From contig JAUIFO010000003.1 in NCBI GenBank assembly GCA_030430385.1, positions 186,001 through 250,000 on the forward strand: DNA of 64,000 bases. Reading direction: 5' to 3'. Of this stretch, positions 1-64,000 are shown piece by piece. Source of the DNA: Bacteroidia bacterium. GTDB taxonomy: Bacteria; Bacteroidota; Bacteroidia; Flavobacteriales; Flavobacteriaceae. The notes below the pieces were generated by a model that saw only the letters and a list, made by a program, of their open reading frames with translations, ran no database searches and was not told the DNA's origin. The translations under genes were made by a program, and so were the position numbers. Numbering within the stretch: the stretch's first letter is position 1; every line of letters starts with the position of its first letter.

Positions 1-2
1 AA

Positions 3-320
3 ACCTTCGGAAAGCAAATTGGTGGTGATATCATAGAGAATAAAAAAACCTACCTATACTTAAAGGCTTTAGAATATTTAAACGACAACGACAGAAAACA
101 ACTTGAACATCTATACAGTATTAGTCCAACTGATCCTACCGACAAAATTGAAACTGTAAAGCAGTATTTCATAAGTAGTGGAAGTGCTGAAGCTACTAAA
201 ACTAAAATTCAAGATTATACCCAAATGGCGTATGAGGTTTTAGACGACTTAAAGATATCTGATGCGCACAAAGTTGGATTAAAAGCTTTTGGTGATATGC
301 TAATGAACCGAGATGTCTAA
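3..320 (+). CDS. Polyprenyl synthase (isoprenoid diphosphate synthase), C-terminal part
   Basis: Open reading frame entering from the left edge and ending at TAA 318-320; about 105 residues are visible. The start of the visible part (TFGKQIGGDII then ENKKTYLYLKAL) matches the region after the second Asp-rich motif of trans-isoprenyl diphosphate synthases, where the enzyme keeps KxxGGD and the KKT segment. Such enzymes condense isopentenyl diphosphate with allylic diphosphates for quinones and undecaprenyl or carotenoid precursors in the cytoplasm. The catalytic DDxxD motifs lie outside the window, so chain length cannot be judged. Its stop overlaps the next start (TAATG), indicating translational coupling. 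Confidence 0.8.
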   Translation, partial: TFGKQIGGDIIENKKTYLYLKALEYLNDNDRKQLEHLYSISPTDPTDKIETVKQYFISSGSAEATKTKIQDYTQMAYEVLDDLKISDAHKVGLKAFGDMLMNRDV

Positions 321-670
321 TGCAACTTCCTGAAAACTTCGACGCGCTAATTACGCAAGCAAATACTCATGAGTTGTATTCAAAATTAGTATTACAGCTA
401 AATAAGGATTTTCTTCTAGCCAATATTGACTTAGATTTTGACAATGCTATTTTGCCTTCAAGCCTAAAATACTTGCTTCATAATGTTGTATATGATCTCA
501 TTCAACATAAATTCTCTGAATATTTAAATCTGTTGTACATCATTGACGTTTCAGAACAAAAAATTAAAGCCATAGATGGTAGTGATACACTCAAACTGTC
601 TGAAGCTGTTACCTTTTTAATCTTGCAACGTGAATGGCAAAAAGTGTGGTTAAGGCATCAATATTCTTAA
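320..670 (+). CDS. Conserved small cytoplasmic protein of unknown function
   Basis: 116 residues, no signal peptide or membrane helix, rich in Leu/Ile and predicted largely helical. The ATG at 320 shares its A with the TAA of the upstream polyprenyl synthase gene, so the two are almost certainly one operon and translationally coupled. I do not recognise a domain or motif with catalytic residues. The gene ends convergently with a 4-base overlap against the beta-barrel gene on the other strand. Being a real gene is supported by the coupling and by codon use like its neighbours; the function is unknown. Confidence 0.7.
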   Translation: MQLPENFDALITQANTHELYSKLVLQLNKDFLLANIDLDFDNAILPSSLKYLLHNVVYDLIQHKFSEYLNLLYIIDVSEQKIKAIDGSDTLKLSEAVTFLILQREWQKVWLRHQYS

Positions 671-1200
671 AAGAATACTCTAAAAAAAGGCGCCCAAGGA
701 TCGGCATAAATACTCTTATCGCGATCATAAAGCAGATCGTATCGTATTCCAACAGTAATATTATTGGTTCTGTAACCTAATCCCATAAATAAAGCCGGAT
801 ACCAATACGTATCATTCTCAAAAGTACTGTTTTCAAATTTTCGGTTCACATTTAACATTTCAAATTCTGAAGACAGCTGTAATTCTGGTATTGGATTAAA
901 AAGTCCGATGGTACTACCACCAAAAATGGTAGATCTAAAAAAGTCATCTTGTTTGTTATAAGTAAAATTAAGTCCAACTCCAGCTGCAAATCTTGAATTG
1001 AATTGATAAATAGCTGAAGGTGCAACAGTTCCACTAAAAAATCCATCACCAAAACTTAAGCCAAGACCTCCTCCAAACCTAACATGTTTCCAAAAATCAT
1101 CTGTTGGTTCTTCTATTTGTGAATATGAACACGTGGCAAATCCTAAAAAAAATAGGGTAAGAATCATCGTTTTTTTGAGAAATAGCCTTTTAAATTTCAT
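667..1200 (-). CDS. Outer-membrane beta-barrel protein (often misnamed after the neighbouring sucA)
   Basis: 177 residues. An N-terminal Sec signal (residues 1-27, hydrophobic stretch ending CSYSQ) is followed by alternating hydrophobic/polar strands rich in Gly, Tyr, Phe and Asn, ending in aromatic FFRVFF, the usual last-strand signature of outer-membrane barrels. It is small, of the 8-strand OmpA/OmpX size. It lies divergent to sucA (117 bp between starts). Relatives in this position have, to my recollection, sometimes been labelled alpha-ketoglutarate decarboxylase; nothing in the sequence supports an enzymatic role. A second Met (residue 12) is a possible start but would shorten the positively charged n-region. 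Confidence 0.75.
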   Translation of the reverse strand: MKFKRLFLKKTMILTLFFLGFATCSYSQIEEPTDDFWKHVRFGGGLGLSFGDGFFSGTVAPSAIYQFNSRFAAGVGLNFTYNKQDDFFRSTIFGGSTIGLFNPIPELQLSSEFEMLNVNRKFENSTFENDTYWYPALFMGLGYRTNNITVGIRYDLLYDRDKSIYADPWAPFFRVFF

Positions 1201-1269
1201 TATCGTAAAAATGCGTTAAAATTCGTGTCATAAATATACCAAAAACACAGCTATTTTTAGTAAATGTTG

Positions 1270-1277
1270 TATTTTTG
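1270..1277 (+). promoter_or_regulatory. Putative -7 box for sucA
   Basis: TATTTTTG fits the Bacteroidota -7 consensus TAnnTTTG and lies 39 bases before the sucA ATG. I do not see a convincing -33 TTTG at the usual distance, so the assignment is moderate. Confidence 0.45.
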
Positions 1278-1316
1278 ACTAAATTTTATTGAAGCGCAAA
1301 CGACTCAGATCAAATA

Positions 1317-4073
1317 ATGGATAAATATTCCTTTTTAAACGCAGCACACACAGCCTATTTTGCTGATTTGTATGAACAATATTTAAAAAATCCTGATTCC
1401 GTTGAACCTAGTTGGCGAGCCTTTTTTCAAGGGTATGACTTTGGAAGTGAGCATTACGGAATGGATGGTGAAATCATAGAAGGCGTTTCTACTCAAATTC
1501 CAGAACACGTACAAAAAGAGTTTCAAGTTGTAAAACTTATTGATGGTTATCGCAATAGAGGTCACTTATTTACAAGAACTAATCCTGTACGTGCAAGACG
1601 AAAATATGCACCTACGCTCGAAATCGAAAATTTCGGATTGTCTAAAAGTGATTTAGAAACAACTTTTTCAGCAGGTGAAATCATAGGTATTGGAAAATCA
1701 ACACTTCAAAAGATCATTGATCATCTTGAACGCATTTATTGCGATTCCATTGGTGTTGAATATATGTATATTAGAAAACCTGAAGAAATTGAATGGATTC
1801 AGAACAAATTAAATGTTAATGACAATCAACCTCAATTCTCTTCAGATCAAAAAAAGCATATTCTCAAAAAACTAAATGAAGCAGTGTCTTTTGAAAGTTT
1901 TTTACACACAAAATATGTTGGTCAAAAGCGTTTCTCCCTCGAAGGAAATGAATCGCTTATTCCTGCTTTAGACGCTTTAATTGAGAATGCTTCAGAACAT
2001 GGTGTTAAAGAATTTGTCATGGGAATGGCACATCGTGGTCGATTAAGCACACTTACCAATATCTTTGGAAAATCTGCTAAAGATATTTTTAGTGAATTTG
2101 ATGGAAAGGATTATGAACAAGAAGTTTTTGATGGTGATGTAAAATATCACTTAGGTTGGACGAGTAATCGTGTGACTGATGGTGGAAAGCAAATCAATCT
2201 GAATATTGCTCCAAACCCTTCTCACCTTGAAACTGTTGGTGCTGTTGTTGAAGGTATTGCCAGAGCCAAGCAAGATGAAAAATACAATGATAATCCATCG
2301 CAAGTACTCCCAATTGTAGTTCATGGAGATGCTGCAATCTCTGGACAAGGTCTCGTTTATGAGGTCGTACAAATGGCACAACTTGATGGTTATAAAACCA
2401 ACGGAACCATTCATATTGTGGTTAACAACCAAATTGGTTTTACTACCAATTATTTAGATGGAAGATCAAGTACATATTGTACTGATGTTGGAAAAGTAAC
2501 GCTTTCTCCAGTTATGCACGTTAATGCTGATGATGCTGAAGCGGTTGTTCATGCGATGCTGTTTGCACTACACTTCAGAATGAAATTTAAACGCGATGTA
2601 TTTATTGACCTGTTAGGTTACAGAAAATATGGTCATAATGAAGGTGACGAACCTCGTTTTACACAACCAAAACTTTACAAAGCAATCTCTAAACATAAAA
2701 ATCCGAGAGATATTTATGCTGAGAAGCTTATTGCTGATGGTGTTATAAACACAGATTATGTTACTCAATTAGAGAAACAATACAAAGACAAACTTGAGGA
2801 AAAATTAGAAGATTCTCGTAAGGAAGATAAAACTGTGATCACGCCTTTTATGGCTGATAAGTGGACCGATTTCCAAATGGTTATTGAAGATAAGATGATG
2901 TTGCCTGTAGATACTACTTACCCTAAAACCAATCTAGAGCACATCACTAAGGTTATTTCTAATCTTCCTGAAGATAAAAAGTTCATCAGAAAAATTGAAC
3001 GTTTAGTGCAATCCCGTCAAAAAATGTTTGACGAGGACAAACTAGATTGGGCAATGGCAGAACACCTAGCCTACGGAACCTTGCTAGAAGAAGGTTATGA
3101 CGTTCGTATTTCTGGTCAGGATGTTGAACGTGGAACCTTTTCACACAGACATGCTGTTATAAAAGTTGAAGATTCTGAAGAAGAGATTTTATTGCTCAAT
3201 CAAATTAGTGATAAACAAGGTAAATTTTACATCTACAATTCTTTGTTATCTGAATATGGTGTTGTTGGTTTTGATTATGGCTATGCCATGGCTAGTCCAA
3301 ATACCTTAACTATTTGGGAAGCACAATTTGGTGATTTTAGCAATGGCGCTCAAATCATGCTAGATCAATATATTTCGTCTGCCGAAGATAAATGGAAATT
3401 ACAAAACGGACTTGTAATGTTACTACCTCACGGTTATGAAGGCCAAGGTGCCGAGCATTCATCTGGACGTATGGAGCGTTACTTACAATTATGTGCAAAA
3501 GATAATATGTACGTGATGGACTGTACAACACCAGCCAATATGTATCATTTGTTGCGTAAACAAATGAAATCAGAATTTAGAAAACCACTTATTGTATTCA
3601 CACCTAAAAGTTTATTACGTCATCCATTGGTAGTATCTAGTGTAGATGAATTTGCTAACGGAAGTTTCAAAATGCTTATTGATGATGCGACTGCAGATGC
3701 CAAAAAAGTAAAAACTCTGGTGTTTGTGACTGGTAAATTCTATTACGATTTATTTGAAGAACGTGAAAAACTTGGACGAGATGATGTGGCATTGGTAAGA
3801 ATTGAACAATTGTTCCCATTACCTGAAAAACAGATCAAGTCTATTATTTCAAAATATAACAATGCAAACGATATGGTTTGGGCTCAAGAAGAACCTAGGA
3901 ATATGGGAGCTTACAGTCATATCTTAATGCATTTAGAAGAGGCTAAAGATTTTAGAGCTGCCACAAGAAGACCTTATGGAGCTCCAGCTGCTGGTAGTAG
4001 CGTAAGATCTAAAAAACGTCATCAAGAAGTTATTGATTATGTTTTTGATAAAACAAAAAACAACCAACGATAA
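1317..4073 (+). CDS. sucA: 2-oxoglutarate dehydrogenase E1 component
   Basis: 918 residues, the full family length. E1 of the 2-oxoglutarate dehydrogenase complex: thiamine-diphosphate-dependent decarboxylation of 2-oxoglutarate and succinyl transfer to the lipoyl group of E2 (TCA cycle, cytoplasm). Visible landmarks: the N-terminal E2-binding segment (AYFADLYEQYLKNPDSV), RFSLEG at about 205-210, MAHRGRLS at about 237-244, HGDAAISGQG, NNQIGFTT, and GYRKYGHNEGDEP in the ThDP-binding domain. The C-terminal transketolase-like half contains GAEHSSGRMERYLQ. The start is fixed by the conserved N-terminus. sucB follows after 34 bases, so the two form an operon. Confidence 0.97.
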   Translation: MDKYSFLNAAHTAYFADLYEQYLKNPDSVEPSWRAFFQGYDFGSEHYGMDGEIIEGVSTQIPEHVQKEFQVVKLIDGYRNRGHLFTRTNPVRARRKYAPTLEIENFGLSKSDLETTFSAGEIIGIGKSTLQKIIDHLERIYCDSIGVEYMYIRKPEEIEWIQNKLNVNDNQPQFSSDQKKHILKKLNEAVSFESFLHTKYVGQKRFSLEGNESLIPALDALIENASEHGVKEFVMGMAHRGRLSTLTNIFGKSAKDIFSEFDGKDYEQEVFDGDVKYHLGWTSNRVTDGGKQINLNIAPNPSHLETVGAVVEGIARAKQDEKYNDNPSQVLPIVVHGDAAISGQGLVYEVVQMAQLDGYKTNGTIHIVVNNQIGFTTNYLDGRSSTYCTDVGKVTLSPVMHVNADDAEAVVHAMLFALHFRMKFKRDVFIDLLGYRKYGHNEGDEPRFTQPKLYKAISKHKNPRDIYAEKLIADGVINTDYVTQLEKQYKDKLEEKLEDSRKEDKTVITPFMADKWTDFQMVIEDKMMLPVDTTYPKTNLEHITKVISNLPEDKKFIRKIERLVQSRQKMFDEDKLDWAMAEHLAYGTLLEEGYDVRISGQDVERGTFSHRHAVIKVEDSEEEILLLNQISDKQGKFYIYNSLLSEYGVVGFDYGYAMASPNTLTIWEAQFGDFSNGAQIMLDQYISSAEDKWKLQNGLVMLLPHGYEGQGAEHSSGRMERYLQLCAKDNMYVMDCTTPANMYHLLRKQMKSEFRKPLIVFTPKSLLRHPLVVSSVDEFANGSFKMLIDDATADAKKVKTLVFVTGKFYYDLFEEREKLGRDDVALVRIEQLFPLPEKQIKSIISKYNNANDMVWAQEEPRNMGAYSHILMHLEEAKDFRAATRRPYGAPAAGSSVRSKKRHQEVIDYVFDKTKNNQR

Positions 4074-4107
4074 ACAAAACAAACGCTTAAAATAAAATTA
4101 CAGAACG

Positions 4108-5340
4108 ATGATTTTAGAAATGAAAGTTCCTTCTCCAGGAGAATCCATTACAGAAGTTGAAATAGCAGAATGGTTAGTTCAAGATGGAGATTATGTTGAA
4201 AAAGATCAAGCTATTGCTGAAGTTGATAGTGACAAAGCTACACTCGAACTTCCAGCTGAAGCTAGCGGAACTATAACTCTTAAAGCCGAAGAAGGTGATG
4301 CTGTTGAAGTTGGCGCTGTAGTCTGTTTGATAGACACAAGTGCTGCAAAACCTGATGCTTCGACAAGCTCAGCAACCGATTCTAAAGAAGAGCAGTCAGA
4401 AGCGCCAAAACAAGAAAATGTCACTTCGAGCGCAGTCGAGAAGTCTAGCTCAAATAAAACATACGCTACTGGAACAGCAAGTCCTGCAGCCAAGAAAATA
4501 TTAGACGAAAAAGGTATTGATGCTGCTTCAGTATCTGGAACTGGAAAAGATGGAAGAATCACCAAAGAAGATGCTGTTAATGCAACGCCTTCTATGGGAA
4601 CTCCAACAGGAGGAAATCGCGGAAGTTCAAGAAGTAAAATGTCAATGTTACGTCGTAAAGTAGCTGAACGTTTAGTAGAAGCTAAAAATACTACAGCGAT
4701 GTTAACAACTTTTAATGAAGTTGATATGACTCCTATTTTCGATTTGAGAAAACAATACAAAGAAGACTTTAAAGCTAAGCATGGTGTGAGTCTTGGATTT
4801 ATGAGTTTCTTTACTCTTGCTGTGGTTAGAGCACTTAAAATGTATCCAGCAGTAAATTCAATGATTGATGGGAAAGAAATGATTTCTTACGACTTCTGTG
4901 ACATTAGTATTGCAGTATCTGGACCTAAAGGGTTAATGGTTCCTGTGATTAGAAACGCAGAAAACTTAAGCTTTAGAGGTGTAGAATCTGAAGTAAAACG
5001 ATTGGCACTTCGCGCTCGTGATGGACAAATTACTGTTGATGAAATGACAGGAGGAACCTTCACTATCTCTAATGGTGGTGTTTTTGGAAGTATGTTATCT
5101 ACACCAATTATCAATCCTCCTCAAAGTGGTATTCTAGGCATGCACAATATTGTTGAACGTCCAGTTGCTGTTGATGGTAAAGTAGAAATTAGACCTATTA
5201 TGTATGTGGCCTTATCTTATGACCATAGAATTATTGATGGTAAGGAATCGGTTGGATTTTTAGTTGCTGTTAAAGAAGCTCTTGAAAATCCTATAGAACT
5301 ATTAATGGATAATGACATCAAGAAAGCTCTTGAGATGTAA
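4108..5340 (+). CDS. sucB: 2-oxoglutarate dehydrogenase E2 (dihydrolipoyl succinyltransferase)
   Basis: 410 residues. Transfers the succinyl group from E1 to CoA. Domains in order: lipoyl domain (about 1-78, lipoyl Lys43 in DSDKA), flexible linker (about 80-117), peripheral-subunit-binding domain (about 118-158, ASPAAKKIL), second linker, and catalytic acyltransferase core (about 175-410) with the SYDHRIIDG motif (His373, Asp377). Odd point: the first linker is encoded by two sequences that look like the interspersed REP-type repeats seen elsewhere in this window (4357-4373 and 4419-4446), read in frame as Ser/Thr/Ala-rich spacer. Downstream of sucA in one operon; a strong terminator follows at 5362. 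Confidence 0.97.
4357..4373 (+). repeat. REP-like repeat fragment inside sucB
   Basis: GCTTCGACAAGCTCAGC reads as the short palindromic intergenic repeat common in flavobacterial genomes (CTTCGACAAGCTCAG), here in frame in the E2 linker, encoding ASTSSA. Confidence 0.5.
4419..4446 (+). repeat. REP-like palindromic repeat inside sucB
   Basis: The segment contains CACTTCGAGCGCAGTCGAG followed by AAGT, an inverted repeat with ACTTCGA..TCGAGAAGT arms. It matches the flavobacterial REP pattern and is read in frame as linker [10 protein letters not shown]. Confidence 0.6.
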
Positions 5341-5361
5341 ACACATTTTATAAGTATATAG

Positions 5362-5400
5362 AAAAAGCGCAGTCCGAAGAAGATGGATTGCGCTTTTTTT
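5362..5400. terminator. Bidirectional intrinsic terminator after sucB
   Basis: Stem AAAAAGCGCAGTCC / GGATTGCGCTTTTT with an 8-base loop and seven T on the plus side. It ends the sucAB operon and, read leftward, can end the small-ORF transcript coming from 5535. Confidence 0.85.
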
Positions 5401-5424
5401 GTTAAAAAAATAACTAACTAATAA

Positions 5425-5535
5425 CTAGAAAAAATTAACAAGAATATTGACTGTAATAATAACAACAGCACTAATAATTAAGCCTGTTATAAATATTTTG
5501 TTAGTAAGACTTGGTTTATCGTTCATTGCATCCAT
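5425..5535 (-). CDS. Putative 36-residue single-span membrane peptide
   Basis: ATG 5535-5533 to TAG 5427-5425 encodes MDAMNDKPSLTNKIF followed by a hydrophobic stretch (about residues 15-36: ITGLIISAVVIITV..ILVNFF) with few charges. It reads as one transmembrane helix with a short charged N-terminus. It lies downstream of the leftmost palindrome-controlled promoter (operator 5700-5719) and before a terminator at 5362-5400, so it has its own transcription unit. There is no Shine-Dalgarno, as usual here. No homologue is recognised, and a chance short frame cannot be excluded. Confidence 0.4.
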   Translation of the reverse strand: MDAMNDKPSLTNKIFITGLIISAVVIITVNILVNFF

Positions 5536-5562
5536 TTTAATTCGATTTTAATGTTTTTAAAT

Positions 5563-5594
5563 AAAGCCCTGGGACAAAAATGTCCCAGAACTTT
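5563..5594 (-). ncRNA. Leader hairpin or weak terminator of small-transcript unit 1
   Basis: Perfect 8-bp stem CTGGGACA (5569-5576) / TGTCCCAG (5581-5588) with an AAAA loop, extended by AAAG/CTTT across a 2x2 internal loop. On the minus strand it is followed only by CTTTATTT, a poor T-tract. It could be an attenuator in the leader of the 36-residue ORF, or the end of a short RNA starting near 5665. Position relative to the promoter parallels the terminators of units 2 and 3. Confidence 0.5.
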
Positions 5595-5670
5595 ACACCC
5601 TATAACTAATTAACTTGTTAATTAAAGTAATTAGTCGTTATTCATAATCCCTAATACAAATAACTTGGAG

Positions 5671-5719
5671 TAAAATTCGTATAATAATCAAAGCAGCACA
5701 ATACGTAGAACTACGTATT
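5671..5719 (-). promoter_or_regulatory. Promoter and NarL-type operator of small-transcript unit 1
   Basis: Inverted heptamers TACGTAG (5702-5708) and CTACGTA (5711-5717) separated by 2 bases; the 20-bp block AATACGTAGAACTACGTATT spans 5700-5719. On the minus strand TTG (5701-5699) abuts the operator as -33 box. After exactly 20 bases comes GAATTTTA (5678-5671), a weak -7 box. The same spacing recurs in units 2 and 3. Confidence 0.65.
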
Positions 5720-5784
5720 TTTACAAATAACCATTTTAAGTTACTGATTATCAATACTATAAAACTTGTTAAAATTATGAGGTC

Positions 5785-5857
5785 AAAAAAAAAGGCTCTA
5801 AATTGTTACACTTAGAGCCTTTATCCTTTAATTTTTCAAAAGGAAATTGATTAATAG
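5785..5857 (-). ncRNA. Putative small RNA, unit 2
   Basis: About 73 nt on the minus strand. The start is estimated a few bases past a -7 box at 5870-5863; the end is at a strong intrinsic terminator (11-bp stem AAAGGCTCTAA / TTAGAGCCTTT at 5791-5801 and 5812-5822) followed by nine T. A second small hairpin CCTTT..AAAGG lies before it. There is no ORF longer than about 10 codons. The first bases (minus strand AATGCTATTAAT) are shared with unit 3. Inferred from promoter plus terminator; no family recognised. Confidence 0.6.
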
Positions 5858-5862
5858 CATTA

Positions 5863-5910
5863 CAAACTTCGTCTATAATATGATACCAATCAATACGTAG
5901 TTCTACGTAT
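5863..5910 (-). promoter_or_regulatory. Promoter and NarL-type operator of unit 2
   Basis: TACGTAG (5894-5900), two bases TT, CTACGTA (5903-5909). Minus-strand -33 TTG is 5893-5891 and -7 GAAGTTTG is 5870-5863, 20 bases apart. The operator directly abuts the -33 element, the position expected for an activator. Confidence 0.7.
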
Positions 5911-5947
5911 ATTTTCAATTTTTCAAATTCAATATGCTTAAAATCAA

Positions 5948-6018
5948 TAAAAAAAGCCTTGAATCAATGAGAATTTCAAGGCTTTATGTAAAATAACTCT
6001 TCCCTAAAGAATTAATAG
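5948..6018 (-). ncRNA. Putative small RNA, unit 3
   Basis: About 71 nt on the minus strand, from a start estimated near 6018 to an intrinsic terminator with stem AAAGCCTTGAA / TTCAAGGCTTT (5953-5963, 5975-5985) and a T-rich tail. It shares the 5' block AATGCTATTAAT with unit 2 (plus-strand 6011-6022 versus 5850-5861) but differs afterwards, as expected for sibling small RNAs. No meaningful ORF. Confidence 0.6.
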
Positions 6019-6023
6019 CATTG

Positions 6024-6072
6024 CAAAATTGAATGATTTTAGAAGAGTAAACAATACGTAGAACTACGTATT
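6024..6072 (-). promoter_or_regulatory. Promoter and NarL-type operator of unit 3
   Basis: AATACGTAGAACTACGTATT at 6053-6072 with heptamers 6055-6061 and 6064-6070. Minus-strand -33 TTG is 6054-6052 and -7 CAATTTTG is 6031-6024, spacing 20. The operator contains the TAG stop codon (6066-6064) of the response regulator gene. Confidence 0.7.
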
Positions 6073-6699
6073 TTTTGACAAATAATCTTCAAATTCTTTA
6101 GCATATAAAATAATACTATTGGCTTTAGAAGATAGCTTTAGTTTCGATCTAATGTTACTTTTATGCTTTTCAACGGTTCGGTCTGAACAAAACAAAATAT
6201 CGGCAATTTCTTTGGCGGTTTTATTTTGAGCCGTGAGTTGTAAAACCTTCATTTCGGTTTCTGTTAAGGTTTGTAATTCTTTTGGCACTTTCTGAATTTC
6301 AAGATACTCAAGTAATTCAGGGCTAAAATAAGTGCGATCTTCAAGAATATTGGCAATACAATGTTCAACTTCTTCAATAGCAAATTCTTTAAGAATATAA
6401 CCATAAATTCCTAAAGACTTCGCCTGATTGTAGATCACTTCACTCTTTTCAAAAGTGATAATTATGATTTTAGTTGATAAGCCTTCTTCTTTACATTTTT
6501 CAGCCACTTGCAATCCAGTTAAAAAAGGCATTTGTATATCTAATATGGCAATATCTGGCTGATGTGCTTTAATTAAGGTAAATGCTTCCTTACCATTTTT
6601 TGCACTTGCAATTACATTATAGGACTTTTCAATAAGAAAGTCTTTAAGGCCTTTTAAGATTAATGGATGATCGTCGGCAATGACAATAGATGGTGTCAT
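6064..6699 (-). CDS. NarL/FixJ-family response regulator
   Basis: 211 residues. Receiver domain 1-120: acidic pair Asp9-Asp10, phospho-acceptor Asp54 in AILDIQMP, Thr82, and Lys104 in YILKE; all receiver signature residues are present. LuxR-type HTH about 144-190 (LTETEMKVLQL through RTVEKHKSNIRSKL). It is a DNA-binding two-component regulator; no histidine kinase gene is next to it in the window. It is probably co-transcribed with the aspartyl protease gene upstream. Its stop codon lies inside the first of three identical palindromic sites, each in front of a short leftward transcript, which makes those sites its likely targets (inference). Confidence 0.9.
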   Translation of the reverse strand: MTPSIVIADDHPLILKGLKDFLIEKSYNVIASAKNGKEAFTLIKAHQPDIAILDIQMPFLTGLQVAEKCKEEGLSTKIIIITFEKSEVIYNQAKSLGIYGYILKEFAIEEVEHCIANILEDRTYFSPELLEYLEIQKVPKELQTLTETEMKVLQLTAQNKTAKEIADILFCSDRTVEKHKSNIRSKLKLSSKANSIILYAKEFEDYLSKNT

Positions 6700-6764
6700 G
6701 AATAATTAGTTGAGGGATTCGATTTAAATATAAGTACATTTTACAATATATAAGAACTAATACC

Positions 6765-7205
6765 TTACATTTTTAAATACAAGTATTTCTTCTCGTAGTC
6801 AATAACAGCTTTTCCTTTTTTTAATACATCTGCACCAATAATACCATCTACAGGTTTCGCATCATGATTAGTTAATGCAGTGTTTACATGTGTTAAATTA
6901 AAAAGAATTAAAGCGACTCTATTCTTTTTCCATTTTCCAATTTTAAGCGTATTGCGTTTCGAAATTTGGGTAAACATATTTGTCGCTCCAGCTCCAGCAG
7001 CCTTAATATCGCTGTCTGTGGCTTCCAGTTTGAAGGTGTCAATTCCTTCAAAACCAACACAAGAACTTGAGGCTCCTGTGTCTAAAATAAATAAGCCTTT
7101 CTGCCCATTAATCTTGGCAATTATTGCAAAATGATTGGTTCTAGTAAGGTGTAATTTGATCTTTGTATACCCTTTGTTAAGCAGAAAATCTTTCAAACTA
7201 TTCAT
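6765..7205 (-). CDS. Retropepsin-like aspartyl protease family protein
   Basis: 146 residues from the ATG at 7205 (MNSLKDFLLNKGYTKI). It has the single-domain retroviral-type aspartic protease layout: catalytic FILDTGASSSCVG at about residues 48-60 and a second hydrophobic flap/dimer segment VDGIIGADVL near the C-terminus. No signal peptide, so cytoplasmic or unknown location. One Asp-Thr-Gly per chain implies a dimeric active site. Longer starts at 7223 (ATG) and 7241 (TTG) exist, but the latter falls within 15 bases of the divergent tatD start. The substrate is unknown. Upstream of the response regulator in the same direction (65 bp gap). Confidence 0.75.
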   Translation of the reverse strand: MNSLKDFLLNKGYTKIKLHLTRTNHFAIIAKINGQKGLFILDTGASSSCVGFEGIDTFKLEATDSDIKAAGAGATNMFTQISKRNTLKIGKWKKNRVALILFNLTHVNTALTNHDAKPVDGIIGADVLKKGKAVIDYEKKYLYLKM

Positions 7206-7242
7206 AGTTTCAAATTTCCGCATTATAATTTGATAAAACAAT

Positions 7243-7250
7243 TATTTTTG
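7243..7250 (+). promoter_or_regulatory. -7 box of tatD, giving a leaderless transcript
   Basis: TATTTTTG (TAnnTTTG) ends 5 bases before the tatD ATG at 7255, so transcription should start at or next to the start codon. Confidence 0.5.
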
Positions 7251-7254
7251 CACT

Positions 7255-8022
7255 ATGATACTCACAGATACACATACGCATTTATACAGTGATGCTTTCA
7301 ATGAGGATAGGTCTGAAATGATCAAAAGAGCCTTAGAAGCTAACGTGAAGCGATTTTTTATTCCTGCTATTGATTCTTCATATACCGAAGCCATGTTTCA
7401 ATTAGAGGCAGCTTACCCTGAATGTATGTTTTTGATGATGGGATTGCATCCTACATCTGTAAAAGATAATTATGAAACAGAATTGCAGCATGTAGAAGCA
7501 CACTTAGCTAAACGTCATTTTTATGCTGTTGGTGAGATTGGGATTGATTTGTATTGGGACAAATCAACTTTAGAGATTCAGAAAAAAGCATTCAAACGGC
7601 AAATTCAAATAGCAAAGCAGTATCAGCTGCCAATTGTAATTCATTGTCGAGAAGCATTTGATGAGATATTCGAAGTATTAGACACTGAAAACGACGATCA
7701 ACTTTTTGGTATATTTCATTGTTTTACGGGAACCAAAGCACAAGCCGAATGTGCCATTTCATACAATATGAAACTCGGTATAGGTGGTGTTGCTACCTTC
7801 AAAAATGGAGGTATTGACCAATTTCTAGACACCATCGATTTAAAACATATTGTTTTAGAAACAGATTCGCCTTACTTAGCACCTAAACCTTACAGAGGTA
7901 AACGCAATGAAAGTGCCTACCTTACAAAAGTACTAGAGAAATTGTCTGAGATTTATAAGGTGTCTGAAGAAAAAATTGCCGAAATTACAACGCAGAACTC
8001 AAAAGATATTTTTGGAATCTAA
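7255..8022 (+). CDS. tatD: TatD-family metal-dependent hydrolase (DNase)
   Basis: 255 residues, full length for the family. TIM-barrel amidohydrolase fold: DTHTHLYS near the N-terminus (first two metal His), GEIGIDLYWD (metal Glu), PIVIHCREA, FHCFTG and ETDSPYLAPKPYRGKRNE (third-to-last Asp and substrate loop), all TatD signatures. Family members are Mg-dependent 3'-5' exonucleases or deoxyribonucleases acting in the cytoplasm. The asparaginase gene follows with 2 bases between, so they form an operon. Confidence 0.92.
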   Translation: MILTDTHTHLYSDAFNEDRSEMIKRALEANVKRFFIPAIDSSYTEAMFQLEAAYPECMFLMMGLHPTSVKDNYETELQHVEAHLAKRHFYAVGEIGIDLYWDKSTLEIQKKAFKRQIQIAKQYQLPIVIHCREAFDEIFEVLDTENDDQLFGIFHCFTGTKAQAECAISYNMKLGIGGVATFKNGGIDQFLDTIDLKHIVLETDSPYLAPKPYRGKRNESAYLTKVLEKLSEIYKVSEEKIAEITTQNSKDIFGI

Positions 8023-8024
8023 TA

Positions 8025-9056
8025 ATGGCTAAATCGCAACCAAACATATTACTGATTTATACAGGAGGAACCATTGGTATGATAAAAGATACCGACTCTG
8101 GAGCTCTAAAAGCTTTTGATTTTGATAATCTGTTAGATCGTATTCCTGAATTGAAATTACTGGATTGTGATATTAAAACCATATCGTTTCACAACCCAAT
8201 TGACTCAAGTAATATGAATACGAATTATTGGGTTGATATTGCTGAAATTATAGAGGACAATTACGAAGATTTTGATGGATTTGTAGTCTTGCATGGTAGT
8301 GATACCATGAGCTATTCTGCATCAGCATTGAGTTTTATGTTTGAAAACTTAGCCAAACCCATCATTTTTACAGGATCGCAACTGCCTATTGGTGATCTAA
8401 GAACAGATGCTAAAGAGAATTTGATTACGTCTATTCAAATGGCTTCACTTCAAAGACATGGGAAACCCGTAATTAGAGAAGTTGGTTTATATTTTGAATA
8501 CAAATTATACAGAGGTAATCGTACCACTAAGATCAATGCAGAACATTTTGAAGCTTTTGAATCCTTAAACTATCCACATCTGGCAGAATCTGGTGTGCAT
8601 TTGAATATTACTGATACAGCATTATTTAAACCAAATATCAGAAAAAAATTAGTGGTGCATAAAGATTTTGAAACTCATGTTGCCTTAATAAAACTATTTC
8701 CTGGTATCTCAGAACCCATCTTAAAAAGCATATTGAATACACCTGATTTAAAAGGTGTAGTTTTAGAAACTTATGGTGCGGGAAATACAACAACGAGCTC
8801 TTGGTTTATTGAACTTTTGAAACACACTATAAAAAAGGGGATTCCAATTATTAATGTGACACAATGTTCTGGAGGAAGTGTGATTATGGGACAATACGAA
8901 ACCAGTTCACAGTTAAAACAAATTGGTGTTATCTCTGGAAAGGACATCACTACAGAAGCTGCCATTACAAAATTGATGTTTATGCTTGGTGAAGGTGTTT
9001 CGGGAGCTTCTTTTAAGACGATTTTTGAAACCTCACTTCGCGGTGAAATGAGCTAA
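8025..9056 (+). CDS. ansA: Type I (cytoplasmic) L-asparaginase
   Basis: 343 residues with no signal peptide. L-asparagine to L-aspartate and ammonia. Both catalytic Thr segments are present: IYTGGTIGMI near the N-terminus and VVLHGSDTMSYSASAL around residue 90. Also GSQLPIGDLRTDAKEN and a C-terminal domain containing VLETYGAGN and TQCSGG, as in AnsA. Length and lack of an export signal favour the cytoplasmic enzyme over the periplasmic AnsB. Second gene of the tatD operon. Confidence 0.92.
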   Translation: MAKSQPNILLIYTGGTIGMIKDTDSGALKAFDFDNLLDRIPELKLLDCDIKTISFHNPIDSSNMNTNYWVDIAEIIEDNYEDFDGFVVLHGSDTMSYSASALSFMFENLAKPIIFTGSQLPIGDLRTDAKENLITSIQMASLQRHGKPVIREVGLYFEYKLYRGNRTTKINAEHFEAFESLNYPHLAESGVHLNITDTALFKPNIRKKLVVHKDFETHVALIKLFPGISEPILKSILNTPDLKGVVLETYGAGNTTTSSWFIELLKHTIKKGIPIINVTQCSGGSVIMGQYETSSQLKQIGVISGKDITTEAAITKLMFMLGEGVSGASFKTIFETSLRGEMS

Positions 9057-9109
9057 TTCGTTTTAGCGTGTGAATTTTTTTATAGTTATTTGCACTCCAA
9101 AATTTAATT

Positions 9110-9197
9110 AGAGAGGTGGCCGAGTGGTCGAAGGCGCACGCCTGGAAAGTGTGTAAACGTCAAAAGCGTTTCGAGGGTTCGAATCCCTTCCTCTCTG
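9110..9197 (+). tRNA. tRNA-Ser (anticodon GGA)
   Basis: 88 nt with a long variable arm. Acceptor AGAGAGG pairs with CCTCTCT, discriminator G, no encoded CCA. Anticodon loop CTGGAAA in stem CACGC/GTGTG; T-arm GAGGG-TTCGAAT-CCCTT. Confidence 0.95.
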
Positions 9198-9206
9198 CGA
9201 ATAGAT

Positions 9207-9262
9207 AAAAAAGTTCTAGAAATTTGTAGCAGCTTGCTTCAGCAAATTTTTGGGACTTTTTT
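9207..9262 (+). terminator. Terminator of tRNA-Ser
   Basis: Nested stem AAAAAAGTTC / GGGACTTTTTT with inner AAATTTG / CAAATTT, ending in a T-run. Confidence 0.65.
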
Positions 9263-9409
9263 AATAAGCAAACGCTAGTTTGCTTTTAGTCTATTACCAG
9301 CATAACCTTTAAGGATCACCGAAGGTAATCCAAATTAACCGAAGTTTATTTCAGTAAATTGTTGGAACTTTTTTAAGAAGCAAACCTTGATTTACTTTTA
9401 ATCTTTATC
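9232..9409. repeat. Degenerate tandem repeat between tRNA-Ser and umuC
   Basis: A segment of about 63 bases (9232-9294) recurs at 9343-9409 with roughly three-quarters identity (shared landmarks TTCAG.AAATT, GGAC/GAACTTTTTTAA.AAGCAAAC, TTTAxTCT). The 447-bp stretch 9057-9503 otherwise holds only the tRNA and the umuC upstream region. An imperfect palindrome AAAACT-CAA-AGTTTT lies at 9473-9487. Confidence 0.5.
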
Positions 9410-9503
9410 CCAAAGTGACAACATACCAACATATTACAAAATTTTAACGATTTCATCTTAAATCGTAGGGTCAAAACTCAAAGTTTTAAATTATCTTTAT
9501 ACC

Positions 9504-10772
9504 ATGTTTGCACTTGTAGATTGTAATAACTTTTATGCTTCATGCGAACGCGTTTTTCAACCACAATACAACAATAAACCCGTTGCCATTCTATCTAATA
9601 ATGATGGTTGTGTGATTTCGCGTAGTGATGAAGCTAAGGCTTTGGAGTTACCAATGGGAGCACCTGCGTTTAAATATGAACTTTTTTTCAAGAAGTATAA
9701 TGTTCGTGTGTTTTCATCAAACTATCCGTTGTATGGAGACATGAGCAGTCGTGTGATGTCTATTTTAGAGCAGTTTACACCAGATGTAGAAGTGTATAGT
9801 ATTGATGAAGCCTTTTTGCAGTTTAAAGGATTTGATCATTATGATTTTAATGATTACGGCCTTCAGATACGACAGCGTGTTTTAAAATGGACAGGTATTC
9901 CAACTTGTGTAGGAATAGCACCAACAAAAGCATTATCAAAAGTTGCCAATAAAATTGCTCGAAAATTTCCAGAACGCACCAAAGGAGTTTATGTTATTGA
10001 TTCCGAAGAAAAACGAATAAAAGCTTTAAAATGGCTCAAAATAGAATCGGTTTGGGGTATCGGATTCGGACTTCAAAAACGTTTACGAGCAAGACACTGT
10101 AAAACAGCTTTCGATTTCACACAACTCAGTGACGACTGGGTAAGAAACAATACAGCAGTGGTTGGTTTGCGTTTAAAAAAAGAGCTACTAGGAATCCCTA
10201 TGCTAGCATTAGATGATCATAACCAACAAAAAAAAGCGATTGCTACGACAAGAAGTTTTGAATACACCTATTCTGATTTAGACAATCTAAAAGAGCGTAT
10301 TTCAACTTTTGCTACGAGTTGTGCTGAAAAATTAAGAGCACAACACTCCTGCTGTAATATGATATATGTCTTTATCAAAAATAATAAGTACAATAAAATA
10401 GGTGAAGCTTATAAATCTATGCGTACTATTGCGCATTTACCTTATCCAACAGATTCTAGTTTGATTATAAGTAAATATGCTGTTGAAGCCTTAAAAGATA
10501 TCTACAAAGAAGGATTGCATTACAAAAAAGCAGGTGTAGTACTTATGGGATTGGTGCCTAAAAATGAACGGCAACTCAATTTATTTTTAGAAGAAAACCC
10601 AAAACATAAACCTTTGATGCAAACTATTGATTATATTAACGAAAAATATGAATCACATAAAATAAAGCTAGGCAATCAAGATTTAAAACGCACTTGGAAA
10701 ATGCGACAAGAGCGTTTGTCTCCAAAATACACCACAAATATTAACGAAATACTTACTGTAAAATGTCATTAA
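9504..10772 (+). CDS. umuC: Error-prone Y-family DNA polymerase V catalytic subunit
   Basis: 422 residues, the UmuC length. Palm motifs ALVDCNNFYASCERVF (catalytic Asp6) and EVYSIDEAFL (Asp-Glu), then GIGFGLQKRL (HhH thumb) and a little-finger domain; the C-terminal UmuC-type extension is present. It performs translesion synthesis with UmuD'. Order is unusual: umuC comes first and overlaps the umuD-like gene by 10 bases. A palindrome AAAACT-CAA-AGTTTT 17 bases before the start is a possible operator, with no further support. Confidence 0.93.
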   Translation: MFALVDCNNFYASCERVFQPQYNNKPVAILSNNDGCVISRSDEAKALELPMGAPAFKYELFFKKYNVRVFSSNYPLYGDMSSRVMSILEQFTPDVEVYSIDEAFLQFKGFDHYDFNDYGLQIRQRVLKWTGIPTCVGIAPTKALSKVANKIARKFPERTKGVYVIDSEEKRIKALKWLKIESVWGIGFGLQKRLRARHCKTAFDFTQLSDDWVRNNTAVVGLRLKKELLGIPMLALDDHNQQKKAIATTRSFEYTYSDLDNLKERISTFATSCAEKLRAQHSCCNMIYVFIKNNKYNKIGEAYKSMRTIAHLPYPTDSSLIISKYAVEALKDIYKEGLHYKKAGVVLMGLVPKNERQLNLFLEENPKHKPLMQTIDYINEKYESHKIKLGNQDLKRTWKMRQERLSPKYTTNINEILTVKCH

Positions 10773-11215
10773 AATTCTTAACTCCAAAAAATGCCTTAGC
10801 GTTTTACACACCTGACCAGTCGCAATCTTTAGAAGTTGTTCTTGCCCAAACAGGAATTTCTGCTGGATTCCCTTCTCCTGCCGATGATTTTAAGGAATAT
10901 AAAATAAGTTTAGACAAAACCTTAGTTAAAAATAAAGAGGCCACATTTTATGCACGTGTTAGTGGACAATCAATGATTGGTGCAGGATTAGATGATGGTG
11001 ATTTATTAGTTGTGGATCGCAGTTTAGAGCCTACTCACAAAAAAATTGCAGTATGTTTTATTGATGGTGAGTTTACAGTAAAACGTCTTAATGTGACTTC
11101 TGAAGGTGTTTTCCTGCAACCAGAGAATCCTGCTTACGATCCTATTTTAGTTACCGAAAGTCATAATTTCCAAATTTGGGGTATTGTAACGCATGTGATT
11201 AAAAAGACTATTTAA
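10763..11215 (+). CDS. umuD: UmuD-type autoproteolytic SOS mutagenesis subunit
   Basis: 150 residues, S24 peptidase fold. Cleavage site Ala34-Gly35 in SAGFPSPADD, catalytic Ser70 in SGQSMIGAG, and Lys107 in FTVKRLN. The spacing Gly35-Ser70-Lys107 equals that of E. coli UmuD (25-60-97) shifted by ten. No DNA-binding domain, so not a LexA-type repressor. Expected to be cleaved to UmuD' after RecA activation and to join UmuC. The start overlaps the end of umuC, so translation is coupled. Confidence 0.92.
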   Translation: MSLKFLTPKNALAFYTPDQSQSLEVVLAQTGISAGFPSPADDFKEYKISLDKTLVKNKEATFYARVSGQSMIGAGLDDGDLLVVDRSLEPTHKKIAVCFIDGEFTVKRLNVTSEGVFLQPENPAYDPILVTESHNFQIWGIVTHVIKKTI

Positions 11216-11331
11216 AAACAAAAAACCGTAAACAATTTAATTTCAATTGTATTACAGATTTCATCTGTACTTAAGAAGAAACATCCCGAGATATTTTTTA
11301 TAGTTTTATGCAACTAAAAGATTAATAAAAA

Positions 11332-11529
11332 TTGGAGAATTACTATTATCTAATACTTGCTGGATTAGGCGTTTTATTAAACCTTTGGAAACCATGGTTT
11401 GACGATGAGCCAAACAAGGGTAAATATCATAATTTTTTGTTTGGAGTGTTTATTTACTGCTTCATCTTAGCAATTGTTATTATTTTTCTAGGGTTAATAT
11501 ATTCATTTATTATTAAGCCTTTACTTTAA
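11332..11529 (+). CDS. Small membrane protein, possible TTG start
   Basis: 65 residues if TTG 11332 is the start; an in-frame TAA at 11326 leaves no longer option and there is no internal ATG. Two hydrophobic segments (about 5-20 and 35-60) separated by a polar turn WFDDEPNKGKYHN predict two membrane helices with a cytoplasmic or periplasmic loop. It stands alone between umuD and a terminator. No family recognised. Hydrophobic pattern and codon use suggest a real gene, but the non-ATG start lowers certainty. Confidence 0.4.
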   Translation: MENYYYLILAGLGVLLNLWKPWFDDEPNKGKYHNFLFGVFIYCFILAIVIIFLGLIYSFIIKPLL

Positions 11530-11564
11530 TTCAATCAAAAAATATTTACTAAACTCTAAAACGA

Positions 11565-11605
11565 AAAAACCTCAATCTATTCGCTATTAAATAGTTGAGG
11601 TTTTT
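11565..11605. terminator. Bidirectional terminator
   Basis: Stem AAAAACCTCAA / TTGAGGTTTTT with extra pairing inside, symmetric A and T tracts. Confidence 0.75.
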
Positions 11606-11609
11606 ATCT

Positions 11610-11660
11610 GTACTCAAGGTGGGATTCACAAAGTAGTTCCCACAAAGCGTCGCTTTGAAA
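11610..11660 (-). pseudogene. tRNA-Leu 3'-end fragment
   Basis: GTACTCAAGGTGGGA at 11610-11624 is identical to the last bases of the intact tRNA-Leu (11722-11736). On the minus strand GTGGG...CCCAC, the T-stem, is still present with a longer loop, but the rest of the cloverleaf is absent. It looks like a partial tRNA duplication or an old attachment-site scar. Confidence 0.5.
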
Positions 11661-11676
11661 ATCAAAACCTATTAAA

Positions 11677-11713
11677 AACAAAAAAGCAAGCTTTATATTT
11701 TTGCTTGCTTTTG
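11677..11713 (-). terminator. Terminator of tRNA-Leu
   Basis: Stem AAAAGCAAGC / GCTTGCTTTT (11682-11691, 11703-11712) followed on the minus strand by a T-rich run, just past the tRNA 3' end. Confidence 0.7.
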
Positions 11714-11722
11714 ATTTATTCG

Positions 11723-11804
11723 TACTCAAGGTGGGAATCGAACCCACACTTCCGAAGAAACTGGATTTTGAATCCAGCGCGTCTACCAATTCCGCCACTT
11801 GAGC
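11723..11804 (-). tRNA. tRNA-Leu (anticodon CAA)
   Basis: 82 nt. Acceptor GCTCAAG / CTTGAGT, discriminator A, no encoded CCA. Anticodon loop TTCAAAA in stem CTGGA/TCCAG; T-arm GTGGG-TTCGATT-CCCAC; class II variable arm. Confidence 0.95.
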
Positions 11805-11891
11805 AATTTTCGGACTGCAAAACTATAAAATAATTTATTACAATCCATTAAAAATAGTAGCTTTTATGCTTTTTCAGTCCAAATAAATTCC

Positions 11892-11899
11892 TAAATTTG
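11892..11899 (+). promoter_or_regulatory. -7 box for prs
   Basis: TAAATTTG matches TAnnTTTG; a T-rich -33 candidate lies about 17-19 bases upstream. Leader of about 45 bases to the prs ATG. Confidence 0.55.
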
Positions 11900-11950
11900 C
11901 ACCTCATTTACCGAAAATGGTATAAATCATTCTCAAACAATTAATTAGAC

Positions 11951-12892
11951 ATGTCCAACACCACTACAGAAGCAAAAATATTTGCTTGTAACCAAAGTAG
12001 AACACTAGCAATTCAAATTGCTGAACATTTTGGTGTGTCTTTAGGGAATGTTATTACTTCAACGTATAGTGATGGTGAATTTCAACCATCGTATGAAGAA
12101 TCTATTAGAGGCACAAGAATTTTCATCATTGGCTCAACACATCCTGGTCCAGAAAACCTCATGGAAATGTTGTTAATGATCGATGCTGCAAAACGTGCTT
12201 CAGCTAGACACATTACAGCAGTTTTACCTTATTTTGGATGGGCTAGACAAGATAGAAAAGATAAACCTAGAGTTCCTATTGCTGCAAAGCTTGTTGCAAA
12301 AATGTTAGAAGCCGCAGGAGCTACTAGAATTATCACAATGGATTTACACGCGGATCAGATTCAAGGGTTTTTTGAAAAACCTGTAGATCACTTATTCGCT
12401 TCAACCATATTTTTACCTTATTTAAGATCGCTTAATCAAGATAACCTTACCATAGCTTCACCAGATATGGGAGGTTCAAAAAGAGCTTATGCTTATTCTA
12501 AAGCCTTAGAAAGTGATGTGGTTATCTGTTACAAGCAACGTGCAAAGGCTAATGTCATTTCGCATATGGAATTGATTGGTGATGTTACTGGAAAAAATGT
12601 TGTACTCGTTGATGATATGGTAGATACCGCTGGAACACTAACAAAAGCTGCTGACCTAATGATGGAAAAAGGTGCTTTAAGTGTGAGAGCTATTTGTACG
12701 CATCCTATTCTATCAGGAGATGCATATAAAAAACTAGAAGAATCAAAATTAGAAGAATTAATCGTAACCGATTCTATTCCTCTTAAACAAAAACACTCAA
12801 AAATTAGAGTATTGAGCTGTGCTGAACTTTTTGCCGATGTAATGAAAAATGTACATTATAATCAGTCTATAAGTTCAAAGTTTATCATGTAA
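11951..12892 (+). CDS. prs: Ribose-phosphate pyrophosphokinase (PRPP synthetase)
   Basis: 313 residues. ATP + ribose 5-phosphate to PRPP, feeding purine, pyrimidine, His, Trp and NAD synthesis. Shows the catalytic flexible loop region YFGWARQDRKDKPRVPI, MDLHADQIQGFF, SPDMGGSKRA, and the PRPP-binding loop VVLVDDMVDTAGTL, all canonical. The start is supported by the conserved N-terminal KIFACNQSR. rplY follows after 22 bases, the usual flavobacterial pairing. Confidence 0.96.
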   Translation: MSNTTTEAKIFACNQSRTLAIQIAEHFGVSLGNVITSTYSDGEFQPSYEESIRGTRIFIIGSTHPGPENLMEMLLMIDAAKRASARHITAVLPYFGWARQDRKDKPRVPIAAKLVAKMLEAAGATRIITMDLHADQIQGFFEKPVDHLFASTIFLPYLRSLNQDNLTIASPDMGGSKRAYAYSKALESDVVICYKQRAKANVISHMELIGDVTGKNVVLVDDMVDTAGTLTKAADLMMEKGALSVRAICTHPILSGDAYKKLEESKLEELIVTDSIPLKQKHSKIRVLSCAELFADVMKNVHYNQSISSKFIM

Positions 12893-12914
12893 ATAATTAA
12901 ATTAATATATAACA

Positions 12915-13574
12915 ATGAAATCAATTACAATCAATGGATCTCAAAGAGAAAGCGTAGGCAAGAAAGCAACAAAGGCCTTACGTAATGCTGGACAGGTTCC
13001 TTGCGTATTATACGGAGGAGACCAGAACGTGCATTTCTCTGCACCAGAATTGGCTTTCTCTAAATTGGTATACACGCCTAATGCGCATACCGTTGTGATT
13101 GCCTTAGACAATGGTGAAACGTATGACGCAGTAATGCAAGACATTCAGTTTCATCCTGTAACAGATAGAATTTTACACGTAGACTTCTATCGTTTATTCG
13201 AAGACAAAGAAATTGCTATGGATATTCCTGTGCATATCATTGGAACCTCAAGAGGTGTTCTTAATGGTGGTGTACTCCGAAGAAACAGACGTAAATTAAG
13301 AGTTAAAGCATTACCTAAAAATCTTCCAGATTTCCTTGAAGCAGATATTACACCATTAAAAATTGGTGGTAAATTATACGTTACTGCACTTGAAGGAGAA
13401 GGATATTCATTACTTCATGCAGATAACACTGTAGTGGTACAAGTTAAAACGGCTAGAACCGCTATTCTTGATGCAGACGATGAGGATGAAGATGAAGACG
13501 AAGAAGGTACTGAAGCAACTGCTGCTACACCAACTGAAGGTGGAGGAGATGCTCCAGCTGAAGCTCAAGAATAA
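12915..13574 (+). CDS. rplY: 50S ribosomal protein L25 / Ctc-type
   Basis: 219 residues, the long CTC-type L25. The N-terminal 5S-rRNA-binding domain (about 1-90, [30 protein letters not shown]) is followed by the beta C-terminal domain (about 95-180) and an Asp/Glu-rich tail of about 35 residues ([13 protein letters not shown] then Thr/Ala/Pro). The tail is low-complexity and presumably disordered. Co-transcribed with prs; a terminator follows at 13599. Confidence 0.95.
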
Positions 13575-13598
13575 TAAACAACTTATTCGTTTATAAAC

Positions 13599-13630
13599 AA
13601 AAGCATTCTATTAAATTAGAATGCTTTTTT
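13599..13630 (+). terminator. Terminator after rplY
   Basis: Stem AAAAGCATTCT / AGAATGCTTTT with an 8-base loop and six T. Confidence 0.85.
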
Positions 13631-13724
13631 ATTTTTGTGATAAATCTGAAACATTATCTGGACTTATCTCTGCAAACTATTCAATTGGAATTCATCTTCA
13701 AACACTGATGAAAACATCGATCCT

Positions 13725-14291
13725 ATGAAAAAATTTCTCGTTGTTGGCTTAGGAAACATTGGCGACAAATATGCTAATACAAGACATAATATTGGTTTTA
13801 AAATTCTAGATGCCCTAGCTGAAAAAGAAGCGCTCAAATTTGAAACCAAAAAGTTAGGTGATCTAACTACTTACAAATTCAAGGGAAGAACATTTATACT
13901 TTTAAAGCCAAACACCTATATGAATTTAAGTGGAAAGGCTGTACAATATTGGCTTACCAAAGAAAAGATTCCTTTAGAGAATGTCCTTGTTATTACAGAT
14001 GATCTAAATCTCCCTTTTGGAACATTACGTCTTAAAACGAAAGGAAGTGATGGCGGACACAATGGTTTGAAAGACATTCAAGCTAAATTAAATACAACAA
14101 AGTACAATCGATTTCGATTTGGAATAAGTGATGCCTTTTCAAAAGGAAGACAAGTAGACTATGTTCTTGGCGAATGGTCTGAAGATGAAATTCAAAAACT
14201 TCCTGAACGTTTAGAAAAAGCAATAGAACTTATCAAATCATTTGGCACTGCAGGCGTAAGCAACACTATGAATACCTTTAACGGAAAATAA
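13725..14291 (+). CDS. pth: Peptidyl-tRNA hydrolase
   Basis: 188 residues, family length. Releases peptide from peptidyl-tRNA after ribosome drop-off. Motifs VGLGNIGDKYANTRHNIGF (catalytic His at about 21 and Asn), KPNTYMNLSG, DDLNLPFGTLRLK (catalytic Asp), and GSDGGHNGLKDI. Own unit between two terminators; the ATG at 13725 fits the conserved N-terminus MKKFLVVGLG. Confidence 0.95.
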   Translation: MKKFLVVGLGNIGDKYANTRHNIGFKILDALAEKEALKFETKKLGDLTTYKFKGRTFILLKPNTYMNLSGKAVQYWLTKEKIPLENVLVITDDLNLPFGTLRLKTKGSDGGHNGLKDIQAKLNTTKYNRFRFGISDAFSKGRQVDYVLGEWSEDEIQKLPERLEKAIELIKSFGTAGVSNTMNTFNGK

Positions 14292-14321
14292 AAAAAGGAG
14301 GCAAAATTGCCTCCTTTTTTT
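14291..14321. terminator. Bidirectional terminator after pth
   Basis: Stem AAAAAAGGAGGCAA / TTGCCTCCTTTTTT, between the convergent pth and metalloprotease genes. Confidence 0.85.
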
Positions 14322-14338
14322 GTGTATTTAATTATAAG

Positions 14339-16387
14339 TTACTCAATAATAATACGTTTTGTAACTTCATTATTACCATCATTAACAGTTACTAAATACA
14401 TTCCAGCTTGAACATTATTTAAACTAATCGTTTCGTTAAACTCTCCTGTATTTGTAAATGAATTTTTGAAAATCTTACGTCCTCTGATATCAAAAATATC
14501 AACTTCAATAGCACTTCCTGAGTTAGAATTTAATTTGATTGTAAACTCACCATTGTTAGGACTTGGGAAAATTGCAAAGTTATCTAACGCAAATTCATCA
14601 ACACTTAAATTGTCTTGTAAACAAAGTTCAATATCAAACACAGACCATGTACCACCATCTTGATCAAAATTATCAATTATTTCAAGTGTCCAAGTCCCTG
14701 CAGACATTTCACCGTAAAGTACAGATAAATCTTCTTGTGGGATATAAGACCCTGTAAAAATATTACCAGCAGGTGTAGCGCCTTCAACTGGAGTAGCAGC
14801 TTCTTGATCAAAAACCGTATTTTGATACGCTCCTACACCATTGGCACCATTAATATTAGTTAAAATCACTGAGGTTCCCATTGGACTTGTAATCGTAGCT
14901 GTAATATCTCTAATCCAAGTATGATCTATATCTATAGTAACGTTAATATCATCTATTGGTAAATCTTCAGTTACATTAATAGTTGATGTATATGCATTTC
15001 CTGCTCCTGTTGGAGAGATAGATATTGGCAATCCTGTTCCAGAATATGTATCACAAGTAACTACTGTACAATTATTATCTAAAGTCACATCAACACTTTC
15101 AGTTACAGAGTTTGACGTACCAGTAACAGTAATTGTATAAGTGCCTTGAGCAGTTGCTCCTAGGTTACCAACAGTCATTGTAAAATCTCCATCTGTATTT
15201 AGAGATGGTGGTGTGAAGGTAACACTAGAACCTGCAGGTTGACCAGTTGCAGAGAACGTTGTCATTTCACTAAATCCTAAAACAGTAGCATATCCAAAAG
15301 TAAAATCTACAGAAGTATCCGTATCTGGACAACTAAACACAGTATCTTCATCTGCTGCAATAATAAATCCAGCTGTACCAGGCACACATACATTTGGTTT
15401 GAATTGTGGTTGTAAAACTCCACCAACATAAGCGTCAACCTGAGCCATTTGCTGAGGTGTAAACATATACATACAAGCATCGTTTACATAATCCATATAA
15501 TTCATAGTCAATACTACATTACCACATGATAATTCAGAACCATTTGAAGGACAACCATAAGTTTCCTGACCTGTATTAGGTGTATCTGTAAATCCGTCAT
15601 CAGCAACACAAGATGGAGCTCCAGGTCCCCAAGGGTGATTTAAACCATAGAAGTGACCAAGCTCATGAGTTACTGTTCTACCTAAATTGTAAGGTGCTCC
15701 AGGAACAATACCAGATCCAGGGCATCCTGAACCAGATCCAAAAGCAAACGTATTCATAGTTACCGCTTGTCCAGCAGCAATACTACCATTTAAAGGAGAA
15801 AATCCTAAAAGACCACCTCCAATGTTTCTTACTACAAAATTCATATAACCAGACCAATTGGAATCTGGGTTACCTGCTCCTCCACCAAAGTCATATCCAA
15901 TAGTTACACATGGATTTCCTTCTAATAATTCAGGATCAATACCAACTGGGTGATTTGATGTTGCTATACAAAATGAAATATTAGCAGCACCAGGAGATAA
16001 TCCAGGATAGTTAGATGCCGCAGCAGCCCATTGCGCTATATCAGCATTCATTGCTGTATAGTCCGCATTTAAAATATCGATTTGATTTTGAGCTAAAGCT
16101 TCTAAACAAGCTCTGTCTGCTTCATTCGCCTCAGGATAGTGAACTGCAACTGGAATTTCAATAGTTGCGCCACCACGATTAAGAAACTCTCCAGAAGCTA
16201 AACGTCTGTCAATCTCTTCTTTTAATTTTCTCTGATTCTCCTCGTATTCCTTTGCAAAAACAGGATCTTTGAGTTGCTCTTCCATGTACTCCAACATACC
16301 ACAAGTCCTATCTTGAGCGTAAGTCGAAAATGCCATTAGAAAAGCAAATACGGTTAAAATCGATTTTAAAGTAAAGTTATTTTTCAT
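14339..16387 (-). CDS. Secreted M43-type metalloprotease with P-domain and type IX sorting domain
   Basis: 682 residues. Sec signal 1-24 (ends STYAQ). Pappalysin-type (M43) zinc metalloprotease domain about 75-330 with HELGHFYGLNH at 241-251 (three His ligands, Glu catalyst) and the Met-turn TMNYMDY about 50 residues later. Then a linker/Ig-like region (about 330-440), a proprotein-convertase P domain (about 445-595, containing DIDHTWIRDITATITSP), and a type IX C-terminal sorting domain (about 600-682, FAIFPSPNNGEF through YLVTVN). Expected to be exported and anchored or released at the cell surface by the T9SS. Monocistronic. Confidence 0.92.
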   Translation of the reverse strand: MKNNFTLKSILTVFAFLMAFSTYAQDRTCGMLEYMEEQLKDPVFAKEYEENQRKLKEEIDRRLASGEFLNRGGATIEIPVAVHYPEANEADRACLEALAQNQIDILNADYTAMNADIAQWAAAASNYPGLSPGAANISFCIATSNHPVGIDPELLEGNPCVTIGYDFGGGAGNPDSNWSGYMNFVVRNIGGGLLGFSPLNGSIAAGQAVTMNTFAFGSGSGCPGSGIVPGAPYNLGRTVTHELGHFYGLNHPWGPGAPSCVADDGFTDTPNTGQETYGCPSNGSELSCGNVVLTMNYMDYVNDACMYMFTPQQMAQVDAYVGGVLQPQFKPNVCVPGTAGFIIAADEDTVFSCPDTDTSVDFTFGYATVLGFSEMTTFSATGQPAGSSVTFTPPSLNTDGDFTMTVGNLGATAQGTYTITVTGTSNSVTESVDVTLDNNCTVVTCDTYSGTGLPISISPTGAGNAYTSTINVTEDLPIDDINVTIDIDHTWIRDITATITSPMGTSVILTNINGANGVGAYQNTVFDQEAATPVEGATPAGNIFTGSYIPQEDLSVLYGEMSAGTWTLEIIDNFDQDGGTWSVFDIELCLQDNLSVDEFALDNFAIFPSPNNGEFTIKLNSNSGSAIEVDIFDIRGRKIFKNSFTNTGEFNETISLNNVQAGMYLVTVNDGNNEVTKRIIIE

Positions 16388-16639
16388 ATGATTTTATTAT
16401 TAAGGCATCGTCTGCTTTAGACAATACGAAAATTATTAGCACTCAAATCTAATGAAATCCTTGCGTTTTCTTAAGCTTTTTTTAACAAAACTTTCATTTT
16501 TTAACGCTTTTAACACCTTCTTTTTATGCTGAAGCCATAAAATTGTGTTTTTCCTAAATTTAATGTTAGAAAAAGAAGACTAATATGATTGCTTTAATAT
16601 TTTACTTGTTCTAGCTTTATGGTTATTTTTACCAAAATA

Positions 16640-16647
16640 TATTTTTG
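16640..16647 (+). promoter_or_regulatory. -7 box of ribF overlapping an apparent TTG start
   Basis: TATTTTTG matches TAnnTTTG. Its last three bases are an in-frame TTG that would otherwise be read as the start of ribF, so the real start must be downstream. Confidence 0.5.
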
Positions 16648-16653
16648 AAAATT

Positions 16654-17583
16654 TTGAAGATTTACACTGATTCAAACGCCTTTTCAAATACGCCTTCTGT
16701 AATTACCATTGGGACATTTGATGGTGTACATATTGGACATCAAAAAATTATTAAGCGTTTACTTCAGGTAGGAAAACAAAAACAACTTGCTTCTACTGTT
16801 CTAACGTTTTTTCCTCACCCTAGAATGGTATTGCAACCATCTTCCGATATTAAATTATTAAATACTATTGAAGAACGCCAATCATTACTGTCTCAAATGC
16901 ATTTAGAGACTCTAGTTATTAAGCGTTTTTCTAAAGATTTTTCTGAACTTTCAGCAAGAGCTTATGTGAAAAATATTTTAGTTGATGAGTTAAAAGCTAA
17001 ACATATCATTATTGGGTACGACCATCATTTTGGAAAGAACAGAAGCGCAAATATTAATAATTTAAAAGCTTTTGGATTGGAATTTGGTTTTGAAGTTGAA
17101 GAAATTTCAGCTCAGGATATTAAAGATGTAGCTGTAAGCTCGACAAAGATCAGAAACGCCTTAACAGATGGTGACATTCAAACAGCAAACAGTTATTTAG
17201 GAGCGCCTTATTTTCTTTCAGGAACTGTAGTAAAAGGAAAAGGATTAGGCAAGCAAATACAGTTTCCTACAGCAAACATACATATTAAGGAAGACTATAA
17301 ACTCATTCCTAGAAATGGTGTGTATACAGTATCATCAATTATAGACAAAAAGCTTGTATATGGTATGATGAACATTGGGACAAATCCAACTGTTGATGGT
17401 ACGAAACAATCTATTGAAGTTCACTTTTTTGACCTCGATAAAAATCTCTATGATACCACACTAAAAATTAATATTTTACAGCGACTTAGAGATGAGCAAA
17501 AGTTTGATTCATTAGCGTTATTACAGCAACAGCTAAAACAAGACAAAGTAAATTCACTTGAATTTATTGAAACTTATGAATAA
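16654..17583 (+). CDS. ribF: Bifunctional riboflavin kinase / FAD synthetase
   Basis: About 309 residues from TTG 16654 (giving MKIYTDSNAF). Converts riboflavin to FMN and then FAD. N-terminal nucleotidyltransferase domain with TIGTFDGVHIGHQ and the FFPHPR motif; C-terminal riboflavin kinase domain (about 185-309) with GKGLGKQIQFPTAN and MMNIGTNPT. No ATG is available. The more distal TTG at 16645 lies inside a -7 promoter box, so the TTG at 16654, about 7 bases past the box, is preferred as a leaderless start. It overlaps the downstream HTTM gene by 8 bases. Confidence 0.9.
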   Translation: MKIYTDSNAFSNTPSVITIGTFDGVHIGHQKIIKRLLQVGKQKQLASTVLTFFPHPRMVLQPSSDIKLLNTIEERQSLLSQMHLETLVIKRFSKDFSELSARAYVKNILVDELKAKHIIIGYDHHFGKNRSANINNLKAFGLEFGFEVEEISAQDIKDVAVSSTKIRNALTDGDIQTANSYLGAPYFLSGTVVKGKGLGKQIQFPTANIHIKEDYKLIPRNGVYTVSSIIDKKLVYGMMNIGTNPTVDGTKQSIEVHFFDLDKNLYDTTLKINILQRLRDEQKFDSLALLQQQLKQDKVNSLEFIETYE

Positions 17584-18913
17584 ATGGTTATTTAAACATA
17601 TTGACAATAGTGCGCTTATTGTATTCCGAATGTTTTTTGGGCTCCTCATCTTTTTTGAAAGCTTTGGCGCTATTGCAACAGGTTGGATCAAACGCACATT
17701 AATTGAACCTCAATTTACCTTTAACTTTATTGGTTTAGATTGGTTACAACCATTGCCTGGACATTGGATGTATGCTTACTACGCTGTCATGGGAATCCTT
17801 GGTCTTTTTATAATGTTGGGCTACAAGTACCGAATGAGTATGCTGGCCTTTACACTACTCTGGGCTGGCACTTATTTTATGCAGAAATCATCCTATAACA
17901 ACCATTATTATTTCTTAATGATTTTGAGTGCTGTTATGGTCGTAATGCCTGCGCATAAATATTGGTCTATTGATGCTAAACAGCATCCTGAAATCACATC
18001 CATATCAATGCCTAATTGGTGTAGACTCTACTTTTATTTGCAATTGTTCATCTTGTATACCTACGCTTCCATTGCAAAAATGTATCCTGATTGGATCGAT
18101 TTAACCGTCCCTGAAATTTTAATGAAAAGCAAACAACATTACTTTTTGGTAGGTGACGCTTTACAACACAAAGCGCTTCATTATTTTATTGCTTATGGAG
18201 GCATTTTATTTGATGGTTTGATCATTCCTGCCCTGCTATGGAAACCAACAAGAAAGCTTGCATTTATGGCATCAATAGTGTTTCACCTTTTCAACTCATT
18301 CATTTTTCAAGTTGGTATATTCCCGTATTTATCTCTAGCATTTGCAGTGTTCTTCTTTGAACCAGAATCCATTCGAAAACTATTCTTGAAAAAGAAACCG
18401 TTATACAATACTGAAACCATAAAAGTCCCAAATTACAGTACCGCTTTTAAGACGCTATTTGTGCTGTATTTTGTGGTTCAGATTGCCTTACCATTACGTC
18501 ATCATTTTATAAAAGATGATGTCCTTTGGACTGAAGAAGGGCATCGTATGTCTTGGCGTATGATGTTGAGGACCAAAAGTGCCAATACTGTATATCGCGT
18601 TGTTGATAAAACCACTGAAGACAGCGTCCTCATAAATTTTGATGATTATCTTTCAAAAAAACAAAGAAAACCTGCGAGCTCAAAACCTGATGTGATATGG
18701 CAATTTGCACAACGCATCAAAGAAGATTATGCGAGTAAAGGTCAAGATGTAGCTGTATATGTCACAGCTTTTGTGAGTGTAAACGGAAAAGCTAAACAAC
18801 AACTTATTGATCCCGAAGTTGATCTCGCTAGTGTGAAATGGAATTATTTTGGACATAATGAGTGGATTTTACCTTCAAAACAGGATAAGAAAACGGACAA
18901 TTCCGTAAATTAG
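17576..18913 (+). CDS. HTTM-domain (vitamin K-dependent gamma-carboxylase-like) membrane protein
   Basis: 445 residues from ATG 17576 (MNKWLFKHIDNSALIVFRMFFG). Multiple membrane helices in the first 300 residues form the HTTM domain shared with vitamin K-dependent carboxylase (FRMFFGLLIFFES start, then HNHYYFL and WCRLYFYLQLFILY segments). The C-terminal portion is soluble (RMSWRMMLRTKSANT). The bacterial family is conserved in Bacteroidota; the actual reaction is not established from sequence. Overlaps ribF by 8 bases. A TTG 18 bases upstream is unlikely to be used. Confidence 0.8.
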   Translation: MNKWLFKHIDNSALIVFRMFFGLLIFFESFGAIATGWIKRTLIEPQFTFNFIGLDWLQPLPGHWMYAYYAVMGILGLFIMLGYKYRMSMLAFTLLWAGTYFMQKSSYNNHYYFLMILSAVMVVMPAHKYWSIDAKQHPEITSISMPNWCRLYFYLQLFILYTYASIAKMYPDWIDLTVPEILMKSKQHYFLVGDALQHKALHYFIAYGGILFDGLIIPALLWKPTRKLAFMASIVFHLFNSFIFQVGIFPYLSLAFAVFFFEPESIRKLFLKKKPLYNTETIKVPNYSTAFKTLFVLYFVVQIALPLRHHFIKDDVLWTEEGHRMSWRMMLRTKSANTVYRVVDKTTEDSVLINFDDYLSKKQRKPASSKPDVIWQFAQRIKEDYASKGQDVAVYVTAFVSVNGKAKQQLIDPEVDLASVKWNYFGHNEWILPSKQDKKTDNSVN

Positions 18914-18931
18914 CGCCTTAAATTTTTACAC

Positions 18932-20200
18932 ATGTTACAAGTCGCTTATATCAGAGAACATAAAGAAGATGTCATTGCACGTCTGGCTAAACGAAATATT
19001 GATGCAAGTCAAATGATTGATGATGTACTCGCTTTAGATGAAGATCGAAGAGCCTTACAAACGCAATTAGATAATACTTTAGCTGAATCGAATAGCCTCT
19101 CTAAAGAAATCGGAAACCTTTTCAAATCTGGTAAAGCTGCCGAAGCTAATGTGCTCAAAGAAAAAACTTCGCAACTTAAAGAAGACTCTAAAGGACTTAG
19201 TGAAGCTTTAAATGAAAAAGCGGATGCACTCAATGAATTGCTCTATAAAATTCCGAATGTACCAAACACTATTGTACCTTCTGGTAACACAGATGAAGAC
19301 AATGAAGAAGTGTATAGAGAAGGAGACATTCCTAAACTTCATTCTGATGCCTTACCGCATTGGGAGTTAGCTAAAAAATATGACATTATAGATTTTGAAC
19401 TTGGCAACAAGATCACTGGAGCTGGTTTTCCAGTTTATAAAGGGAAAGGTGCACGATTACAACGTGCTTTGATTGCTTATTTTCTTGATAAAAATACGGA
19501 AGCAGGTTACACTGAAGTCCAATTACCACACTTAGTAAATGAAGCCTCTGGTTTTGGCACTGGTCAGTTGCCAGATAAGGAAGGTCAAATGTATCATGTT
19601 ACTGGTGATAATTTGTATTTGATTCCTACGGCTGAAGTGCCTGCTACAAACTTATTTAGAAATGATTTATTATCTGAAAGTGATTTGCCTAAAGCCATAA
19701 CAGGTTACACACCTTGTTTCAGACGTGAAGCTGGCAGCTATGGTGCTCATGTTAGAGGACTAAATCGTTTACACCAATTTGACAAAGTAGAGATCCTTAG
19801 AATTGAACACCCAAATCGTTCGTACGATGCATTAACTGAAATGGTTGAACATGTAAAAGGAATTTTGAAAGAACTCAAATTGCCTTACCGAATTTTACGT
19901 TTGTGTGGTGGTGATCTCGGATTTACTTCGGCACTTACCTATGATTTTGAAGTGTTCTCTACTGCTCAAGACCGCTGGTTAGAAATTTCTTCTGTATCTA
20001 ATTTTGAAAACTTTCAGGCTAACCGTTTGAAACTTCGTTTTAAAAATAGTGATGGTAAAACCGAATTATGCCACACCTTAAACGGAAGCTCACTTGCCTT
20101 ACCAAGAGTTTTAGCTGGGATTTTAGAAAACTATCAAACCGAAGATGGTATTCAAATTCCTGAAGTGTTAATTCCATATACTGGTTTCGAAAAAATCTAA
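18932..20200 (+). CDS. serS: Seryl-tRNA synthetase
   Basis: 422 residues, class II synthetase charging tRNA-Ser. N-terminal antiparallel coiled-coil arm (about 25-105, LDEDRRALQTQLDNTLAES...), then the catalytic core with motif 2 GYTPCFRREAGSYG and motif 3 near the end, LNGSSLALPRVLAGILEN. Length and start agree with the family (MLQVAYIREHKEDV). Only 18 bases from the HTTM gene; a terminator follows at 20226. Confidence 0.97.
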   Translation: MLQVAYIREHKEDVIARLAKRNIDASQMIDDVLALDEDRRALQTQLDNTLAESNSLSKEIGNLFKSGKAAEANVLKEKTSQLKEDSKGLSEALNEKADALNELLYKIPNVPNTIVPSGNTDEDNEEVYREGDIPKLHSDALPHWELAKKYDIIDFELGNKITGAGFPVYKGKGARLQRALIAYFLDKNTEAGYTEVQLPHLVNEASGFGTGQLPDKEGQMYHVTGDNLYLIPTAEVPATNLFRNDLLSESDLPKAITGYTPCFRREAGSYGAHVRGLNRLHQFDKVEILRIEHPNRSYDALTEMVEHVKGILKELKLPYRILRLCGGDLGFTSALTYDFEVFSTAQDRWLEISSVSNFENFQANRLKLRFKNSDGKTELCHTLNGSSLALPRVLAGILENYQTEDGIQIPEVLIPYTGFEKI

Positions 20201-20225
20201 TATTTGTAAGAATATACTTATTTTT

Positions 20226-20269
20226 AATCGTTGAAATGCTAAAAAAATACGTTATTCAACGATTTTTTT
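20226..20269 (+). terminator. Terminator after serS
   Basis: Stem AATCGTTGAA / TTCAACGATT with a 19-base loop and a T7 run. Confidence 0.8.
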
Positions 20270-20337
20270 GATTTTTCTTTTGTTTTTTAATTAATAATGA
20301 GGAAGTTAGATTCACCAAATCTTATAACCTACTTATT

Positions 20338-20406
20338 ATGAAAAATATAAAGCGCATCGTACTACTTGTTTCGCTCATTGTTATGGCAAGCAAAGTATTC
20401 CTATAG
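20338..20406 (+). CDS. Putative 22-residue hydrophobic peptide
   Basis: ATG 20338 to TAG 20406: MKNIKRIVLLVSLIVMASKV plus FL. Two or three basic residues followed by a hydrophobic run, like a tiny membrane peptide or an isolated signal anchor. It sits alone between the serS terminator and another intrinsic terminator (20499-20529) in a 387-bp space that holds no other gene, so a separate short transcript is likely. It could also be a remnant 5' end of a lost secreted protein. No homologue recognised. Confidence 0.35.
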   Translation: MKNIKRIVLLVSLIVMASKVFL

Positions 20407-20498
20407 TTAAAAATCATTTAGAGTAATTTCATAACACCATTGCAGAATAATTGAATCATTTTTATATAGTGATTAATAGCACATTTATTTTGGTTGGT

Positions 20499-20529
20499 AA
20501 TGCCTGAACCTATGTTTAGGCATTTTTTT
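20499..20529 (+). terminator. Terminator in the serS-TPR gene interval
   Basis: Stem AATGCCT / AGGCATT (20499-20505, 20518-20524) followed by seven T; ends the short unit beginning upstream of 20338. Confidence 0.7.
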
Positions 20530-20587
20530 ATAAAAACATTCACAATTTGTGCGCCTTGCTTCAGTTATATTTACATAAATTAGTGCC

Positions 20588-22366
20588 ATGAAGCAATTGC
20601 TATGTATATTACTTTTAAGTTGTTTTAGTTTCAGCTGGTCCCAAAACGAACAGTTGGCAGACGACTATTTCAAAAGAGGTCAGTTTGAAAAAGCCTTGAT
20701 CACTTATCAAAAACTTCACGAAAACAACAAAGGCAATTATAAATACATCTATAAACTGGTTGAAACGTATCAGCAATTAGAGCAATACGATAACGCACAA
20801 ATTTTATTACTGGAGCGACTCAATAATAGAAACAACCCATCTTTAATGGTTGAGCTTGGCTATAACTATCAATTAAAAGGGAATCAAGACTTAGCAAACA
20901 CCTATTACCAAGATGCTATAAATGAACTCGATAATAATCCTTCATTTACCTATAGTGTTGCTAAGCGATTTAAAGAACACAGTTTGTTAGAAGAGGCTAT
21001 CGCAACCTATGAAAAAGGTATGGCTCTTAATCCGAAACAAAATTTTTACGTGCAATTAGCTCGTATTTATGGTGAACTTGGTAATGTTGAACAACTCTTT
21101 GCGAACTACATCAACTATATTGAAACCAAACCAACGTTTCTCAATAATGGAAAGCGCGCTTTTAGTGATTTCATTTCAGAAAATAGCGAGAACGAAAATA
21201 ACGTATCACTGCGAAGGATTCTTCTGAAAAAAATTCAAGCAAATCCTGATGAAATGTGGTATGATATGCTCAGTTGGTTATACATTCAGGAAAAAGCCTA
21301 TAATAAAGCCTTTATTCAGGAAAAAGCCTTATACCGAAGAAATCCAGAAAGCTTAAGTCGTATCTTAGAATTAGCCATTACTGCTTTAAATGAAAACGAA
21401 TACGAGATCTCAACCACTATTTTCAATTACGTTTTAGAGAGTTCTCAAGATATCGAAACTCAACTCACTGCACATCAATTTTTACTTGATATTGCGACTA
21501 CAAATGCCACGAAAAGAGAGTTAAAAGCTATTCAAGATAATTACTTAGAATTGTTTGAGCAATACGGTTTGTACGAGCAAACCATTGCGCTTCAAATTGC
21601 TTATGGTCATTTTTTAGCCTTTCACTTACATGACCCTGAAGCAGCAAGCACCTTTCTCAAAAAAAGCTTAAAGCTTGAACTGTCTTTGTTTCAAGAAGCT
21701 ACTGTAAAACTAAAACTAGGTGATATTCTAGTGTTTCAGGAGAAATTTAATGAAGCCCTTATCTATTATTCTCAAATTCAAGCCAATTTAAAAAACAGTA
21801 CCATTTCGCAAGAAGCGCGATTTAAAGTTGCTAAAACAAGTTATTATAAAGGCGACTTCGAATGGGCTGAAACGCAGCTAAAAATATTAAAAGCATCAAC
21901 CTCACAGCTTATTGCTAACGATGCTCTTGATTTAAAGCTGTTGATCTCTGATAATATTCTTGAAGATACGCTTCATACAGCTTTAAAGTTATATTCTAAA
22001 GCCGATTTGTTAGGATTTCAGAATAAAACTGAAGACGCCATTTCTGTAATCGATAAGATTTTAAAAGAACACAAAGGCGAATCCATTGAAGACCAAGCCT
22101 TGTTTCTTCAAGCTAAGTTTTACAAAAAGACCAAACAATTTGACAAAGCTGAAGCCAATTATCAATATATTATTGCGAATTATAGAGATGATATTTTAGC
22201 TGATGATGCACACTACTTTTTAGGGCTGCTTTATGAAACTGTACTAGGTGAACCTGAAAAGGCAAAACCACTGTATGAAAAGATCATCTTTGACCACGAA
22301 GACAGTATTTACTTCATAGAATCTCGTAAACGTTTTAGACGCTTGCGTGGTGATGCCATCAACTAA
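20588..22366 (+). CDS. Secreted TPR-repeat protein
   Basis: 592 residues with a Sec signal (1-19, ends SWSQ). The remainder is helical tetratricopeptide repeats: YFKRGQFEKALITYQKL, YNYQLKGNQDLANTYYQDA, YEKGMALNPKQ, KLGDILVFQEKFNEALIYY, and near the C-terminus FYKKTKQFDKAEANYQYI and HYFLGLLYETVLGEPEKA. The role is presumably periplasmic protein-protein scaffolding. First gene of a probable run with the GNAT and DUF4286 genes (28 and 9 base gaps). Confidence 0.85.
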   Translation: MKQLLCILLLSCFSFSWSQNEQLADDYFKRGQFEKALITYQKLHENNKGNYKYIYKLVETYQQLEQYDNAQILLLERLNNRNNPSLMVELGYNYQLKGNQDLANTYYQDAINELDNNPSFTYSVAKRFKEHSLLEEAIATYEKGMALNPKQNFYVQLARIYGELGNVEQLFANYINYIETKPTFLNNGKRAFSDFISENSENENNVSLRRILLKKIQANPDEMWYDMLSWLYIQEKAYNKAFIQEKALYRRNPESLSRILELAITALNENEYEISTTIFNYVLESSQDIETQLTAHQFLLDIATTNATKRELKAIQDNYLELFEQYGLYEQTIALQIAYGHFLAFHLHDPEAASTFLKKSLKLELSLFQEATVKLKLGDILVFQEKFNEALIYYSQIQANLKNSTISQEARFKVAKTSYYKGDFEWAETQLKILKASTSQLIANDALDLKLLISDNILEDTLHTALKLYSKADLLGFQNKTEDAISVIDKILKEHKGESIEDQALFLQAKFYKKTKQFDKAEANYQYIIANYRDDILADDAHYFLGLLYETVLGEPEKAKPLYEKIIFDHEDSIYFIESRKRFRRLRGDAIN

Positions 22367-22394
22367 TGTTCGTTATAACAACTCAACACTTTAA

Positions 22395-22907
22395 ATGATA
22401 GTCGCCGAAACAGAACGTCTAATGCTTTCAAAGATCACAGTTGAAGACGCACCCTTTATTTTTGAATTGATGAATTCACCAAAATGGCTTAAATACATAG
22501 GTGATCGCAATGTGCGAACAGTTGAAGCTGCAGCTACTTACATTCAAAATAATCAACTTAAAAGCTATGAACGTAATGGCTTTGGCTATTACAAATTGCA
22601 ATTAAAATCAGATCCGCTCACAACTATTGGGTCTTTTGGTTTGGTGAAACGTGATACCTTAGATTATATTGATATTGGATTTTCTTTACTTCCTGAGTTT
22701 GAAGGTCAAGGTTTCGGGTTTGAAGGCGCTACTGCCATAATGAATCTTGCCAAACACACGTTCAATATACATACACTTTGTGCGATTACACTTCCAGAAA
22801 ACAAAGCCTCTATTCATTTATTGGAAAAATTAGGCTTATCTTACCAAAAACGAGTAAAACCTTTTGAAGACGACAAAGAACTTCTGTTATTTGTAAAACA
22901 TTTATAA
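22395..22907 (+). CDS. GNAT N-acetyltransferase (RimJ/RimL-like)
   Basis: 170 residues. Begins IVAETERLMLSKITVEDAPFIFELMNSPKW, the acceptor-side signature of RimJ/RimL/PaiA-type acetyltransferases. The acetyl-CoA loop reads LLPEFEGQGFGFEGATAI (Q/RxxGxG/A variant), followed by ENKASIHLLEKLG. Substrate unknown: a protein N-terminus or a small amine. Downstream of the TPR gene in the same direction. Confidence 0.85.
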   Translation: MIVAETERLMLSKITVEDAPFIFELMNSPKWLKYIGDRNVRTVEAAATYIQNNQLKSYERNGFGYYKLQLKSDPLTTIGSFGLVKRDTLDYIDIGFSLLPEFEGQGFGFEGATAIMNLAKHTFNIHTLCAITLPENKASIHLLEKLGLSYQKRVKPFEDDKELLLFVKHL

Positions 22908-22916
22908 TCTAAACCT

Positions 22917-23240
22917 ATGCTTATATATAATGTAACAGTAAACGTGGATGATAGCATTCATGAGGAGTGGCTATTATGGATTAAGGAACATATTCCGCAG
23001 GTACTTGCCACAGGAAAATTTGAAAAAGCTACGCTTACAAAAGTTTTGGTTGAAGAAGATATGGGCGGACAAACCTATTCCATTCAATACAGAAGCTATT
23101 CTAGGGAAGCTCTTGAAGCGTATTACAAAGAAGACGCTGAAACATTACGCCAAGATGGTGTCTCTCGATTTGGTGAACAGGTTCTTGCGTTTAGAACTGA
23201 ACTTCAAATTATTGATGAATATTCGGTTAAATTCACTTAA
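22917..23240 (+). CDS. DUF4286-family protein
   Basis: 107 residues. Starts with MLIYNVTVNVDDSIHEEWLLWIKEHIPQV, the ferredoxin-like strand-helix pattern of the DUF4286 family, and ends with FRTELQIIDEYS. Cytoplasmic, no known activity. It sits 9 bases after the GNAT gene and upstream of rsmA. A 98-residue frame on the same strand (22948-23244) is its shadow. Confidence 0.75.
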   Translation: MLIYNVTVNVDDSIHEEWLLWIKEHIPQVLATGKFEKATLTKVLVEEDMGGQTYSIQYRSYSREALEAYYKEDAETLRQDGVSRFGEQVLAFRTELQIIDEYSVKFT

Positions 23241-23333
23241 ATGATTAAACCTTGAATTAGAAAACAATACGTCTAGTAGTTGACTTAAAAGCCTATTCGG
23301 TACCAACTAATTACTAATCACTAATTACTTTCT

Positions 23334-24107
23334 ATGTCTGTTAAAGCTAAAAAACATCTCGGACAACATTTTTTAACTGACGAGTCTATCGCAGAACAAA
23401 TTGCAGACAGCCTCTCGTCACAAGGCTATCAGCACGTGCTTGAAATTGGTCCTGGTATGGGTGTGCTTACCAAGTATTTGCTTAAAAAAGACATCAAAAC
23501 GCATGTGATTGAAATCGATTCTGAATCTGTAGACTATTTAAAATCGCATTATCTCAATCTAGCCGAAAGGGTTTATGAAGAAGATTTTTTAAAGTACGAT
23601 CTTCAACATATTTTTAAGGAAGAACCTTTCGCTATTATTGGTAACTTTCCCTATAACATCTCTTCCCAAATCGTGTTTAAAACTTTGGAAATGCGAGATC
23701 AAATTCCAGAGTTTTCAGGCATGTTTCAAAAAGAAGTTGCGCAACGCATCTGTTCAAAAGAAGGCAGCAAAGTATATGGTATTCTTTCAGTATTAACCCA
23801 AGCGTTTTATAATGCCGAGTATCTGTTTACCGTTCCACCTTCAGTGTTTAATCCACCTCCAAAAGTCGATTCTGGAGTACTGCGATTAACGCGTAAAAAT
23901 CATTACAACTTGTCCTGCGATGAAACCCTGTTTTTTAAAGTCGTAAAAACCGCCTTTCAGCAGCGAAGAAAAACACTTCGTAACAGTTTAAAAACTTTCA
24001 ATCTTTCAGATAATTTAAAAGCAAATGTTATATTTGGCAAACGTCCAGAACAATTGTCTGTTGATTCGTTTATAGAACTCACACAATTGATCGAAAACGA
24101 TAAGTAA
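23334..24107 (+). CDS. rsmA: 16S rRNA dimethyladenosine methyltransferase
   Basis: 257 residues. Dimethylates the two adjacent adenines near the 3' end of 16S rRNA. SAM-binding motifs: [28 protein letters not shown], and the catalytic NFPYNISS (NLPYNI variant). The C-terminal small helical domain carries [13 protein letters not shown]. The ATG at 23334 gives the standard N-terminus. mgtE follows after 79 bases containing a REP-like remnant. Confidence 0.96.
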
Positions 24108-24118
24108 ACTCTTAATAT

Positions 24119-24178
24119 GCTGTCATTTCGAATAATTTCAACATACAAATCTTGAAATTTTACCTAGAAATCTCAGTC
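24119..24178. repeat. Decayed REP-like element between rsmA and mgtE
   Basis: TGTCATTTCGA near the left and GAAATCTCAGTCGG near the right resemble the paired ends of the flavobacterial GTCATTCCGA...GGAATCTC repeat; the centre is not conserved. Confidence 0.4.
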
Positions 24179-24186
24179 GGCAAATA

Positions 24187-25557
24187 ATGTCTGAAGAAAA
24201 AGAACATATCCAATTTGAGCTAACAGATGAGCTTATTTCTGAGGTAGAATTGCTAGTCTCAAAATATGAAGACAAAGCGTTAACCACCTTGTTGAATGAG
24301 TTTCACTATGCTGATATTGCCGAAATTCTTGATGAATTAAATCTTGAAGATGCAGTTTATGTAATCAAGCTTTTAGATTCAGAATTAACCTCTGATATCA
24401 TCACAGAATTAGATGAGGATACACGTGAAAAAATCCTTGAAAATCTTTCAGCACAAGAAATTGCAGAAGAAGTTGAAGAGTTAGATACAGATGATGCTGC
24501 CGATATTATTGCTGAACTTCCTCAAGAACGTCAAGCTGAAGTAATTTCAAGAATTGAAGATGACGAACACAGAGAAGAAATTACCGAATTATTAAACTAC
24601 GACGACGATACTGCTGGTAGCTTGATGGCAAAAGAGCTCGTTAAAGTTTATGAAACTTGGACTGTTGCTGGATGCTTACGACGCATTAGAGGTCAGGCTA
24701 AAGAAGTTACCAGAGTACATTCTATCTATGTGGTTAACAAAGAAGAAAAGCTTATTGGCAGACTATCGCTTAAAGATTTGATCGTTGCAAAGAGCGAGCA
24801 GAAAATTGCAGATATTTCCAAAGAGAATGTCGATTTTGTAAATGTCGCTGATGATGTTGAAGATGTTGCTAAGGTGATGGCAAAATATGACTTAGAAGCG
24901 ATTCCTGTTGTTGACGATTCGCAAACCTTATTAGGAAGAATTACCATTGACGATATTGTAGATGTTTTAAAAGAAGAAGCCGAAAAAGACTATCAGATGG
25001 CAGCAGGTATCACTGGTGACGTTGAAGCCGATGATAGTATTTTAGAACTAACAAGAGCTCGATTGCCTTGGTTATTTTTAGGCTTAGTTGGTGGTGTAGG
25101 TGCTTTTATTATAATGGAAGGATTTCAAAAGGCTTTTGATACCTATAAAGTACTGTTCTTCTTTACGCCATTAATTGCAGCAATGGCTGGAAATGTTGGT
25201 GTACAATCTAGTGCGATCATTGTGCAAGGTTTAGCAAACGACGATGTTAAAGGTAGTGTCAATAATCGTCTTATAAAAGAAATGCTTTTAGCAGCATTAA
25301 ACGGAGTTATTTTGGCTGTATTTCTTTTCATATTTGTTTGGGTTTGGGAACAAGATTTTCAAACCGCACTCGCCATATCATTATCGCTTATTGCTGTTAT
25401 TATTGTCGCTGGTTTGATTGGTACATTTATTCCGTTATTTCTCGATAAACGTGGCATTGACCCAGCAATAGCTACTGGTCCATTTATAACCACTAGTAAT
25501 GATATCTTAGGAATTTTACTCTACTTCTGGATTGCCAAACTTATTCTGGGTATTTAA
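24187..25557 (+). CDS. mgtE: MgtE-type magnesium transporter
   Basis: 456 residues. N-terminal acidic helical MgtE domain (about 20-125; many Asp/Glu, IAELPQERQAEVI), two CBS domains (about 130-260, DAIPVVD-like segment DLEAIPVVDDSQTLLGRI), then five membrane helices (about 285-456) with the pore-region PLIAAMAGNVGVQSSA and the closing segment TTSNDILGILLYFWIA. Homodimeric Mg channel gated by cytosolic Mg. No riboswitch-like leader is visible in the 79 bases upstream. Confidence 0.95.
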   Translation: MSEEKEHIQFELTDELISEVELLVSKYEDKALTTLLNEFHYADIAEILDELNLEDAVYVIKLLDSELTSDIITELDEDTREKILENLSAQEIAEEVEELDTDDAADIIAELPQERQAEVISRIEDDEHREEITELLNYDDDTAGSLMAKELVKVYETWTVAGCLRRIRGQAKEVTRVHSIYVVNKEEKLIGRLSLKDLIVAKSEQKIADISKENVDFVNVADDVEDVAKVMAKYDLEAIPVVDDSQTLLGRITIDDIVDVLKEEAEKDYQMAAGITGDVEADDSILELTRARLPWLFLGLVGGVGAFIIMEGFQKAFDTYKVLFFFTPLIAAMAGNVGVQSSAIIVQGLANDDVKGSVNNRLIKEMLLAALNGVILAVFLFIFVWVWEQDFQTALAISLSLIAVIIVAGLIGTFIPLFLDKRGIDPAIATGPFITTSNDILGILLYFWIAKLILGI

Positions 25558-25625
25558 CTGTTCTACTGTATCCAAAACTCATATTACATGTAGTAAAATT
25601 ACTACGCCACTTGTACAAAACTTTG

Positions 25626-25695
25626 TAACTTTGTTATTAATCTCTAATCAAATAATATTAATATCAATCATTACAATGCAACCCTAATTGTAATG
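25626..25695 (+). promoter_or_regulatory. -7 box and inverted repeat before the HNH gene
   Basis: TAACTTTG at 25626-25633 fits TAnnTTTG. Further on, CATTACAAT (25669-25677) and ATTGTAATG (25687-25695) form a perfect 9-bp inverted repeat with a 9-base spacer, 19 bases before the ATG. It could be an operator or a leader hairpin. Confidence 0.45.
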
Positions 25696-25714
25696 CATTG
25701 ATGACGTAAACATT

Positions 25715-26263
25715 ATGATACGAAGTTATAGAAATGAAAAATGGAAAGACATAACATTTGACGAAGGTATTGCTGAAAACGAAAAGTTTAAAATCTCTAA
25801 TTATGGTCGAATTATAAACTGTAAAGGAGAAAAAGAAGTTGAAGTAAATAGAACCTACATAAATGGTTACCAAAACCTTCAGTTAAAGCAAAGAGTAAAC
25901 GGAAAATCTACAAGTAGATATGTCCACAAACTTGTGGCTGAACATTTTCTAGAACAAAATGATGGCATCTGTGTCATTCATCTGAATTATGACAAAACTG
26001 ATAATCGCGTAGAAAATCTTAAGTGGGCCACAAAACGTGAAAAGGAAATTCACCAGTTCAGTAATCCTGAATATAAGAACAGACCTCGAAGAAGGACCTA
26101 TTCAAAACTCACAGAAACTAAGGTAAAGTTAATTAAGCGAAAAATTAACGATCCAAACCGACGCACCCGAATGAAAATGATCGCAAAGCAATTCGGGATT
26201 TCAGAAATGCAACTATACCGTATTAAAACTGGTGAAAATTGGGGTTATGTAACCGAATATTAA
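25715..26263 (+). CDS. Free-standing HNH endonuclease-like protein with NUMOD4 and C-terminal HTH
   Basis: 182 residues. N-terminal NUMOD4-type segment (about 8-45: W..I.F.......ISNYGRIIN). HNH_3-type core about 70-118 (VHKLVAEHFLEQ then IHLNYDKTDNRVENLKWAT, retaining His, Asn and the final N-x-x-N-L-x-W pattern). C-terminal helix-turn-helix about 130-175 (RMKMIAKQFGISEMQLYRIKTGENW). This layout matches phage or intron homing endonucleases, yet there is no intron, phage or disrupted gene nearby. Activity is unproven; the HTH could also make it a regulator. Confidence 0.8.
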   Translation: MIRSYRNEKWKDITFDEGIAENEKFKISNYGRIINCKGEKEVEVNRTYINGYQNLQLKQRVNGKSTSRYVHKLVAEHFLEQNDGICVIHLNYDKTDNRVENLKWATKREKEIHQFSNPEYKNRPRRRTYSKLTETKVKLIKRKINDPNRRTRMKMIAKQFGISEMQLYRIKTGENWGYVTEY

Positions 26264-26360
26264 AAGTATTTATGTCGCTTTCTAAAGAGTTATTCAGTAG
26301 ATACAGACGACAGGAACACCTTTATAATAATCTGGTTGACTTCAGTTTTGCCAATCGTAT

Positions 26361-27497
26361 TTATTTTCTTACTGCTGTATATGTTCCGTCAGGTTGAGTG
26401 ACAGTTAATTTCTTAAACACGCCGTTTTCTGGGTCATTAAATTCTATTTTATATTCTAGTGATTGTTTTAAATGAAACTCATGTTCACCCGTTGGAATCA
26501 ATTCATAAGGAGGTTGTCCTGTTACGGAAAAATAAAGTTTAGTACCATTCTCTTGTGTGTAAATCTTTATGGTGGTTCCTTGTATTTCATATTCGCCCAC
26601 ATATTGTTTTAAAGTACTTTGATCTACATATATGATTTTGGGTCTGTAATCAATAGCATCAGGTTTTGGCACTACTCTTAATGTCTCTTTAGAGGCAGTA
26701 TTATTTCCTGTCATCTCATCATTAATCCATTTAATAAATTGTGATACTCTGGTGTAATTCTCTACAACACCATATAAACCTTCATCTCCGCCTTTTGTAT
26801 CTTGCCACGAGCTTATACCTGCTAAGTAAACAACATCATCCTTTACAATAAATGCAGGTCCACCACTATCACCAGGACCACTAATACCTTCATATTCTGT
26901 AAGGTATTTTGTTTTCGTGTCTGGGTGGTCAAAAGTCCATGTTAGCCAGTTGCCAGTTGCTGTTTCTATTCTATTGGTAGCACCTCTTTGCTTCCCGTCA
27001 TTACCATTTATTCCAATTAACCCATTCCCTTTGTTACCTCTACCCAACATATATATTAGCTTGTCTACTTCGTCTTCATCAGCATATAATTTCGCCTGTA
27101 ATGTACCTAAAGGTTTTGTTTTTAAGTGTAATAATGCAATATCTGCTTGTTTCTCATCCCATTTTTTATACATAATGACCTTATCCACTTCAATCTCTTC
27201 ATCATTAATAATGACAAAATGTTTCCTTCCTCTGTTAAATTTACTCGCAATTACTTCGACACAATGAGCAGCTGAAATTGCCCATTGATCTGCTATAATG
27301 GTGCCTTCACAATCTGGTAGATTTATATGACATATATATTTTTCAAATTTTTCTGCTAGTTTGATAAACTCAGCATCATCTTTATCGTGCCTGGTGATCA
27401 TTTCATCATTCTTGGCATTATTTTTATAACTAAAGCTTACTAATAGTAATGATAGTATTAGAAGTAATACCATTGTGTTTGTTTTTTTCATTTTCAT
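26361..27497 (-). CDS. Secreted trypsin-like serine protease fused to a DUF3471-like domain
   Basis: 378 residues. Signal segment about 1-25. Chymotrypsin-fold protease about 45-262 with a complete triad: His78 (WAISAAHCVE), Asp119 (QADIALLHLK), Ser211 (GPGDSGGPAF). The C-terminal 85 residues (about 290-378: LKQYVGEYEI, then TGQPPYELIPTGEHEFHLK) resemble DUF3471, a small beta domain usually found behind beta-lactamase-like hydrolases. The neighbouring serine hydrolase gene lacks such a tail. Likely periplasmic or surface. Same direction as the following genes; 38 bases from the hydrolase gene. Confidence 0.85.
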   Translation of the reverse strand: MKMKKTNTMVLLLILSLLLVSFSYKNNAKNDEMITRHDKDDAEFIKLAEKFEKYICHINLPDCEGTIIADQWAISAAHCVEVIASKFNRGRKHFVIINDEEIEVDKVIMYKKWDEKQADIALLHLKTKPLGTLQAKLYADEDEVDKLIYMLGRGNKGNGLIGINGNDGKQRGATNRIETATGNWLTWTFDHPDTKTKYLTEYEGISGPGDSGGPAFIVKDDVVYLAGISSWQDTKGGDEGLYGVVENYTRVSQFIKWINDEMTGNNTASKETLRVVPKPDAIDYRPKIIYVDQSTLKQYVGEYEIQGTTIKIYTQENGTKLYFSVTGQPPYELIPTGEHEFHLKQSLEYKIEFNDPENGVFKKLTVTQPDGTYTAVRK

Positions 27498-27535
27498 TTT
27501 ATTATTATGTATAATTATTGTTGTAGTTAATACTT

Positions 27536-28615
27536 TTACTCAGTGAGCAAAAAGTTTGATATCGCACCTGCAATGGTGTATACAAATGCTTCAAGTTCAT
27601 TGCTAAGTACGACTATTGTAATTCCTTTGTTTGGGTAGATCCACATATCAGATGCAAAAAAATCAGTGGTGCCACCATGTAATACTAACTTATTCTCTGA
27701 ATCATTATTTTCAATTCCCCAGCCATATCCATAGCTTTCATATATATTTGTGGGTTGAAAATGCGGAAATAGGTATTTGTTTGTAGCTGCTTCATCTAAT
27801 ACTGTGTTATTCATTATTGATTGGCTCCAGAGTAATAAATCATTCGCTCGTGTTAGAATACCTCCATTTCCTTTAAGATTGAGATAAGGACCATTTTCAC
27901 TCCAATTCTCTTCGTTTGGCTTATTATTTTCAACTCCGTTCAAATAACCGTTAGCCACTTCATCTTGTTGCCAATCTGGAATTATATAACCCGTATGATG
28001 CATGTTTGAAGGTTCAAAAATCTCTAGATTTAAAAAGCTCTCATAATCCATTCCACTAACTTTTTCTATGATTAAACCAAGTAAGCTATAGCCAACATTA
28101 GAATAATTAAACCTTTCTCCAACGGAACTAATTAATTCACTATCAAAAACTTGGTCTAAAAACTCTTCCTCGGTAATGGTTTCATAATCTCCACCTATTC
28201 CACCTACTAAACCTGAAGAATGTGTAAGTAATTGATGGATGGTTATATTCTCTTTGTCATTAGGAACAGTGTCAAAGTATTTTGATAAACTATCATTAAC
28301 TGAGAGCGTATTTTGCATCTCTAATTTTAAAATTCCAGCCGCTGTAAATTGTTTTGTAATAGATCCCATATCAAAAACAGTATTGATATCATGAAATCCA
28401 TTTTCTTGACTATTTTTTCTTCCATATGCTTTATTAAATAAGATATTGTCATTTTGAGCAACTAAAACAACTCCTGAAAAGTCTCTTGCTATAAGCTCTG
28501 CATCAAGATCAGAAAAATCATCAATTATTACCTCTTCATCACTATTAGTACAACTAAGATTCATTGATAAAAATGACATTGTTAGAAGTACTAAAATTGT
28601 ATTTGTTCTTTTCAT
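27536..28615 (-). CDS. Beta-lactamase-family serine hydrolase, lipoprotein
   Basis: 359 residues from ATG 28615 (MKRTNTILVLLTMSF). Lipoprotein signal with lipobox LSMNLSC, then an Asp/Glu spacer. Class C beta-lactamase/DD-peptidase fold: SxxK as GSITKQF, YxN as YSNVGYS, and HGG as LVLHGGTTDFF. Family members hydrolyse D-amino peptides, esters or beta-lactams; the substrate cannot be told. No C-terminal extra domain. An upstream TTG at 28660 would spoil the signal peptide and is rejected. Confidence 0.88.
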   Translation of the reverse strand: MKRTNTILVLLTMSFLSMNLSCTNSDEEVIIDDFSDLDAELIARDFSGVVLVAQNDNILFNKAYGRKNSQENGFHDINTVFDMGSITKQFTAAGILKLEMQNTLSVNDSLSKYFDTVPNDKENITIHQLLTHSSGLVGGIGGDYETITEEEFLDQVFDSELISSVGERFNYSNVGYSLLGLIIEKVSGMDYESFLNLEIFEPSNMHHTGYIIPDWQQDEVANGYLNGVENNKPNEENWSENGPYLNLKGNGGILTRANDLLLWSQSIMNNTVLDEAATNKYLFPHFQPTNIYESYGYGWGIENNDSENKLVLHGGTTDFFASDMWIYPNKGITIVVLSNELEAFVYTIAGAISNFLLTE

Positions 28616-28642
28616 TATTTTTAAAATAAAAGTTTGAATATT

Positions 28643-28679
28643 AAAAAAAATATAACCCAAGTGAATTCACTCGGGTTTT
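28643..28679 (-). terminator. Terminator of the beta-barrel gene 28697-29257
   Basis: Near-perfect palindrome AACCCAAGTG..CACTCGGGTT, followed on the minus strand by ATATTTTTTTT. Confidence 0.75.
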
Positions 28680-28696
28680 AGAATTGTGAGTTTGTA

Positions 28697-29257
28697 TTAA
28701 AAGAAATATCCAACAGATAGTTGAAATACACCATTTCTGTTTTTTTCTGAAAAACCGTCTACATTGTTAATGTTCGATAATCCAAGGTTATATCTAGCAG
28801 TAAAGTTAAGTCCGTTATCGAGTTTATAGCCTACTCCAAAATTGACACCATAATCTGTTGTATGTAGAAGATCTTTATAGTCAATAGTTCCTCCTTTAGT
28901 AGATAATAAATAACCAACTTGCGGTCCGGCTTCTAAACTCAATCTTTCTGTAACATAGTATTTCCCTATCACTGGAATATTTAGATAGTATAGTGAGATT
29001 CTGCCTTCAGATTCGATATTGATATCAGAGCCTTGTCCGGAATATATGATTTCAGGTTGTAAGGAAAATTTGTTTGTGATTTTCCATTCAGCCATGACAC
29101 CAACGTGAAAGTCTGTATTGGGCTTAAAGTCTTCTGTATTGTCTCCGGTAATAAATGCAAGATTTAGACCTGCTTTTGCTCCAAATTCAACTTTTTGAGC
29201 ATTGATGTTTGTTAATCCTAAAACTGCTATAACAGTTACTAATAATAATTTTTTCAT
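28697..29257 (-). CDS. Outer-membrane beta-barrel (porin family) protein
   Basis: 186 residues. Signal peptide 1-20 (ends TNINAQ). The rest reads FGAKAGLNLAFITGD, FHVGVMAEWKI, LQPEIIYSGQG, LNIPVIGKYYV, LEAGPQVGYLL, FTARYNLGLSNI, ending LSVGYFF: the PorT/OMP_b-brl_2 pattern of 8-stranded Bacteroidota barrels with a terminal Phe. It is preceded by a control region homologous to that in front of the hydrolase 30642-31538, so it probably answers to the AraC regulator 31643-32734 (inference). Confidence 0.88.
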   Translation of the reverse strand: MKKLLLVTVIAVLGLTNINAQKVEFGAKAGLNLAFITGDNTEDFKPNTDFHVGVMAEWKITNKFSLQPEIIYSGQGSDINIESEGRISLYYLNIPVIGKYYVTERLSLEAGPQVGYLLSTKGGTIDYKDLLHTTDYGVNFGVGYKLDNGLNFTARYNLGLSNINNVDGFSEKNRNGVFQLSVGYFF

Positions 29258-29382
29258 GTATTTTATGTTTTTTGATTTGTGGGTGCAAACGTAGATATGA
29301 AATCAAAACAAAAAGTTAATATTGATTCTGAAAACGTACTGAAACAATGGAATTGTACAAATTAGGACGTTTGATGTATGGT
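29258..29382 (-). promoter_or_regulatory. Control region copy B (shared with 31539-31665), with remnant of an AraC gene end
   Basis: Aligns over about 125 bases with copy A upstream of 30642-31538. Shared blocks include TGTTTTTTGATTT, AAGTT, CTGAA, GTACT.AAACA and ACAAATTAGGACGTTT. The minus-strand -7 box TACGTTTG lies at 29293-29286. At its far end the minus strand can still be read as I-H-Q-T-S-stop, matching L-H-K-T-S-stop, the last residues of the AraC regulator that borders copy A. Confidence 0.65.
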
Positions 29383-29982
29383 TTAAAACAAATCATTGAG
29401 ATTAAAACGATATGATAGTCTTAATAGAAATACAGTTAAAGGTTTAGAATTTGATTTAACAATAGTTGTAGTTCTGGTTCCATTGTAATTGGGAGTAACT
29501 CCAAGATATTGATATCTTAATGACAAGATGAAGTTATTAATGTGTCCTCCTACATTTATTCCTGCAGTAAAATTTGGTTGATTTATTTTGACTCTTTTGT
29601 CTGTATGCACAAATGAGAACAATGAAGAATAACCCAAATTTGATTCAACAAACAGATATTTATTTATTGGTAATCTATAAAGGATTGTTATGGCTGTAAA
29701 CTTAAAATCATTTGATGATAATATTTCGATATTGTTATTTACAGTATTAGAAGTGCCTGGAATAAAATTACCTCCTAAATAAAAACCTAAACCTAGTTCT
29801 CCAAATGAATACGGTTTTATAACGCTAAAATGTAATTCAGCTTTACCTCGTGCATTTTTATTACCTACAATGTTTCCAATTCCTGCGCCAATTTCTATAA
29901 ATGTGTCTTGCGCACAAACACCATGAAAAACAAATAAAAATAAAGGAGTGATTAATAGACACCTTATTGTATGCATTGGCAT
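29383..29982 (-). CDS. Probable outer-membrane beta-barrel protein
   Basis: 199 residues from ATG 29982. Signal peptide with a hydrophobic run CLLITPLFLFVFHGVCAQ. Repeated amphipathic strands (IEIGAGIGNIVG, LHFSVIKPYSFGELGLGFYLGGNF, FKFTAITILYRLP, FVESNLGYSSLFSF, FILSLRYQYLGV, VFLLRLSYRFNLNDLF) indicate a small barrel. Its stop codon is 1 base beyond the conserved control region B. It stands in the place where the AraC regulator stands in the homologous module, which suggests replacement of a regulator gene. Function unknown. Confidence 0.65.
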   Translation of the reverse strand: MPMHTIRCLLITPLFLFVFHGVCAQDTFIEIGAGIGNIVGNKNARGKAELHFSVIKPYSFGELGLGFYLGGNFIPGTSNTVNNNIEILSSNDFKFTAITILYRLPINKYLFVESNLGYSSLFSFVHTDKRVKINQPNFTAGINVGGHINNFILSLRYQYLGVTPNYNGTRTTTIVKSNSKPLTVFLLRLSYRFNLNDLF

Positions 29983-30127
29983 AAATTGCACTTTAATCAA
30001 AATATTCTAATAATTTTTTTGGTAAAAAACAGCAACTTTATTAGCTTACAATAAAGATTTATGTGAATATCCATCTCTATCAAAGCAATAAAATCGCTAT
30101 TAATCTTATACGCTATTAGCAAGGGTT

Positions 30128-30619
30128 TTAATACACTTTCCTTTTAAAAATATAACGTGTAATAAAAATCCCATTCCCATCACTTTTACCAGCATCACTT
30201 TCTACAGCACTAGTTACGAATATCAAATCCCAACCTTCTGCAATCATAGTAGTTAACTTTGAAGAGATTACAGCATCATTCGCTGCTATATTCTGAAATC
30301 GAATTCCTCCAATATTATAAAAGTTCAACAATTTTGTTTCCTCAAAATCCTTAACTCTAATATCTTTTCTTTTAGATTTGTTTCTGGTATTATCATCATT
30401 AGTTTGTGTAGAGGTGAATTTTTTATAATCTCTTTTATCATTGGATGAAATTAAACGCGATCTACCTAATCCGTCAGGTATTATAGACTCTATGCTTGTA
30501 ATGACCTTTACTTCAAATTCTTGTTTTAAAACATCTTGTTCTTTTAAGGTCTCTTGCGCCAAAGTATTAGTTATAAATACTATAAATACAGCCATAGTTG
30601 TTAATATGGTCTTTCTCAT
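30128..30619 (-). CDS. Secreted protein of unknown function
   Basis: 163 residues. Signal peptide 1-21 (MRKTILTTMAVFIVFITNTLA-Q). The middle is basic and polar (NDDNTRNKSKRKDIRV). The C-terminal third has FYNIGGIRFQNIAAN and SSKLTTMIAEGWDLIFVTSAV then RYIFKRK, recalling the DUF4177-type pattern of a short sheet-helix domain with a conserved EGW. It lies 22 bases after the alpha/beta hydrolase gene in the same direction, so it is probably co-transcribed and controlled by copy A. No enzymatic motif. Confidence 0.6.
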   Translation of the reverse strand: MRKTILTTMAVFIVFITNTLAQETLKEQDVLKQEFEVKVITSIESIIPDGLGRSRLISSNDKRDYKKFTSTQTNDDNTRNKSKRKDIRVKDFEETKLLNFYNIGGIRFQNIAANDAVISSKLTTMIAEGWDLIFVTSAVESDAGKSDGNGIFITRYIFKRKVY

Positions 30620-30641
30620 TTATTTAAGTTTTATGTTATAA

Positions 30642-31538
30642 TTATTCTATACCAAAGGCTTCACTAAAACCTTGTTGTATAAAGCCCTCAAAAGGTTCGT
30701 CATGGCCTCCAGTACCAGAAAGTATATTAGCGTTTTTAGATTGCAAAAATGTAACCTCTTCCTTTGTAAGACTACCAACTGCTTCGTCTGTTTCTCCATA
30801 AATATATGTTATGTTAGATAGGCTTTCAATAGCACTAAATTGCTGTGTATATCTATTCATTCCTAAACTTGCAAACAGCCTAGCTTCATTTCTATTAAAT
30901 ACATTATCAAATGGTTCTTCATCTACTATTGGAGTAACTCCGTTTTCAAAGTACGCGTTCTTTCCATCTGCAAGACCTTGCCACATAGCATCATTAATAT
31001 CCAATCTACCTGTCATAATTAAATATTTATCAGCGACTTCTATTCCTTTTTCTGCAATTAGTTCTTGTGTTACAAATGCGCCATATGAAATTCCGGCAAT
31101 GTAAACTGTTCTCCCTTCATCTTTAAAGTACCTAACTACTTGATGTAGAATATCTATACTTTCAGCATTAAAATTAACAGCTTGGTCTAAAGTAATTTCA
31201 TTGCCTTCTAATATGCCAGGATTTAACGTTTGCGCTTGGTGCACATTTATAGTTAATATATCTGTAGTATTAAAACCTGAGACAATATCGTCTACTAATT
31301 CTGTATCGAGTTCTGTGCTAGGACCTCCTGGTACAGTTATCAATACTGTAGAGGCTTTTTCATCTCCATTAAAATAAATTAAATTTTTAATCTCTTGTGA
31401 AATTTCATTAAAGCCAGGAGGATTGTCGTCATTTTTAGAACATGACACTATTGTGAATGTAAAAATTGCTAATAGAACTAAGTTTAAAATTGTACGATAA
31501 TGATTTTTGCTTACCGTTTTTGAAAATACTCTTCTCAT
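30642..31538 (-). CDS. Alpha/beta-hydrolase lipoprotein
   Basis: 298 residues. Lipoprotein signal with lipobox TIVSC (about 29-33) and a SKNDDNPP spacer. Alpha/beta-hydrolase landmarks: TVPGGPSTEL after strand 3, nucleophile elbow GISYGAF, TYIYGETDEAVG for the acid segment, and GTGGHDEPFEGF for the catalytic His. Likely esterase or peptidase at the outer membrane or periplasm; substrate unknown. First gene of a two-gene unit behind a conserved control region (31539-31665). Confidence 0.8.
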   Translation of the reverse strand: MRRVFSKTVSKNHYRTILNLVLLAIFTFTIVSCSKNDDNPPGFNEISQEIKNLIYFNGDEKASTVLITVPGGPSTELDTELVDDIVSGFNTTDILTINVHQAQTLNPGILEGNEITLDQAVNFNAESIDILHQVVRYFKDEGRTVYIAGISYGAFVTQELIAEKGIEVADKYLIMTGRLDINDAMWQGLADGKNAYFENGVTPIVDEEPFDNVFNRNEARLFASLGMNRYTQQFSAIESLSNITYIYGETDEAVGSLTKEEVTFLQSKNANILSGTGGHDEPFEGFIQQGFSEAFGIE

Positions 31539-31665
31539 TGATTTTTGTTTTTTGATTTATACTGGTCAAAAGTATATTGGTCAAAAAAATAAAAGTTGAG
31601 TTTTATCACTGAAGAAGTACTAAAACAGTAGAATCGGACAAATTAGGACGTTTTATGTAGCTTTC
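31539..31665 (-). promoter_or_regulatory. Control region copy A for the hydrolase operon
   Basis: Minus-strand -7 box TACTTTTG at 31574-31567, within a direct repeat GGTCAAAA (31564-31571 and 31579-31586). An AACTTTT block stands at the -33 distance. Upstream, GTACT.AAACA.T.GAAT and ACAAATTAGGACG are conserved with copy B and overlap the 3' end of the AraC gene. The leader to the ATG is about 25 A-rich bases. Confidence 0.65.
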
Positions 31666-32734
31666 TATAGGCGCCTGGTGACATTTTATAGCTAGTATTA
31701 AAAGCACTATAGAAAGCACTTTTAGATTTAAAGCCAGCTTCCAAGCCTATAGCTTCGACAGAGTATTTATTAAAAACAGGATCTTGTAGCAGGTCTTTAG
31801 CAGCTTCAATACGATATTCATTTATAAATTGTATGACACTTTTATTTATTTCCTGATTTATGATTTGTGACAAGTAGCCTTCACTAGTCTCTAACCGCGT
31901 TGCTAAGTCCAACCTACTCAAAAGTGGGTTTTTATATAGCTCTTCATCTTCCATTAGCTTATAAAGATTAGTAATGATTTTAGACGTTGTAGAACTTTTT
32001 ATTTTCTTTTTTAACGGAGTACTTGTTATATTTTTTGAAACTAAATAATCGTGTATTTCTTCTTTTTGAGCAATTACTTGTAATTTAAATACACCATAGT
32101 ATAAAATCCACCAAAAGAATAAACACATGCTTACCCACAATACATACATTATATTAAAGGACTGAAATATATATGCTTCTATTCGTGTCAAAACCCAGCA
32201 CGCTATAAGAGACATAATAAACAAGTTTAAACGCAATAACCAGCGTTTTTTATCTTTAGAAACAACCTCGGTTTCTAGAATTAATTTTCTGCCATAAAAA
32301 ATCAAAATTATATTAAAAATAATAGAAGCAGTATCTCTTAAGAAAAATAAAAGAAATTCTAAAATTGAACCATACAGGTTAAAAACATACACTGGTATTT
32401 CAAGAATGACACAACTAATAAAAGGAAGATATAACCATTTATACCTCTTGCTGTTATAAAAACTATGCTTAATTTGGATTAGAAAATAAGTAAATACTGT
32501 AGTTCCAAATAAAGTATCGAATTTAAAATTACTAAACATTATAACAAAGATGTTATCTGGAAGAATAATATGTAACCATTCTAGAAAGGTCAAACTAGAA
32601 ATCAAAAACAATGACAGTGCTAGATAGTTGTTAGCACGACTTTTATAAAATGATGATGTAAAAAGTACGATACTTATAAAGTATCCAATAATTACACTTG
32701 CAATCATTACAAAGTCTAGAATAGTTTGATTCAT
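31643..32734 (-). CDS. Membrane-anchored AraC-family transcriptional regulator
   Basis: 363 residues. The N-terminal about 215 residues form some seven membrane helices (VMIASVIIGYFISIVLF, LALSLFLISSLTFLEWL, FGTTVFTYFLIQI, etc.); the C-terminal about 110 residues are an AraC HTH domain (LLSRLDLATRLETSEGYLSQIIN and KYSVEAIGLEAGFKSKSAFYSAFNTSYKMSPGAYRK). A sensor-regulator of this build is frequent in Flavobacteriia. The downstream hydrolase and the barrel gene at 28697 have homologous control regions, so both are its likely targets. The gene end overlaps copy A of that region. Confidence 0.88.
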   Translation of the reverse strand: MNQTILDFVMIASVIIGYFISIVLFTSSFYKSRANNYLALSLFLISSLTFLEWLHIILPDNIFVIMFSNFKFDTLFGTTVFTYFLIQIKHSFYNSKRYKWLYLPFISCVILEIPVYVFNLYGSILEFLLFFLRDTASIIFNIILIFYGRKLILETEVVSKDKKRWLLRLNLFIMSLIACWVLTRIEAYIFQSFNIMYVLWVSMCLFFWWILYYGVFKLQVIAQKEEIHDYLVSKNITSTPLKKKIKSSTTSKIITNLYKLMEDEELYKNPLLSRLDLATRLETSEGYLSQIINQEINKSVIQFINEYRIEAAKDLLQDPVFNKYSVEAIGLEAGFKSKSAFYSAFNTSYKMSPGAYRKLHKTS

Positions 32735-33073
32735 TTTTTATTTGTGTCTAAGTTTATTGACTACCTGATTTTGTGCGTTGCTAATATAAATTAGACAACA
32801 TATATTACATAGTTAAGTAAATCATAATATTCTAAAATAATTATGTTCTTTAAAATGATTAACCTTTTATAATATTATAAACTACAAAAGATCAAACAAA
32901 CGAGATATTCTATAGTTCATTGAATATATCACTCCAATTAATCATAAAGAGTATAGAATATTTAATTATTATAAACATTTAACTATATTGACCAAACCAT
33001 TAAAATAAAAAGGTCTAAAACATACCTATATCAAAATAGTGGATTCCTGTCTTATAGGAATAACATAAAACAG
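32735..33073. other. 339-bp divergent intergenic region
   Basis: Very AT-rich space between the AraC gene and the divergent dehydrogenase gene; it must hold both promoters. A short hairpin ATTCCT/AGGAAT lies at about 33043-33060, just before the dehydrogenase start. I see no small ORF or RNA gene in it. Confidence 0.4.
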
Positions 33074-34012
33074 ATGAACATACTACACTTAGATTCAAAC
33101 CATCCTTTGCTTATTGAAGAATTAAACACTCTAGGTTTTACCAACGATGAAGATTATACATCAACTAAAACAGAGATAGAAACTAAAATTTCAACCTATG
33201 ATGGTCTTATTATTCGCAGTCGTTTTACCATAGACAAAACATTTATTGATGCTGCTAAACACCTTAAATTTATAGGTCGCGTTGGTGCTGGACTTGAAAA
33301 TATAGATTGTGAGTATGCTGCTCAAAAAGGCATTACGCTCATCGCTGCTCCTGAAGGCAATAGAAATGCTGTTGGCGAGCACAGTTTAGGCATGCTATTG
33401 GCGCTATTCAATAAGCTTAATAAAGCAGATCAAGAAGTCAAACAAGGCAAATGGTTGCGTGAAGACAATCGAGGGATTGAACTCGACGGTAAAACGGTTG
33501 GTTTAATTGGTTATGGAAATATGGGAAAAGCGTTTGCAAAAAAACTGAGAGGATTTGATGTAAACGTGCTATGCTATGACATCAAACCAAATGTTGGCGA
33601 TGAAAATGCGACACAGGTCAGCTTAAATACGTTACAAGCACAAGCTGATGTACTCAGTTTACATACACCTCAAACTGCACTCACTATAAATATGGTTAAT
33701 ACTGAATTTATAGAGGCTTTTAAAAAACCGTTTTGGCTACTAAATACTGCCAGAGGAAAGAGTGTCGTGACCAAAGATTTGGTTTCAGCATTAAAAACAG
33801 GTAAGATTCTTGGTGCTGGACTTGATGTATTGGAATATGAAAAATCATCCTTTGAAGATGTCATGTCAAGTGCAGTTGAAACCTCTCACCTAAAAGAATT
33901 AGTTCATATGGATAATGTGCTTCTCACACCTCATGTCGCTGGATGGACTGTTGAGAGCAAGATCAAATTAGCGCAAACCATAGTAAATAAAATAAAAGCA
34001 AAATTTTGCTGA
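33074..34012 (+). CDS. D-2-hydroxyacid dehydrogenase (phosphoglycerate-dehydrogenase-like)
   Basis: 312 residues. Lid domain with LIIRSRFTIDKTFIDAA, then RVGAGLENIDCEYAAQKGI and the NAD Rossmann motif GLIGYGNMGKAFAKKL (G-x-G-x-x-G). Catalytic Arg in NTARGKSV, Glu in LDVLEYEK, and His in LLTPHVAGWT. It lacks the C-terminal ACT domain, so it is a short SerA-type or general 2-hydroxyacid dehydrogenase; serine biosynthesis is possible but not shown. Single gene. Confidence 0.88.
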   Translation: MNILHLDSNHPLLIEELNTLGFTNDEDYTSTKTEIETKISTYDGLIIRSRFTIDKTFIDAAKHLKFIGRVGAGLENIDCEYAAQKGITLIAAPEGNRNAVGEHSLGMLLALFNKLNKADQEVKQGKWLREDNRGIELDGKTVGLIGYGNMGKAFAKKLRGFDVNVLCYDIKPNVGDENATQVSLNTLQAQADVLSLHTPQTALTINMVNTEFIEAFKKPFWLLNTARGKSVVTKDLVSALKTGKILGAGLDVLEYEKSSFEDVMSSAVETSHLKELVHMDNVLLTPHVAGWTVESKIKLAQTIVNKIKAKFC

Positions 34013-34147
34013 ATTTTATCGATTTGAGTACGTTTCTATAGAGGGATCTCAATGTAGTGCCTCATAAATTCAGCATTAGTCGATATGACAATTTTCCATA
34101 TTTTAGTATTCTAATATGAACCCTTTGTGCTTTCACACTAAATACCG

Positions 34148-34558
34148 ATGAAAAAAACGATACTTGTTTTTGGATTACTCATTTTAGCCTTACTATTACT
34201 TTTTCAGTTTAGTAAATATGCGTTGATCTCAAGTCACTTAACCATTGAGATTATCATTGCAGTCATAGCCATTGTATTTTTCAGTATTGGTGTGTTTCTC
34301 AATAAGAAAAGTTTGCATCAAAAAACCAACAATTCAGAAGCTATCGATTATGAAAAAATAAAAGAACTCGAAATTAGTGATCGCGAATATGACGTTCTTT
34401 TAGGTATTTCCGAAGGCTTATCAAACAAAGAAATTGGCGAAAAACTTTTTGTGTCTGAAAGCACGATCAAAACACATGTTTCAAATCTTCTTGTGAAATT
34501 AAATGCAAAGCGACGTACGCATGCTTTGCAAATTGCTAAGGACTTAAATATTATATAA
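34148..34558 (+). CDS. Membrane-tethered LuxR-type HTH regulator
   Basis: 136 residues. Two membrane helices (about 4-20 and 32-53) followed by a basic linker and a LuxR/NarL HTH (about 74-130: LEISDREYDVLLGISEGLSNKEIG, then VSESTIKTHVSNLLVKLNAK). No receiver domain, so any signal would come through the membrane part or through abundance. It heads a run of VOC, DUF4199, DUF1801 and VOC genes in the same direction. AGTATGAG occurs twice (34579 and 34601 region) between it and the next gene. Confidence 0.85.
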   Translation: MKKTILVFGLLILALLLLFQFSKYALISSHLTIEIIIAVIAIVFFSIGVFLNKKSLHQKTNNSEAIDYEKIKELEISDREYDVLLGISEGLSNKEIGEKLFVSESTIKTHVSNLLVKLNAKRRTHALQIAKDLNII

Positions 34559-34665
34559 AAACACTATTTTTAAACGAAAGTATGAGCGCTTTGGTACTTT
34601 AGTATGAGTACTTTTTTAAGGCGTTCTCATAGTTTTGTCTTGGTATTAATCTTAAAATATTCAAT

Positions 34666-35037
34666 ATGACTTTAGGTGCATTTTCTGTGAGCTTGGCTGT
34701 AAAAGACATCCACGCTTCTAAAACATTTTATGAAACATTAGGCTTTTCAGTATTTGCTGGAGATATAGAACGCCATTATTTAATTATGAAAAATGGTGAT
34801 GCCTTGATTGGGTTATTTCAAGGTATGTTTGAACAAAACATCCTAACCTTCAATCCAGGTTGGAATCAAAACGCTGAAACCTTAGATCAATTTGATGATG
34901 TTAGACAAATTCAAAAGCATCTAAAATCTAATAATATTACTTTAGAACGCGATACCGATGAAACCACATCTGGACCTGCGAGTATTGTATTTTTTGATCC
35001 TAATGGCAATACCATTCTTATTGACCAACATGTATAA
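34666..35037 (+). CDS. VOC-family (glyoxalase-like) protein
   Basis: 123 residues, one vicinal-oxygen-chelate domain: [24 protein letters not shown], then [16 protein letters not shown] and [17 protein letters not shown]. Two beta-alpha-beta-beta-beta repeats fit the family. It could be glyoxalase-, dioxygenase- or resistance-type; not enough metal ligands are apparent to choose. Downstream of the LuxR-type gene. Confidence 0.82.
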
Positions 35038-35055
35038 CTAAACATCTAAAACATT

Positions 35056-35571
35056 ATGAAACAAAGTATTATCAAATACGGAATTAGAGCTTTTATCACT
35101 GCGTCAATTTTATTCCTTGCTGGTTTCCTTATTGGAAAACAAATTGATCTGGATTTTAACACGATGGCTGTTTTTGGGTATACCTCTATGGTATTATCTT
35201 TAATCTTCGTCTTTTTCGGAATTAAACATTACAGAGATCATGTAAATGATGGAAAAGTAAGTTTAGGAAAAGCTATAGGTATCGGATTCCTCATTTCTTT
35301 ATTCGCTGCTGTAGGATTTGGAATTGTAGACTATATCTATACCACTTCTATAAATCCAAATTTTGCAGTTGAATATCGAGATTTTACATTGGCGCAACTT
35401 CAGGAAGCGAATCTTTCTGCAGAAGCATTAAATGCTAAAACAGTCGAACTAGAAGCCTCAATGGATATGATGTCGAATTCAACATTTATGGCCTTTATCA
35501 TGTTTGCAACAGTAATGATAATCGGATTTATCATATCTTTAATTTCAGCAATTGTATTACAACGAAAATAA
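35056..35571 (+). CDS. DUF4199-family membrane protein
   Basis: 171 residues with four membrane helices (about 10-28, 37-57, 75-95, 140-168). The segment FFGIKHYRDHVNDGKVSLGKAIGIGFLISLFAAVGFG is the hallmark of DUF4199, a Bacteroidota-specific inner-membrane family of unknown function. It lies 18 bases after the VOC gene and 12 before the DUF1801 gene. Confidence 0.85.
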   Translation: MKQSIIKYGIRAFITASILFLAGFLIGKQIDLDFNTMAVFGYTSMVLSLIFVFFGIKHYRDHVNDGKVSLGKAIGIGFLISLFAAVGFGIVDYIYTTSINPNFAVEYRDFTLAQLQEANLSAEALNAKTVELEASMDMMSNSTFMAFIMFATVMIIGFIISLISAIVLQRK

Positions 35572-35583
35572 AAATCAACCCTT

Positions 35584-36039
35584 ATGACATACGAAGCAAC
35601 ATCACCAGAAGACTATATTAGTCAGACTCCAGAAGAACGTCATGACGCGCTCAAACAACTAAGACAAGTTATTAAAGACAATCTTCCAAAAGATTTCGAA
35701 GAAGGCATGATCTATAAAATGATTGGATATTATGTGCCGCATTCGGTATATCCTGACGGTTACCATTGCGATCCAAAGACACCATTGCCTTTTATGAGTT
35801 TTGCATCACAAAAAAATTCAATCAATTTATACCATAGTGGAATTTACGCAAAAAAAGAGCTTCATGACTGGTTTGTGAATGAATTCCCAAAACACAGTAG
35901 CCGAAAGCTAGATATGGGCAAAAGCTGTATTCGGTTTAAAAAAATAGACGACATTCCATTCGAATTGATAGGCGAGCTCACAAGAAAAATGACTTGTGAC
36001 GAATGGATCAACATTTATGAATCTGCAATAAAAAAATAA
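35584..36039 (+). CDS. DUF1801-family protein
   Basis: 151 residues. EDYISQTPEERHDALKQLRQVI and EGMIYKMIGYYVPHSVYPDGYHC match the DUF1801/YdhG-like fold. Soluble, no catalytic motif recognised. Its stop is 3 bases before the next ATG, so it is part of the operon 34666-36429. Confidence 0.82.
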   Translation: MTYEATSPEDYISQTPEERHDALKQLRQVIKDNLPKDFEEGMIYKMIGYYVPHSVYPDGYHCDPKTPLPFMSFASQKNSINLYHSGIYAKKELHDWFVNEFPKHSSRKLDMGKSCIRFKKIDDIPFELIGELTRKMTCDEWINIYESAIKK

Positions 36040-36042
36040 TTT

Positions 36043-36429
36043 ATGAAAAATAGAGTAACAGGAATTGGAGGTGTATTCTTCAAAAGTAAAGACCCACAAG
36101 CATCTAAAGATTGGTATCGCAAACACCTCGGATTTAACACAGATAATTATGGTTGCACCTTTTGGTGGAAAGATAAAGAAGGTAAAGACTGCTCTACCCA
36201 ATGGAGTGCATTTCCAGAAGACACAACATATTATGAGCCTTCAAAAAAGGACTTCATGTTTAATTATCGTGTAGAAAATCTTGTAGAACTATTAAAGGTT
36301 TTAAAAGAAGAAGGTGTCACAATCGTTGGAGAAATGGAAGAGTACGACTATGGGAAATTTGGCTGGATACTTGATAATGAAGGCAATAAAATTGAATTAT
36401 GGGAACCTGTAGATAAAGCCTTTATGTAA
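36043..36429 (+). CDS. VOC-family protein
   Basis: 128 residues. Single VOC domain beginning GIGGVFFKSKDPQASKDWYRKHLG and ending GKFGWILDNEGNKIELWEP, the typical last strand with a Glu metal-ligand position. Related to glyoxalase/bleomycin-resistance proteins; substrate unknown. Last gene of the cluster that starts at 34148. Confidence 0.84.
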   Translation: MKNRVTGIGGVFFKSKDPQASKDWYRKHLGFNTDNYGCTFWWKDKEGKDCSTQWSAFPEDTTYYEPSKKDFMFNYRVENLVELLKVLKEEGVTIVGEMEEYDYGKFGWILDNEGNKIELWEPVDKAFM

Positions 36430-36503
36430 CATTTCATTTGCTCAATAGACTTATATCATAAACATTTTATTAATTTTATAGTCTAACCAAAAAAACAAAT
36501 CAT

Positions 36504-37016
36504 ATGTCTGACGATAACAAAAATTTGAGTGATGATCTTAACGAGATGTTAGGAGACGCTAAAGAAGGTGCAAAAAAAGCAGCAGATAAAGTAAGCGAAA
36601 AAGCAAGTGAGTTCGCAGATGATGCTAAAGAATTTGCTGGACAAGCCAAAGAAAAAGCAAATGAGTTTGCGAATGAAGCAAAGGACAGGGCTAGTGATTT
36701 TGCTAACGACGCTAAAGAAACTTTAAGTGATGGTAAAAATGTAGCGATCATAGCGCACATTACTTTAATAGGGTGGATTATAGCTTTAGTGATGAACAAT
36801 AACAATAAAACAGAGATCGGATCTTTTTACTTAAGACAAGCCTTAGGTATTTTTATAATTGCTTTTATTGGTTCGTTTATACCATTTGTAAACTTAATAG
36901 TATGGATCCTTGTTTTAGTGTTGTGGATTATGAGTTTGATTGGTGCTTTAAGTGGAGAAAAGAAACCTATATTTTTATTAGGAGATCAATTTCAGGATTG
37001 GTTTAAATCTTTATAA
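36504..37016 (+). CDS. LEA-like repeat region joined to a DUF4870-like membrane domain
   Basis: 170 residues. Residues about 10-75 are an Ala/Lys/Glu/Asp-rich amphipathic helix made of 7- to 11-residue units (AKEGAKKAADKVSEKASEFA, DDAKEFAGQAKEKANEFA), as in LEA group 3 or apolipoprotein-like proteins. Residues about 80-155 carry three hydrophobic helices (VAIIAHITLIGWIIALVM, LGIFIIAFIGSFIPFVNLIVW) like DUF4870 proteins. Probably an inner-membrane protein with a long cytoplasmic or periplasmic amphipathic helix, perhaps for membrane or desiccation stress (inference). Single gene. Confidence 0.7.
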   Translation: MSDDNKNLSDDLNEMLGDAKEGAKKAADKVSEKASEFADDAKEFAGQAKEKANEFANEAKDRASDFANDAKETLSDGKNVAIIAHITLIGWIIALVMNNNNKTEIGSFYLRQALGIFIIAFIGSFIPFVNLIVWILVLVLWIMSLIGALSGEKKPIFLLGDQFQDWFKSL

Positions 37017-37072
37017 AATCTAGTAAAGTCAAGGTATGAATAAATACTTTGGCTTTATTTGTTATTTTTATC

Positions 37073-37112
37073 ATCGTAATATTGCAATATTACGATATTG
37101 TGATTATATTTG
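37073..37112 (+). promoter_or_regulatory. arsR operator and promoter
   Basis: Perfect 24-bp palindrome at 37073-37096: ATCGTAATATTG followed by its exact reverse complement. The -7 box TATATTTG is at 37105-37112. The palindrome covers the -33 region, the expected position for ArsR-type repression. The TTG of the -7 box also looks like an in-frame start for arsR but is not. Confidence 0.75.
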
Positions 37113-37136
37113 TACCGAAATTATAACTTTTATACT

Positions 37137-37460
37137 ATGGGAGCATCTAAACTATTCATGTTCGATCAAAGAATAAATGAGGTTGCAAGAATTGCAAAAG
37201 TACTTGCTCATCCTGCACGAATTTCAATCTTAAAATATATTAGTGAGCAAGATGGTTGCATCTGTAATGACCTTGTTGATGAAATTGGTCTATCTCAAGC
37301 TACCATTTCGCAACACCTTACTGTTATTGGTAACGAAGGTCTGCTCAAGGGAACTTTCACTGGTAAAAAGAAATCTTACTGCCTTAATATAGAACGCTTT
37401 GAAGAGCTTCAAATGCTGCTCAATTCGTTTCTTAATAAAACAAAATCTAACTGTTGTTAA
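37137..37460 (+). CDS. arsR: ArsR-family metalloregulatory repressor
   Basis: 107 residues from ATG 37137 (MGASKLFMFDQRINEVARI). Winged HTH with AKVLAHPARISILKYI and LSQATISQHLTVIGNEGLL. The metal-sensing helix carries Cys-x-Cys (DGCICNDLVDEIG) and the C-terminus ends in Cys-Cys, consistent with As(III)/Sb(III) or another thiophilic ligand. Autoregulation is likely through the palindrome at 37073-37096. It heads an operon with DUF6428 and an arsenate-reductase-like phosphatase; no arsB/ACR3 pump follows. Confidence 0.92.
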   Translation: MGASKLFMFDQRINEVARIAKVLAHPARISILKYISEQDGCICNDLVDEIGLSQATISQHLTVIGNEGLLKGTFTGKKKSYCLNIERFEELQMLLNSFLNKTKSNCC

Positions 37461-37514
37461 ACCTCAAATGCATTTGACACCTATAAAGATGCTAATTGAA
37501 TAAATAATGTTACT

Positions 37515-38009
37515 ATGAAAACACAAGAACTATTCGATATCCTTCAGGAACACAAAGACAGAACATTACTATTTGAATATAAACCAAACGCCTTTGTTGG
37601 TGCTAACTATCATATCACTGAAGTGAAACACATCGCTATCAATTCTGTTGACTGCGGAAGCCAAACAGATCAGTGGAATGAAACCATTATTCAACTTTGG
37701 GAAAGTCCGACAGAAATCTACAAAACAAAACACATGTCTGTTGTAAAAGCACTAGGGATTCTAAAAAAAGTCGGACAAATGAAACCTTACGACTTAAATG
37801 CCGAAGTTAAGTTTGAATACAGCAATCCAAATTTTCACACAGCGCAACTATTTGTTAACGATTTTATGATACAAGACAATAACCTAATTCTTAAGTTAGC
37901 GGTTGAAAAAACAGACTGTAAAGCAAAATCTATTTGTGGTATTGTTGAAGATGTTAAAGAGGTATTTGATGACGAGCCTTGTTGTTCACCTGACGGAAAT
38001 TGTTGCTAA
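37515..38009 (+). CDS. DUF6428-family protein of ars-type operons
   Basis: 164 residues, cytoplasmic. FEYKPNAFVGANYHITEVKHI and VDCGSQTDQWNETIIQLW are typical of the DUF6428 family that in Bacteroidota sits between arsR and the arsenate-reductase-like gene. The C-terminus is Cys-rich (ending with two CC pairs around SPDGN), suggesting thiol metal binding (inference). The reaction is unknown. Confidence 0.8.
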   Translation: MKTQELFDILQEHKDRTLLFEYKPNAFVGANYHITEVKHIAINSVDCGSQTDQWNETIIQLWESPTEIYKTKHMSVVKALGILKKVGQMKPYDLNAEVKFEYSNPNFHTAQLFVNDFMIQDNNLILKLAVEKTDCKAKSICGIVEDVKEVFDDEPCCSPDGNCC

Positions 38010-38025
38010 CTCTAAATAAAATCTT

Positions 38026-38646
38026 ATGCTATTAGAACCTATCGCCAATATAATTCAAACGCTTGATGTCAACACGATTTCTAATGAAAGAAAACAAACG
38101 CTTGAGACATTGGTTGATTACCTTAAAGTCAAGCAAAATGAGAATTCTCCAATAAGGCTCAATTTCATTTGCACTCATAATTCTCGTAGAAGCCATTTGT
38201 CTCAAATCTGGGCGCAAACTATGGCTGCTTATTATGATATTAAAAATGTAACAACTTATTCTGGTGGAACTGAAGCTACTGCAATGTTTCCTAAAGTAGG
38301 CGAAACACTAGTAAATCAAGGTTTTAATATTGACAAGCTATCGGAAGGAGATAATCCAGTATACAGTATTAAATATGCAACTAATGAACCTGCTGTCATT
38401 GCCTTTTCAAAAGCTTATGGTGATGGGTTTAATCCTTCCTCTGAATTTGCAGCTATCATGACCTGCTCTGCTGCTGATGAAGGCTGTCCTATGGTGTTTG
38501 GATGTGATAAGCGAATTGCCATCACCTATGATGACCCTAAGCTTTCTGATGGCACACCTCAACAAACTGAAACTTATAAAACGAGAAGTTTACAAATAGC
38601 TACTGAGATGAAGTATGTGTTTTCAAGTTTAAGTGAAACGCTTTAA
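38026..38646 (+). CDS. Arsenate-reductase-like low-molecular-weight phosphatase
   Basis: 206 residues. P-loop Cys-x5-Arg motif NFICTHNSRRSHLSQ as in LMW protein-tyrosine phosphatases and thioredoxin-linked ArsC; later FSKAYGDGFNPSS and an extra Cys-rich segment MTCSAADEGCPMVFGCD, characteristic of this longer Bacteroidota subfamily. It could reduce arsenate or act on phosphoproteins. Third gene of the arsR operon; it overlaps the convergent gene by 4 bases. Confidence 0.82.
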   Translation: MLLEPIANIIQTLDVNTISNERKQTLETLVDYLKVKQNENSPIRLNFICTHNSRRSHLSQIWAQTMAAYYDIKNVTTYSGGTEATAMFPKVGETLVNQGFNIDKLSEGDNPVYSIKYATNEPAVIAFSKAYGDGFNPSSEFAAIMTCSAADEGCPMVFGCDKRIAITYDDPKLSDGTPQQTETYKTRSLQIATEMKYVFSSLSETL

Positions 38647-40481
38647 CGGTCTTCATTGTTGCCATTTGAAAACTTGCGTTCCAGCTCTGCCTGAAATTCT
38701 TCCATAACAGGTTTTACAGTACTTTCAGGAAGATCGGCAATTTTAATATACATTAAGCCATCTACAGAATTATTGAACAAAGGATCAACATTGAAAGCAA
38801 CAAGTTTAGCATTTTGCTTGATGTACTTTTTCAAAAGCACAGGCAATCGAAGTGCTCCTGGCTCGACCTCATCAATGATCTTATCAAATTTATTTAAATC
38901 CGCTTCCGATTCGTCAAACACAAAATCTTTATCAGCGTCTTTAAGCTTCACCTTAAATTCCTTTTTAGGATGCACATATTGCGCCACATAAGGATCGTAA
39001 TAATGCGACTTCATAAATTCTATCATCAACGATTTAGAGAAGTTTGAAAACTGATTGCTTATACTAACGCCTCCTATCAGATATTTATGTTCAGGATGTC
39101 GTAATGTAGTATGCACAATACCTTTCCACAATAAAAATAAAGGCATTGGTTTTTGCTGGTATTCTTTGATTATGAAGGCACGACCCATTTCAATAGACTG
39201 GCTCATCATTTTGTGCAATTCTGGCTCAAACCTAAACAAATCTTGAAGGTAAAACCCATCAATACCATATTTCTCAAAAATTGGTGAACCCAAGCCCATA
39301 CGATACGCACCTGCAATTTGATCACTTTCATTATCCCACAAAAACATATGGTGGTAATAGGTATCAAAACTATCTAAATCAATAGCTTCATTGGTACCTT
39401 CTCCAATGGCTCTAAAGGTAATTTCTCGAAGTCTTCCAATTTCGTGAAGGATGTTTGGAATTTCTTGTGCTGGTGTTAAAAAGACCTCATAGTTCTTACT
39501 TATAAGCAACCTGAAATCTCCTTTTCTGAGCGCTTCAACTTCAGCAATCATTTTATCTTGACTAACTCCTCCAACAATACGTTTTGGTGGTTTTGGCGGA
39601 TTTTTCAAAGTGTTAGATAAATTATCTAACATCTTTGGCTTGTCTTCAAAAGCATTTGATAAAATGTAGGTTTTTCGTCTTAAAAATTCTGAAAAGTTAG
39701 CAAGTGTATCATGCTCTTTTTGATCATTTACTGAAATAGGACGACCAATTCTTACTTTAATGATTCTATGCTTTTGAGTCAACAACTCTGAAGGCAATTT
39801 CGCCGTTCTGAACGTATCACTTATTTTGGAAAGCTTATAAAATAACTTACTGTTTTTCGCATGAAAATAAATAGGCACTACAGGAACTTCTGCTTTTTTT
39901 ATAAGCTTCATTGCTGCATCTTCCCATGGTTTATCTACCACCAACTTGCCATCTCTGTATGTTGAAACTTCTCCAGCAGGAAAAATCCCTAAAGGATGAC
40001 CATCTCTTAAGTGTAAAATGGCGTTTTTAAAACCTGCAATACTCGATTTTACATCCTTACGATCCTCAAAAGGATTTACTGGCATGATGTAAGGTTTTAA
40101 AGGTTCTATTCTATGCAATAAAAAATTAGCAATGATCTTAAAATCGGCACGTTGCTCGATCATAAGTTTTAAAAGAAGGATGCCATCGATGCCTCCAAGT
40201 GGATGGTTAGAAATGGTAATATAAGCACCATCTTTAGGCAAACGCTTGAGATCTTCTTCAGGAATTTCAAACTTAATTTGAAAATCGTCAAGAATGCCAT
40301 CTAAAAAGTTACCATCACTCAAGTGTTTATTGCGTTTGTAGATCTTATTTAAAGTAGAGATCTTTAGAACTTTCATCAGCAACCAACCTATAAAAGTTCC
40401 TATAAAACCATACTTATCTACCTTTATGGCTTTGGCGACTTCTTTAGCAGTAACTAATCCTATTTCTGGTTGCTTACTCAT
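38643..40481 (-). CDS. olsF: Bifunctional aminolipid synthase (PlsC-like plus GNAT N-acyltransferase, OlsF type)
   Basis: 612 residues. N-terminal acyltransferase domain (about 80-280) with TISNHPLGGIDGILLL (active-site His93) and the FPAGEVSTY motif. The C-terminal half (about 320-560) is an OlsB/autoinducer-synthase-type GNAT domain: FRLLISKNYEVF, LREITFRAIGEG, FLWDNESDQIAGAYRMGLG, FEPELHKMMSQSIEMGRAF. This order (O-acyltransferase then N-acyltransferase) is that of OlsF, which makes ornithine lipids, or of glycine-lipid synthases in Bacteroidota; which amino acid is used cannot be told. Same direction as lysC and the GNAT gene (21-base gap to lysC). Confidence 0.82.
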   Translation of the reverse strand: MSKQPEIGLVTAKEVAKAIKVDKYGFIGTFIGWLLMKVLKISTLNKIYKRNKHLSDGNFLDGILDDFQIKFEIPEEDLKRLPKDGAYITISNHPLGGIDGILLLKLMIEQRADFKIIANFLLHRIEPLKPYIMPVNPFEDRKDVKSSIAGFKNAILHLRDGHPLGIFPAGEVSTYRDGKLVVDKPWEDAAMKLIKKAEVPVVPIYFHAKNSKLFYKLSKISDTFRTAKLPSELLTQKHRIIKVRIGRPISVNDQKEHDTLANFSEFLRRKTYILSNAFEDKPKMLDNLSNTLKNPPKPPKRIVGGVSQDKMIAEVEALRKGDFRLLISKNYEVFLTPAQEIPNILHEIGRLREITFRAIGEGTNEAIDLDSFDTYYHHMFLWDNESDQIAGAYRMGLGSPIFEKYGIDGFYLQDLFRFEPELHKMMSQSIEMGRAFIIKEYQQKPMPLFLLWKGIVHTTLRHPEHKYLIGGVSISNQFSNFSKSLMIEFMKSHYYDPYVAQYVHPKKEFKVKLKDADKDFVFDESEADLNKFDKIIDEVEPGALRLPVLLKKYIKQNAKLVAFNVDPLFNNSVDGLMYIKIADLPESTVKPVMEEFQAELERKFSNGNNEDR

Positions 40482-40502
40482 TGGTGTAAAAGTACTAAAA
40501 TG

Positions 40503-41753
40503 TTACTTAGTTACCATTTGAACGGTTTCCTGAGTTAATTGTTTTAATAACAAGGTTTTATCTTTTTCTATTGAAGCAATCGCTGCTTCATTATAATGTC
40601 TTACAGTATAAAGACTCACATTTTCGTGAGATGTTACTTTAAATTTTGCTTTTAAATGCTGAAGCAAACGTTCTAGATTGTCATACGTGTTTTCAAAACA
40701 AACTGAAAAACTTATCGCTGAATTTTGAATCACATCAACCTTCATTTTATAATGGTGCAACAGCTTAAAAATATCACTGATATTGTCCTCTACGATATAA
40801 CTAAAATCTAAGGACGACAACGACACCAAAACTTGGTTTTTCTTAACGATATAACATGGAATATTTGGAGAGATCCCATTACCTTTACCTACTCGTGTAC
40901 CATTATCTTCAGGATTTAAAAACGATTTCACATATAAAGGGATTTCCTTTTGTTGTAGAGGTTGAAGTGTCTTAGGATGAATTACAGAAGCACCGTAAAA
41001 GGCCAACTCTATGGCTTCAGTGTAAGAGATATTATCTAATAATTGCGCGTTTTCAAAATAACGTGGATCTGCATTTAAAACTCCTGGAACATCTTTCCAA
41101 ATCGTAACCTGTTCAGCGTTCAAACAATAAGCAAAAATTGCAGCTGTATAATCACTCCCTTCTCTGCCTAAAGTGGTTGTAAAATTATTAGCATCACTTG
41201 CTAAAAACCCTTGCGTGATATTGAGTACTTTAGTATCAAAGTTAGATTTGATCTGAGATTGCGTTTGTTTCCAGTTTACATTAGCACGTCTGTAGTAATC
41301 ATCTGTTTTGATAAATTCTCTTACATCTAACCACTGATTTTCTACACCTTGACTAAGGAGGTACTCACTAATAATTGTTGTAGAAATAAGCTCACCAAAA
41401 CCAATGATTTGATCGTATACAAAATTGTAGTCTGGCGATTTATTATGGCTCAAAAAATAATTGAGTTCTTGAAAAAATGCTTCTACTTTTTTAAATATTT
41501 GATGTTGTGTATTCTCAAAAAGGTCTAACAGAATTTCATTGTGAAACTTTTTAACGTCTTGCAAAGAACTTTGTAATTCTGACTTATTTTCAAAGTAATT
41601 CGATATTACGTGTTCCAGAGCATTGGTTGTCTTCCCCATAGCAGACACCACAACAAGCGTATTGTTGTATCCAACGGTATCTAAAACCTTGGCTAGATTT
41701 TTAACGCCTTTAGCATCTTTTACTGAAGCTCCTCCAAATTTAAATACTTGCAT
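40503..41753 (-). CDS. lysC: Aspartate kinase
   Basis: 416 residues, monofunctional. First step of the Lys/Thr/Met/diaminopimelate pathway. Begins QVFKFGGASVKDAKGVKN (KFGGxS nucleotide motif), with TLGREGSDYTAAIFA and WKDVPGVLNADPR in the kinase domain; the C-terminal about 120 residues form the ACT regulatory region. No fused homoserine dehydrogenase. Its start abuts the stop of the upstream GNAT gene. Confidence 0.92.
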   Translation of the reverse strand: MQVFKFGGASVKDAKGVKNLAKVLDTVGYNNTLVVVSAMGKTTNALEHVISNYFENKSELQSSLQDVKKFHNEILLDLFENTQHQIFKKVEAFFQELNYFLSHNKSPDYNFVYDQIIGFGELISTTIISEYLLSQGVENQWLDVREFIKTDDYYRRANVNWKQTQSQIKSNFDTKVLNITQGFLASDANNFTTTLGREGSDYTAAIFAYCLNAEQVTIWKDVPGVLNADPRYFENAQLLDNISYTEAIELAFYGASVIHPKTLQPLQQKEIPLYVKSFLNPEDNGTRVGKGNGISPNIPCYIVKKNQVLVSLSSLDFSYIVEDNISDIFKLLHHYKMKVDVIQNSAISFSVCFENTYDNLERLLQHLKAKFKVTSHENVSLYTVRHYNEAAIASIEKDKTLLLKQLTQETVQMVTK

Positions 41754-42233
41754 CTACAGTTTTGATAAATAATGTTTTATGCCTTGTTCATCCAAACTCA
41801 CCCAATCCCAACCTTTATAAATAGCAGCACCTTTCTTTTTATAGAACGAAATAGCAGACTCATTCCAGTCTAGAACAACCCAAGTCACACGCTTTGCACC
41901 TAATTGATTCCCATATTTTACGACTTCATCTAAAAGTGCTGTTCCTAAACCTGTTCCTCTTAAGCGTTCTGTAACAATAAGGTCTTCAAGATGTAATACT
42001 AGACCACTCCATGTTGAAAATCGCTTATAGGTTAAAGCAATCCCTTCTACTTTTCCGTTTACTTCAGCAACAAAGCAATGAAACTCAGGTTGCGATGAAA
42101 ACCCATAATTGATTAAATCGTCGACACAAATCTTAACGGCATCTGGTTCTTTTTCATAAACAGCCAACTCGACTATAAGCTCGTGAACTCGAGACATATC
42201 GTTTACAGTAGCTGGTCTAATAGAAAATTGCAT
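41754..42233 (-). CDS. GNAT N-acetyltransferase
   Basis: 159 residues. FSIRPATVNDMSRVHELIVELAVYE and VLHLEDLIVTERLRGTGLGTALL (acetyl-CoA R/QxxGxG/A loop), then AKRVTWVVLDWNESAISFYKKKGA. Similar to diamine/thialysine acetyltransferase-type proteins (SAT-like), substrate unproven. The gene directly abuts lysC (no gap) and reads first in the operon GNAT-lysC-olsF. Confidence 0.88.
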   Translation of the reverse strand: MQFSIRPATVNDMSRVHELIVELAVYEKEPDAVKICVDDLINYGFSSQPEFHCFVAEVNGKVEGIALTYKRFSTWSGLVLHLEDLIVTERLRGTGLGTALLDEVVKYGNQLGAKRVTWVVLDWNESAISFYKKKGAAIYKGWDWVSLDEQGIKHYLSKL

Positions 42234-42323
42234 TGGTAAATTGTTTCCGTAAAGATAGGCTAAAAGTTGATTACAGAAAATATTAAAAGCCCAACGAAAA
42301 CGATGTAGTTTCCTAAAAAATAC

Positions 42324-42331
42324 GATATTTG
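42324..42331 (+). promoter_or_regulatory. Probable -7 box of fbp
   Basis: GATATTTG, one mismatch to TAnnTTTG, 23 bases before the fbp ATG. Confidence 0.4.
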
Positions 42332-42354
42332 TAGAAACTAATCACTTAGCATAA

Positions 42355-43359
42355 ATGTCTCAAAAAAATCAAACTCTTGGTGAATTCATCATTGAAAATC
42401 AATCTGCATTTAAATATACTTCAGGCGAACTTTCAAGACTTATTAATTCGATTCGTTTAGCAGCAAAAGTCGTAAATCACGAAGTTAACAAAGCTGGTTT
42501 AGTTGATATTATTGGAACTGCAGGTGATACAAATATTCAGGGTGAAGATCAGCAAAAACTTGATGTTTATGCCAATAACAAGTTCATCCAAACAATGACT
42601 AAAAGAAACATTGTTTGTGGTATTGCTAGTGAAGAAGAAGACGATTTTATTTCAATCAACAGTCAAGATGAAAATCATCAAAACAAATACATTGTTCTTA
42701 TTGATCCGTTAGATGGTTCTTCAAACATCGATGTTAACGTTTCCGTAGGAACTATCTTTTCGATTTATAGACGTGTAACTCCTGTGGGAACTCCAGTAAC
42801 TATTGATGATTTCCTTCAGAAAGGAAACCAACAAGTTGCTGCTGGTTATATTATTTATGGGACTTCAACTATGATTGTTTACACTACTGGAGATGGTGTT
42901 AATGGTTTTACGTTGAATCCTGCAATAGGCACATTTTATTTGTCGCATCCAGACATGCAATTCCCAGAGGATGGTAAAATATATTCTGTAAACGAAGGCA
43001 ATTACATTCACTTTCCGCAAGGCATTAAAAACTACATTAAGTATTGCCAGATGGAAGAAGGTGACAGACCTTACACAAGCAGGTACATTGGTTCTTTAGT
43101 ATCTGATTTTCATAGAAATATGATAAAAGGCGGAATTTATATGTATCCTAAAAGCTCTAAAGCGAGTAATGGTAAATTACGATTATTGTACGAATGTAAT
43201 CCAATGGCGTTTTTAGCTGAACAAGCTAATGGAAAAGCGAGTGATGGTTTCAACAGAATTATGGATATTGAACCAACCGAATTACACCAACGTGTTCCTT
43301 TTATCTGCGGAAGCAAAAACATGGTAGAAAAAGCTGAAGAGTTTATGCGTAATGCATAA
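42355..43359 (+). CDS. fbp: Fructose-1,6-bisphosphatase, class I
   Basis: 334 residues. Fructose 1,6-bisphosphate to fructose 6-phosphate in gluconeogenesis. Metal-binding [10 protein letters not shown] and [26 protein letters not shown], substrate-site [23 protein letters not shown]. Full length. Single gene with a REP-containing terminator downstream. Confidence 0.96.
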
Positions 43360-43363
43360 AAAA

Positions 43364-43407
43364 AACGGATTTGGTCACTGAGGCTCTCGAAGTGCAAATC
43401 CGCTTTT
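43364..43407 (+). terminator. Terminator of fbp with a REP element as loop
   Basis: Stem CGGATTTG / CAAATCCG (43366-43373, 43395-43402) and T-rich tail. The 21-base loop is a REP-type sequence containing GTCACTGAGGCTCTCGAAGTG. Confidence 0.7.
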
Positions 43408-43429
43408 ATAAATTAAAAGAATCGTTTCC

Positions 43430-43861
43430 TTACTGATTCATTTTTTTCATTTTTTCAATAAAATCATCTAAATCAACTTCATAATGCACTAGGCTTAATG
43501 CTTTATCTGTGATGTATTTTACATTGTCAGGATTAAAACCTAAACCAATACATAATTTCTCTAATAATCGTACTTGGTCTTCGCCTTCAATATGATCAGC
43601 CCAAACCATTCTGGCCAAATCATATAAACGCTCTAATCTATGGTCGTATGATAATGGAGGATTAATAGGATGTGTTTGATAATCCTTTAAAATCGTTTGA
43701 TAATCTTCATCTGTAATATCTAAACGTGTAGCAAGACGATCTAAAAATGTTCTTTCTGCTTCATTGATAATTCCATCGCTCATAGCAACTCTAACAATCG
43801 CTGCGAAGTGGTCTTGATTACGTTTTTTAAATCCGCTTTCGAATAAATCTGAAAATGACAT
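43430..43861 (-). CDS. TerB-like tellurite-resistance-family protein
   Basis: 143 residues, all helical. HFAAIVRVAMSDGIINEAERTFLDRLATRLDI is the TerB-fold signature with an acidic metal site (Asp..Glu..E), followed by LYDLARMVWADHIEGEDQVRLLEKLCIGLGF. Cytoplasmic. A general role in metal or stress sensing is assumed for the family; no other ter genes are nearby. Divergent from mfd (98 bp). Confidence 0.82.
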   Translation of the reverse strand: MSFSDLFESGFKKRNQDHFAAIVRVAMSDGIINEAERTFLDRLATRLDITDEDYQTILKDYQTHPINPPLSYDHRLERLYDLARMVWADHIEGEDQVRLLEKLCIGLGFNPDNVKYITDKALSLVHYEVDLDDFIEKMKKMNQ

Positions 43862-43935
43862 ATGTGTTTTTTTAAAGTGGCTACAAAGATAGTTTTATTA
43901 ATACATTTTAACAATATACCAATACACAAAAATTT

Positions 43936-43943
43936 TATATTTG
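43936..43943 (+). promoter_or_regulatory. -7 box of mfd
   Basis: TATATTTG, exact TAnnTTTG, 16 bases before the mfd start. Confidence 0.55.
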
Positions 43944-43959
43944 TATAAAATAAAACGTC

Positions 43960-46900
43960 TTGAGTAAATCCCTTCTCTCGCAAACGTATGCACAGGCTTT
44001 GCAACTGCAAAATCTAGAAACTGCTATTGCCCAAACTTCCGATTCTAAACAAGATAAACCTAAAGCTAGGCTGCATTTAAAAGGACTTGTTGGATCTTCA
44101 TTTTCACTGGTTATTTCTGAATTTTTTAAAACTGCTGAACGCCCTTTTTTATTAGTGTTCAATGATAAAGAAGAAGCTGCATTTTATTTGAACGATCTTG
44201 AAATTTTATTGAATGATAAAGACGTCCTTTTCTATCCTGGCAGTTACAGACGACCTTACCAAATTGAAGAGACAGACAATGCGAACGTGTTACTTAGAGC
44301 TGAAGTTTTAAACCGCATCAACTCAAGAAAAAAACCAGCTGTTATTGTCACATATCCTGATGCTCTTTTTGAAAAGGTAGTCACTAGACGAGAACTTGAA
44401 CGTAATACGTTAAAGATTAGTGTTGGTGATGAACTTTCAATAGATTTTGTAAATGAAGTGCTATTTGAATACAAATTCAAACGTGTTGATTTTGTCACAG
44501 AGCCTGGTGAGTTTTCAGTGCGTGGTGGTATTGTAGATGTGTTTTCATTTTCACATGACGAACCTTATCGTATTGAATTTTTTGGAGACGAAGTCGATAG
44601 CATCAGAACCTTTGATGTAGAAACACAGCTTTCCACAGATCAAATCAAAAAAATTGGAATTATTCCAAATGTTGCAAATAAATTTCTTGAAGAAAGCAGA
44701 CAAAGTTTCCTCAAATACATTGCTCAAAAAACTATTGTCTTTACTAAAAATACAGACCTGCTGTTTTCTAGAATTGATGAGTTCTTCGGAAAGGCAGAAG
44801 ACACTTTTAAGACCTTGTCTTCAGAATTGAAACACTCAAAACCTGATGAACTTTTTTGTAATTCAACCTTATTGAAGCAACAGTTGCTAGAGTTTAACTT
44901 AATTGAATTTGGCACAAATGCTTATTTCGGTCATTCAGAGTGTCACACTGAACACAGTAGAAGTGCTAGTGAAAAATTAATGGTGTCTGAAATTGAATTC
45001 AACACCACACCACAACCATCGTTCAACAAACAATTCAATATTTTAATTGAAAACCTAAACGAATACCACCATAAAGGTTACACCAATTACATAGCTTGTG
45101 TAAGTGAGCAACAAGCTAAACGTTTTCACGATATTTTTGAAGATGTTGAAGAAGAAGTACACTATAAAACCATCGTACTTTCCTTATATCAAGGGTTTAT
45201 TGATCATGACCAAAAAATCACCTGCTATACAGATCATCAAATATTTGAACGCTATCATAAATTTCATCTTAAAAATGGCTATGCAAAAAAACAAGCCATT
45301 ACGCTTAAAGAGCTGACCAATTTAGACATTGGTGATTATGTAACACATATTGATCATGGTATTGGAAAATTTGGAGGATTACAAAAAATTGAGGTTGAAG
45401 GCAAAAAGCAAGAAGCCATTAAATTGGTTTATGGCGAACGAGATGTCTTGTATTTAAGCATTCACTCATTACACAAAATCACCAAGTTCAATGGTAAGGA
45501 TGGTAAACCTCCTAAAGTGTACAAATTAGGAAGTAAAGCTTGGAAAACCCTCAAACAAAAGACCAAATCTAGAGTTAAGGAAATTGCGTTTAACCTTATT
45601 AAGGTCTATGCCAAACGAAAATTAAAAAAAGGGTTTCAATACAAACCCGATAGTTACTTACAACATGAATTAGAAGCCTCTTTTATTTATGAAGATACGC
45701 CAGATCAAATGTCTTCAACTGCAGATATAAAAGCAGATATGGAAAGTGAACGTCCTATGGATCGTTTAGTTTGTGGTGATGTTGGCTTCGGAAAAACAGA
45801 AGTTGCCATTCGTGCAGCGTTTAAAGCAGTAGATAATGGAAAACAAGTTGCTGTACTTGTTCCAACAACTATTTTGGCTTACCAACACAATAAGACTTTC
45901 ACAGAGCGACTGAAAGATTTTCCTGTGACCGTAGATTATCTTAATCGTTTCAGAACAGCAAAAGAAAAACGGATCACCTTAGAGAAACTCGAAAAAGGAC
46001 ATGTCGACATTATTATTGGAACGCATCAGTTAGTCAATAAAAACGTAAAATTTAAAGACCTTGGTTTACTTATTGTTGATGAAGAGCAAAAATTTGGAGT
46101 GGCTGTCAAAGACAAACTCAAAACTCTAAAAGAAAATGTTGACGTGTTAACTTTAACCGCAACACCAATTCCGAGAACGCTTCAGTTTAGTTTGATGGCA
46201 GCACGTGATTTATCGGTAATCACAACACCTCCTCCAAACAGATATCCTATTGAAAGTCATGTTATTCGATTTAATGAAGAAACCATTAGAGATGCCGTGA
46301 CTTATGAGATTCAACGTGGCGGACAAGTCTTCTTTATCCACAACAGAATTGAAAACATCAAAGAAGTTGCTGGGATGATTCAACGTCTTGTTCCTGATGC
46401 AAAAATTGCTATTGGTCATGGTCAAATGGAAGGGAAAAAGCTTGAAAAACTAATGCTCGCCTTTATGAATGGTGAATTTGATGTTTTGGTAAGCACAACA
46501 ATTGTTGAAAGCGGATTAGACGTTCCAAATGCCAATACCATATTTATCAATAATGCTAATAATTTTGGATTAAGCGACTTACATCAAATGCGTGGTCGTG
46601 TTGGTCGAAGCAATAAAAAAGCCTTTTGTTATTTCATCACACCTGACTATTCTGCGATGACCAACGATGCTAGAAAACGTATTACGGCTTTAGAACAATT
46701 TACTGAGTTAGGAAGTGGTTTTAATATCGCTATGAAAGATTTAGAAATTCGTGGCGCTGGTGATCTTCTTGGTGGTGAACAAAGCGGATTTATTAATGAC
46801 ATTGGTTTTGATACCTATCAAAAAATACTAAATGAAGCCATTGAAGAACTTAAAGAAAATGAATTTAAGGATTTGTATAAAGATGATGGTAAACCAAAGG

Positions 46901-47370
46901 AGTATGTAAAGGACATCACTATTGATACTGATTTTGAGCTCTTATTTCCAGACGATTATGTGAATAGTATTACAGAGCGTTTAAATCTTTATACTACACT
47001 AAATACACTTAAAACCGAAAGCCAATTACAACAGTTTGAAACTGAGATCATCGATCGTTTTGGAGAACTTCCAACTCAAGTTATTGATTTGTTTGATAGT
47101 GTTCGAATTAAATGGATTGCTACGAAAATTGGTCTGGAAAAAGTTATTATGAAACGTGGAAAGCTTATTGGTTACTTTATCAATGACCAACAAAGTGCTT
47201 TTTATCAAAGTAACGGATTTACAAAAGTGCTTCAGTTTGTACAAACGCATCCTAAAGCTTGTAAAATGAAAGAAAAACAAACACGTAATGGTTTACGATT
47301 ATTACTTACTTTTGAAAATATAACCTCAGTGAAAGCTGCTTTACATGTTTTAAAACCTATTTTGGAATAA
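43960..47370 (+). CDS. mfd: Transcription-repair coupling factor
   Basis: 1136 residues from TTG 43960 (MSKSLLSQTYAQALQ). Removes stalled RNA polymerase and recruits UvrA. UvrB-homology N-terminus (LLVFNDKEEAAFYLNDLE, FYPGSYRRPYQ), RNA-polymerase interaction domain (IGDYVTHIDHGIGKFGGLQ), SF2 motor with Walker A VCGDVGFGKTEVA, DEEQ box, TLTATPIPRTL and QMRGRVGRSNKK, and the C-terminal TRCF domain (about 1000-1100). No ATG is available; the TTG follows a good -7 box. Odd: about residues 324-336 (HSECHTEHSRSASE) are encoded by a REP-like repeat (44929-44965). Confidence 0.94.
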   Translation: MSKSLLSQTYAQALQLQNLETAIAQTSDSKQDKPKARLHLKGLVGSSFSLVISEFFKTAERPFLLVFNDKEEAAFYLNDLEILLNDKDVLFYPGSYRRPYQIEETDNANVLLRAEVLNRINSRKKPAVIVTYPDALFEKVVTRRELERNTLKISVGDELSIDFVNEVLFEYKFKRVDFVTEPGEFSVRGGIVDVFSFSHDEPYRIEFFGDEVDSIRTFDVETQLSTDQIKKIGIIPNVANKFLEESRQSFLKYIAQKTIVFTKNTDLLFSRIDEFFGKAEDTFKTLSSELKHSKPDELFCNSTLLKQQLLEFNLIEFGTNAYFGHSECHTEHSRSASEKLMVSEIEFNTTPQPSFNKQFNILIENLNEYHHKGYTNYIACVSEQQAKRFHDIFEDVEEEVHYKTIVLSLYQGFIDHDQKITCYTDHQIFERYHKFHLKNGYAKKQAITLKELTNLDIGDYVTHIDHGIGKFGGLQKIEVEGKKQEAIKLVYGERDVLYLSIHSLHKITKFNGKDGKPPKVYKLGSKAWKTLKQKTKSRVKEIAFNLIKVYAKRKLKKGFQYKPDSYLQHELEASFIYEDTPDQMSSTADIKADMESERPMDRLVCGDVGFGKTEVAIRAAFKAVDNGKQVAVLVPTTILAYQHNKTFTERLKDFPVTVDYLNRFRTAKEKRITLEKLEKGHVDIIIGTHQLVNKNVKFKDLGLLIVDEEQKFGVAVKDKLKTLKENVDVLTLTATPIPRTLQFSLMAARDLSVITTPPPNRYPIESHVIRFNEETIRDAVTYEIQRGGQVFFIHNRIENIKEVAGMIQRLVPDAKIAIGHGQMEGKKLEKLMLAFMNGEFDVLVSTTIVESGLDVPNANTIFINNANNFGLSDLHQMRGRVGRSNKKAFCYFITPDYSAMTNDARKRITALEQFTELGSGFNIAMKDLEIRGAGDLLGGEQSGFINDIGFDTYQKILNEAIEELKENEFKDLYKDDGKPKEYVKDITIDTDFELLFPDDYVNSITERLNLYTTLNTLKTESQLQQFETEIIDRFGELPTQVIDLFDSVRIKWIATKIGLEKVIMKRGKLIGYFINDQQSAFYQSNGFTKVLQFVQTHPKACKMKEKQTRNGLRLLLTFENITSVKAALHVLKPILE
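44929..44965 (+). repeat. REP-like repeat inside mfd
   Basis: Contains GGTCATTCAGAGTGTCACAC followed by TGAACACAGTAGAAGTG, resembling the flavobacterial GTCATTC..AGTGTCA/CTGAACGCAGTCGAAGTG repeat. It is read in frame in a probable surface loop. Confidence 0.55.
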
Positions 47371-47389
47371 AATTTGAAATACAAAATCT

Positions 47390-47438
47390 GTCATTCTGAA
47401 GCCATCATTTATCAATGAAAACTTTAGATTCCTCAAAC
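47390..47438. repeat. Decayed REP-like element after mfd
   Basis: TGTCATTCTGAA at the left and AGATTCCTCAAA at the right recall the two ends of the GTCATTCTGA...GAATCTC family; the interior is diverged. Confidence 0.4.
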
Positions 47439-47480
47439 TAAAACCAATGGTTTAAAATAACATCTTAGAAAATAAAACTT

Positions 47481-48794
47481 ATGAAATATTTAGTACTCTT
47501 AGTAACGCTCATGTCTTTAAACGCGCAAGCACAACACAGTATTAGTGGAACCTTATCACCTGCTTCAGAATACAGCTATGCCTTTTTATATCATGCGACA
47601 CCGACCTCATCAGATTATGTAGATCGTGCCGAGTTAGATGCTAATGGTCAGTTTACTATTCCCTTAGATTCTACTGTAGCGCCTGGTATTTACAAAATAG
47701 TTTATGCCTTACCTCCTGAAGACAATAATTTCGACCTTATCTATAACGGAAAAGAAAATATTTCTTTAACCTTCAGTCCAGATAAAGGCTTAGCATTTAC
47801 AGATAGTAATGAAAACAAACTGTGGTCTTCTTATTCGCATAGTATGGATATGATCAACCAAACCATTAGTAACTATTACGCTCAAGAAAGCAATGATAAA
47901 AAAGGCTATAAAGACATTATCAAAACTCTGAAAGACACGCAGGCTGCTTTTGATGAAGCGTCGACTGGAACTTTAGCGGAAACCTTTATCAAAAGTAATA
48001 CGCCTTATATTCCTAAAGACTATGAAGACCTGTCTACTTATTCTGCAAACTTAAAACGCACCTTTTTAGACCATGTCGATTTTAATAATCACTTGCTTCA
48101 AAGCTCAGATTTTATAATAGATCGTGTTTTAGCGTTTATCTTCGGAATGTCTGCCAATACATCTAATGATGTGTATAAAAAAGATGTTGATACCGTTATG
48201 TCAAAAATTGGTGAAGGAGAACTTGTGCTTAAAACAATGCTTATGCAAATGATCTGGAGTCGATTTAAGAATATGGACAATCCAGAAGTTGCGAATTACA
48301 TTTCTGATGCCTACCTAATGGATCTTAGTAAAGCTACAAATTTTGATGCCTTAACTGAACAGCTCGTAGCCTACAAGAATAATGCTATTGGTAATAAAGC
48401 GCAAAACTTTGAATTTGCATACAATGACAATGGGAAAACTATCAATACAACCCTTCATGATATTGCAGTTTCTGACCAATACCTTGTGGTATTTTGGAGC
48501 AGTAGCTGTGGTCATTGTCTTGATGAATTACCAAAACTAAAATCACTTATGGCTTCGCATCAAGAGGTAAAAGTGATTGCTATCGGACTTGAAGATGGTG
48601 CTGATGAATGGCAAAAATTAGTTGGTGATTATCCTGATTTTATTCACGTGCTAGGCTTAGGGAAATGGGACAACCCAATTTCAAATGCATATGATGTAAG
48701 CAGCACGCCTACTTTGGTGCTTTTAGATAAGGATAAGACCATCACAGCTAAACCTTACGATGTTGAAGCTTTGAAAAATATCTTGAACAACTAA
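47481..48794 (+). CDS. Secreted TlpA-like thiol-disulfide oxidoreductase
   Basis: 437 residues. Signal peptide 1-17 (LNAQAQ). N-terminal DUF4369-like beta region (HSISGTLSPASEYSYAFLYHA, about 18-115), a helical middle, and a C-terminal thioredoxin fold (about 305-437) with the active site FWSSSCGHCLDELPKL (CxxC) and cis-Pro segment VSSTPTLVLLD. Likely periplasmic thiol reductant, for example in cytochrome or protein-disulfide maintenance. Monocistronic. Confidence 0.85.
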   Translation: MKYLVLLVTLMSLNAQAQHSISGTLSPASEYSYAFLYHATPTSSDYVDRAELDANGQFTIPLDSTVAPGIYKIVYALPPEDNNFDLIYNGKENISLTFSPDKGLAFTDSNENKLWSSYSHSMDMINQTISNYYAQESNDKKGYKDIIKTLKDTQAAFDEASTGTLAETFIKSNTPYIPKDYEDLSTYSANLKRTFLDHVDFNNHLLQSSDFIIDRVLAFIFGMSANTSNDVYKKDVDTVMSKIGEGELVLKTMLMQMIWSRFKNMDNPEVANYISDAYLMDLSKATNFDALTEQLVAYKNNAIGNKAQNFEFAYNDNGKTINTTLHDIAVSDQYLVVFWSSSCGHCLDELPKLKSLMASHQEVKVIAIGLEDGADEWQKLVGDYPDFIHVLGLGKWDNPISNAYDVSSTPTLVLLDKDKTITAKPYDVEALKNILNN

Positions 48795-48825
48795 ACTATT
48801 TAACCATCTCATTCAATTGAAATCG

Positions 48826-48926
48826 AGGACTTTTTAATTTATTAGATTTCTCGGCAAGCTCGAAATGACATCCTTTTAAAAATATAATAGCCTTGTCATT
48901 CCGACTGAAACGGAGGAATCTCTATG
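48826..48926. repeat. Pair of inverted REP-like elements
   Basis: GATTTCTCGGCAAGCTCGAA ending in ATGACA (48845-48873) and, inverted, TTGTCATTCCGACTGAAACG ending GGAATCTCT (48894-48923). Together they form the head-to-head arrangement typical of paired REP sequences. Confidence 0.65.
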
Positions 48927-48945
48927 TATTTCTTAAGAACCAATA

Positions 48946-48975
48946 AAAAAAGCGCAACATGATGTTGCGCTTTTT
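48946..48975. terminator. Bidirectional terminator
   Basis: Stem AAAAAGCGCAACA / TGTTGCGCTTTTT with a 3-4 base loop between the convergent 47481 and 49077 genes. Confidence 0.8.
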
Positions 48976-48986
48976 GTTTAATAAAT

Positions 48987-49070
48987 GTCATCCTGAACTT
49001 GATTCAGGATCTTATCATAATGAATTCCGCATCACACTTCAACGTCGCTTAGTGAGACAGTACGGAATGA
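48987..49070. repeat. Two further REP-like elements
   Basis: GTCATCCTGAACTTGATTCA then GGATCT (48988-49013), and CACTTCAACGTCGCTTAGTG then AGACA (49035-49058). The second is bracketed by ATTCCG / CGGAAT inverted arms. Confidence 0.55.
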
Positions 49071-49076
49071 TAATAC

Positions 49077-49574
49077 TTAATCCATATGCGGAATACGTAA
49101 TACTTGTCCAGGATAAATTTTATCAGGATCAGTTAACATAGGCTTATTAGCTTCAAAGATAACTGGGTATTTCATTGCATTACCATAATAATGTTTTGCA
49201 ATCTTACCAAGTGTATCACCACTAACAACAGTATGAAATTGTGCTTCAGGCTCTACATGCTCTACAGTCATTTGGTCATCAACAGATGCAATACCAGCAG
49301 TATTACCAATAACTAATACAACCTTTTCTTTAGTAGCTTGATCATAAGCCATTCCAGAAACTCTAGCCATATCATCATCAATGAATACATTAAGATTCTC
49401 TACTTGTAATTGTAAATCGTTAATTGTTTCTTCTAAATTTCTTGCTGCTGCTTCTTCAGCTCTTAACTCTGCAGCATCTGCTTTTGCTTTTGCTTCTGCA
49501 GCTTCTTCTTCAGTAGTTTTTCCAATTCCAAAAACTTTTGCGCCTGCATTTTTAATAAAGGTAAATAGTCCCAT
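49077..49574 (-). CDS. BON/LysM protein (YgaU/Kbp-like)
   Basis: 165 residues. A short N-terminal segment (FTFIKNAGAKVFGIG) and an Ala/Glu-rich coiled region (about 18-45) are followed by a BON-like domain (about 48-105: NLNVFIDDDMARVSGMAYDQ) and a C-terminal LysM domain (about 112-163: HTVVSGDTLGKIAKHYYG, then YPGQVLRIP). The same layout as E. coli Kbp/YgaU, a cytosolic potassium-binding protein. No signal peptide. Start ATG 49574. Confidence 0.87.
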   Translation of the reverse strand: MGLFTFIKNAGAKVFGIGKTTEEEAAEAKAKADAAELRAEEAAARNLEETINDLQLQVENLNVFIDDDMARVSGMAYDQATKEKVVLVIGNTAGIASVDDQMTVEHVEPEAQFHTVVSGDTLGKIAKHYYGNAMKYPVIFEANKPMLTDPDKIYPGQVLRIPHMD

Positions 49575-49698
49575 AATGTGATTTCGATTTTTTAGTGTTA
49601 ATATGCATTGTAAAGTTGGCGATTTTCTTTCAGAATAAAAAGAAATACCTCAACCAATAATTTAGACCCTTATTTTACAAAAAGGTCACAAAAAGAAA

Positions 49699-49727
49699 AC
49701 GTCCACTCTTTGGGAAGAAGTGGACGC
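49699..49727 (-). terminator. Terminator of the lipoprotein gene 49772-50728
   Basis: Stem CGTCCACT / AGTGGACG (49700-49707, 49719-49726), then TTTTCTTTTTG on the minus strand. Confidence 0.75.
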
Positions 49728-49771
49728 TTCTGGAAACTAAATAACCAACCAAAATTTAGCTTCTCATATCG

Positions 49772-50728
49772 TTAAGAATCTCTTGTATTCTCTCTAGGAT
49801 TATCTTTTTTATCTGTTTTTTGTTTACGCTTCTTAGGCTTATTTGAGCCTTCAATTTTTCTACCTTCTGCATCAGTCTCTCTCAAGAATTGAATGTAACC
49901 TCTTCCTGTAAACTCATATATCGTTTCAGATGAAGGATGGTATAGCTCAATCCTTTGATCATTAATAACGCTCAATTCAAAGAATTCATTGTCGAAGAAA
50001 TCATAATCTAATGTTAATGTTTTTAAATACATATTATTACTAATATCACCTACACCATAAACACCTGTATAATCCCAATAAATATTATCTGGAACACCTA
50101 TATTGACATCTTGCGAGCTTCTAAATGTAGAATCATTTCCTCCAGCTAAAAACTGTAGATAGTTTTCTTCATCAAATTCATTTAACATACCCATTTCACT
50201 AGTATAGGTTTTTTCCCAAGCCTCATATTCCTGTAGGAAATAATGAATGTTATCATAAAACACAAAGTCGTAATCAAAAGTACTTCTCTGGTATCCATGT
50301 AAGAAATACGATGTGTCATTATATGGATTATATAATTCTATAGTATTACCATCAATCTGATACACATCAAAAGTTTGGTAACCATCAATATCGTGGTATA
50401 CATCTAATATCATATTGTAAGCATCATACGTTCCAACATCAATTCCAAATCCGCCTCCAGAACTTCCTAAACCTACAAGATTATTATTCGCATAAACCAA
50501 ACCGTTTCTAAAAGAAAGCGTAAATGCAATTTGTAAAAATGGTGTTTCACCAGGACCTAAGGTCTGATTAATATCTACATACCATAATTCGTAAGAACCC
50601 AATAACTGATTTAAACTAATACCAGATGGCTGATTATTAAAATCGTTAACGATCACCTCTTCGGTATAACAAGATGTAAAAAGTGTAGCACTTAAAACAA
50701 AGCCTAAAAGTATTTTTAATGTTTTCAT
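49772..50728 (-). CDS. Lipoprotein of unknown function, Bacteroidota-specific
   Basis: 318 residues. Lipoprotein signal with lipobox LFTSC at about 16-20. A beta-rich body has many aromatic residues (SYELWYVDIN, FGIDVGTYDAYNMILDVYHDI, YFLHGYQRSTFDYDFVFYDNIHYFLQEYEAWEK) and a basic tail (KPKKRKQKTDKKDNPR). No catalytic motif. Relatives have, to my recollection, been named nicotinic acid mononucleotide adenyltransferase; that label is not supported because no nucleotidyltransferase HxGH or similar motif is present. Divergent from gpsA. Confidence 0.75.
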   Translation of the reverse strand: MKTLKILLGFVLSATLFTSCYTEEVIVNDFNNQPSGISLNQLLGSYELWYVDINQTLGPGETPFLQIAFTLSFRNGLVYANNNLVGLGSSGGGFGIDVGTYDAYNMILDVYHDIDGYQTFDVYQIDGNTIELYNPYNDTSYFLHGYQRSTFDYDFVFYDNIHYFLQEYEAWEKTYTSEMGMLNEFDEENYLQFLAGGNDSTFRSSQDVNIGVPDNIYWDYTGVYGVGDISNNMYLKTLTLDYDFFDNEFFELSVINDQRIELYHPSSETIYEFTGRGYIQFLRETDAEGRKIEGSNKPKKRKQKTDKKDNPRENTRDS

Positions 50729-50818
50729 AATGTTTAGTATTTCGGGTTACTATAACAATCAAGTTTCAAAACGTATGCCAAACTTTAGTTGAACACTTTA
50801 AGTATGCTTAAGATTATG

Positions 50819-50826
50819 TATTTTTG
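50819..50826 (+). promoter_or_regulatory. -7 box of gpsA
   Basis: TATTTTTG with TTTA about 18 bases upstream as a -33 candidate; 26 bases before the ATG. Confidence 0.5.
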
Positions 50827-50852
50827 AAAAACACAAAATTGATCATCCATTT

Positions 50853-51854
50853 ATGAATGAACCTTTAAAGTATGCTGTTTTTGGCGCTGGAAGTTGGGCG
50901 ACTGCGATTGTAAAAATGCTTAGTGAAAACCAAGACGAAATTGGTTGGTACATGCGAAGTGTTTATACAAAAGAACATTTACTGAAAGAACAACACAATC
51001 CGAGTTACTTAAGTTCTGTTGAGTTCAAGGTAGAACAGCTTAAGTTGAGTAATGATATTAACGAAACAGCACAATGGGCTGATGTATTGATTTTTGTGAT
51101 CCCTTCGGCATTTATTTATGCTGAATTAGAAAAGCTCTCTATTGATATTTCTAACAAAACCATTGTTTCTGCCGTTAAAGGTATCATGCCGGAATCTGGA
51201 TTATTGGTTGGTGAACATTTTCATGATATTTACCACATTCCTTTTGAAAACATTGCTGTAATTGCTGGTCCTTGCCATGCCGAAGAAGTTGCTTTAGAAC
51301 GTTTGTCTTATTTAACGATTTCGTGTGCAGATGCAAAGAAAGCGCAGCAAATTGCTGATGCCTTATCGAGTGACTATATCAAAACAAAGATTAGTGATGA
51401 TATTATAGGCACAGAGTATGCTGTTATGCTGAAAAACATCTATGCTATAGCTGCTGGAATTGCTCACGGATTAGGTTATGGTGATAATTTTCAAAGTGTC
51501 CTGATGAGTAATGCTATTCGAGAAATGAAGCGCTTTATTAAGAAAATGCATAAAATGAAGCGCAACATTAACAACTCTGCTTATTTAGGGGATTTATTAG
51601 TTACGGGTTACTCAACCTTTTCAAGAAACCGAATGTTTGGTAACATGATTGGTAAAGGCTACACTGTGAAATCGGCTCAGATGGAAATGAATATGGTTGC
51701 CGAAGGTTACTATGCTGCCAAAAGTGCTTTTGAATTGAACAAAAAGAACACTAAAAAAACCCGTTTACCTATTATCAATGCTGTGTATGATATTCTTTAC
51801 GAGAACAAAGACCCTAAAAAGGTTTTTAAAAAACTAACTGATAAGTTGGATTGA
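50853..51854 (+). CDS. gpsA: Glycerol-3-phosphate dehydrogenase (NAD(P)+)
   Basis: 333 residues. Dihydroxyacetone phosphate to sn-glycerol 3-phosphate for phospholipids. NAD-binding AVFGAGSWATAIVKML, then VSAVKGIMPESG, AGPCHAEEVALERLS, the catalytic-Lys region EYAVMLKNIYAIAAGIAHGLGYGDN, and FLGDLLVTGYSTFSRNR-like YLGDLLVTGYSTFSRNRMFG. Single gene. Confidence 0.93.
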   Translation: MNEPLKYAVFGAGSWATAIVKMLSENQDEIGWYMRSVYTKEHLLKEQHNPSYLSSVEFKVEQLKLSNDINETAQWADVLIFVIPSAFIYAELEKLSIDISNKTIVSAVKGIMPESGLLVGEHFHDIYHIPFENIAVIAGPCHAEEVALERLSYLTISCADAKKAQQIADALSSDYIKTKISDDIIGTEYAVMLKNIYAIAAGIAHGLGYGDNFQSVLMSNAIREMKRFIKKMHKMKRNINNSAYLGDLLVTGYSTFSRNRMFGNMIGKGYTVKSAQMEMNMVAEGYYAAKSAFELNKKNTKKTRLPIINAVYDILYENKDPKKVFKKLTDKLD

Positions 51855-51951
51855 TAATTGATGATTATCGAAGTAGTTTGCGATATTCTGTTCAACAATA
51901 AAAACCTCTTTTTTCTTTTAGAATTTACTCAAGGGAGTATTAATTATACAA

Positions 51952-52794
51952 TTAATCAACTATTGATCCGTGACCAGTTACTTTATAAACTGCCATTGCT
52001 AGTCGTCCATTAAAATCTCTAGCATTTTCAATAGCTTCTAGAGCATTTGAGTCTCCTGGAAGATAATTAGAATAACCTCCACCAAAAGATACAAGAGCAT
52101 ATTTCTCATTGCCCAAGTTAAAATGGTCACCATCATATTCATCTATAGACGCTTCGCCATCAATTATTCCACTACTAGTACTGGCAGTTAACACATTACC
52201 AATTTCTCCTAAATCCCAGCCTTCTCCTGGCTCAACTTCAAGGGTAAAGTCATAAGAATTAAAACCAGGTAACTTAAAAAATGGCCAAGCCACTATAAAA
52301 GATGTTGATAACCTTCCAGGATTACCGCTTGGTCTAGTCCATTCAAACAATACACCAGGCACGATTTGCTCTGTAGGTGGACCTACTTCAATTTCAATCA
52401 CGCTCTCGGCAAGTATAGTACCGCTGGCATTAAGAACATCTAAACTCAAAACCTCCACACCACCTGGATTTCCAATTGCTGTAGCTGTATAAACTAAAGA
52501 CGATGTTCCATCACTACTGGTTTCTATAAACTGACCATTAGGCATTTCATCAGAAATTGTACCATGAATAGCTAATGTAAACCAGTCGAATGTTACAGGT
52601 GTTGAAGGTACAGGTTGCAAAGTGGCAGTGAAAGTAGCAGTTTGCGTTTGCTCAATACTTGATCCATTCGGTGTGATGACCAACTCATAAGATTGATTTT
52701 CATCGCTTTCTGAAGAGCATCCAAAGAATGAATAGTTAGTAACAAATAAGGCAAACAATACTAAAGCTTTAAAAAACGGATTTCTTTTATTCAT
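51952..52794 (-). CDS. Secreted lipoprotein with Ig-like N-terminal domain
   Basis: 280 residues. Lipobox FFGCS at about 22-26 and a SESDENQ spacer. An Ig-like beta region (about 33-140: YELVITPNGSSIEQTQTATFTATLQ, VFSLVYTATAIGNPGG-like) is followed by a second beta domain (about 150-280) with RPSGNPGRLSTSFIVAWPFFKLPG. No enzyme motif. Probably a surface-exposed lipoprotein; function unknown. Monocistronic. Confidence 0.7.
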   Translation of the reverse strand: MNKRNPFFKALVLFALFVTNYSFFGCSSESDENQSYELVITPNGSSIEQTQTATFTATLQPVPSTPVTFDWFTLAIHGTISDEMPNGQFIETSSDGTSSLVYTATAIGNPGGVEVLSLDVLNASGTILAESVIEIEVGPPTEQIVPGVLFEWTRPSGNPGRLSTSFIVAWPFFKLPGFNSYDFTLEVEPGEGWDLGEIGNVLTASTSSGIIDGEASIDEYDGDHFNLGNEKYALVSFGGGYSNYLPGDSNALEAIENARDFNGRLAMAVYKVTGHGSIVD

Positions 52795-52879
52795 GATTTA
52801 TATTTTTGATTTCAAAAATTACATCGCGAAATCAAAAAAATGTCATCATTATTTTTTTAGAAAAGTCCTTGTTTTTCTC

Positions 52880-53275
52880 TCACTTCACCAAAACCCCTTT
52901 CAATTGCATCAATGGAATGGTTTGCAAGGCTTTTTCATTAATCGTATTCTTTCTGAAAAGATAGGTTTTATCTAACATATGATTACCTTCAAAAAAAGTC
53001 ACTTTAAACTCATTATTTAAAGCCAGCACATCATTTTGAAGAAACTCAATTTTAGCATAACTTCTAGAAGGCAATAACTTTATGGTATGGCGCATTACAG
53101 GTGTGACTTTATGTTCTGAATAACCACGCGATACAATTAAAACGGTATCTAAATCAACGTTCTTGTTATTAATGATATAGGCATTCCAATCGTTGGTTTT
53201 GTATTCTGGATGCTCTTCTTGAACAACCGCTACAAAAACATCGGAAACTTCAGGAATATGGATGTCTTTTTTCAT
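52880..53275 (-). CDS. Conserved cytoplasmic protein of unknown function
   Basis: 131 residues. DVFVAVVQEEHPEYKTNDWNAYIINN, LIVSRGYSEHKVTPVMRHTIKLLPSRSYAKIEF and YLFRKNTINEKALQTIPLM form a beta-sandwich-like pattern widely conserved downstream of pheS in Flavobacteriia. No signal peptide, no catalytic motif. Annotation by position as a phenylalanyl-tRNA synthetase subunit would be wrong. Confidence 0.75.
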   Translation of the reverse strand: MKKDIHIPEVSDVFVAVVQEEHPEYKTNDWNAYIINNKNVDLDTVLIVSRGYSEHKVTPVMRHTIKLLPSRSYAKIEFLQNDVLALNNEFKVTFFEGNHMLDKTYLFRKNTINEKALQTIPLMQLKGVLVK

Positions 53276-53278
53276 ATG

Positions 53279-53320
53279 TAGATTGAAGTCGCTTCGAGAA
53301 CCTCAGCGACCAAAAAAGAT
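53279..53320. repeat. REP-like palindromic element
   Basis: GTCGCTTCGAGAACCTCAGC then GAC (53290-53312): terminal inverted arms GTCGCT / AGCGAC. It is the same family as the loop of the fbp terminator, in reverse orientation. Confidence 0.65.
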
Positions 53321-53363
53321 TAGAATTAGTGTCTTAGGTTTTCGGTTACACTGTCTTTATAAA

Positions 53364-54383
53364 CTAAAGTGCACTCTTAAATTGTTCAAGAAAACGCACA
53401 TCGTTTTCACTCAACAAACGAATATCACTAATTTGGTGTAATAACAAAGCAATACGATCGATTCCCATCCCGAAGGCAAAACCTGAATAGGTTTTAGAAT
53501 CAATACCACAGTTTTCTAAAACGTTTGGATCTACCATACCACAACCCATAATTTCTAGCCAACCTGTGCCTTTGGTCATCTTATAATCGGTTTCGGTTTC
53601 GAGTCCCCAATATACATCAACCTCAGCACTTGGTTCTGTAAATGGAAAATACGATGGTCTTAATCTAATTTTAGATTTCCCAAACATTTCTGTAGTGAAG
53701 TACTGAAGGGTTTGTTTTAGATCGGCAAAACTTACATCCTTATCAATGTACAAGCCTTCTACTTGATGAAAGAAACAATGGGAACGTGCTGAAATGGCTT
53801 CGTTTCTAAACACGCGACCAGGCGAAATCGTACGAATAGGTGGTTTGTTGTTTTCCATATAGCGTACTTGTACTGAACTGGTATGCGTACGTAATAAAAT
53901 ATCTGGATTGGTTTGTATAAAAAAGGTGTCCTGCATATCACGTGCAGGATGATATTCTGGTAAATTTAAGGCTGTAAAATTGTGCCAATCGTCTTCAATT
54001 TCTGGACCTTCGCTAACGTTAAATCCGATACGAGAAAAAATATCTATAATTTGATTTTTAACGATAGAAATTGGATGGCGTGCACCAATATTTATAGGTT
54101 CTCCAGGACGTGATAAATCGCCATAAACTCCAGCTGATTCTTCTTTACTCTCAAGCTCTTCTTTTAAGGCATTGACTTTGTCTTCGGCCGTTTTTTTAAG
54201 CAAATTTATGGTTTGACCAAACTCTTTTTTTTGCTCATTAGCCACATTTTTAAATTCAGCAAAGTAGGTTTTTAATAAACCTTTAGAGCCTAAATATTTA
54301 ATTCGGAAGGCTTCTACTTCTTCTTTAGATTGTGCTGAAAATGCTTCGGCTTCTGCAATAAGTTCTTTGATCTTGTCTAACAT
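53364..54383 (-). CDS. pheS: Phenylalanyl-tRNA synthetase alpha subunit
   Basis: 339 residues. Catalytic subunit of the alpha2-beta2 enzyme. N-terminal coiled-coil (about 1-85), then class II core: HPISIVKNQIIDIF, motif 2 RTHTSSVQVRYM.., FRNEAISARSHCFFHQVEGLYI, and motif 3 AFGMGIDRIALLLHQI with WLEIMGCGMV. The partner pheT is not adjacent, which is usual in this group. Start ATG 54383. Confidence 0.96.
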   Translation of the reverse strand: MLDKIKELIAEAEAFSAQSKEEVEAFRIKYLGSKGLLKTYFAEFKNVANEQKKEFGQTINLLKKTAEDKVNALKEELESKEESAGVYGDLSRPGEPINIGARHPISIVKNQIIDIFSRIGFNVSEGPEIEDDWHNFTALNLPEYHPARDMQDTFFIQTNPDILLRTHTSSVQVRYMENNKPPIRTISPGRVFRNEAISARSHCFFHQVEGLYIDKDVSFADLKQTLQYFTTEMFGKSKIRLRPSYFPFTEPSAEVDVYWGLETETDYKMTKGTGWLEIMGCGMVDPNVLENCGIDSKTYSGFAFGMGIDRIALLLHQISDIRLLSENDVRFLEQFKSAL

Positions 54384-54445
54384 GTGCTGCTGAATTTACT
54401 CAGTTGTTAAAATGAACCGCAAATTTAATGAAATTCTACAAACTT

Positions 54446-54557
54446 GCGTTAGTGATGGAGGCATTTGTTGGAGCTCTCCTCCTTTGCTGTAATGAGCTTT
54501 GGAGGAAGCGACTGCCGAGAGCACGACCCTTTGAAGCTTTAGCGAAGAGGGTAACGC
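54446..54557. ncRNA. Structured, possibly mobile RNA-like element
   Basis: A 112-nt segment with nested perfect helices: closing stem GCGTTA (54446-54451) / TAACGC (54552-54557); second stem GCTCTC (54473-54478) / GAGAGC (54517-54522) continuing CTCC (54479-54482) / GGAG (54501-54504) around hairpin GCT/AGC; third hairpin CCCTTT..AAGAGGG (54527-54551). G+C content is higher than in the surroundings, and no ORF is present. I recall similar GCGTTAGTGAT...AACGCCC segments between genes in other Flavobacteriaceae, but cannot name a family. Confidence 0.55.
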
Positions 54558-54564
54558 CCAAAAG

Positions 54565-54951
54565 CTAATCTATATACTTCGTCTCAAGAAAATAATTAAC
54601 AATGGCTTCTTTCATTAAGACAGCTTGCTCACCTGCTTTTAAAGGTGGCAACTGCGCTTTGACTTTATAGTGAGGCCATCCATCTTCGTCTACAAAATCA
54701 AACTCATAATAACCATAAGGCGAGAGTAATTTACAGATGGCAATATGCATTAAATCTATTTTGTGATCTTTCTTGAAACGTCGGTCGAGTTGCCCAAGTT
54801 CTTGAACACCGATAAGATAAATTATCGCATCTAAGTCGAGAGTGTCACCATCGGCAAATTGCTTTGATAGTTTTGAAACCACGACGTCCCATCGTTCTTT
54901 TAATTGCTGATCTCTTGCCAAAATACGTTTATTAAGATATTGAATTTGCAA
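54565..54951 (-). CDS. Conserved cytoplasmic protein of unknown function
   Basis: 128 residues if TTG 54951 is used (MQIQYLNKRILARDQQLKERW). Helical N-terminus, then LDLDAIIYLIGVQELGQLDRRFKKDHKIDLMHIAICKLL and a beta C-terminus YYEFDFVDEDGWPHYKVK. Conserved in Bacteroidota as far as I recall; no known motif. The TTG at 54951 is the last triplet of a TAAATTTG -7 box (minus 54956-54949), so translation may start further in, for example at TTG 54921. Confidence 0.65.
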   Translation of the reverse strand: MQIQYLNKRILARDQQLKERWDVVVSKLSKQFADGDTLDLDAIIYLIGVQELGQLDRRFKKDHKIDLMHIAICKLLSPYGYYEFDFVDEDGWPHYKVKAQLPPLKAGEQAVLMKEAIVNYFLETKYID

Positions 54952-55008
54952 ATTTAGGAAACTATACGCTGAAGTTTTGCGTTATGACTTAAAATGATAA
55001 AAATTATG

Positions 55009-55016
55009 TACGTTTG
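55009..55016 (+). promoter_or_regulatory. -7 box of the cvpA-like gene
   Basis: TACGTTTG, exact TAnnTTTG, 17 bases before the ATG at 55034. Confidence 0.5.
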
Positions 55017-55033
55017 TTAAAAAGGAACTCACT

Positions 55034-55543
55034 ATGACTATAATTGATATTATTCTTGGAGCGCTTTTATTATTCGGACTCGTTAGAGGATTAATGAAAG
55101 GCTTGTTTGTAGAAGTCGCTTCTTTAGTGGCACTCATTGCAGGTGTTTATGGTGCGATACATTTTAGTGATTTTGCTGCTGGTTTTTTAGACGGAAAACT
55201 GGATTGGGACGAAAAGTATATTAATATCGTTGCCTTTGCTATCACTTTTGTGATCATTGTTTTGGCTATTGCAATGGCAGGAAAAGCGTTGACCAAACTC
55301 GCTAATTTTGCTGCTTTAGGTATCCTGAACAAATTACTGGGTGGCGTGTTTGGCGCTTTAAAGATTGGTTTTATTTTAAGTATTTTACTTATTGTTTTTG
55401 ACAACTTGAACAATACAATTCCGTTTGCAGATAAAGACGATCTTGAGCAATCCATTCTCTACAAACCTGTGAAAGGTTTAGCACCAATGATCTTCCCAAG
55501 CATTTTAAATAAAGGAAAAGAATCCTCTGAAGAGGATGCATAA
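55034..55543 (+). CDS. CvpA-family membrane protein
   Basis: 169 residues, four membrane helices (about 2-18, 25-45, 63-88, 105-125). Opening MTIIDIILGALLLFGLVRGLMKGLF is the CvpA signature (colicin V production family); LGGVFGALKIGFILSILLIVFD is the conserved fourth helix. Inner membrane, with an envelope/cell-surface role not defined in this group. Single gene before a bidirectional terminator. Confidence 0.87.
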   Translation: MTIIDIILGALLLFGLVRGLMKGLFVEVASLVALIAGVYGAIHFSDFAAGFLDGKLDWDEKYINIVAFAITFVIIVLAIAMAGKALTKLANFAALGILNKLLGGVFGALKIGFILSILLIVFDNLNNTIPFADKDDLEQSILYKPVKGLAPMIFPSILNKGKESSEEDA

Positions 55544-55573
55544 AAAAAGCCATCTGTTATAGATGGCTTTTTT
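55542..55573. terminator. Bidirectional terminator
   Basis: Stem AAAGCCATCT / AGATGGCTTT with flanking A7 and T7 tracts, between the convergent cvpA-like and carbonic anhydrase genes. Confidence 0.85.
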
Positions 55574-55589
55574 TATGGGTAATCTATTG

Positions 55590-56219
55590 TTATACTATGT
55601 CTACTTTTCCAGTATGAAGACTGTAAACTCCACCTACAATTTGAATCTCACCATTCGCTTCCATTTCAGCTAAAATTGGACTTCTCTCTCTAATTCTTTC
55701 GATGGTTAACATCACATTGTATTTCACGGTTCTGTCTACAAAAGCTTTGTTTTCAGAAGTCGTTAAGCCTTCCTCTTCTTCGGTAGCTTTACGAACAGCA
55801 GGAACAATATTGTCTAACATTGCAGTAATGTTTCCGAGCTCTACACCATCGCAAGCTGCTTTAACAGCACCACAACTTTCGTGTCCTAGTACCATAATGA
55901 GTTTACTTCCTGCCACTTTACAAGAGTATTCTAAACTTCCTAAGATATCTACGTTTTCAAAGTTACCAGCAACTCTGGCAACAAAAATATCACCAATGGC
56001 TTGATCTAAAACAGTTTCTACTGGTACTCTAGAGTCGATACAAGATAATACAACTGCTTTAGGGTATTGTCCTCCAGTAGTTTGATTTACCAATGCAGAA
56101 TTATCTGTAGCTTGAGAATTACCACTTACAAATCTGTTATTTCCATCTAATAAGTCCTGTAAAACACCACTAGGAGAAAATGCGCTTTGAACGTCTTTTG
56201 TTATTGCTATATTTTTCAT
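55590..56219 (-). CDS. can: Beta-class carbonic anhydrase
   Basis: 209 residues. CO2 + H2O to bicarbonate. Zinc ligands in VLSCIDSRVPVE (Cys, with Asp-Arg dyad) and MVLGHESCGAVKAA (His and Cys). FVARVAGNFEN and the C-terminal IVGGVYSLHTGKVDIV are family hallmarks. No export signal, so cytoplasmic. It follows the SulP transporter gene by 30 bases, suggesting bicarbonate import and equilibration as a unit. Confidence 0.94.
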   Translation of the reverse strand: MKNIAITKDVQSAFSPSGVLQDLLDGNNRFVSGNSQATDNSALVNQTTGGQYPKAVVLSCIDSRVPVETVLDQAIGDIFVARVAGNFENVDILGSLEYSCKVAGSKLIMVLGHESCGAVKAACDGVELGNITAMLDNIVPAVRKATEEEEGLTTSENKAFVDRTVKYNVMLTIERIRERSPILAEMEANGEIQIVGGVYSLHTGKVDIV

Positions 56220-56249
56220 TTTAAATGATTTTCTATTGGTTTATAAAAA

Positions 56250-57830
56250 TTATTTTGTTGATTTTTCGAGTTTAAAAAACTCAATAAAGCTTTCAGGGTT
56301 TTCAACAATACCACGTTCTGAAAACAGTTTAATATTAATATTTCGTTCTTTTGCTTTGATGGCAAAATCTTCAAGAATCTCAATAATGTCATTATCTAAG
56401 TACTTCGTTTTTCTAACATCTAATTCAAGATAGGTGTCATTTGGTAACTTATCTAACTCTTTTAAAATCGCACCTTTATTGAAAAACGTAACTTCTTCAG
56501 CTAAGGTCATTTTAATCTTACCATCGTCTACATCTTCTCCTTCTTTGTGAAGAAAGTGCGAGTTTTGGAAACTTTTTATCAGTATGACTACAATACCAAC
56601 ACCTAAACCTAAACCTATTCCAATTAAAAGGTCTGTAAAGACAATTCCGATTACGGTTACAAAAAATGGAATGGATTGTTTCCATCCTAAATTATACATT
56701 TTTTTAAACAAGGAAGGCTTCGCTAATTTAAATCCGACAATAAATAATACAGCTGCTAAAACTGATAACGGAATCATGTTTAAGAGCCTTGGAATTAAAA
56801 TCACAGAGATCAACAAGAAAAATCCATGAATAATAGCAGAAGCTTTACTTCGTCCGCCAGATTGAATGTTCGCAGAACTTCTTACAATTACTTGCGTAAT
56901 AGGTAATCCTCCAATCATCCCAGAAATAATATTTCCAGTTCCTTGAGCTAATAACTCTCTGTTGGTAGGTGTCACATTTTTATGTGGATCAAGTTTATCT
57001 GTTGCTTCAACACAAAGCAGTGTTTCTAAACTTGCCACTAATGCAATTGTAAATCCTACAATCCATATTTGCGGATTCGTAATTACTGAAAAGTTTGGGA
57101 GACTAAATTGCCCGAAAAAAGAATCGGCATCTTCAGGTATTGGCACATTCACCAAATGTGACTGGCTAATACTTAGTGTATCGTGCGACTTAGTAAGTAC
57201 GTAAAAAATAATTCCAACAACTACAGCTACTAAAGGGCCTTGAATAAGTTGAAATATTTTCGCCTTTTTAGATAAGACCTTATCCCATAAAAGCAAAATA
57301 GCCAATCCGATGATTCCTATTACTGCAGAACCTGGCGTAATGTGATTAACTGTATTAATGATTTCAGAAAATGTGTTTTCACCATCTACTTGTAAAAAGG
57401 CAAAATCACCTTCTGGATCTGGATCGTAGCCAAAGAAATGCGGAATCTGTTTTAGAATAATAATGATTCCGATACCTGTTAGCATTCCTTTAATTACTGA
57501 TGATGGAAAATAATAGCCAATAATTCCAGCTTTAAGCACTCCAAATATTAATTGAATAATTCCACCTAATACTACAGCAAGTAAGAAGTTTTCGTATCCT
57601 CCTAAAGTACCAATTGCAGTTAATACAATTGCTGCTAATCCTGCAGCTGGACCACTCACACCAATTTTAGATCCACTTAATGACCCAACAACGATTCCTC
57701 CTACGATTCCTGCAATAAGTCCTGAAAATAAAGGTGCTCCACTAGCTAAAGCAATACCTAAACATAAAGGCAGTGCTACAAAAAACACGACTATACTAGC
57801 TGGTAAGTCGCTCTTAATAGTTTTAAACAT
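56250..57830 (-). CDS. SulP-family anion (probably bicarbonate) transporter
   Basis: 526 residues. Ten or more membrane helices (about 1-420), beginning DLPASIVVFFVALPLCLGIALASGAP and containing VSGPAAGLAAIV (SulP consensus) and GTGNIISGMIGGLPITQVIVRSS. A C-terminal cytoplasmic STAS domain (about 430-526) has TYLELDVRKTKYLDNDIIE. Family members carry sulfate or bicarbonate; the adjacent carbonic anhydrase gene favours bicarbonate, as in the marine SulP/BicA group (inference). Confidence 0.88.
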   Translation of the reverse strand: MFKTIKSDLPASIVVFFVALPLCLGIALASGAPLFSGLIAGIVGGIVVGSLSGSKIGVSGPAAGLAAIVLTAIGTLGGYENFLLAVVLGGIIQLIFGVLKAGIIGYYFPSSVIKGMLTGIGIIIILKQIPHFFGYDPDPEGDFAFLQVDGENTFSEIINTVNHITPGSAVIGIIGLAILLLWDKVLSKKAKIFQLIQGPLVAVVVGIIFYVLTKSHDTLSISQSHLVNVPIPEDADSFFGQFSLPNFSVITNPQIWIVGFTIALVASLETLLCVEATDKLDPHKNVTPTNRELLAQGTGNIISGMIGGLPITQVIVRSSANIQSGGRSKASAIIHGFFLLISVILIPRLLNMIPLSVLAAVLFIVGFKLAKPSLFKKMYNLGWKQSIPFFVTVIGIVFTDLLIGIGLGLGVGIVVILIKSFQNSHFLHKEGEDVDDGKIKMTLAEEVTFFNKGAILKELDKLPNDTYLELDVRKTKYLDNDIIEILEDFAIKAKERNINIKLFSERGIVENPESFIEFFKLEKSTK

Positions 57831-57915
57831 ATATAATAAGTTGTCTTTTAATCGCTATGATTAAAAGTTGATTTAAATAATAATTTAAGGTTATCTCAAT
57901 AACCAAATAGTCGAT

Positions 57916-58203
57916 TTATAATATATGTTGTTCGGGAGGCGGGAAAATAAGATTTAGTTGAGGTTTAGCGTACTTTTTGAAGCAATAGCCTAAGCTTTCA
58001 GTAGTGTTAGACGTTATTGCATAAACAACCTCATTAAGCTCTTTAACTGGAGCTATTTTAATCGTTTCTTTTTCTTCTTCTTCAGTGATACTATAGAAGA
58101 TCGAAACATCAAACGTATCATCAACAGCAAGCAATACTGATGGCGCAGTAATTAAAGCCATAAATAAAATTGAAAATACTGTAGCTATGATGTTTCTATT
58201 CAT
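57916..58203 (-). CDS. Small secreted protein of unknown function
   Basis: 95 residues from ATG 58203 (MNRNIIATVFSILFMALITA). A hydrophobic N-terminus acts as signal or membrane anchor (about 5-27); the rest is acidic and then mixed (SITEEEEKETIKIAPVKELNE, then SLGYCFKKYAKPQLNLIFPPP). It has its own -7 box TATATTTG on the minus strand (58229-58222); the TTG of that box at 58224 is not a start. It is downstream of batE but separated from it by that promoter. No family recognised. Confidence 0.55.
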   Translation of the reverse strand: MNRNIIATVFSILFMALITAPSVLLAVDDTFDVSIFYSITEEEEKETIKIAPVKELNEVVYAITSNTTESLGYCFKKYAKPQLNLIFPPPEQHIL

Positions 58204-58221
58204 AAAAACAAATTTGAAGCA

Positions 58222-58229
58222 CAAATATA
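58222..58229 (-). promoter_or_regulatory. -7 box of the gene 57916-58203
   Basis: Minus-strand TATATTTG, exact consensus, 18 bases before the ATG at 58203. Confidence 0.5.
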
Positions 58230-58262
58230 AGGTAACAATTTTTTAGATGTGTTAATTAACAT

Positions 58263-59021
58263 TTAAAAATCTTTTAGAACTTTAATGTCCTCACTCATAA
58301 CCCAACCTGTTTTTCCATCAGATAGTTTAATTTTTTTCCAGTCATTAACTGCTTCTAAAACCTGAACTTTAGTGCCTTCGTGTAATACAAAAGCTTCATT
58401 ACTTCTTAAATTCGGTTCACTTTTTATTTTGGTTTCCTGAGCAAAAACAATTGCTGGTTGGTTCTTTTTTTCAATATCATATTTATGAAAAGCTAGTAAA
58501 ACAGACACAAAAGCCAATAATAAAGAAACACTGCTTCCAAGAAATGCTAGTCGCTTTTTCTGTGTAGAGTAGGTGTAATCGTAAGCAATAAATAGAAGCA
58601 CAAACACAATAACCAAAGCAACAGCTAACTTAGCCCAATTATCAAAGCTCATCTTATTGGTCAAGGTTTTAATAAGCTTTGAAAACCCAACTTCTGGTAA
58701 GGTATCAATAGCGTCAACAGTCATGTTCTTGGCAAAGGCAAGGTTGTTTTTAATGTCTTTGTCATTAGGTTTCAACAACAATGCTTTTTCAAAATAATAG
58801 ATACTTGGCGCAACATTATTGAGTTTGTAATGCGCATTAGCCATATTAAAATATAAGGCTGCCGAATGCTCTCCAGATTCTAATACGGTTTTGTATTTCT
58901 CTAGTGCAGCTGTATAATCTCCATCATTGTAAAGTGCATTGCCTTGCTTAAAAAGCTGATCATTCTGACCTAACGCTACTGCACAAATTAAAAATACGAC
59001 TATATAGGCTACTGTTTTCAT
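58263..59021 (-). CDS. batE: BatE: TPR and SH3-domain membrane protein
   Basis: 252 residues. Signal-like N-terminus (about 1-18), TPR repeats (about 25-100: FKQGNALYNDGDYTAALEKYKTVLES, ALYFNMANAHYKLNNVAPSIYYFEKALLLKP), two membrane helices (about 135-152 and 163-180), and a C-terminal SH3_3 domain (about 195-250: IKSEPNLRSNEAFVLHEGTKVQVLE). Last gene of the Bat operon, 27 bases after batD. The Bat proteins are linked to aerotolerance and envelope stress in Bacteroides. Confidence 0.9.
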   Translation of the reverse strand: MKTVAYIVVFLICAVALGQNDQLFKQGNALYNDGDYTAALEKYKTVLESGEHSAALYFNMANAHYKLNNVAPSIYYFEKALLLKPNDKDIKNNLAFAKNMTVDAIDTLPEVGFSKLIKTLTNKMSFDNWAKLAVALVIVFVLLFIAYDYTYSTQKKRLAFLGSSVSLLLAFVSVLLAFHKYDIEKKNQPAIVFAQETKIKSEPNLRSNEAFVLHEGTKVQVLEAVNDWKKIKLSDGKTGWVMSEDIKVLKDF

Positions 59022-59048
59022 TTTATCTGTTTCGACTTCAATCTAAAC

Positions 59049-60833
59049 TTATCTCAATTCTTTATCAATTACTGAAATTGTCTGAGCTGCTTTTTCGTAA
59101 TCCTGTTGCATTTCAACATTGGTTATTGGTGTATATCTTGCCAATTCACAATGCTCTAAAATGCTTATGAATTCTGAAACCGTTTCGGAATTTACCTGAC
59201 GCTCAATTAAAATGGTGTTGATCTTTTCTTTACTAAACTCACTCGTCTCAATTTGAAGCTTTGCCTTGAGATAATTATGCAATGCCTTTTCAAGAGCAAT
59301 GTAAAATGCTTCCTTATTTCCTAAGGATTTCTTGGCCTCACTTAAATAACGTTTCGCTAGTTTATCTGCTTTTCTAATTCTATTTCCAAACACATCGGCT
59401 TGACGCTCTTCACGTTTCTTTCTGTAAACAAGCGCTAGAGGAATTGCTAAAAACGGCAGTAATAAAGACGTCCAAAACCCTGTACTTTTAAAAAAAGTAT
59501 CTTGATGCATTGGTTTAAGATTTGCTTTGGTCTTTACAAAAGCAAACTGTTCATTATTAGATACAACCTGTTGCTTTCCAGAACCATTAGTCGTTGTTGC
59601 AATATTATTATCTGAATTAGCTGTATTAACAGGACCTTCTAACACATTAATCACAATTTCGCCTGACGATATGGTTTTGTAAGTTTCAGAATTGGTATCG
59701 AAGTATGAAAAGGATATACTTGGCACAGGATACTTTCCTTTAAATTGCGGAACAATGGTATAGCTATCTGAAATAGAACCATACATACCACCTAAATTGG
59801 TTTTGACATTCTCATTGTGCTCAGGTTCATAAACTTCTAATGAATTTGGAAGCTTAATTTTTGGCAATTCAAACAATTTGAGGTTTCCATTACCAGTCAC
59901 TTCAACTCTAGCCTGAAGCGATTCAGAAGCATTTAATTCGGTTTTAGATGTGATGACATTAAACTTGAAATCGCCAACTGCTCCAGTAAAATTTTCAGGT
60001 TTACCTTCAAGCGGAAGTTCTTTCACATTAATGGTTCTACTTCCAGCAGAGACGCGTTTGTTAACTTTGGTCATTAAACGTCCACCAAAAAAATCGCGAC
60101 GCTTGGTTGGCACCTCAACGGTAACGTCTAAGGTTAAAGGTTCAATCTCAAGTTGTCCTGTTTTTTGAGGATATAAGACCGTTTTTCGCAATACCACATA
60201 GCGGTAATTATCGTCGCCTTTGTAGCTTCCGTTTTGGATTTTCAAACCTTTAATATCGATATTCTGACTCCAAAAATCATTGTATCTAGGATTGTCAATT
60301 TCTCTCCAATTACTTACACCAGTACTTTGAGACACATAAAGTTTGTAAACTACAGTAATGGCTTCATTAAGGTACGGATTGGTTTTAGACACTTCGGCAA
60401 CTAAATGAATGTTTTCAGAAGCAATATTTTCAGCATTATCTGGATCGTTAGGTCGCTTGACTGCCGCAGTAACATTAACGGTCACCACTTGCGTTTTGTA
60501 AACTTCACCATCAATCTCAATTGTGGCCTGATTTATCTTGACCTGACCGCGTTGCTTTGGTGCTAAAAAGTAACTGTATGTTTTTTTATATGAGCGTTTG
60601 CCATTGAGCCACGACTGACTCACAGAAGTGTTTGGACCACCAACTACAGTAAACCCATTGAAGTCTGGCGGATTGAAATTATCACCATCTTTATTCATTT
60701 CAAAGTCGATACGTAAGCGTTCGTTGATACCAAGCTTCGTTTTACTCACTTTAGCCTCAAACTTGATTTGGGCAGAAAGTGTTGTTGTTACAAGTAACAA
60801 TAGAAGACTTATGATGTGCTTTGAAAATTTCAT
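59049..60833 (-). CDS. batD: BatD: large secreted/membrane beta-domain protein
   Basis: 594 residues. Signal peptide about 1-21, a series of beta-sandwich repeats (about 22-415: FEAKVSKTKLGINERLRIDFEMN, VVGGPNTSVSQSWLNGKRSYKKTYSYFLAP), one membrane helix near 445-465 (WTSLLLPFLAIPLALVY), and a helical cytoplasmic tail (about 470-594). Pfam BatD pattern. Between batC and batE in the operon. Confidence 0.9.
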   Translation of the reverse strand: MKFSKHIISLLLLLVTTTLSAQIKFEAKVSKTKLGINERLRIDFEMNKDGDNFNPPDFNGFTVVGGPNTSVSQSWLNGKRSYKKTYSYFLAPKQRGQVKINQATIEIDGEVYKTQVVTVNVTAAVKRPNDPDNAENIASENIHLVAEVSKTNPYLNEAITVVYKLYVSQSTGVSNWREIDNPRYNDFWSQNIDIKGLKIQNGSYKGDDNYRYVVLRKTVLYPQKTGQLEIEPLTLDVTVEVPTKRRDFFGGRLMTKVNKRVSAGSRTINVKELPLEGKPENFTGAVGDFKFNVITSKTELNASESLQARVEVTGNGNLKLFELPKIKLPNSLEVYEPEHNENVKTNLGGMYGSISDSYTIVPQFKGKYPVPSISFSYFDTNSETYKTISSGEIVINVLEGPVNTANSDNNIATTTNGSGKQQVVSNNEQFAFVKTKANLKPMHQDTFFKSTGFWTSLLLPFLAIPLALVYRKKREERQADVFGNRIRKADKLAKRYLSEAKKSLGNKEAFYIALEKALHNYLKAKLQIETSEFSKEKINTILIERQVNSETVSEFISILEHCELARYTPITNVEMQQDYEKAAQTISVIDKELR

Positions 60834-60841
60834 AATAACCG

Positions 60842-61723
60842 TTACCAGTCTTTATCTGTTTGTATTGGTGTGCCTTTTTGTTTTTTGGCATTGATTTTTT
60901 GTTGAACCTTCTGTTCTTGATTGTTCATTGCTTCTAACAAATTCTTGATTTGCTGAGGCGACAACTGTCCTTCTCTTGGTTTTGGTTGCCCTTGTTGTTC
61001 TTTATCTTTTCCTTGATCTTCTTTTTGATCTTTTTGCTCTTCATCATCAGGCTTTCCTTGATCATCTTTTTGATCATCACCTTCCTTCTTTTCGTCTTCA
61101 CCATCTTTCTTCTGTTCATCTTCGTTCTTCTCGTCCTCGTTTTGATCTTTATTCTCGTCTTCGTTTTCCTTTTCGCCTTCTTCTTCCTGCTGTTGCTCTT
61201 CGTCCTGTTGCTGTTCTGCACAATCTTTTGCAATGGCTAAATTGTATCGCGTTTCATCATCTGAAGGATTATTTCGCAATGCATTTTTATAGGCTTCAAC
61301 CGCTTCTTTACACAGTTTACGTTGCATTAAAATATTGCCAATATTGTGAAACGCTTTGTGCTTTTCAGTTTTAGATGTTGCGTTTTCAGCGGCTTGTGTG
61401 TGACGAAATAAGGCTTCGTCGTAATTGCCTTTGTTGTAATATGAATTTCCTAAGTTGTAAGCACCAGCAGTATAGGACGCTTGTTCTGAAATGGCTTTTC
61501 GGTATTCCATTTCAGCAGAAATAAAATCATCTTTTTCTATGAAATCATTGCCTTCATACACATAATTGTTCGCCTTCTGAAGCTGAAGTTCTTGCGCCTT
61601 TTGTTGGTCTTTATTTTGAGCAAAAACCACAGTAGTACACAACAACGCAAAAAGAAAAAATAATCCTATTGTTCTTTTTAAAGACCTGTTATCAATTTGG
61701 TATGTTACGCTAGATGTTTTCAT
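60842..61723 (-). CDS. batC: BatC: TPR protein with a long charged tail
   Basis: 293 residues from ATG 61723. A signal or anchor helix (about 20-38: TIGLFFLFALLCTTVVFAQ), TPRs (about 45-165: YRKAISEQASYTAGAYNLGNSYYNKGNYDEALFRH), then about 90 residues made almost only of Glu, Asp, Lys and Gln, ending GQLSPQQIKNLLEAMNNQEQ with a short basic end. The charged tail explains the long antisense frames on both strands, which are not genes. 8 bases from batD. Confidence 0.88.
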   Translation of the reverse strand: MKTSSVTYQIDNRSLKRTIGLFFLFALLCTTVVFAQNKDQQKAQELQLQKANNYVYEGNDFIEKDDFISAEMEYRKAISEQASYTAGAYNLGNSYYNKGNYDEALFRHTQAAENATSKTEKHKAFHNIGNILMQRKLCKEAVEAYKNALRNNPSDDETRYNLAIAKDCAEQQQDEEQQQEEEGEKENEDENKDQNEDEKNEDEQKKDGEDEKKEGDDQKDDQGKPDDEEQKDQKEDQGKDKEQQGQPKPREGQLSPQQIKNLLEAMNNQEQKVQQKINAKKQKGTPIQTDKDW

Positions 61724-61793
61724 ATAAATCAACAAGCAATATAAAAAACTGTACTATGTGTTATAGTTAAAGATTTTATAAATTATAATGACG

Positions 61794-62831
61794 CTAAATA
61801 TTCTCGTTAAACAGATTTAAACGCTTTAGCCAGGCTGTTTTTCGTTCTAAAAAGAAAATATCAATAAAGAGGAAGCCAATAGCAAAAGCCAGAAACCATT
61901 GAAACTGATCTTTAAAATCGGCAAACTCTTTCGCTTCAAATTCTGTTTTGTCCATTTTGTTTAGAATGTCTCTAATAGCATCAACAACTTCTATAGTGTT
62001 ACTACCATTGATGTAAGAGCCATCTGCTTCTTCAGCGATAGTTTTTAGAGTTTCTTCGTCGAGACGCGTAATTACCGTTTCTCCATTTTTGTCTTTCTTG
62101 TAATTCAACACAATTCCATTGCGCTTTATAGGAATTGGACCTCCTTTCACATCACCAACACCAATAGTGAAGATGCGAATCCCTTCATTACTAGCTTCTT
62201 CAGCAATTGCTACAGCTTCATCTGTATGATCTTCACCATCTGAAATAATGATTAGCACACGATTGGTTTGTTCCTCGTCATCAAAATAAGTTCTTGCCAA
62301 TTGAATGGCATCACTTATTGCTGTACCTTGAGAGGACAACATATCTGTGTTCATGTTTTGCAAAAACATCTTCGCTGAAGCATAATCGGTTGTAATTGGT
62401 AGCTGCGGAAAAGCTTTACCTGCGTAAGCAATAATTCCGATACGATCACTTGCTAAATTATTGATGATTTGAGTGACCAATTGTTTCGATTTTTCGAGTC
62501 GGTTTGGCGCAATATCTTCAGCCAGCATACTTTTTGAAACGTCAACAGCAAACACAATATCTACACCTTCGCGTTTTACGGTTTCGAGTTTGGTTCCAAT
62601 TTTTGGATTGACCAAAGCTATTGCTAGACAAGCAAAAGCTAAGCATAAAACCACAACTTTTAAAATGCCTTTAAACAGTGATTGGTTCGGACTTAAGCGT
62701 TTTAAAAGTGCCTTATTAGCAAAACGCTTCTGGGTTTGATATCTCCAAAGTTGAAGGAGTACAAACAACAGAATGATTACTGGAATAACCAGTAATACCC
62801 AAAACCATATTTTTTCTTCTAATTGAAACAT
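61794..62831 (-). CDS. batB: BatB: VWA-domain membrane protein
   Basis: 345 residues. Two N-terminal helices (about 10-28 and 58-76), a von Willebrand A domain (about 88-285) with MIDAS VFAVDVSKSMLAEDI (DxSxS) and IIISDGEDHTD, and a C-terminal helix (about 315-333). Typical BatB length. The start is 10 bases after batA. Works with BatA in the Bat complex at the inner membrane. Confidence 0.92.
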   Translation of the reverse strand: MFQLEEKIWFWVLLVIPVIILLFVLLQLWRYQTQKRFANKALLKRLSPNQSLFKGILKVVVLCLAFACLAIALVNPKIGTKLETVKREGVDIVFAVDVSKSMLAEDIAPNRLEKSKQLVTQIINNLASDRIGIIAYAGKAFPQLPITTDYASAKMFLQNMNTDMLSSQGTAISDAIQLARTYFDDEEQTNRVLIIISDGEDHTDEAVAIAEEASNEGIRIFTIGVGDVKGGPIPIKRNGIVLNYKKDKNGETVITRLDEETLKTIAEEADGSYINGSNTIEVVDAIRDILNKMDKTEFEAKEFADFKDQFQWFLAFAIGFLFIDIFFLERKTAWLKRLNLFNENI

Positions 62832-62841
62832 TCTTTACGTC

Positions 62842-63846
62842 TTAAACAAAACTTCTAAATACTGTATAGCGCAACAATAATTCTAACAGCAATAACAAAC
62901 CTGCTATAATAACAAGCGGTCTGTATTTTTCTTCATAATTATAAAACTTAAACTCTTCAATTTCCGTTTTTTCAAGCTTATTGATTTCGTTATAAATCTC
63001 TCTTAATTTCTTATTGTTGGTTGCTCTAAAATATTTTCCACCAGTAACTTCAGCGATATCTTTAAGTAAGGCTTCATCAATTTCAACTTGAACCCTTCCG
63101 TATTTAAAAGAGCCGCCAGGATTAATTGCCACAGGAGATAATGCCATACCGTTAGTACCTAATCCAATCGTATAGGTTTTTATACCATACTCCACGGCTA
63201 ACTCACTAGCAATTTTAGGATCTATAAATCCTGAATTATTAACACCATCTGTAAGCAGGATGATAACTTTACTCTTAGCTTTACTGTCTTTAAGTCGGTT
63301 TACAGAAGTTGCTAATCCCATTCCTATGGCTGTACCACCTTCAATAATAGTGTTGTATTTGATATCTCTGAGCGATCGTAATACAATAGATTTATCGCTT
63401 GTAATAGGTGTTTTGGTATAACTTTCACCTGCATATTCTACCAAACCAATTCGGTCATTTGGTCGCCCTTGAATAAACTGTGCAGCTACTTTTTTAAGAG
63501 CTTCCAAACGGTTAGGCTTGAGATCTTTGGCAAGCATACTTGCCGACACATCAATAGCCATAACAATATCGATTCCTTTTGTGGTTTTCGTTTTAGTGGA
63601 TACATCAACCGTTCGAGGTCTTGCGAGAGCAGTAATTAAAAACGCTAAAGCTAAAAGACGCAACACAAACAATAGTGGCTTAAGTTTAGCTAACCAAGAG
63701 CTTCCTGCCTTAAATCCTTTTACACTTGATATTTTGAGTTCGGCAGTTTGTTTTTTTCGGGTGAAGACATACCAAATTATTGCTAATGGAAGCAGTAACA
63801 ATAACCAAAATAATTCTTTATGTAGAAACTCTATACCTTCAAACAT
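62842..63846 (-). CDS. batA: BatA: VWA-domain membrane protein
   Basis: 334 residues. Same plan as BatB: membrane helices near 15-30 and 58-76, VWA domain (about 90-285) with MAIDVSASMLAKDL and ILLTDGVNNSG, C-terminal helix about 308-326. BatA and BatB are paralogues. Start ATG 63846 overlaps the TAA of the upstream gene (TAATG), so translation is coupled. Confidence 0.92.
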   Translation of the reverse strand: MFEGIEFLHKELFWLLLLLPLAIIWYVFTRKKQTAELKISSVKGFKAGSSWLAKLKPLLFVLRLLALAFLITALARPRTVDVSTKTKTTKGIDIVMAIDVSASMLAKDLKPNRLEALKKVAAQFIQGRPNDRIGLVEYAGESYTKTPITSDKSIVLRSLRDIKYNTIIEGGTAIGMGLATSVNRLKDSKAKSKVIILLTDGVNNSGFIDPKIASELAVEYGIKTYTIGLGTNGMALSPVAINPGGSFKYGRVQVEIDEALLKDIAEVTGGKYFRATNNKKLREIYNEINKLEKTEIEEFKFYNYEEKYRPLVIIAGLLLLLELLLRYTVFRSFV

Positions 63847-64000
63847 TACTCTTCTTCAGCTTTTTTAAGTTCTATTGAATTGATGATACGTTCTACCGTT
63901 TGTTCGGCATAGGTATCGTCTTTAGTCCAAGTGATCGTAATCTGTTGCAAAACTGTTTTATTATCTGCTAAAAACTGAAAAATAGCGTAATTACCAGAAA
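63846..64000 (-). CDS. C-terminal end of the gene upstream of batA
   Basis: Open frame entering from the right edge, stop TAA 63848-63846. The visible 50 residues end ITITWTKDDTYAEQTVERII then NSIELKKAEEE. The position between a DUF58/MoxR block and batA suggests the membrane-associated protein usually placed there, but the family cannot be told from this fragment. Confidence 0.6.
   Translation of the reverse strand, partial: SGNYAIFQFLADNKTVLQQITITWTKDDTYAEQTVERIINSIELKKAEEE

Follow-up and report, generated by a model that had tools for sequence, protein, structure and literature searches.

A NarL-type response regulator beside predicted tandem sibling small RNAs in Flavobacteriaceae, with proposed feedback on its own mRNA

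We wondered what is transcribed from three identical palindromes that stand directly beside a response regulator gene in a member of the Flavobacteriaceae, and whether the regulator and the transcripts act on each other. The window, by which we mean the whole stretch of 64,000 nt that was analysed (contig JAUIFO010000003.1, positions 186,001 to 250,000), contains TACGTAG-N2-CTACGTA three times in exact form, at 5702-5717, 5894-5909 and 6055-6070. The original prediction had named these three copies and no other in the window, and a palindrome scan bore this out: no further copy is present at up to two mismatches, and at three mismatches one extra match appears (26615) with 1.10 expected by chance. 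A search of the whole source genome likewise returned these three exact copies and no more. The adjoining gene (6064..6699, minus strand) encodes a NarL/FixJ-type response regulator of 211 aa. Its placement in the NarL family, which had been proposed from the letters, was confirmed by Pfam matches to the REC domain (Response_reg, 5.4e-26) and to GerE (4.2e-17), and the nearest solved sequences found by phmmer are the response regulators 4zmr and 4hye, followed by DesR, VraR and NarL. REC domains rely for their phosphorylation chemistry on an acidic pocket, a phospho-acceptor Asp, a Thr/Ser and a Lys, all of which are present by eye (ADDHP, AILDIQMP, IIITF, YILKE). NarL recognizes a pair of inverted heptamers with 2-base spacing. 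The 7-2-7 palindrome has the form expected for such inverted heptamers and is thus a predicted site for a NarL-type protein.

The genes around the palindromes are ordered as follows. On the plus strand lie two genes which we take, from their translations, to be sucA and sucB; on the minus strand come an aspartyl-protease-like gene and the regulator and then, in this order, operator, sRNA A, operator, sRNA B, operator, leader and a gene for a small membrane protein. The first operator (TACGTAGAACTACGTA; 6055..6070, no strand) overlaps the 3’ end of the regulator gene, the stop codon TAG of which lies inside the palindrome. Operators of units B and C occupy 5894..5909 and 5702..5717 (no strand). 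In minus-strand reading, TTG comes after each copy, then 20 bases, a box of the form nAnnTTT(G/A) and a hairpin, an arrangement that had been predicted and that held when the bases were counted. The boxes are CAATTTTG in unit A (6024..6031, minus strand, its offset from the operator being 23, the value found in relatives), GAAGTTTG in unit B (5863..5870, minus strand) and GAATTTTA in unit C (5671..5678, minus strand). The -7 consensus of Bacteroidota and its place at -12 to -5 are documented by a transcript map of Flavobacterium psychrophilum (PMC9723704). With the box set at -12 to -5, the predicted +1 falls on base 36 past the operator, which in the sRNA units is the G of GCTATTAAT; such a block stands at this one offset in 44 of 55 units. 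Because the sRNA 5’ block and the start codon of a small ORF described below fall at the same offset, two unrelated kinds of product agree on one +1.

Which products do the three promoters have? Unit A would give sRNA A (5949..6019, minus strand), about 71 nt long with its +1 at 6019, the 5’ end GCUAUUAAU and a terminator; unit B would give sRNA B (5785..5858, minus strand), about 74 nt long with its +1 at 5858, the 5’ end GCUAUUAAUCAAUU and a terminator. Both match the covariance model described below (E=6.3e-5 and E=3.0e-7, respectively), of whose training set they are members. That these two units are terminated siblings of about 70 nt with a common 5’ block agrees with the prediction: the terminators lie 71 and 74 nt after the +1 and GCTATTAAT is common to both. 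The expectation of three small-transcript units was correct for these two. The unit at 5702 has another leader (5559..5666, minus strand), containing a terminator-like hairpin, and then a conserved ORF of 36 codons (5425..5535, minus strand), the product of which (MDAMNDKPSLTNKIFITGLIISAVVIITVNILVNFF) is a one-helix membrane protein as judged by eye, with relatives that have one invariant Asn. Unit C is the promoter of this small membrane protein gene rather than of an sRNA. Pfam offered no family for the 36-aa protein of the window, the one version tested. We find it very hard to credit that the palindromes are a mobile repeat or the decayed remains of a coding repeat. The blocks between operators can be read by eye as short peptides in one frame (YVVLRI...CNAIN), and some solo sites elsewhere have common leaders; however, the constant promoter geometry, the noncoding conservation with terminators and the conserved neighbours speak against such an origin of the units.

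A covariance search of relatives had been suggested as a check on the sRNAs. The model matched 96 of 299 family genomes at E<=0.001, with the training units included in the count. For the alignment, 51 units were cut, 13 were left out (six with another 5’ start, unit C of the window among them, and seven that were short, odd or near-duplicate) and one was added, giving 39. In these 39 the first nine nt are nearly invariant and are followed by the terminator hairpin, in which 13 of 14 pairs show compensatory change, though covariation in terminators can have other causes. The first nine nucleotides are largely free of pairing (mean unpaired probability 0.83 across 241 units). A scan of public genome contigs yielded 86 stretches with both the operator and the sRNA 5’ end, labelled mostly Psychroserpens, Gelidibacter, Bizionia, Lacinutrix, Olleya, Winogradskyella, Mangrovimonas, Xanthomarina and other names belonging to the Flavobacteriaceae. 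Two of the stretches come from metagenome-assembled genomes labelled Algicola (Gammaproteobacteria according to NCBI). Their regulators are 78 and 82% identical to that of the window, which makes the label doubtful.

Rfam contains nothing that reaches its gathering score at the sRNA units of ten loci searched at E<=0.5. Apart from tRNAs all matches there were sub-threshold, including Thr_leader in L052 (28.6 against 55 bits, opposite strand, near the array). In the window, positions 5300-6800 gave sub-threshold matches at E<=1, none of them over the two sRNA units; the leader of unit C overlaps sub-threshold matches to RsaA (28.5 against 50 bits) and mir-2996. BLASTN against plasmids found no match. 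Using Pfam, neither Hfq (PF17209; found in 5 of 14 controls) nor CsrA (PF02599; found in 3 of 14) was detected in the source genome, and a role of the CsrA or Hfq type was set aside on that ground. As separate observations, the array of genome G168 consists of five very similar operator-sRNA units spaced at 145-147 bp, and three places in the source genome (C20:257870, C23:108602 and C25:62633) hold candidate RNAs that start with GCTATTAATCAAT and have no operator; a hairpin and a T-run follow each of them by eye, and the one on C25 overlaps the start of a long ORF.

The operator itself is spread across the family. A search of family genomes for the 16-mer, likewise proposed at the outset, found it in exact form in 51 of 299 genomes, one of them with as many as 15 copies; the reversed pattern occurs in 2 of 299. 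Tandem operators are spaced at about 140-190 bp in many arrays and about 270-350 bp in others. The statistics on operators in the units of relatives, the box offset among them, describe loci that were found by operator or model, with a filter that demands an operator-like form (241 of 275 units passed). Related species do not provide independent counts across genomes. Among solo exact operators, the centre dinucleotide equals that of the same genome’s array in 40 of 43 fetched cases; a TAnnTT(T/C)(G/A) box stands at exactly offset 23 in 24 of the 43, with no other offset occurring more than four times. These 43 sites leave out the loci of a paralogous regulator (L051, L067, L074) and 11 sites in five genomes whose array was not fetched. 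Further sites gave seven matches of the dinucleotide (G130, 7 of 7) and five mismatches (two in G059, one each in G085, G122 and G197).

Several observations concern operators away from the arrays. Near the paralogous regulator (L051, L067, L074) lie operators centred on GT/AC; in L051 and L067 a long ORF with a kinase-like end precedes this regulator, and secreted proteins of about 2000 aa are encoded nearby. At nine further loci in several genomes, solo operators stand before a similar leader with a TAnnTTCG-like box, GTTTAAC and an imperfect GATAT hairpin. The genes behind these leaders are unrelated, some methylase- or nuclease-like by eye; the arrangement is reminiscent of mobile cassettes. 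Finally, at eight loci the same RNA 5’ end comes after a different palindrome, TACTCAA(A/T)TTGAGTA with a TTG behind it, and the promoter distance is unchanged. This palindrome probably marks a second regulator that feeds the same RNA family.

Does the operator belong to the adjacent regulator? The co-occurrence of array and regulator had been named as a further check. Using a threshold of E<=1.2e-56 for regulator orthologues, 82 of the 299 genomes have both the regulator and an sRNA model match, 39 have the regulator only, 14 have a model match without a high-scoring regulator and 164 have neither (p=2e-28). Of 103 regulator loci, 84 include sucB and 102 include the gene for the aspartyl protease. 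As these 103 loci were found via the operator or the sRNA model, the operator is there by construction, and its presence in 100 of 100 loci found in this way was excluded as evidence. We therefore rely on sampling that started from the regulator, which avoids the circularity of starting from the operator. This set comprises 50 loci, the 30 best matches and 20 picked from the 39 regulator-only genomes. TACG-N8-CGTA adjoins the regulator in 50 of 50 (47 of 47 in the 47 loci scored in a first pass), no more than 149 nt downstream of the end of the regulator match, and no second copy occurs elsewhere in these loci (about 126 kb). For background, 305 blocks of 500 nt were taken from loci that had been fetched on other grounds, and 3 of them have such a site. 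That another protein binds the palindrome and that its closeness to the regulator is synteny only appears improbable to us: exact sites do also occur in genomes in which no array was seen, but the site adjoins the regulator in all 50 regulator-first loci across operator variants and two gene orders, and a paralogous kinase-regulator pair (L051, L067) has like sites with another centre dinucleotide.

Loci that lack the sRNA point to what the operator may have controlled earlier. In 26 regulator loci without a canonical sRNA unit (a few, L492, L499, L507 and L509, have one that is odd or distant, and L492 and L509 come from genomes with a model match), a one-helix short ORF like that of unit C lies behind the operator in 23 by eye. 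Its start codon falls exactly at the predicted +1 in 19 of the 26 (ATG in 16, GTG in 3), so that the small membrane protein would be made from a leaderless mRNA. Directly before the regulator, 24 of the 26 have the apparent 3’ end of a histidine kinase gene; the two kinases tested by Pfam contain HisKA_3 and HATPase_c domains together with TPR matches, and the four kinase-preceded loci that were laid out all still adjoin sucB. The order kinase, regulator, operator and membrane protein in loci that lack the sRNA makes this module look ancestral and the sRNA array derived, and the presence of the operator beside the regulator even where the sRNA is missing suggests that the operator is the older of the two. 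The direction of this change is read from the distribution across loci.

In the arrays, a one-helix short ORF follows the last unit in 24 of 30 by eye; 22 of these ORFs align, at 28-43 aa, and share one invariant Asn in the helix. This constancy could mean that the regulator activates the units while the short RNAs are attenuated leaders or by-products, the membrane protein being what matters and the repeats being decaying duplicates. The protein is indeed found behind the operator in 23 of the 26 loci without sRNA and behind the last unit in 24 of the 30 arrays, and in L052 it begins only about 10 nt past the terminator. Such an origin is nevertheless unlikely, given that the 39 aligned units, chosen without those that have another 5’ end, hardly vary in their first nine nt, that 13 of 14 terminator pairs show compensatory change, that an array can hold up to five consecutive intact units (G168) and that the sRNA 5’ end matches the regulator leader.

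This last match led us to propose that the sRNAs act on the mRNA of their own regulator. From an initial 108 rows, five were dropped for identity, length or leader, leaving 103 regulator leaders of 60 nt. TAATAGC, the complement of the sRNA 5’ end, occurs in 49 of the 103 (200 shuffles: mean 1.6, maximum 5) and ends 2-25 nt upstream of the regulator ATG. TCCCT, which in the RNA is UCCCU and complements the GGGA loop of the sRNA, occurs in 53 (shuffles: mean 8.0, maximum 16), and TAATAGC together with CCCT in 30 (mean 0.39, maximum 3). The leader of Psychroserpens jangbogonensis, for one, reads UCCCU...UAAUAGC. In 444 other leaders of the same loci the counts are one for TAATAGC, one for TCCCT, 12 for CCCT and none for TAATAGC with CCCT. 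Regulator-first leaders carry TAATAGC in 12 of 24 cases where the sRNA is present and in 0 of 23 where it is absent (p=7.8e-5); the 23 include a few of the loci with an odd or distant unit mentioned above (L492, L499, L507, L509), L492 and L509 belonging to model-match genomes. Duplexes of the sRNA with its own regulator leader have a median of -11.5 kcal/mol, compared to -7.5 kcal/mol with other leaders (n=100 and 400).

TAATAGC is absent from 54 of the 103 leaders. Of the 30 leaders with both blocks, 17 have them in an order that one sRNA could cover and 13 in reverse order. Against shuffles the duplex energies are weak (35% of leaders beat 95% of shuffles, and the reversed sRNA reaches 25%), and covariation of the pairing past nt 9 is slight (6 of 32 against 1.25 expected). 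The window itself has the leader GAATCCCTCAACTAATTATTC before the ATG (6700..6720, minus strand), its version of the proposed target, with UCCCU and without UAAUAGC, and the predicted sRNA-leader duplex is weak at -7.9 kcal/mol. We also considered that GCUAUUAAU is a general 5’ stability or translation element and that the leader match has another cause, for instance an RNA-binding protein or another RNA. We hold this to be a possible but doubtful account. Curlin mRNAs and other transcripts, some of them without an operator, start with GCTATTAATCAAT, 13 of 30 leaders have the two blocks in the order that one sRNA could not cover, and the pairing predicted in the window is weak. On the other hand, the leaders hold the reverse complement (49 of 103) and hardly ever the same-strand GCTATTA (1 of 103), and no TAATAGC is found in the 23 leaders where the sRNA is missing. 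In about half of the leaders, the mostly unpaired 5’ end GCUAUUAAU would pair near the regulator start codon, and the UCCCU held by many leaders would pair with the GGGA loop. Complementarity to the regulator mRNA suggests that the sRNAs lower regulator synthesis in a negative feedback. Judged on sequence, we rate this feedback step as slightly better than an even prospect for the group and as lower for the strain of the window.

Targets beyond the regulator were sought through TTAATAGC close before an ATG. The source genome has 67 such sites against 29 for the reversed pattern, and of two genomes of the same genus G045 has 87 against 64 and G267 77 against 45. A general target set was nonetheless rejected as a candidate: 90 loci inspected, a subset of the sites, held eight ORF starts of the kind sought and no clear theme. 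Among the matches listed in a search with a bipartite pattern, many were sRNA genes on the opposite strand.

Having seen exact operators apart from arrays, we asked which genes they precede, and a recurrent answer is curli. Curlin genes lie at three solo operator loci, and their mRNAs are predicted to start with the sRNA 5’ tag. Measured to the curlin ATG, the operator start lies 208-210 bp upstream in G282, G091 and G294 and at two genes of G068; at two curlin genes of G171 the distances are 197 and 219 bp. The sRNA-type 5’ tag is present at the curlin loci of all five genomes. In G171, G068 and G294 the operator lies upstream of curlin genes that are followed by csgE-, csgF- and csgG-like genes, and Pfam identified the curlin repeats along with CsgE, CsgF and CsgG in G171, the repeats in G068 and CsgE in G294. 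One CsgE-like protein (L437:11029-12222) has an N-terminal CsgC-like Pfam match below the cutoff (23.7 versus 25 bits). Curlin repeats are uncommon, occurring in 9 of 80 genomes searched: 6 of 63 with an sRNA model match, the 63 being part of the 96 model-match genomes, and 3 of 17 without. No operator was found upstream of the curlin gene of G195, of one curlin gene of G171 and, within the 312 bases available there, of one of G294. Three curlin genomes have no model match. In G063, two curlin-like genes are preceded by operators of the TACGTG type, at -210 and -224, and the other curlin-like genes seen have none; the regulator locus of G063 is also of the TACGTG type. G076 has a regulator orthologue with no operator there, and G033 lacks both an operator and, at 1e-40, a regulator match. 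No curlin repeat was found in the source genome, where the corresponding place after a glutamine-synthetase-like gene holds a variant of the operator, the 5’ tag and a short ORF that has a curlin-like signal peptide and no repeats. This ORF is probably a curli remnant. The idea that the regulator runs an sRNA regulon is supported by comparison as far as two sibling sRNAs behind its operator are concerned, and falls short in that the regulon is likely wider, with curli operons and other genes.

Taken together, we propose the following scheme. In phosphorylated, dimeric form the regulator would occupy TACGTAG-N2-CTACGTA at positions -51 to -36. It would activate three transcripts on its own strand, the two sibling sRNAs of about 70 nt and the mRNA of the 36-aa membrane protein. 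We infer this activation step from the conserved architecture. Curli operons would likewise be driven by the regulator, with the operator some 210 bp upstream of the curlin ATG, as would other genes whose sites keep the promoter spacing of the sRNA units. The reading we prefer, and consider reasonably probable on present sequence evidence, is that this NarL-type protein activates the sibling sRNAs, the gene of the small membrane protein and, in genomes that have them, the curli genes, and that the sRNAs feed back on it. In one large part of the Flavobacteriaceae the operator would have multiplied and come to drive sRNAs; by analogy, we guess that the small membrane protein may act back on the kinase. 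A broader version remains tentative: sRNAs and curlin mRNAs, which begin with GCUAUUAAU and often GCUAUUAAUCAAU, could form a 5’-tagged regulon whose total output, coding and noncoding, represses the activator through the complement in its mRNA, the loop having arisen in one part of the Flavobacteriaceae from an older kinase-regulator module with the leaderless one-helix membrane protein gene as its local target.

How does this scheme relate to known systems? GacA, a NarL/FixJ-type regulator, activates the small RNAs RsmY and RsmZ, which titrate CsrA/RsmA. The type of regulator and the activation of small RNAs are the same here; the systems differ in that no CsrA was found in the source genome. 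LuxO of Vibrio is subject to feedback from its sRNAs; it is of the NtrC type and works with sigma-54, its qrr genes are scattered and Hfq is used, all unlike the flavobacterial array. LuxO-Qrr1-5 resembles our locus in having multiple sibling sRNAs under one response regulator. OmrA and OmrB of Enterobacterales (see also PMC12692685) are likewise sibling sRNAs with related 5’ ends under a response regulator, OmpR. They also act on the mRNA of their own regulator and are tied to curli control. In contrast, their regulator is of the OmpR type and they depend on Hfq, whereas here the regulator is of the NarL type and no Hfq was found; up to five tandem units and a small membrane protein further set the flavobacterial locus apart. 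As in the OmrA/B and Qrr loops, the sRNAs here are siblings that share a 5’ seed and stand behind the operator of the regulator, with activation predicted. Because no Hfq was found, the array may work like these loops but is not classed with those Hfq systems.

Two further comparisons concern curli and Bacteroidota. CsgD of E. coli (see also PMC3521004) is also a LuxR/NarL-type curli regulator that is itself an sRNA target. Unlike CsgD, the regulator described here has REC motifs that look complete by eye, uses another operator and is encoded apart from csg genes, the curli operons that we saw lying elsewhere. The FopS sRNAs of Bacteroides thetaiotaomicron are multicopy, about 65-70 nt long and consist of a single-stranded 5’ seed and a terminator (PMC11697453), and our units share the character of short multicopy Bacteroidota sRNAs with such a seed and terminator. 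FopS sRNAs have canonical promoters with a possible unnamed regulator and repress PUL mRNAs, whereas our units form a tandem array next to the gene of a regulator, and it is this regulator’s mRNA that they appear to target. No FopS match was obtained in the ten loci (E<=0.5) or in window positions 5300-6800 (E<=1), and Rfam 15 may not hold a FopS model. A response regulator with sibling sRNAs and feedback is therefore a known kind of system, of which OmpR-OmrA/B and LuxO-Qrr are examples. What appears to be new is a system of this kind in Bacteroidota, its layout as a tandem array next to its regulator, a leaderless membrane protein gene as the likely ancestor and the absence of detected Hfq and CsrA; searches of open-licence PMC texts brought up no account of this system.

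For the Flavobacteriaceae, these data describe a family-wide pairing of regulator and sRNAs in Bacteroidota, where the FopS study leaves the regulator of its sRNAs unnamed (PMC11697453). We propose a curli activator for flavobacteria; according to PMC3521004, csgD was absent from Bacteroidetes genera other than Spirosoma. We also propose the one-helix membrane protein as an old target of a kinase-regulator pair. The loci would thus offer an evolutionary series that can be read by genome comparison, the operator and the membrane protein coming first and the sRNA array later.
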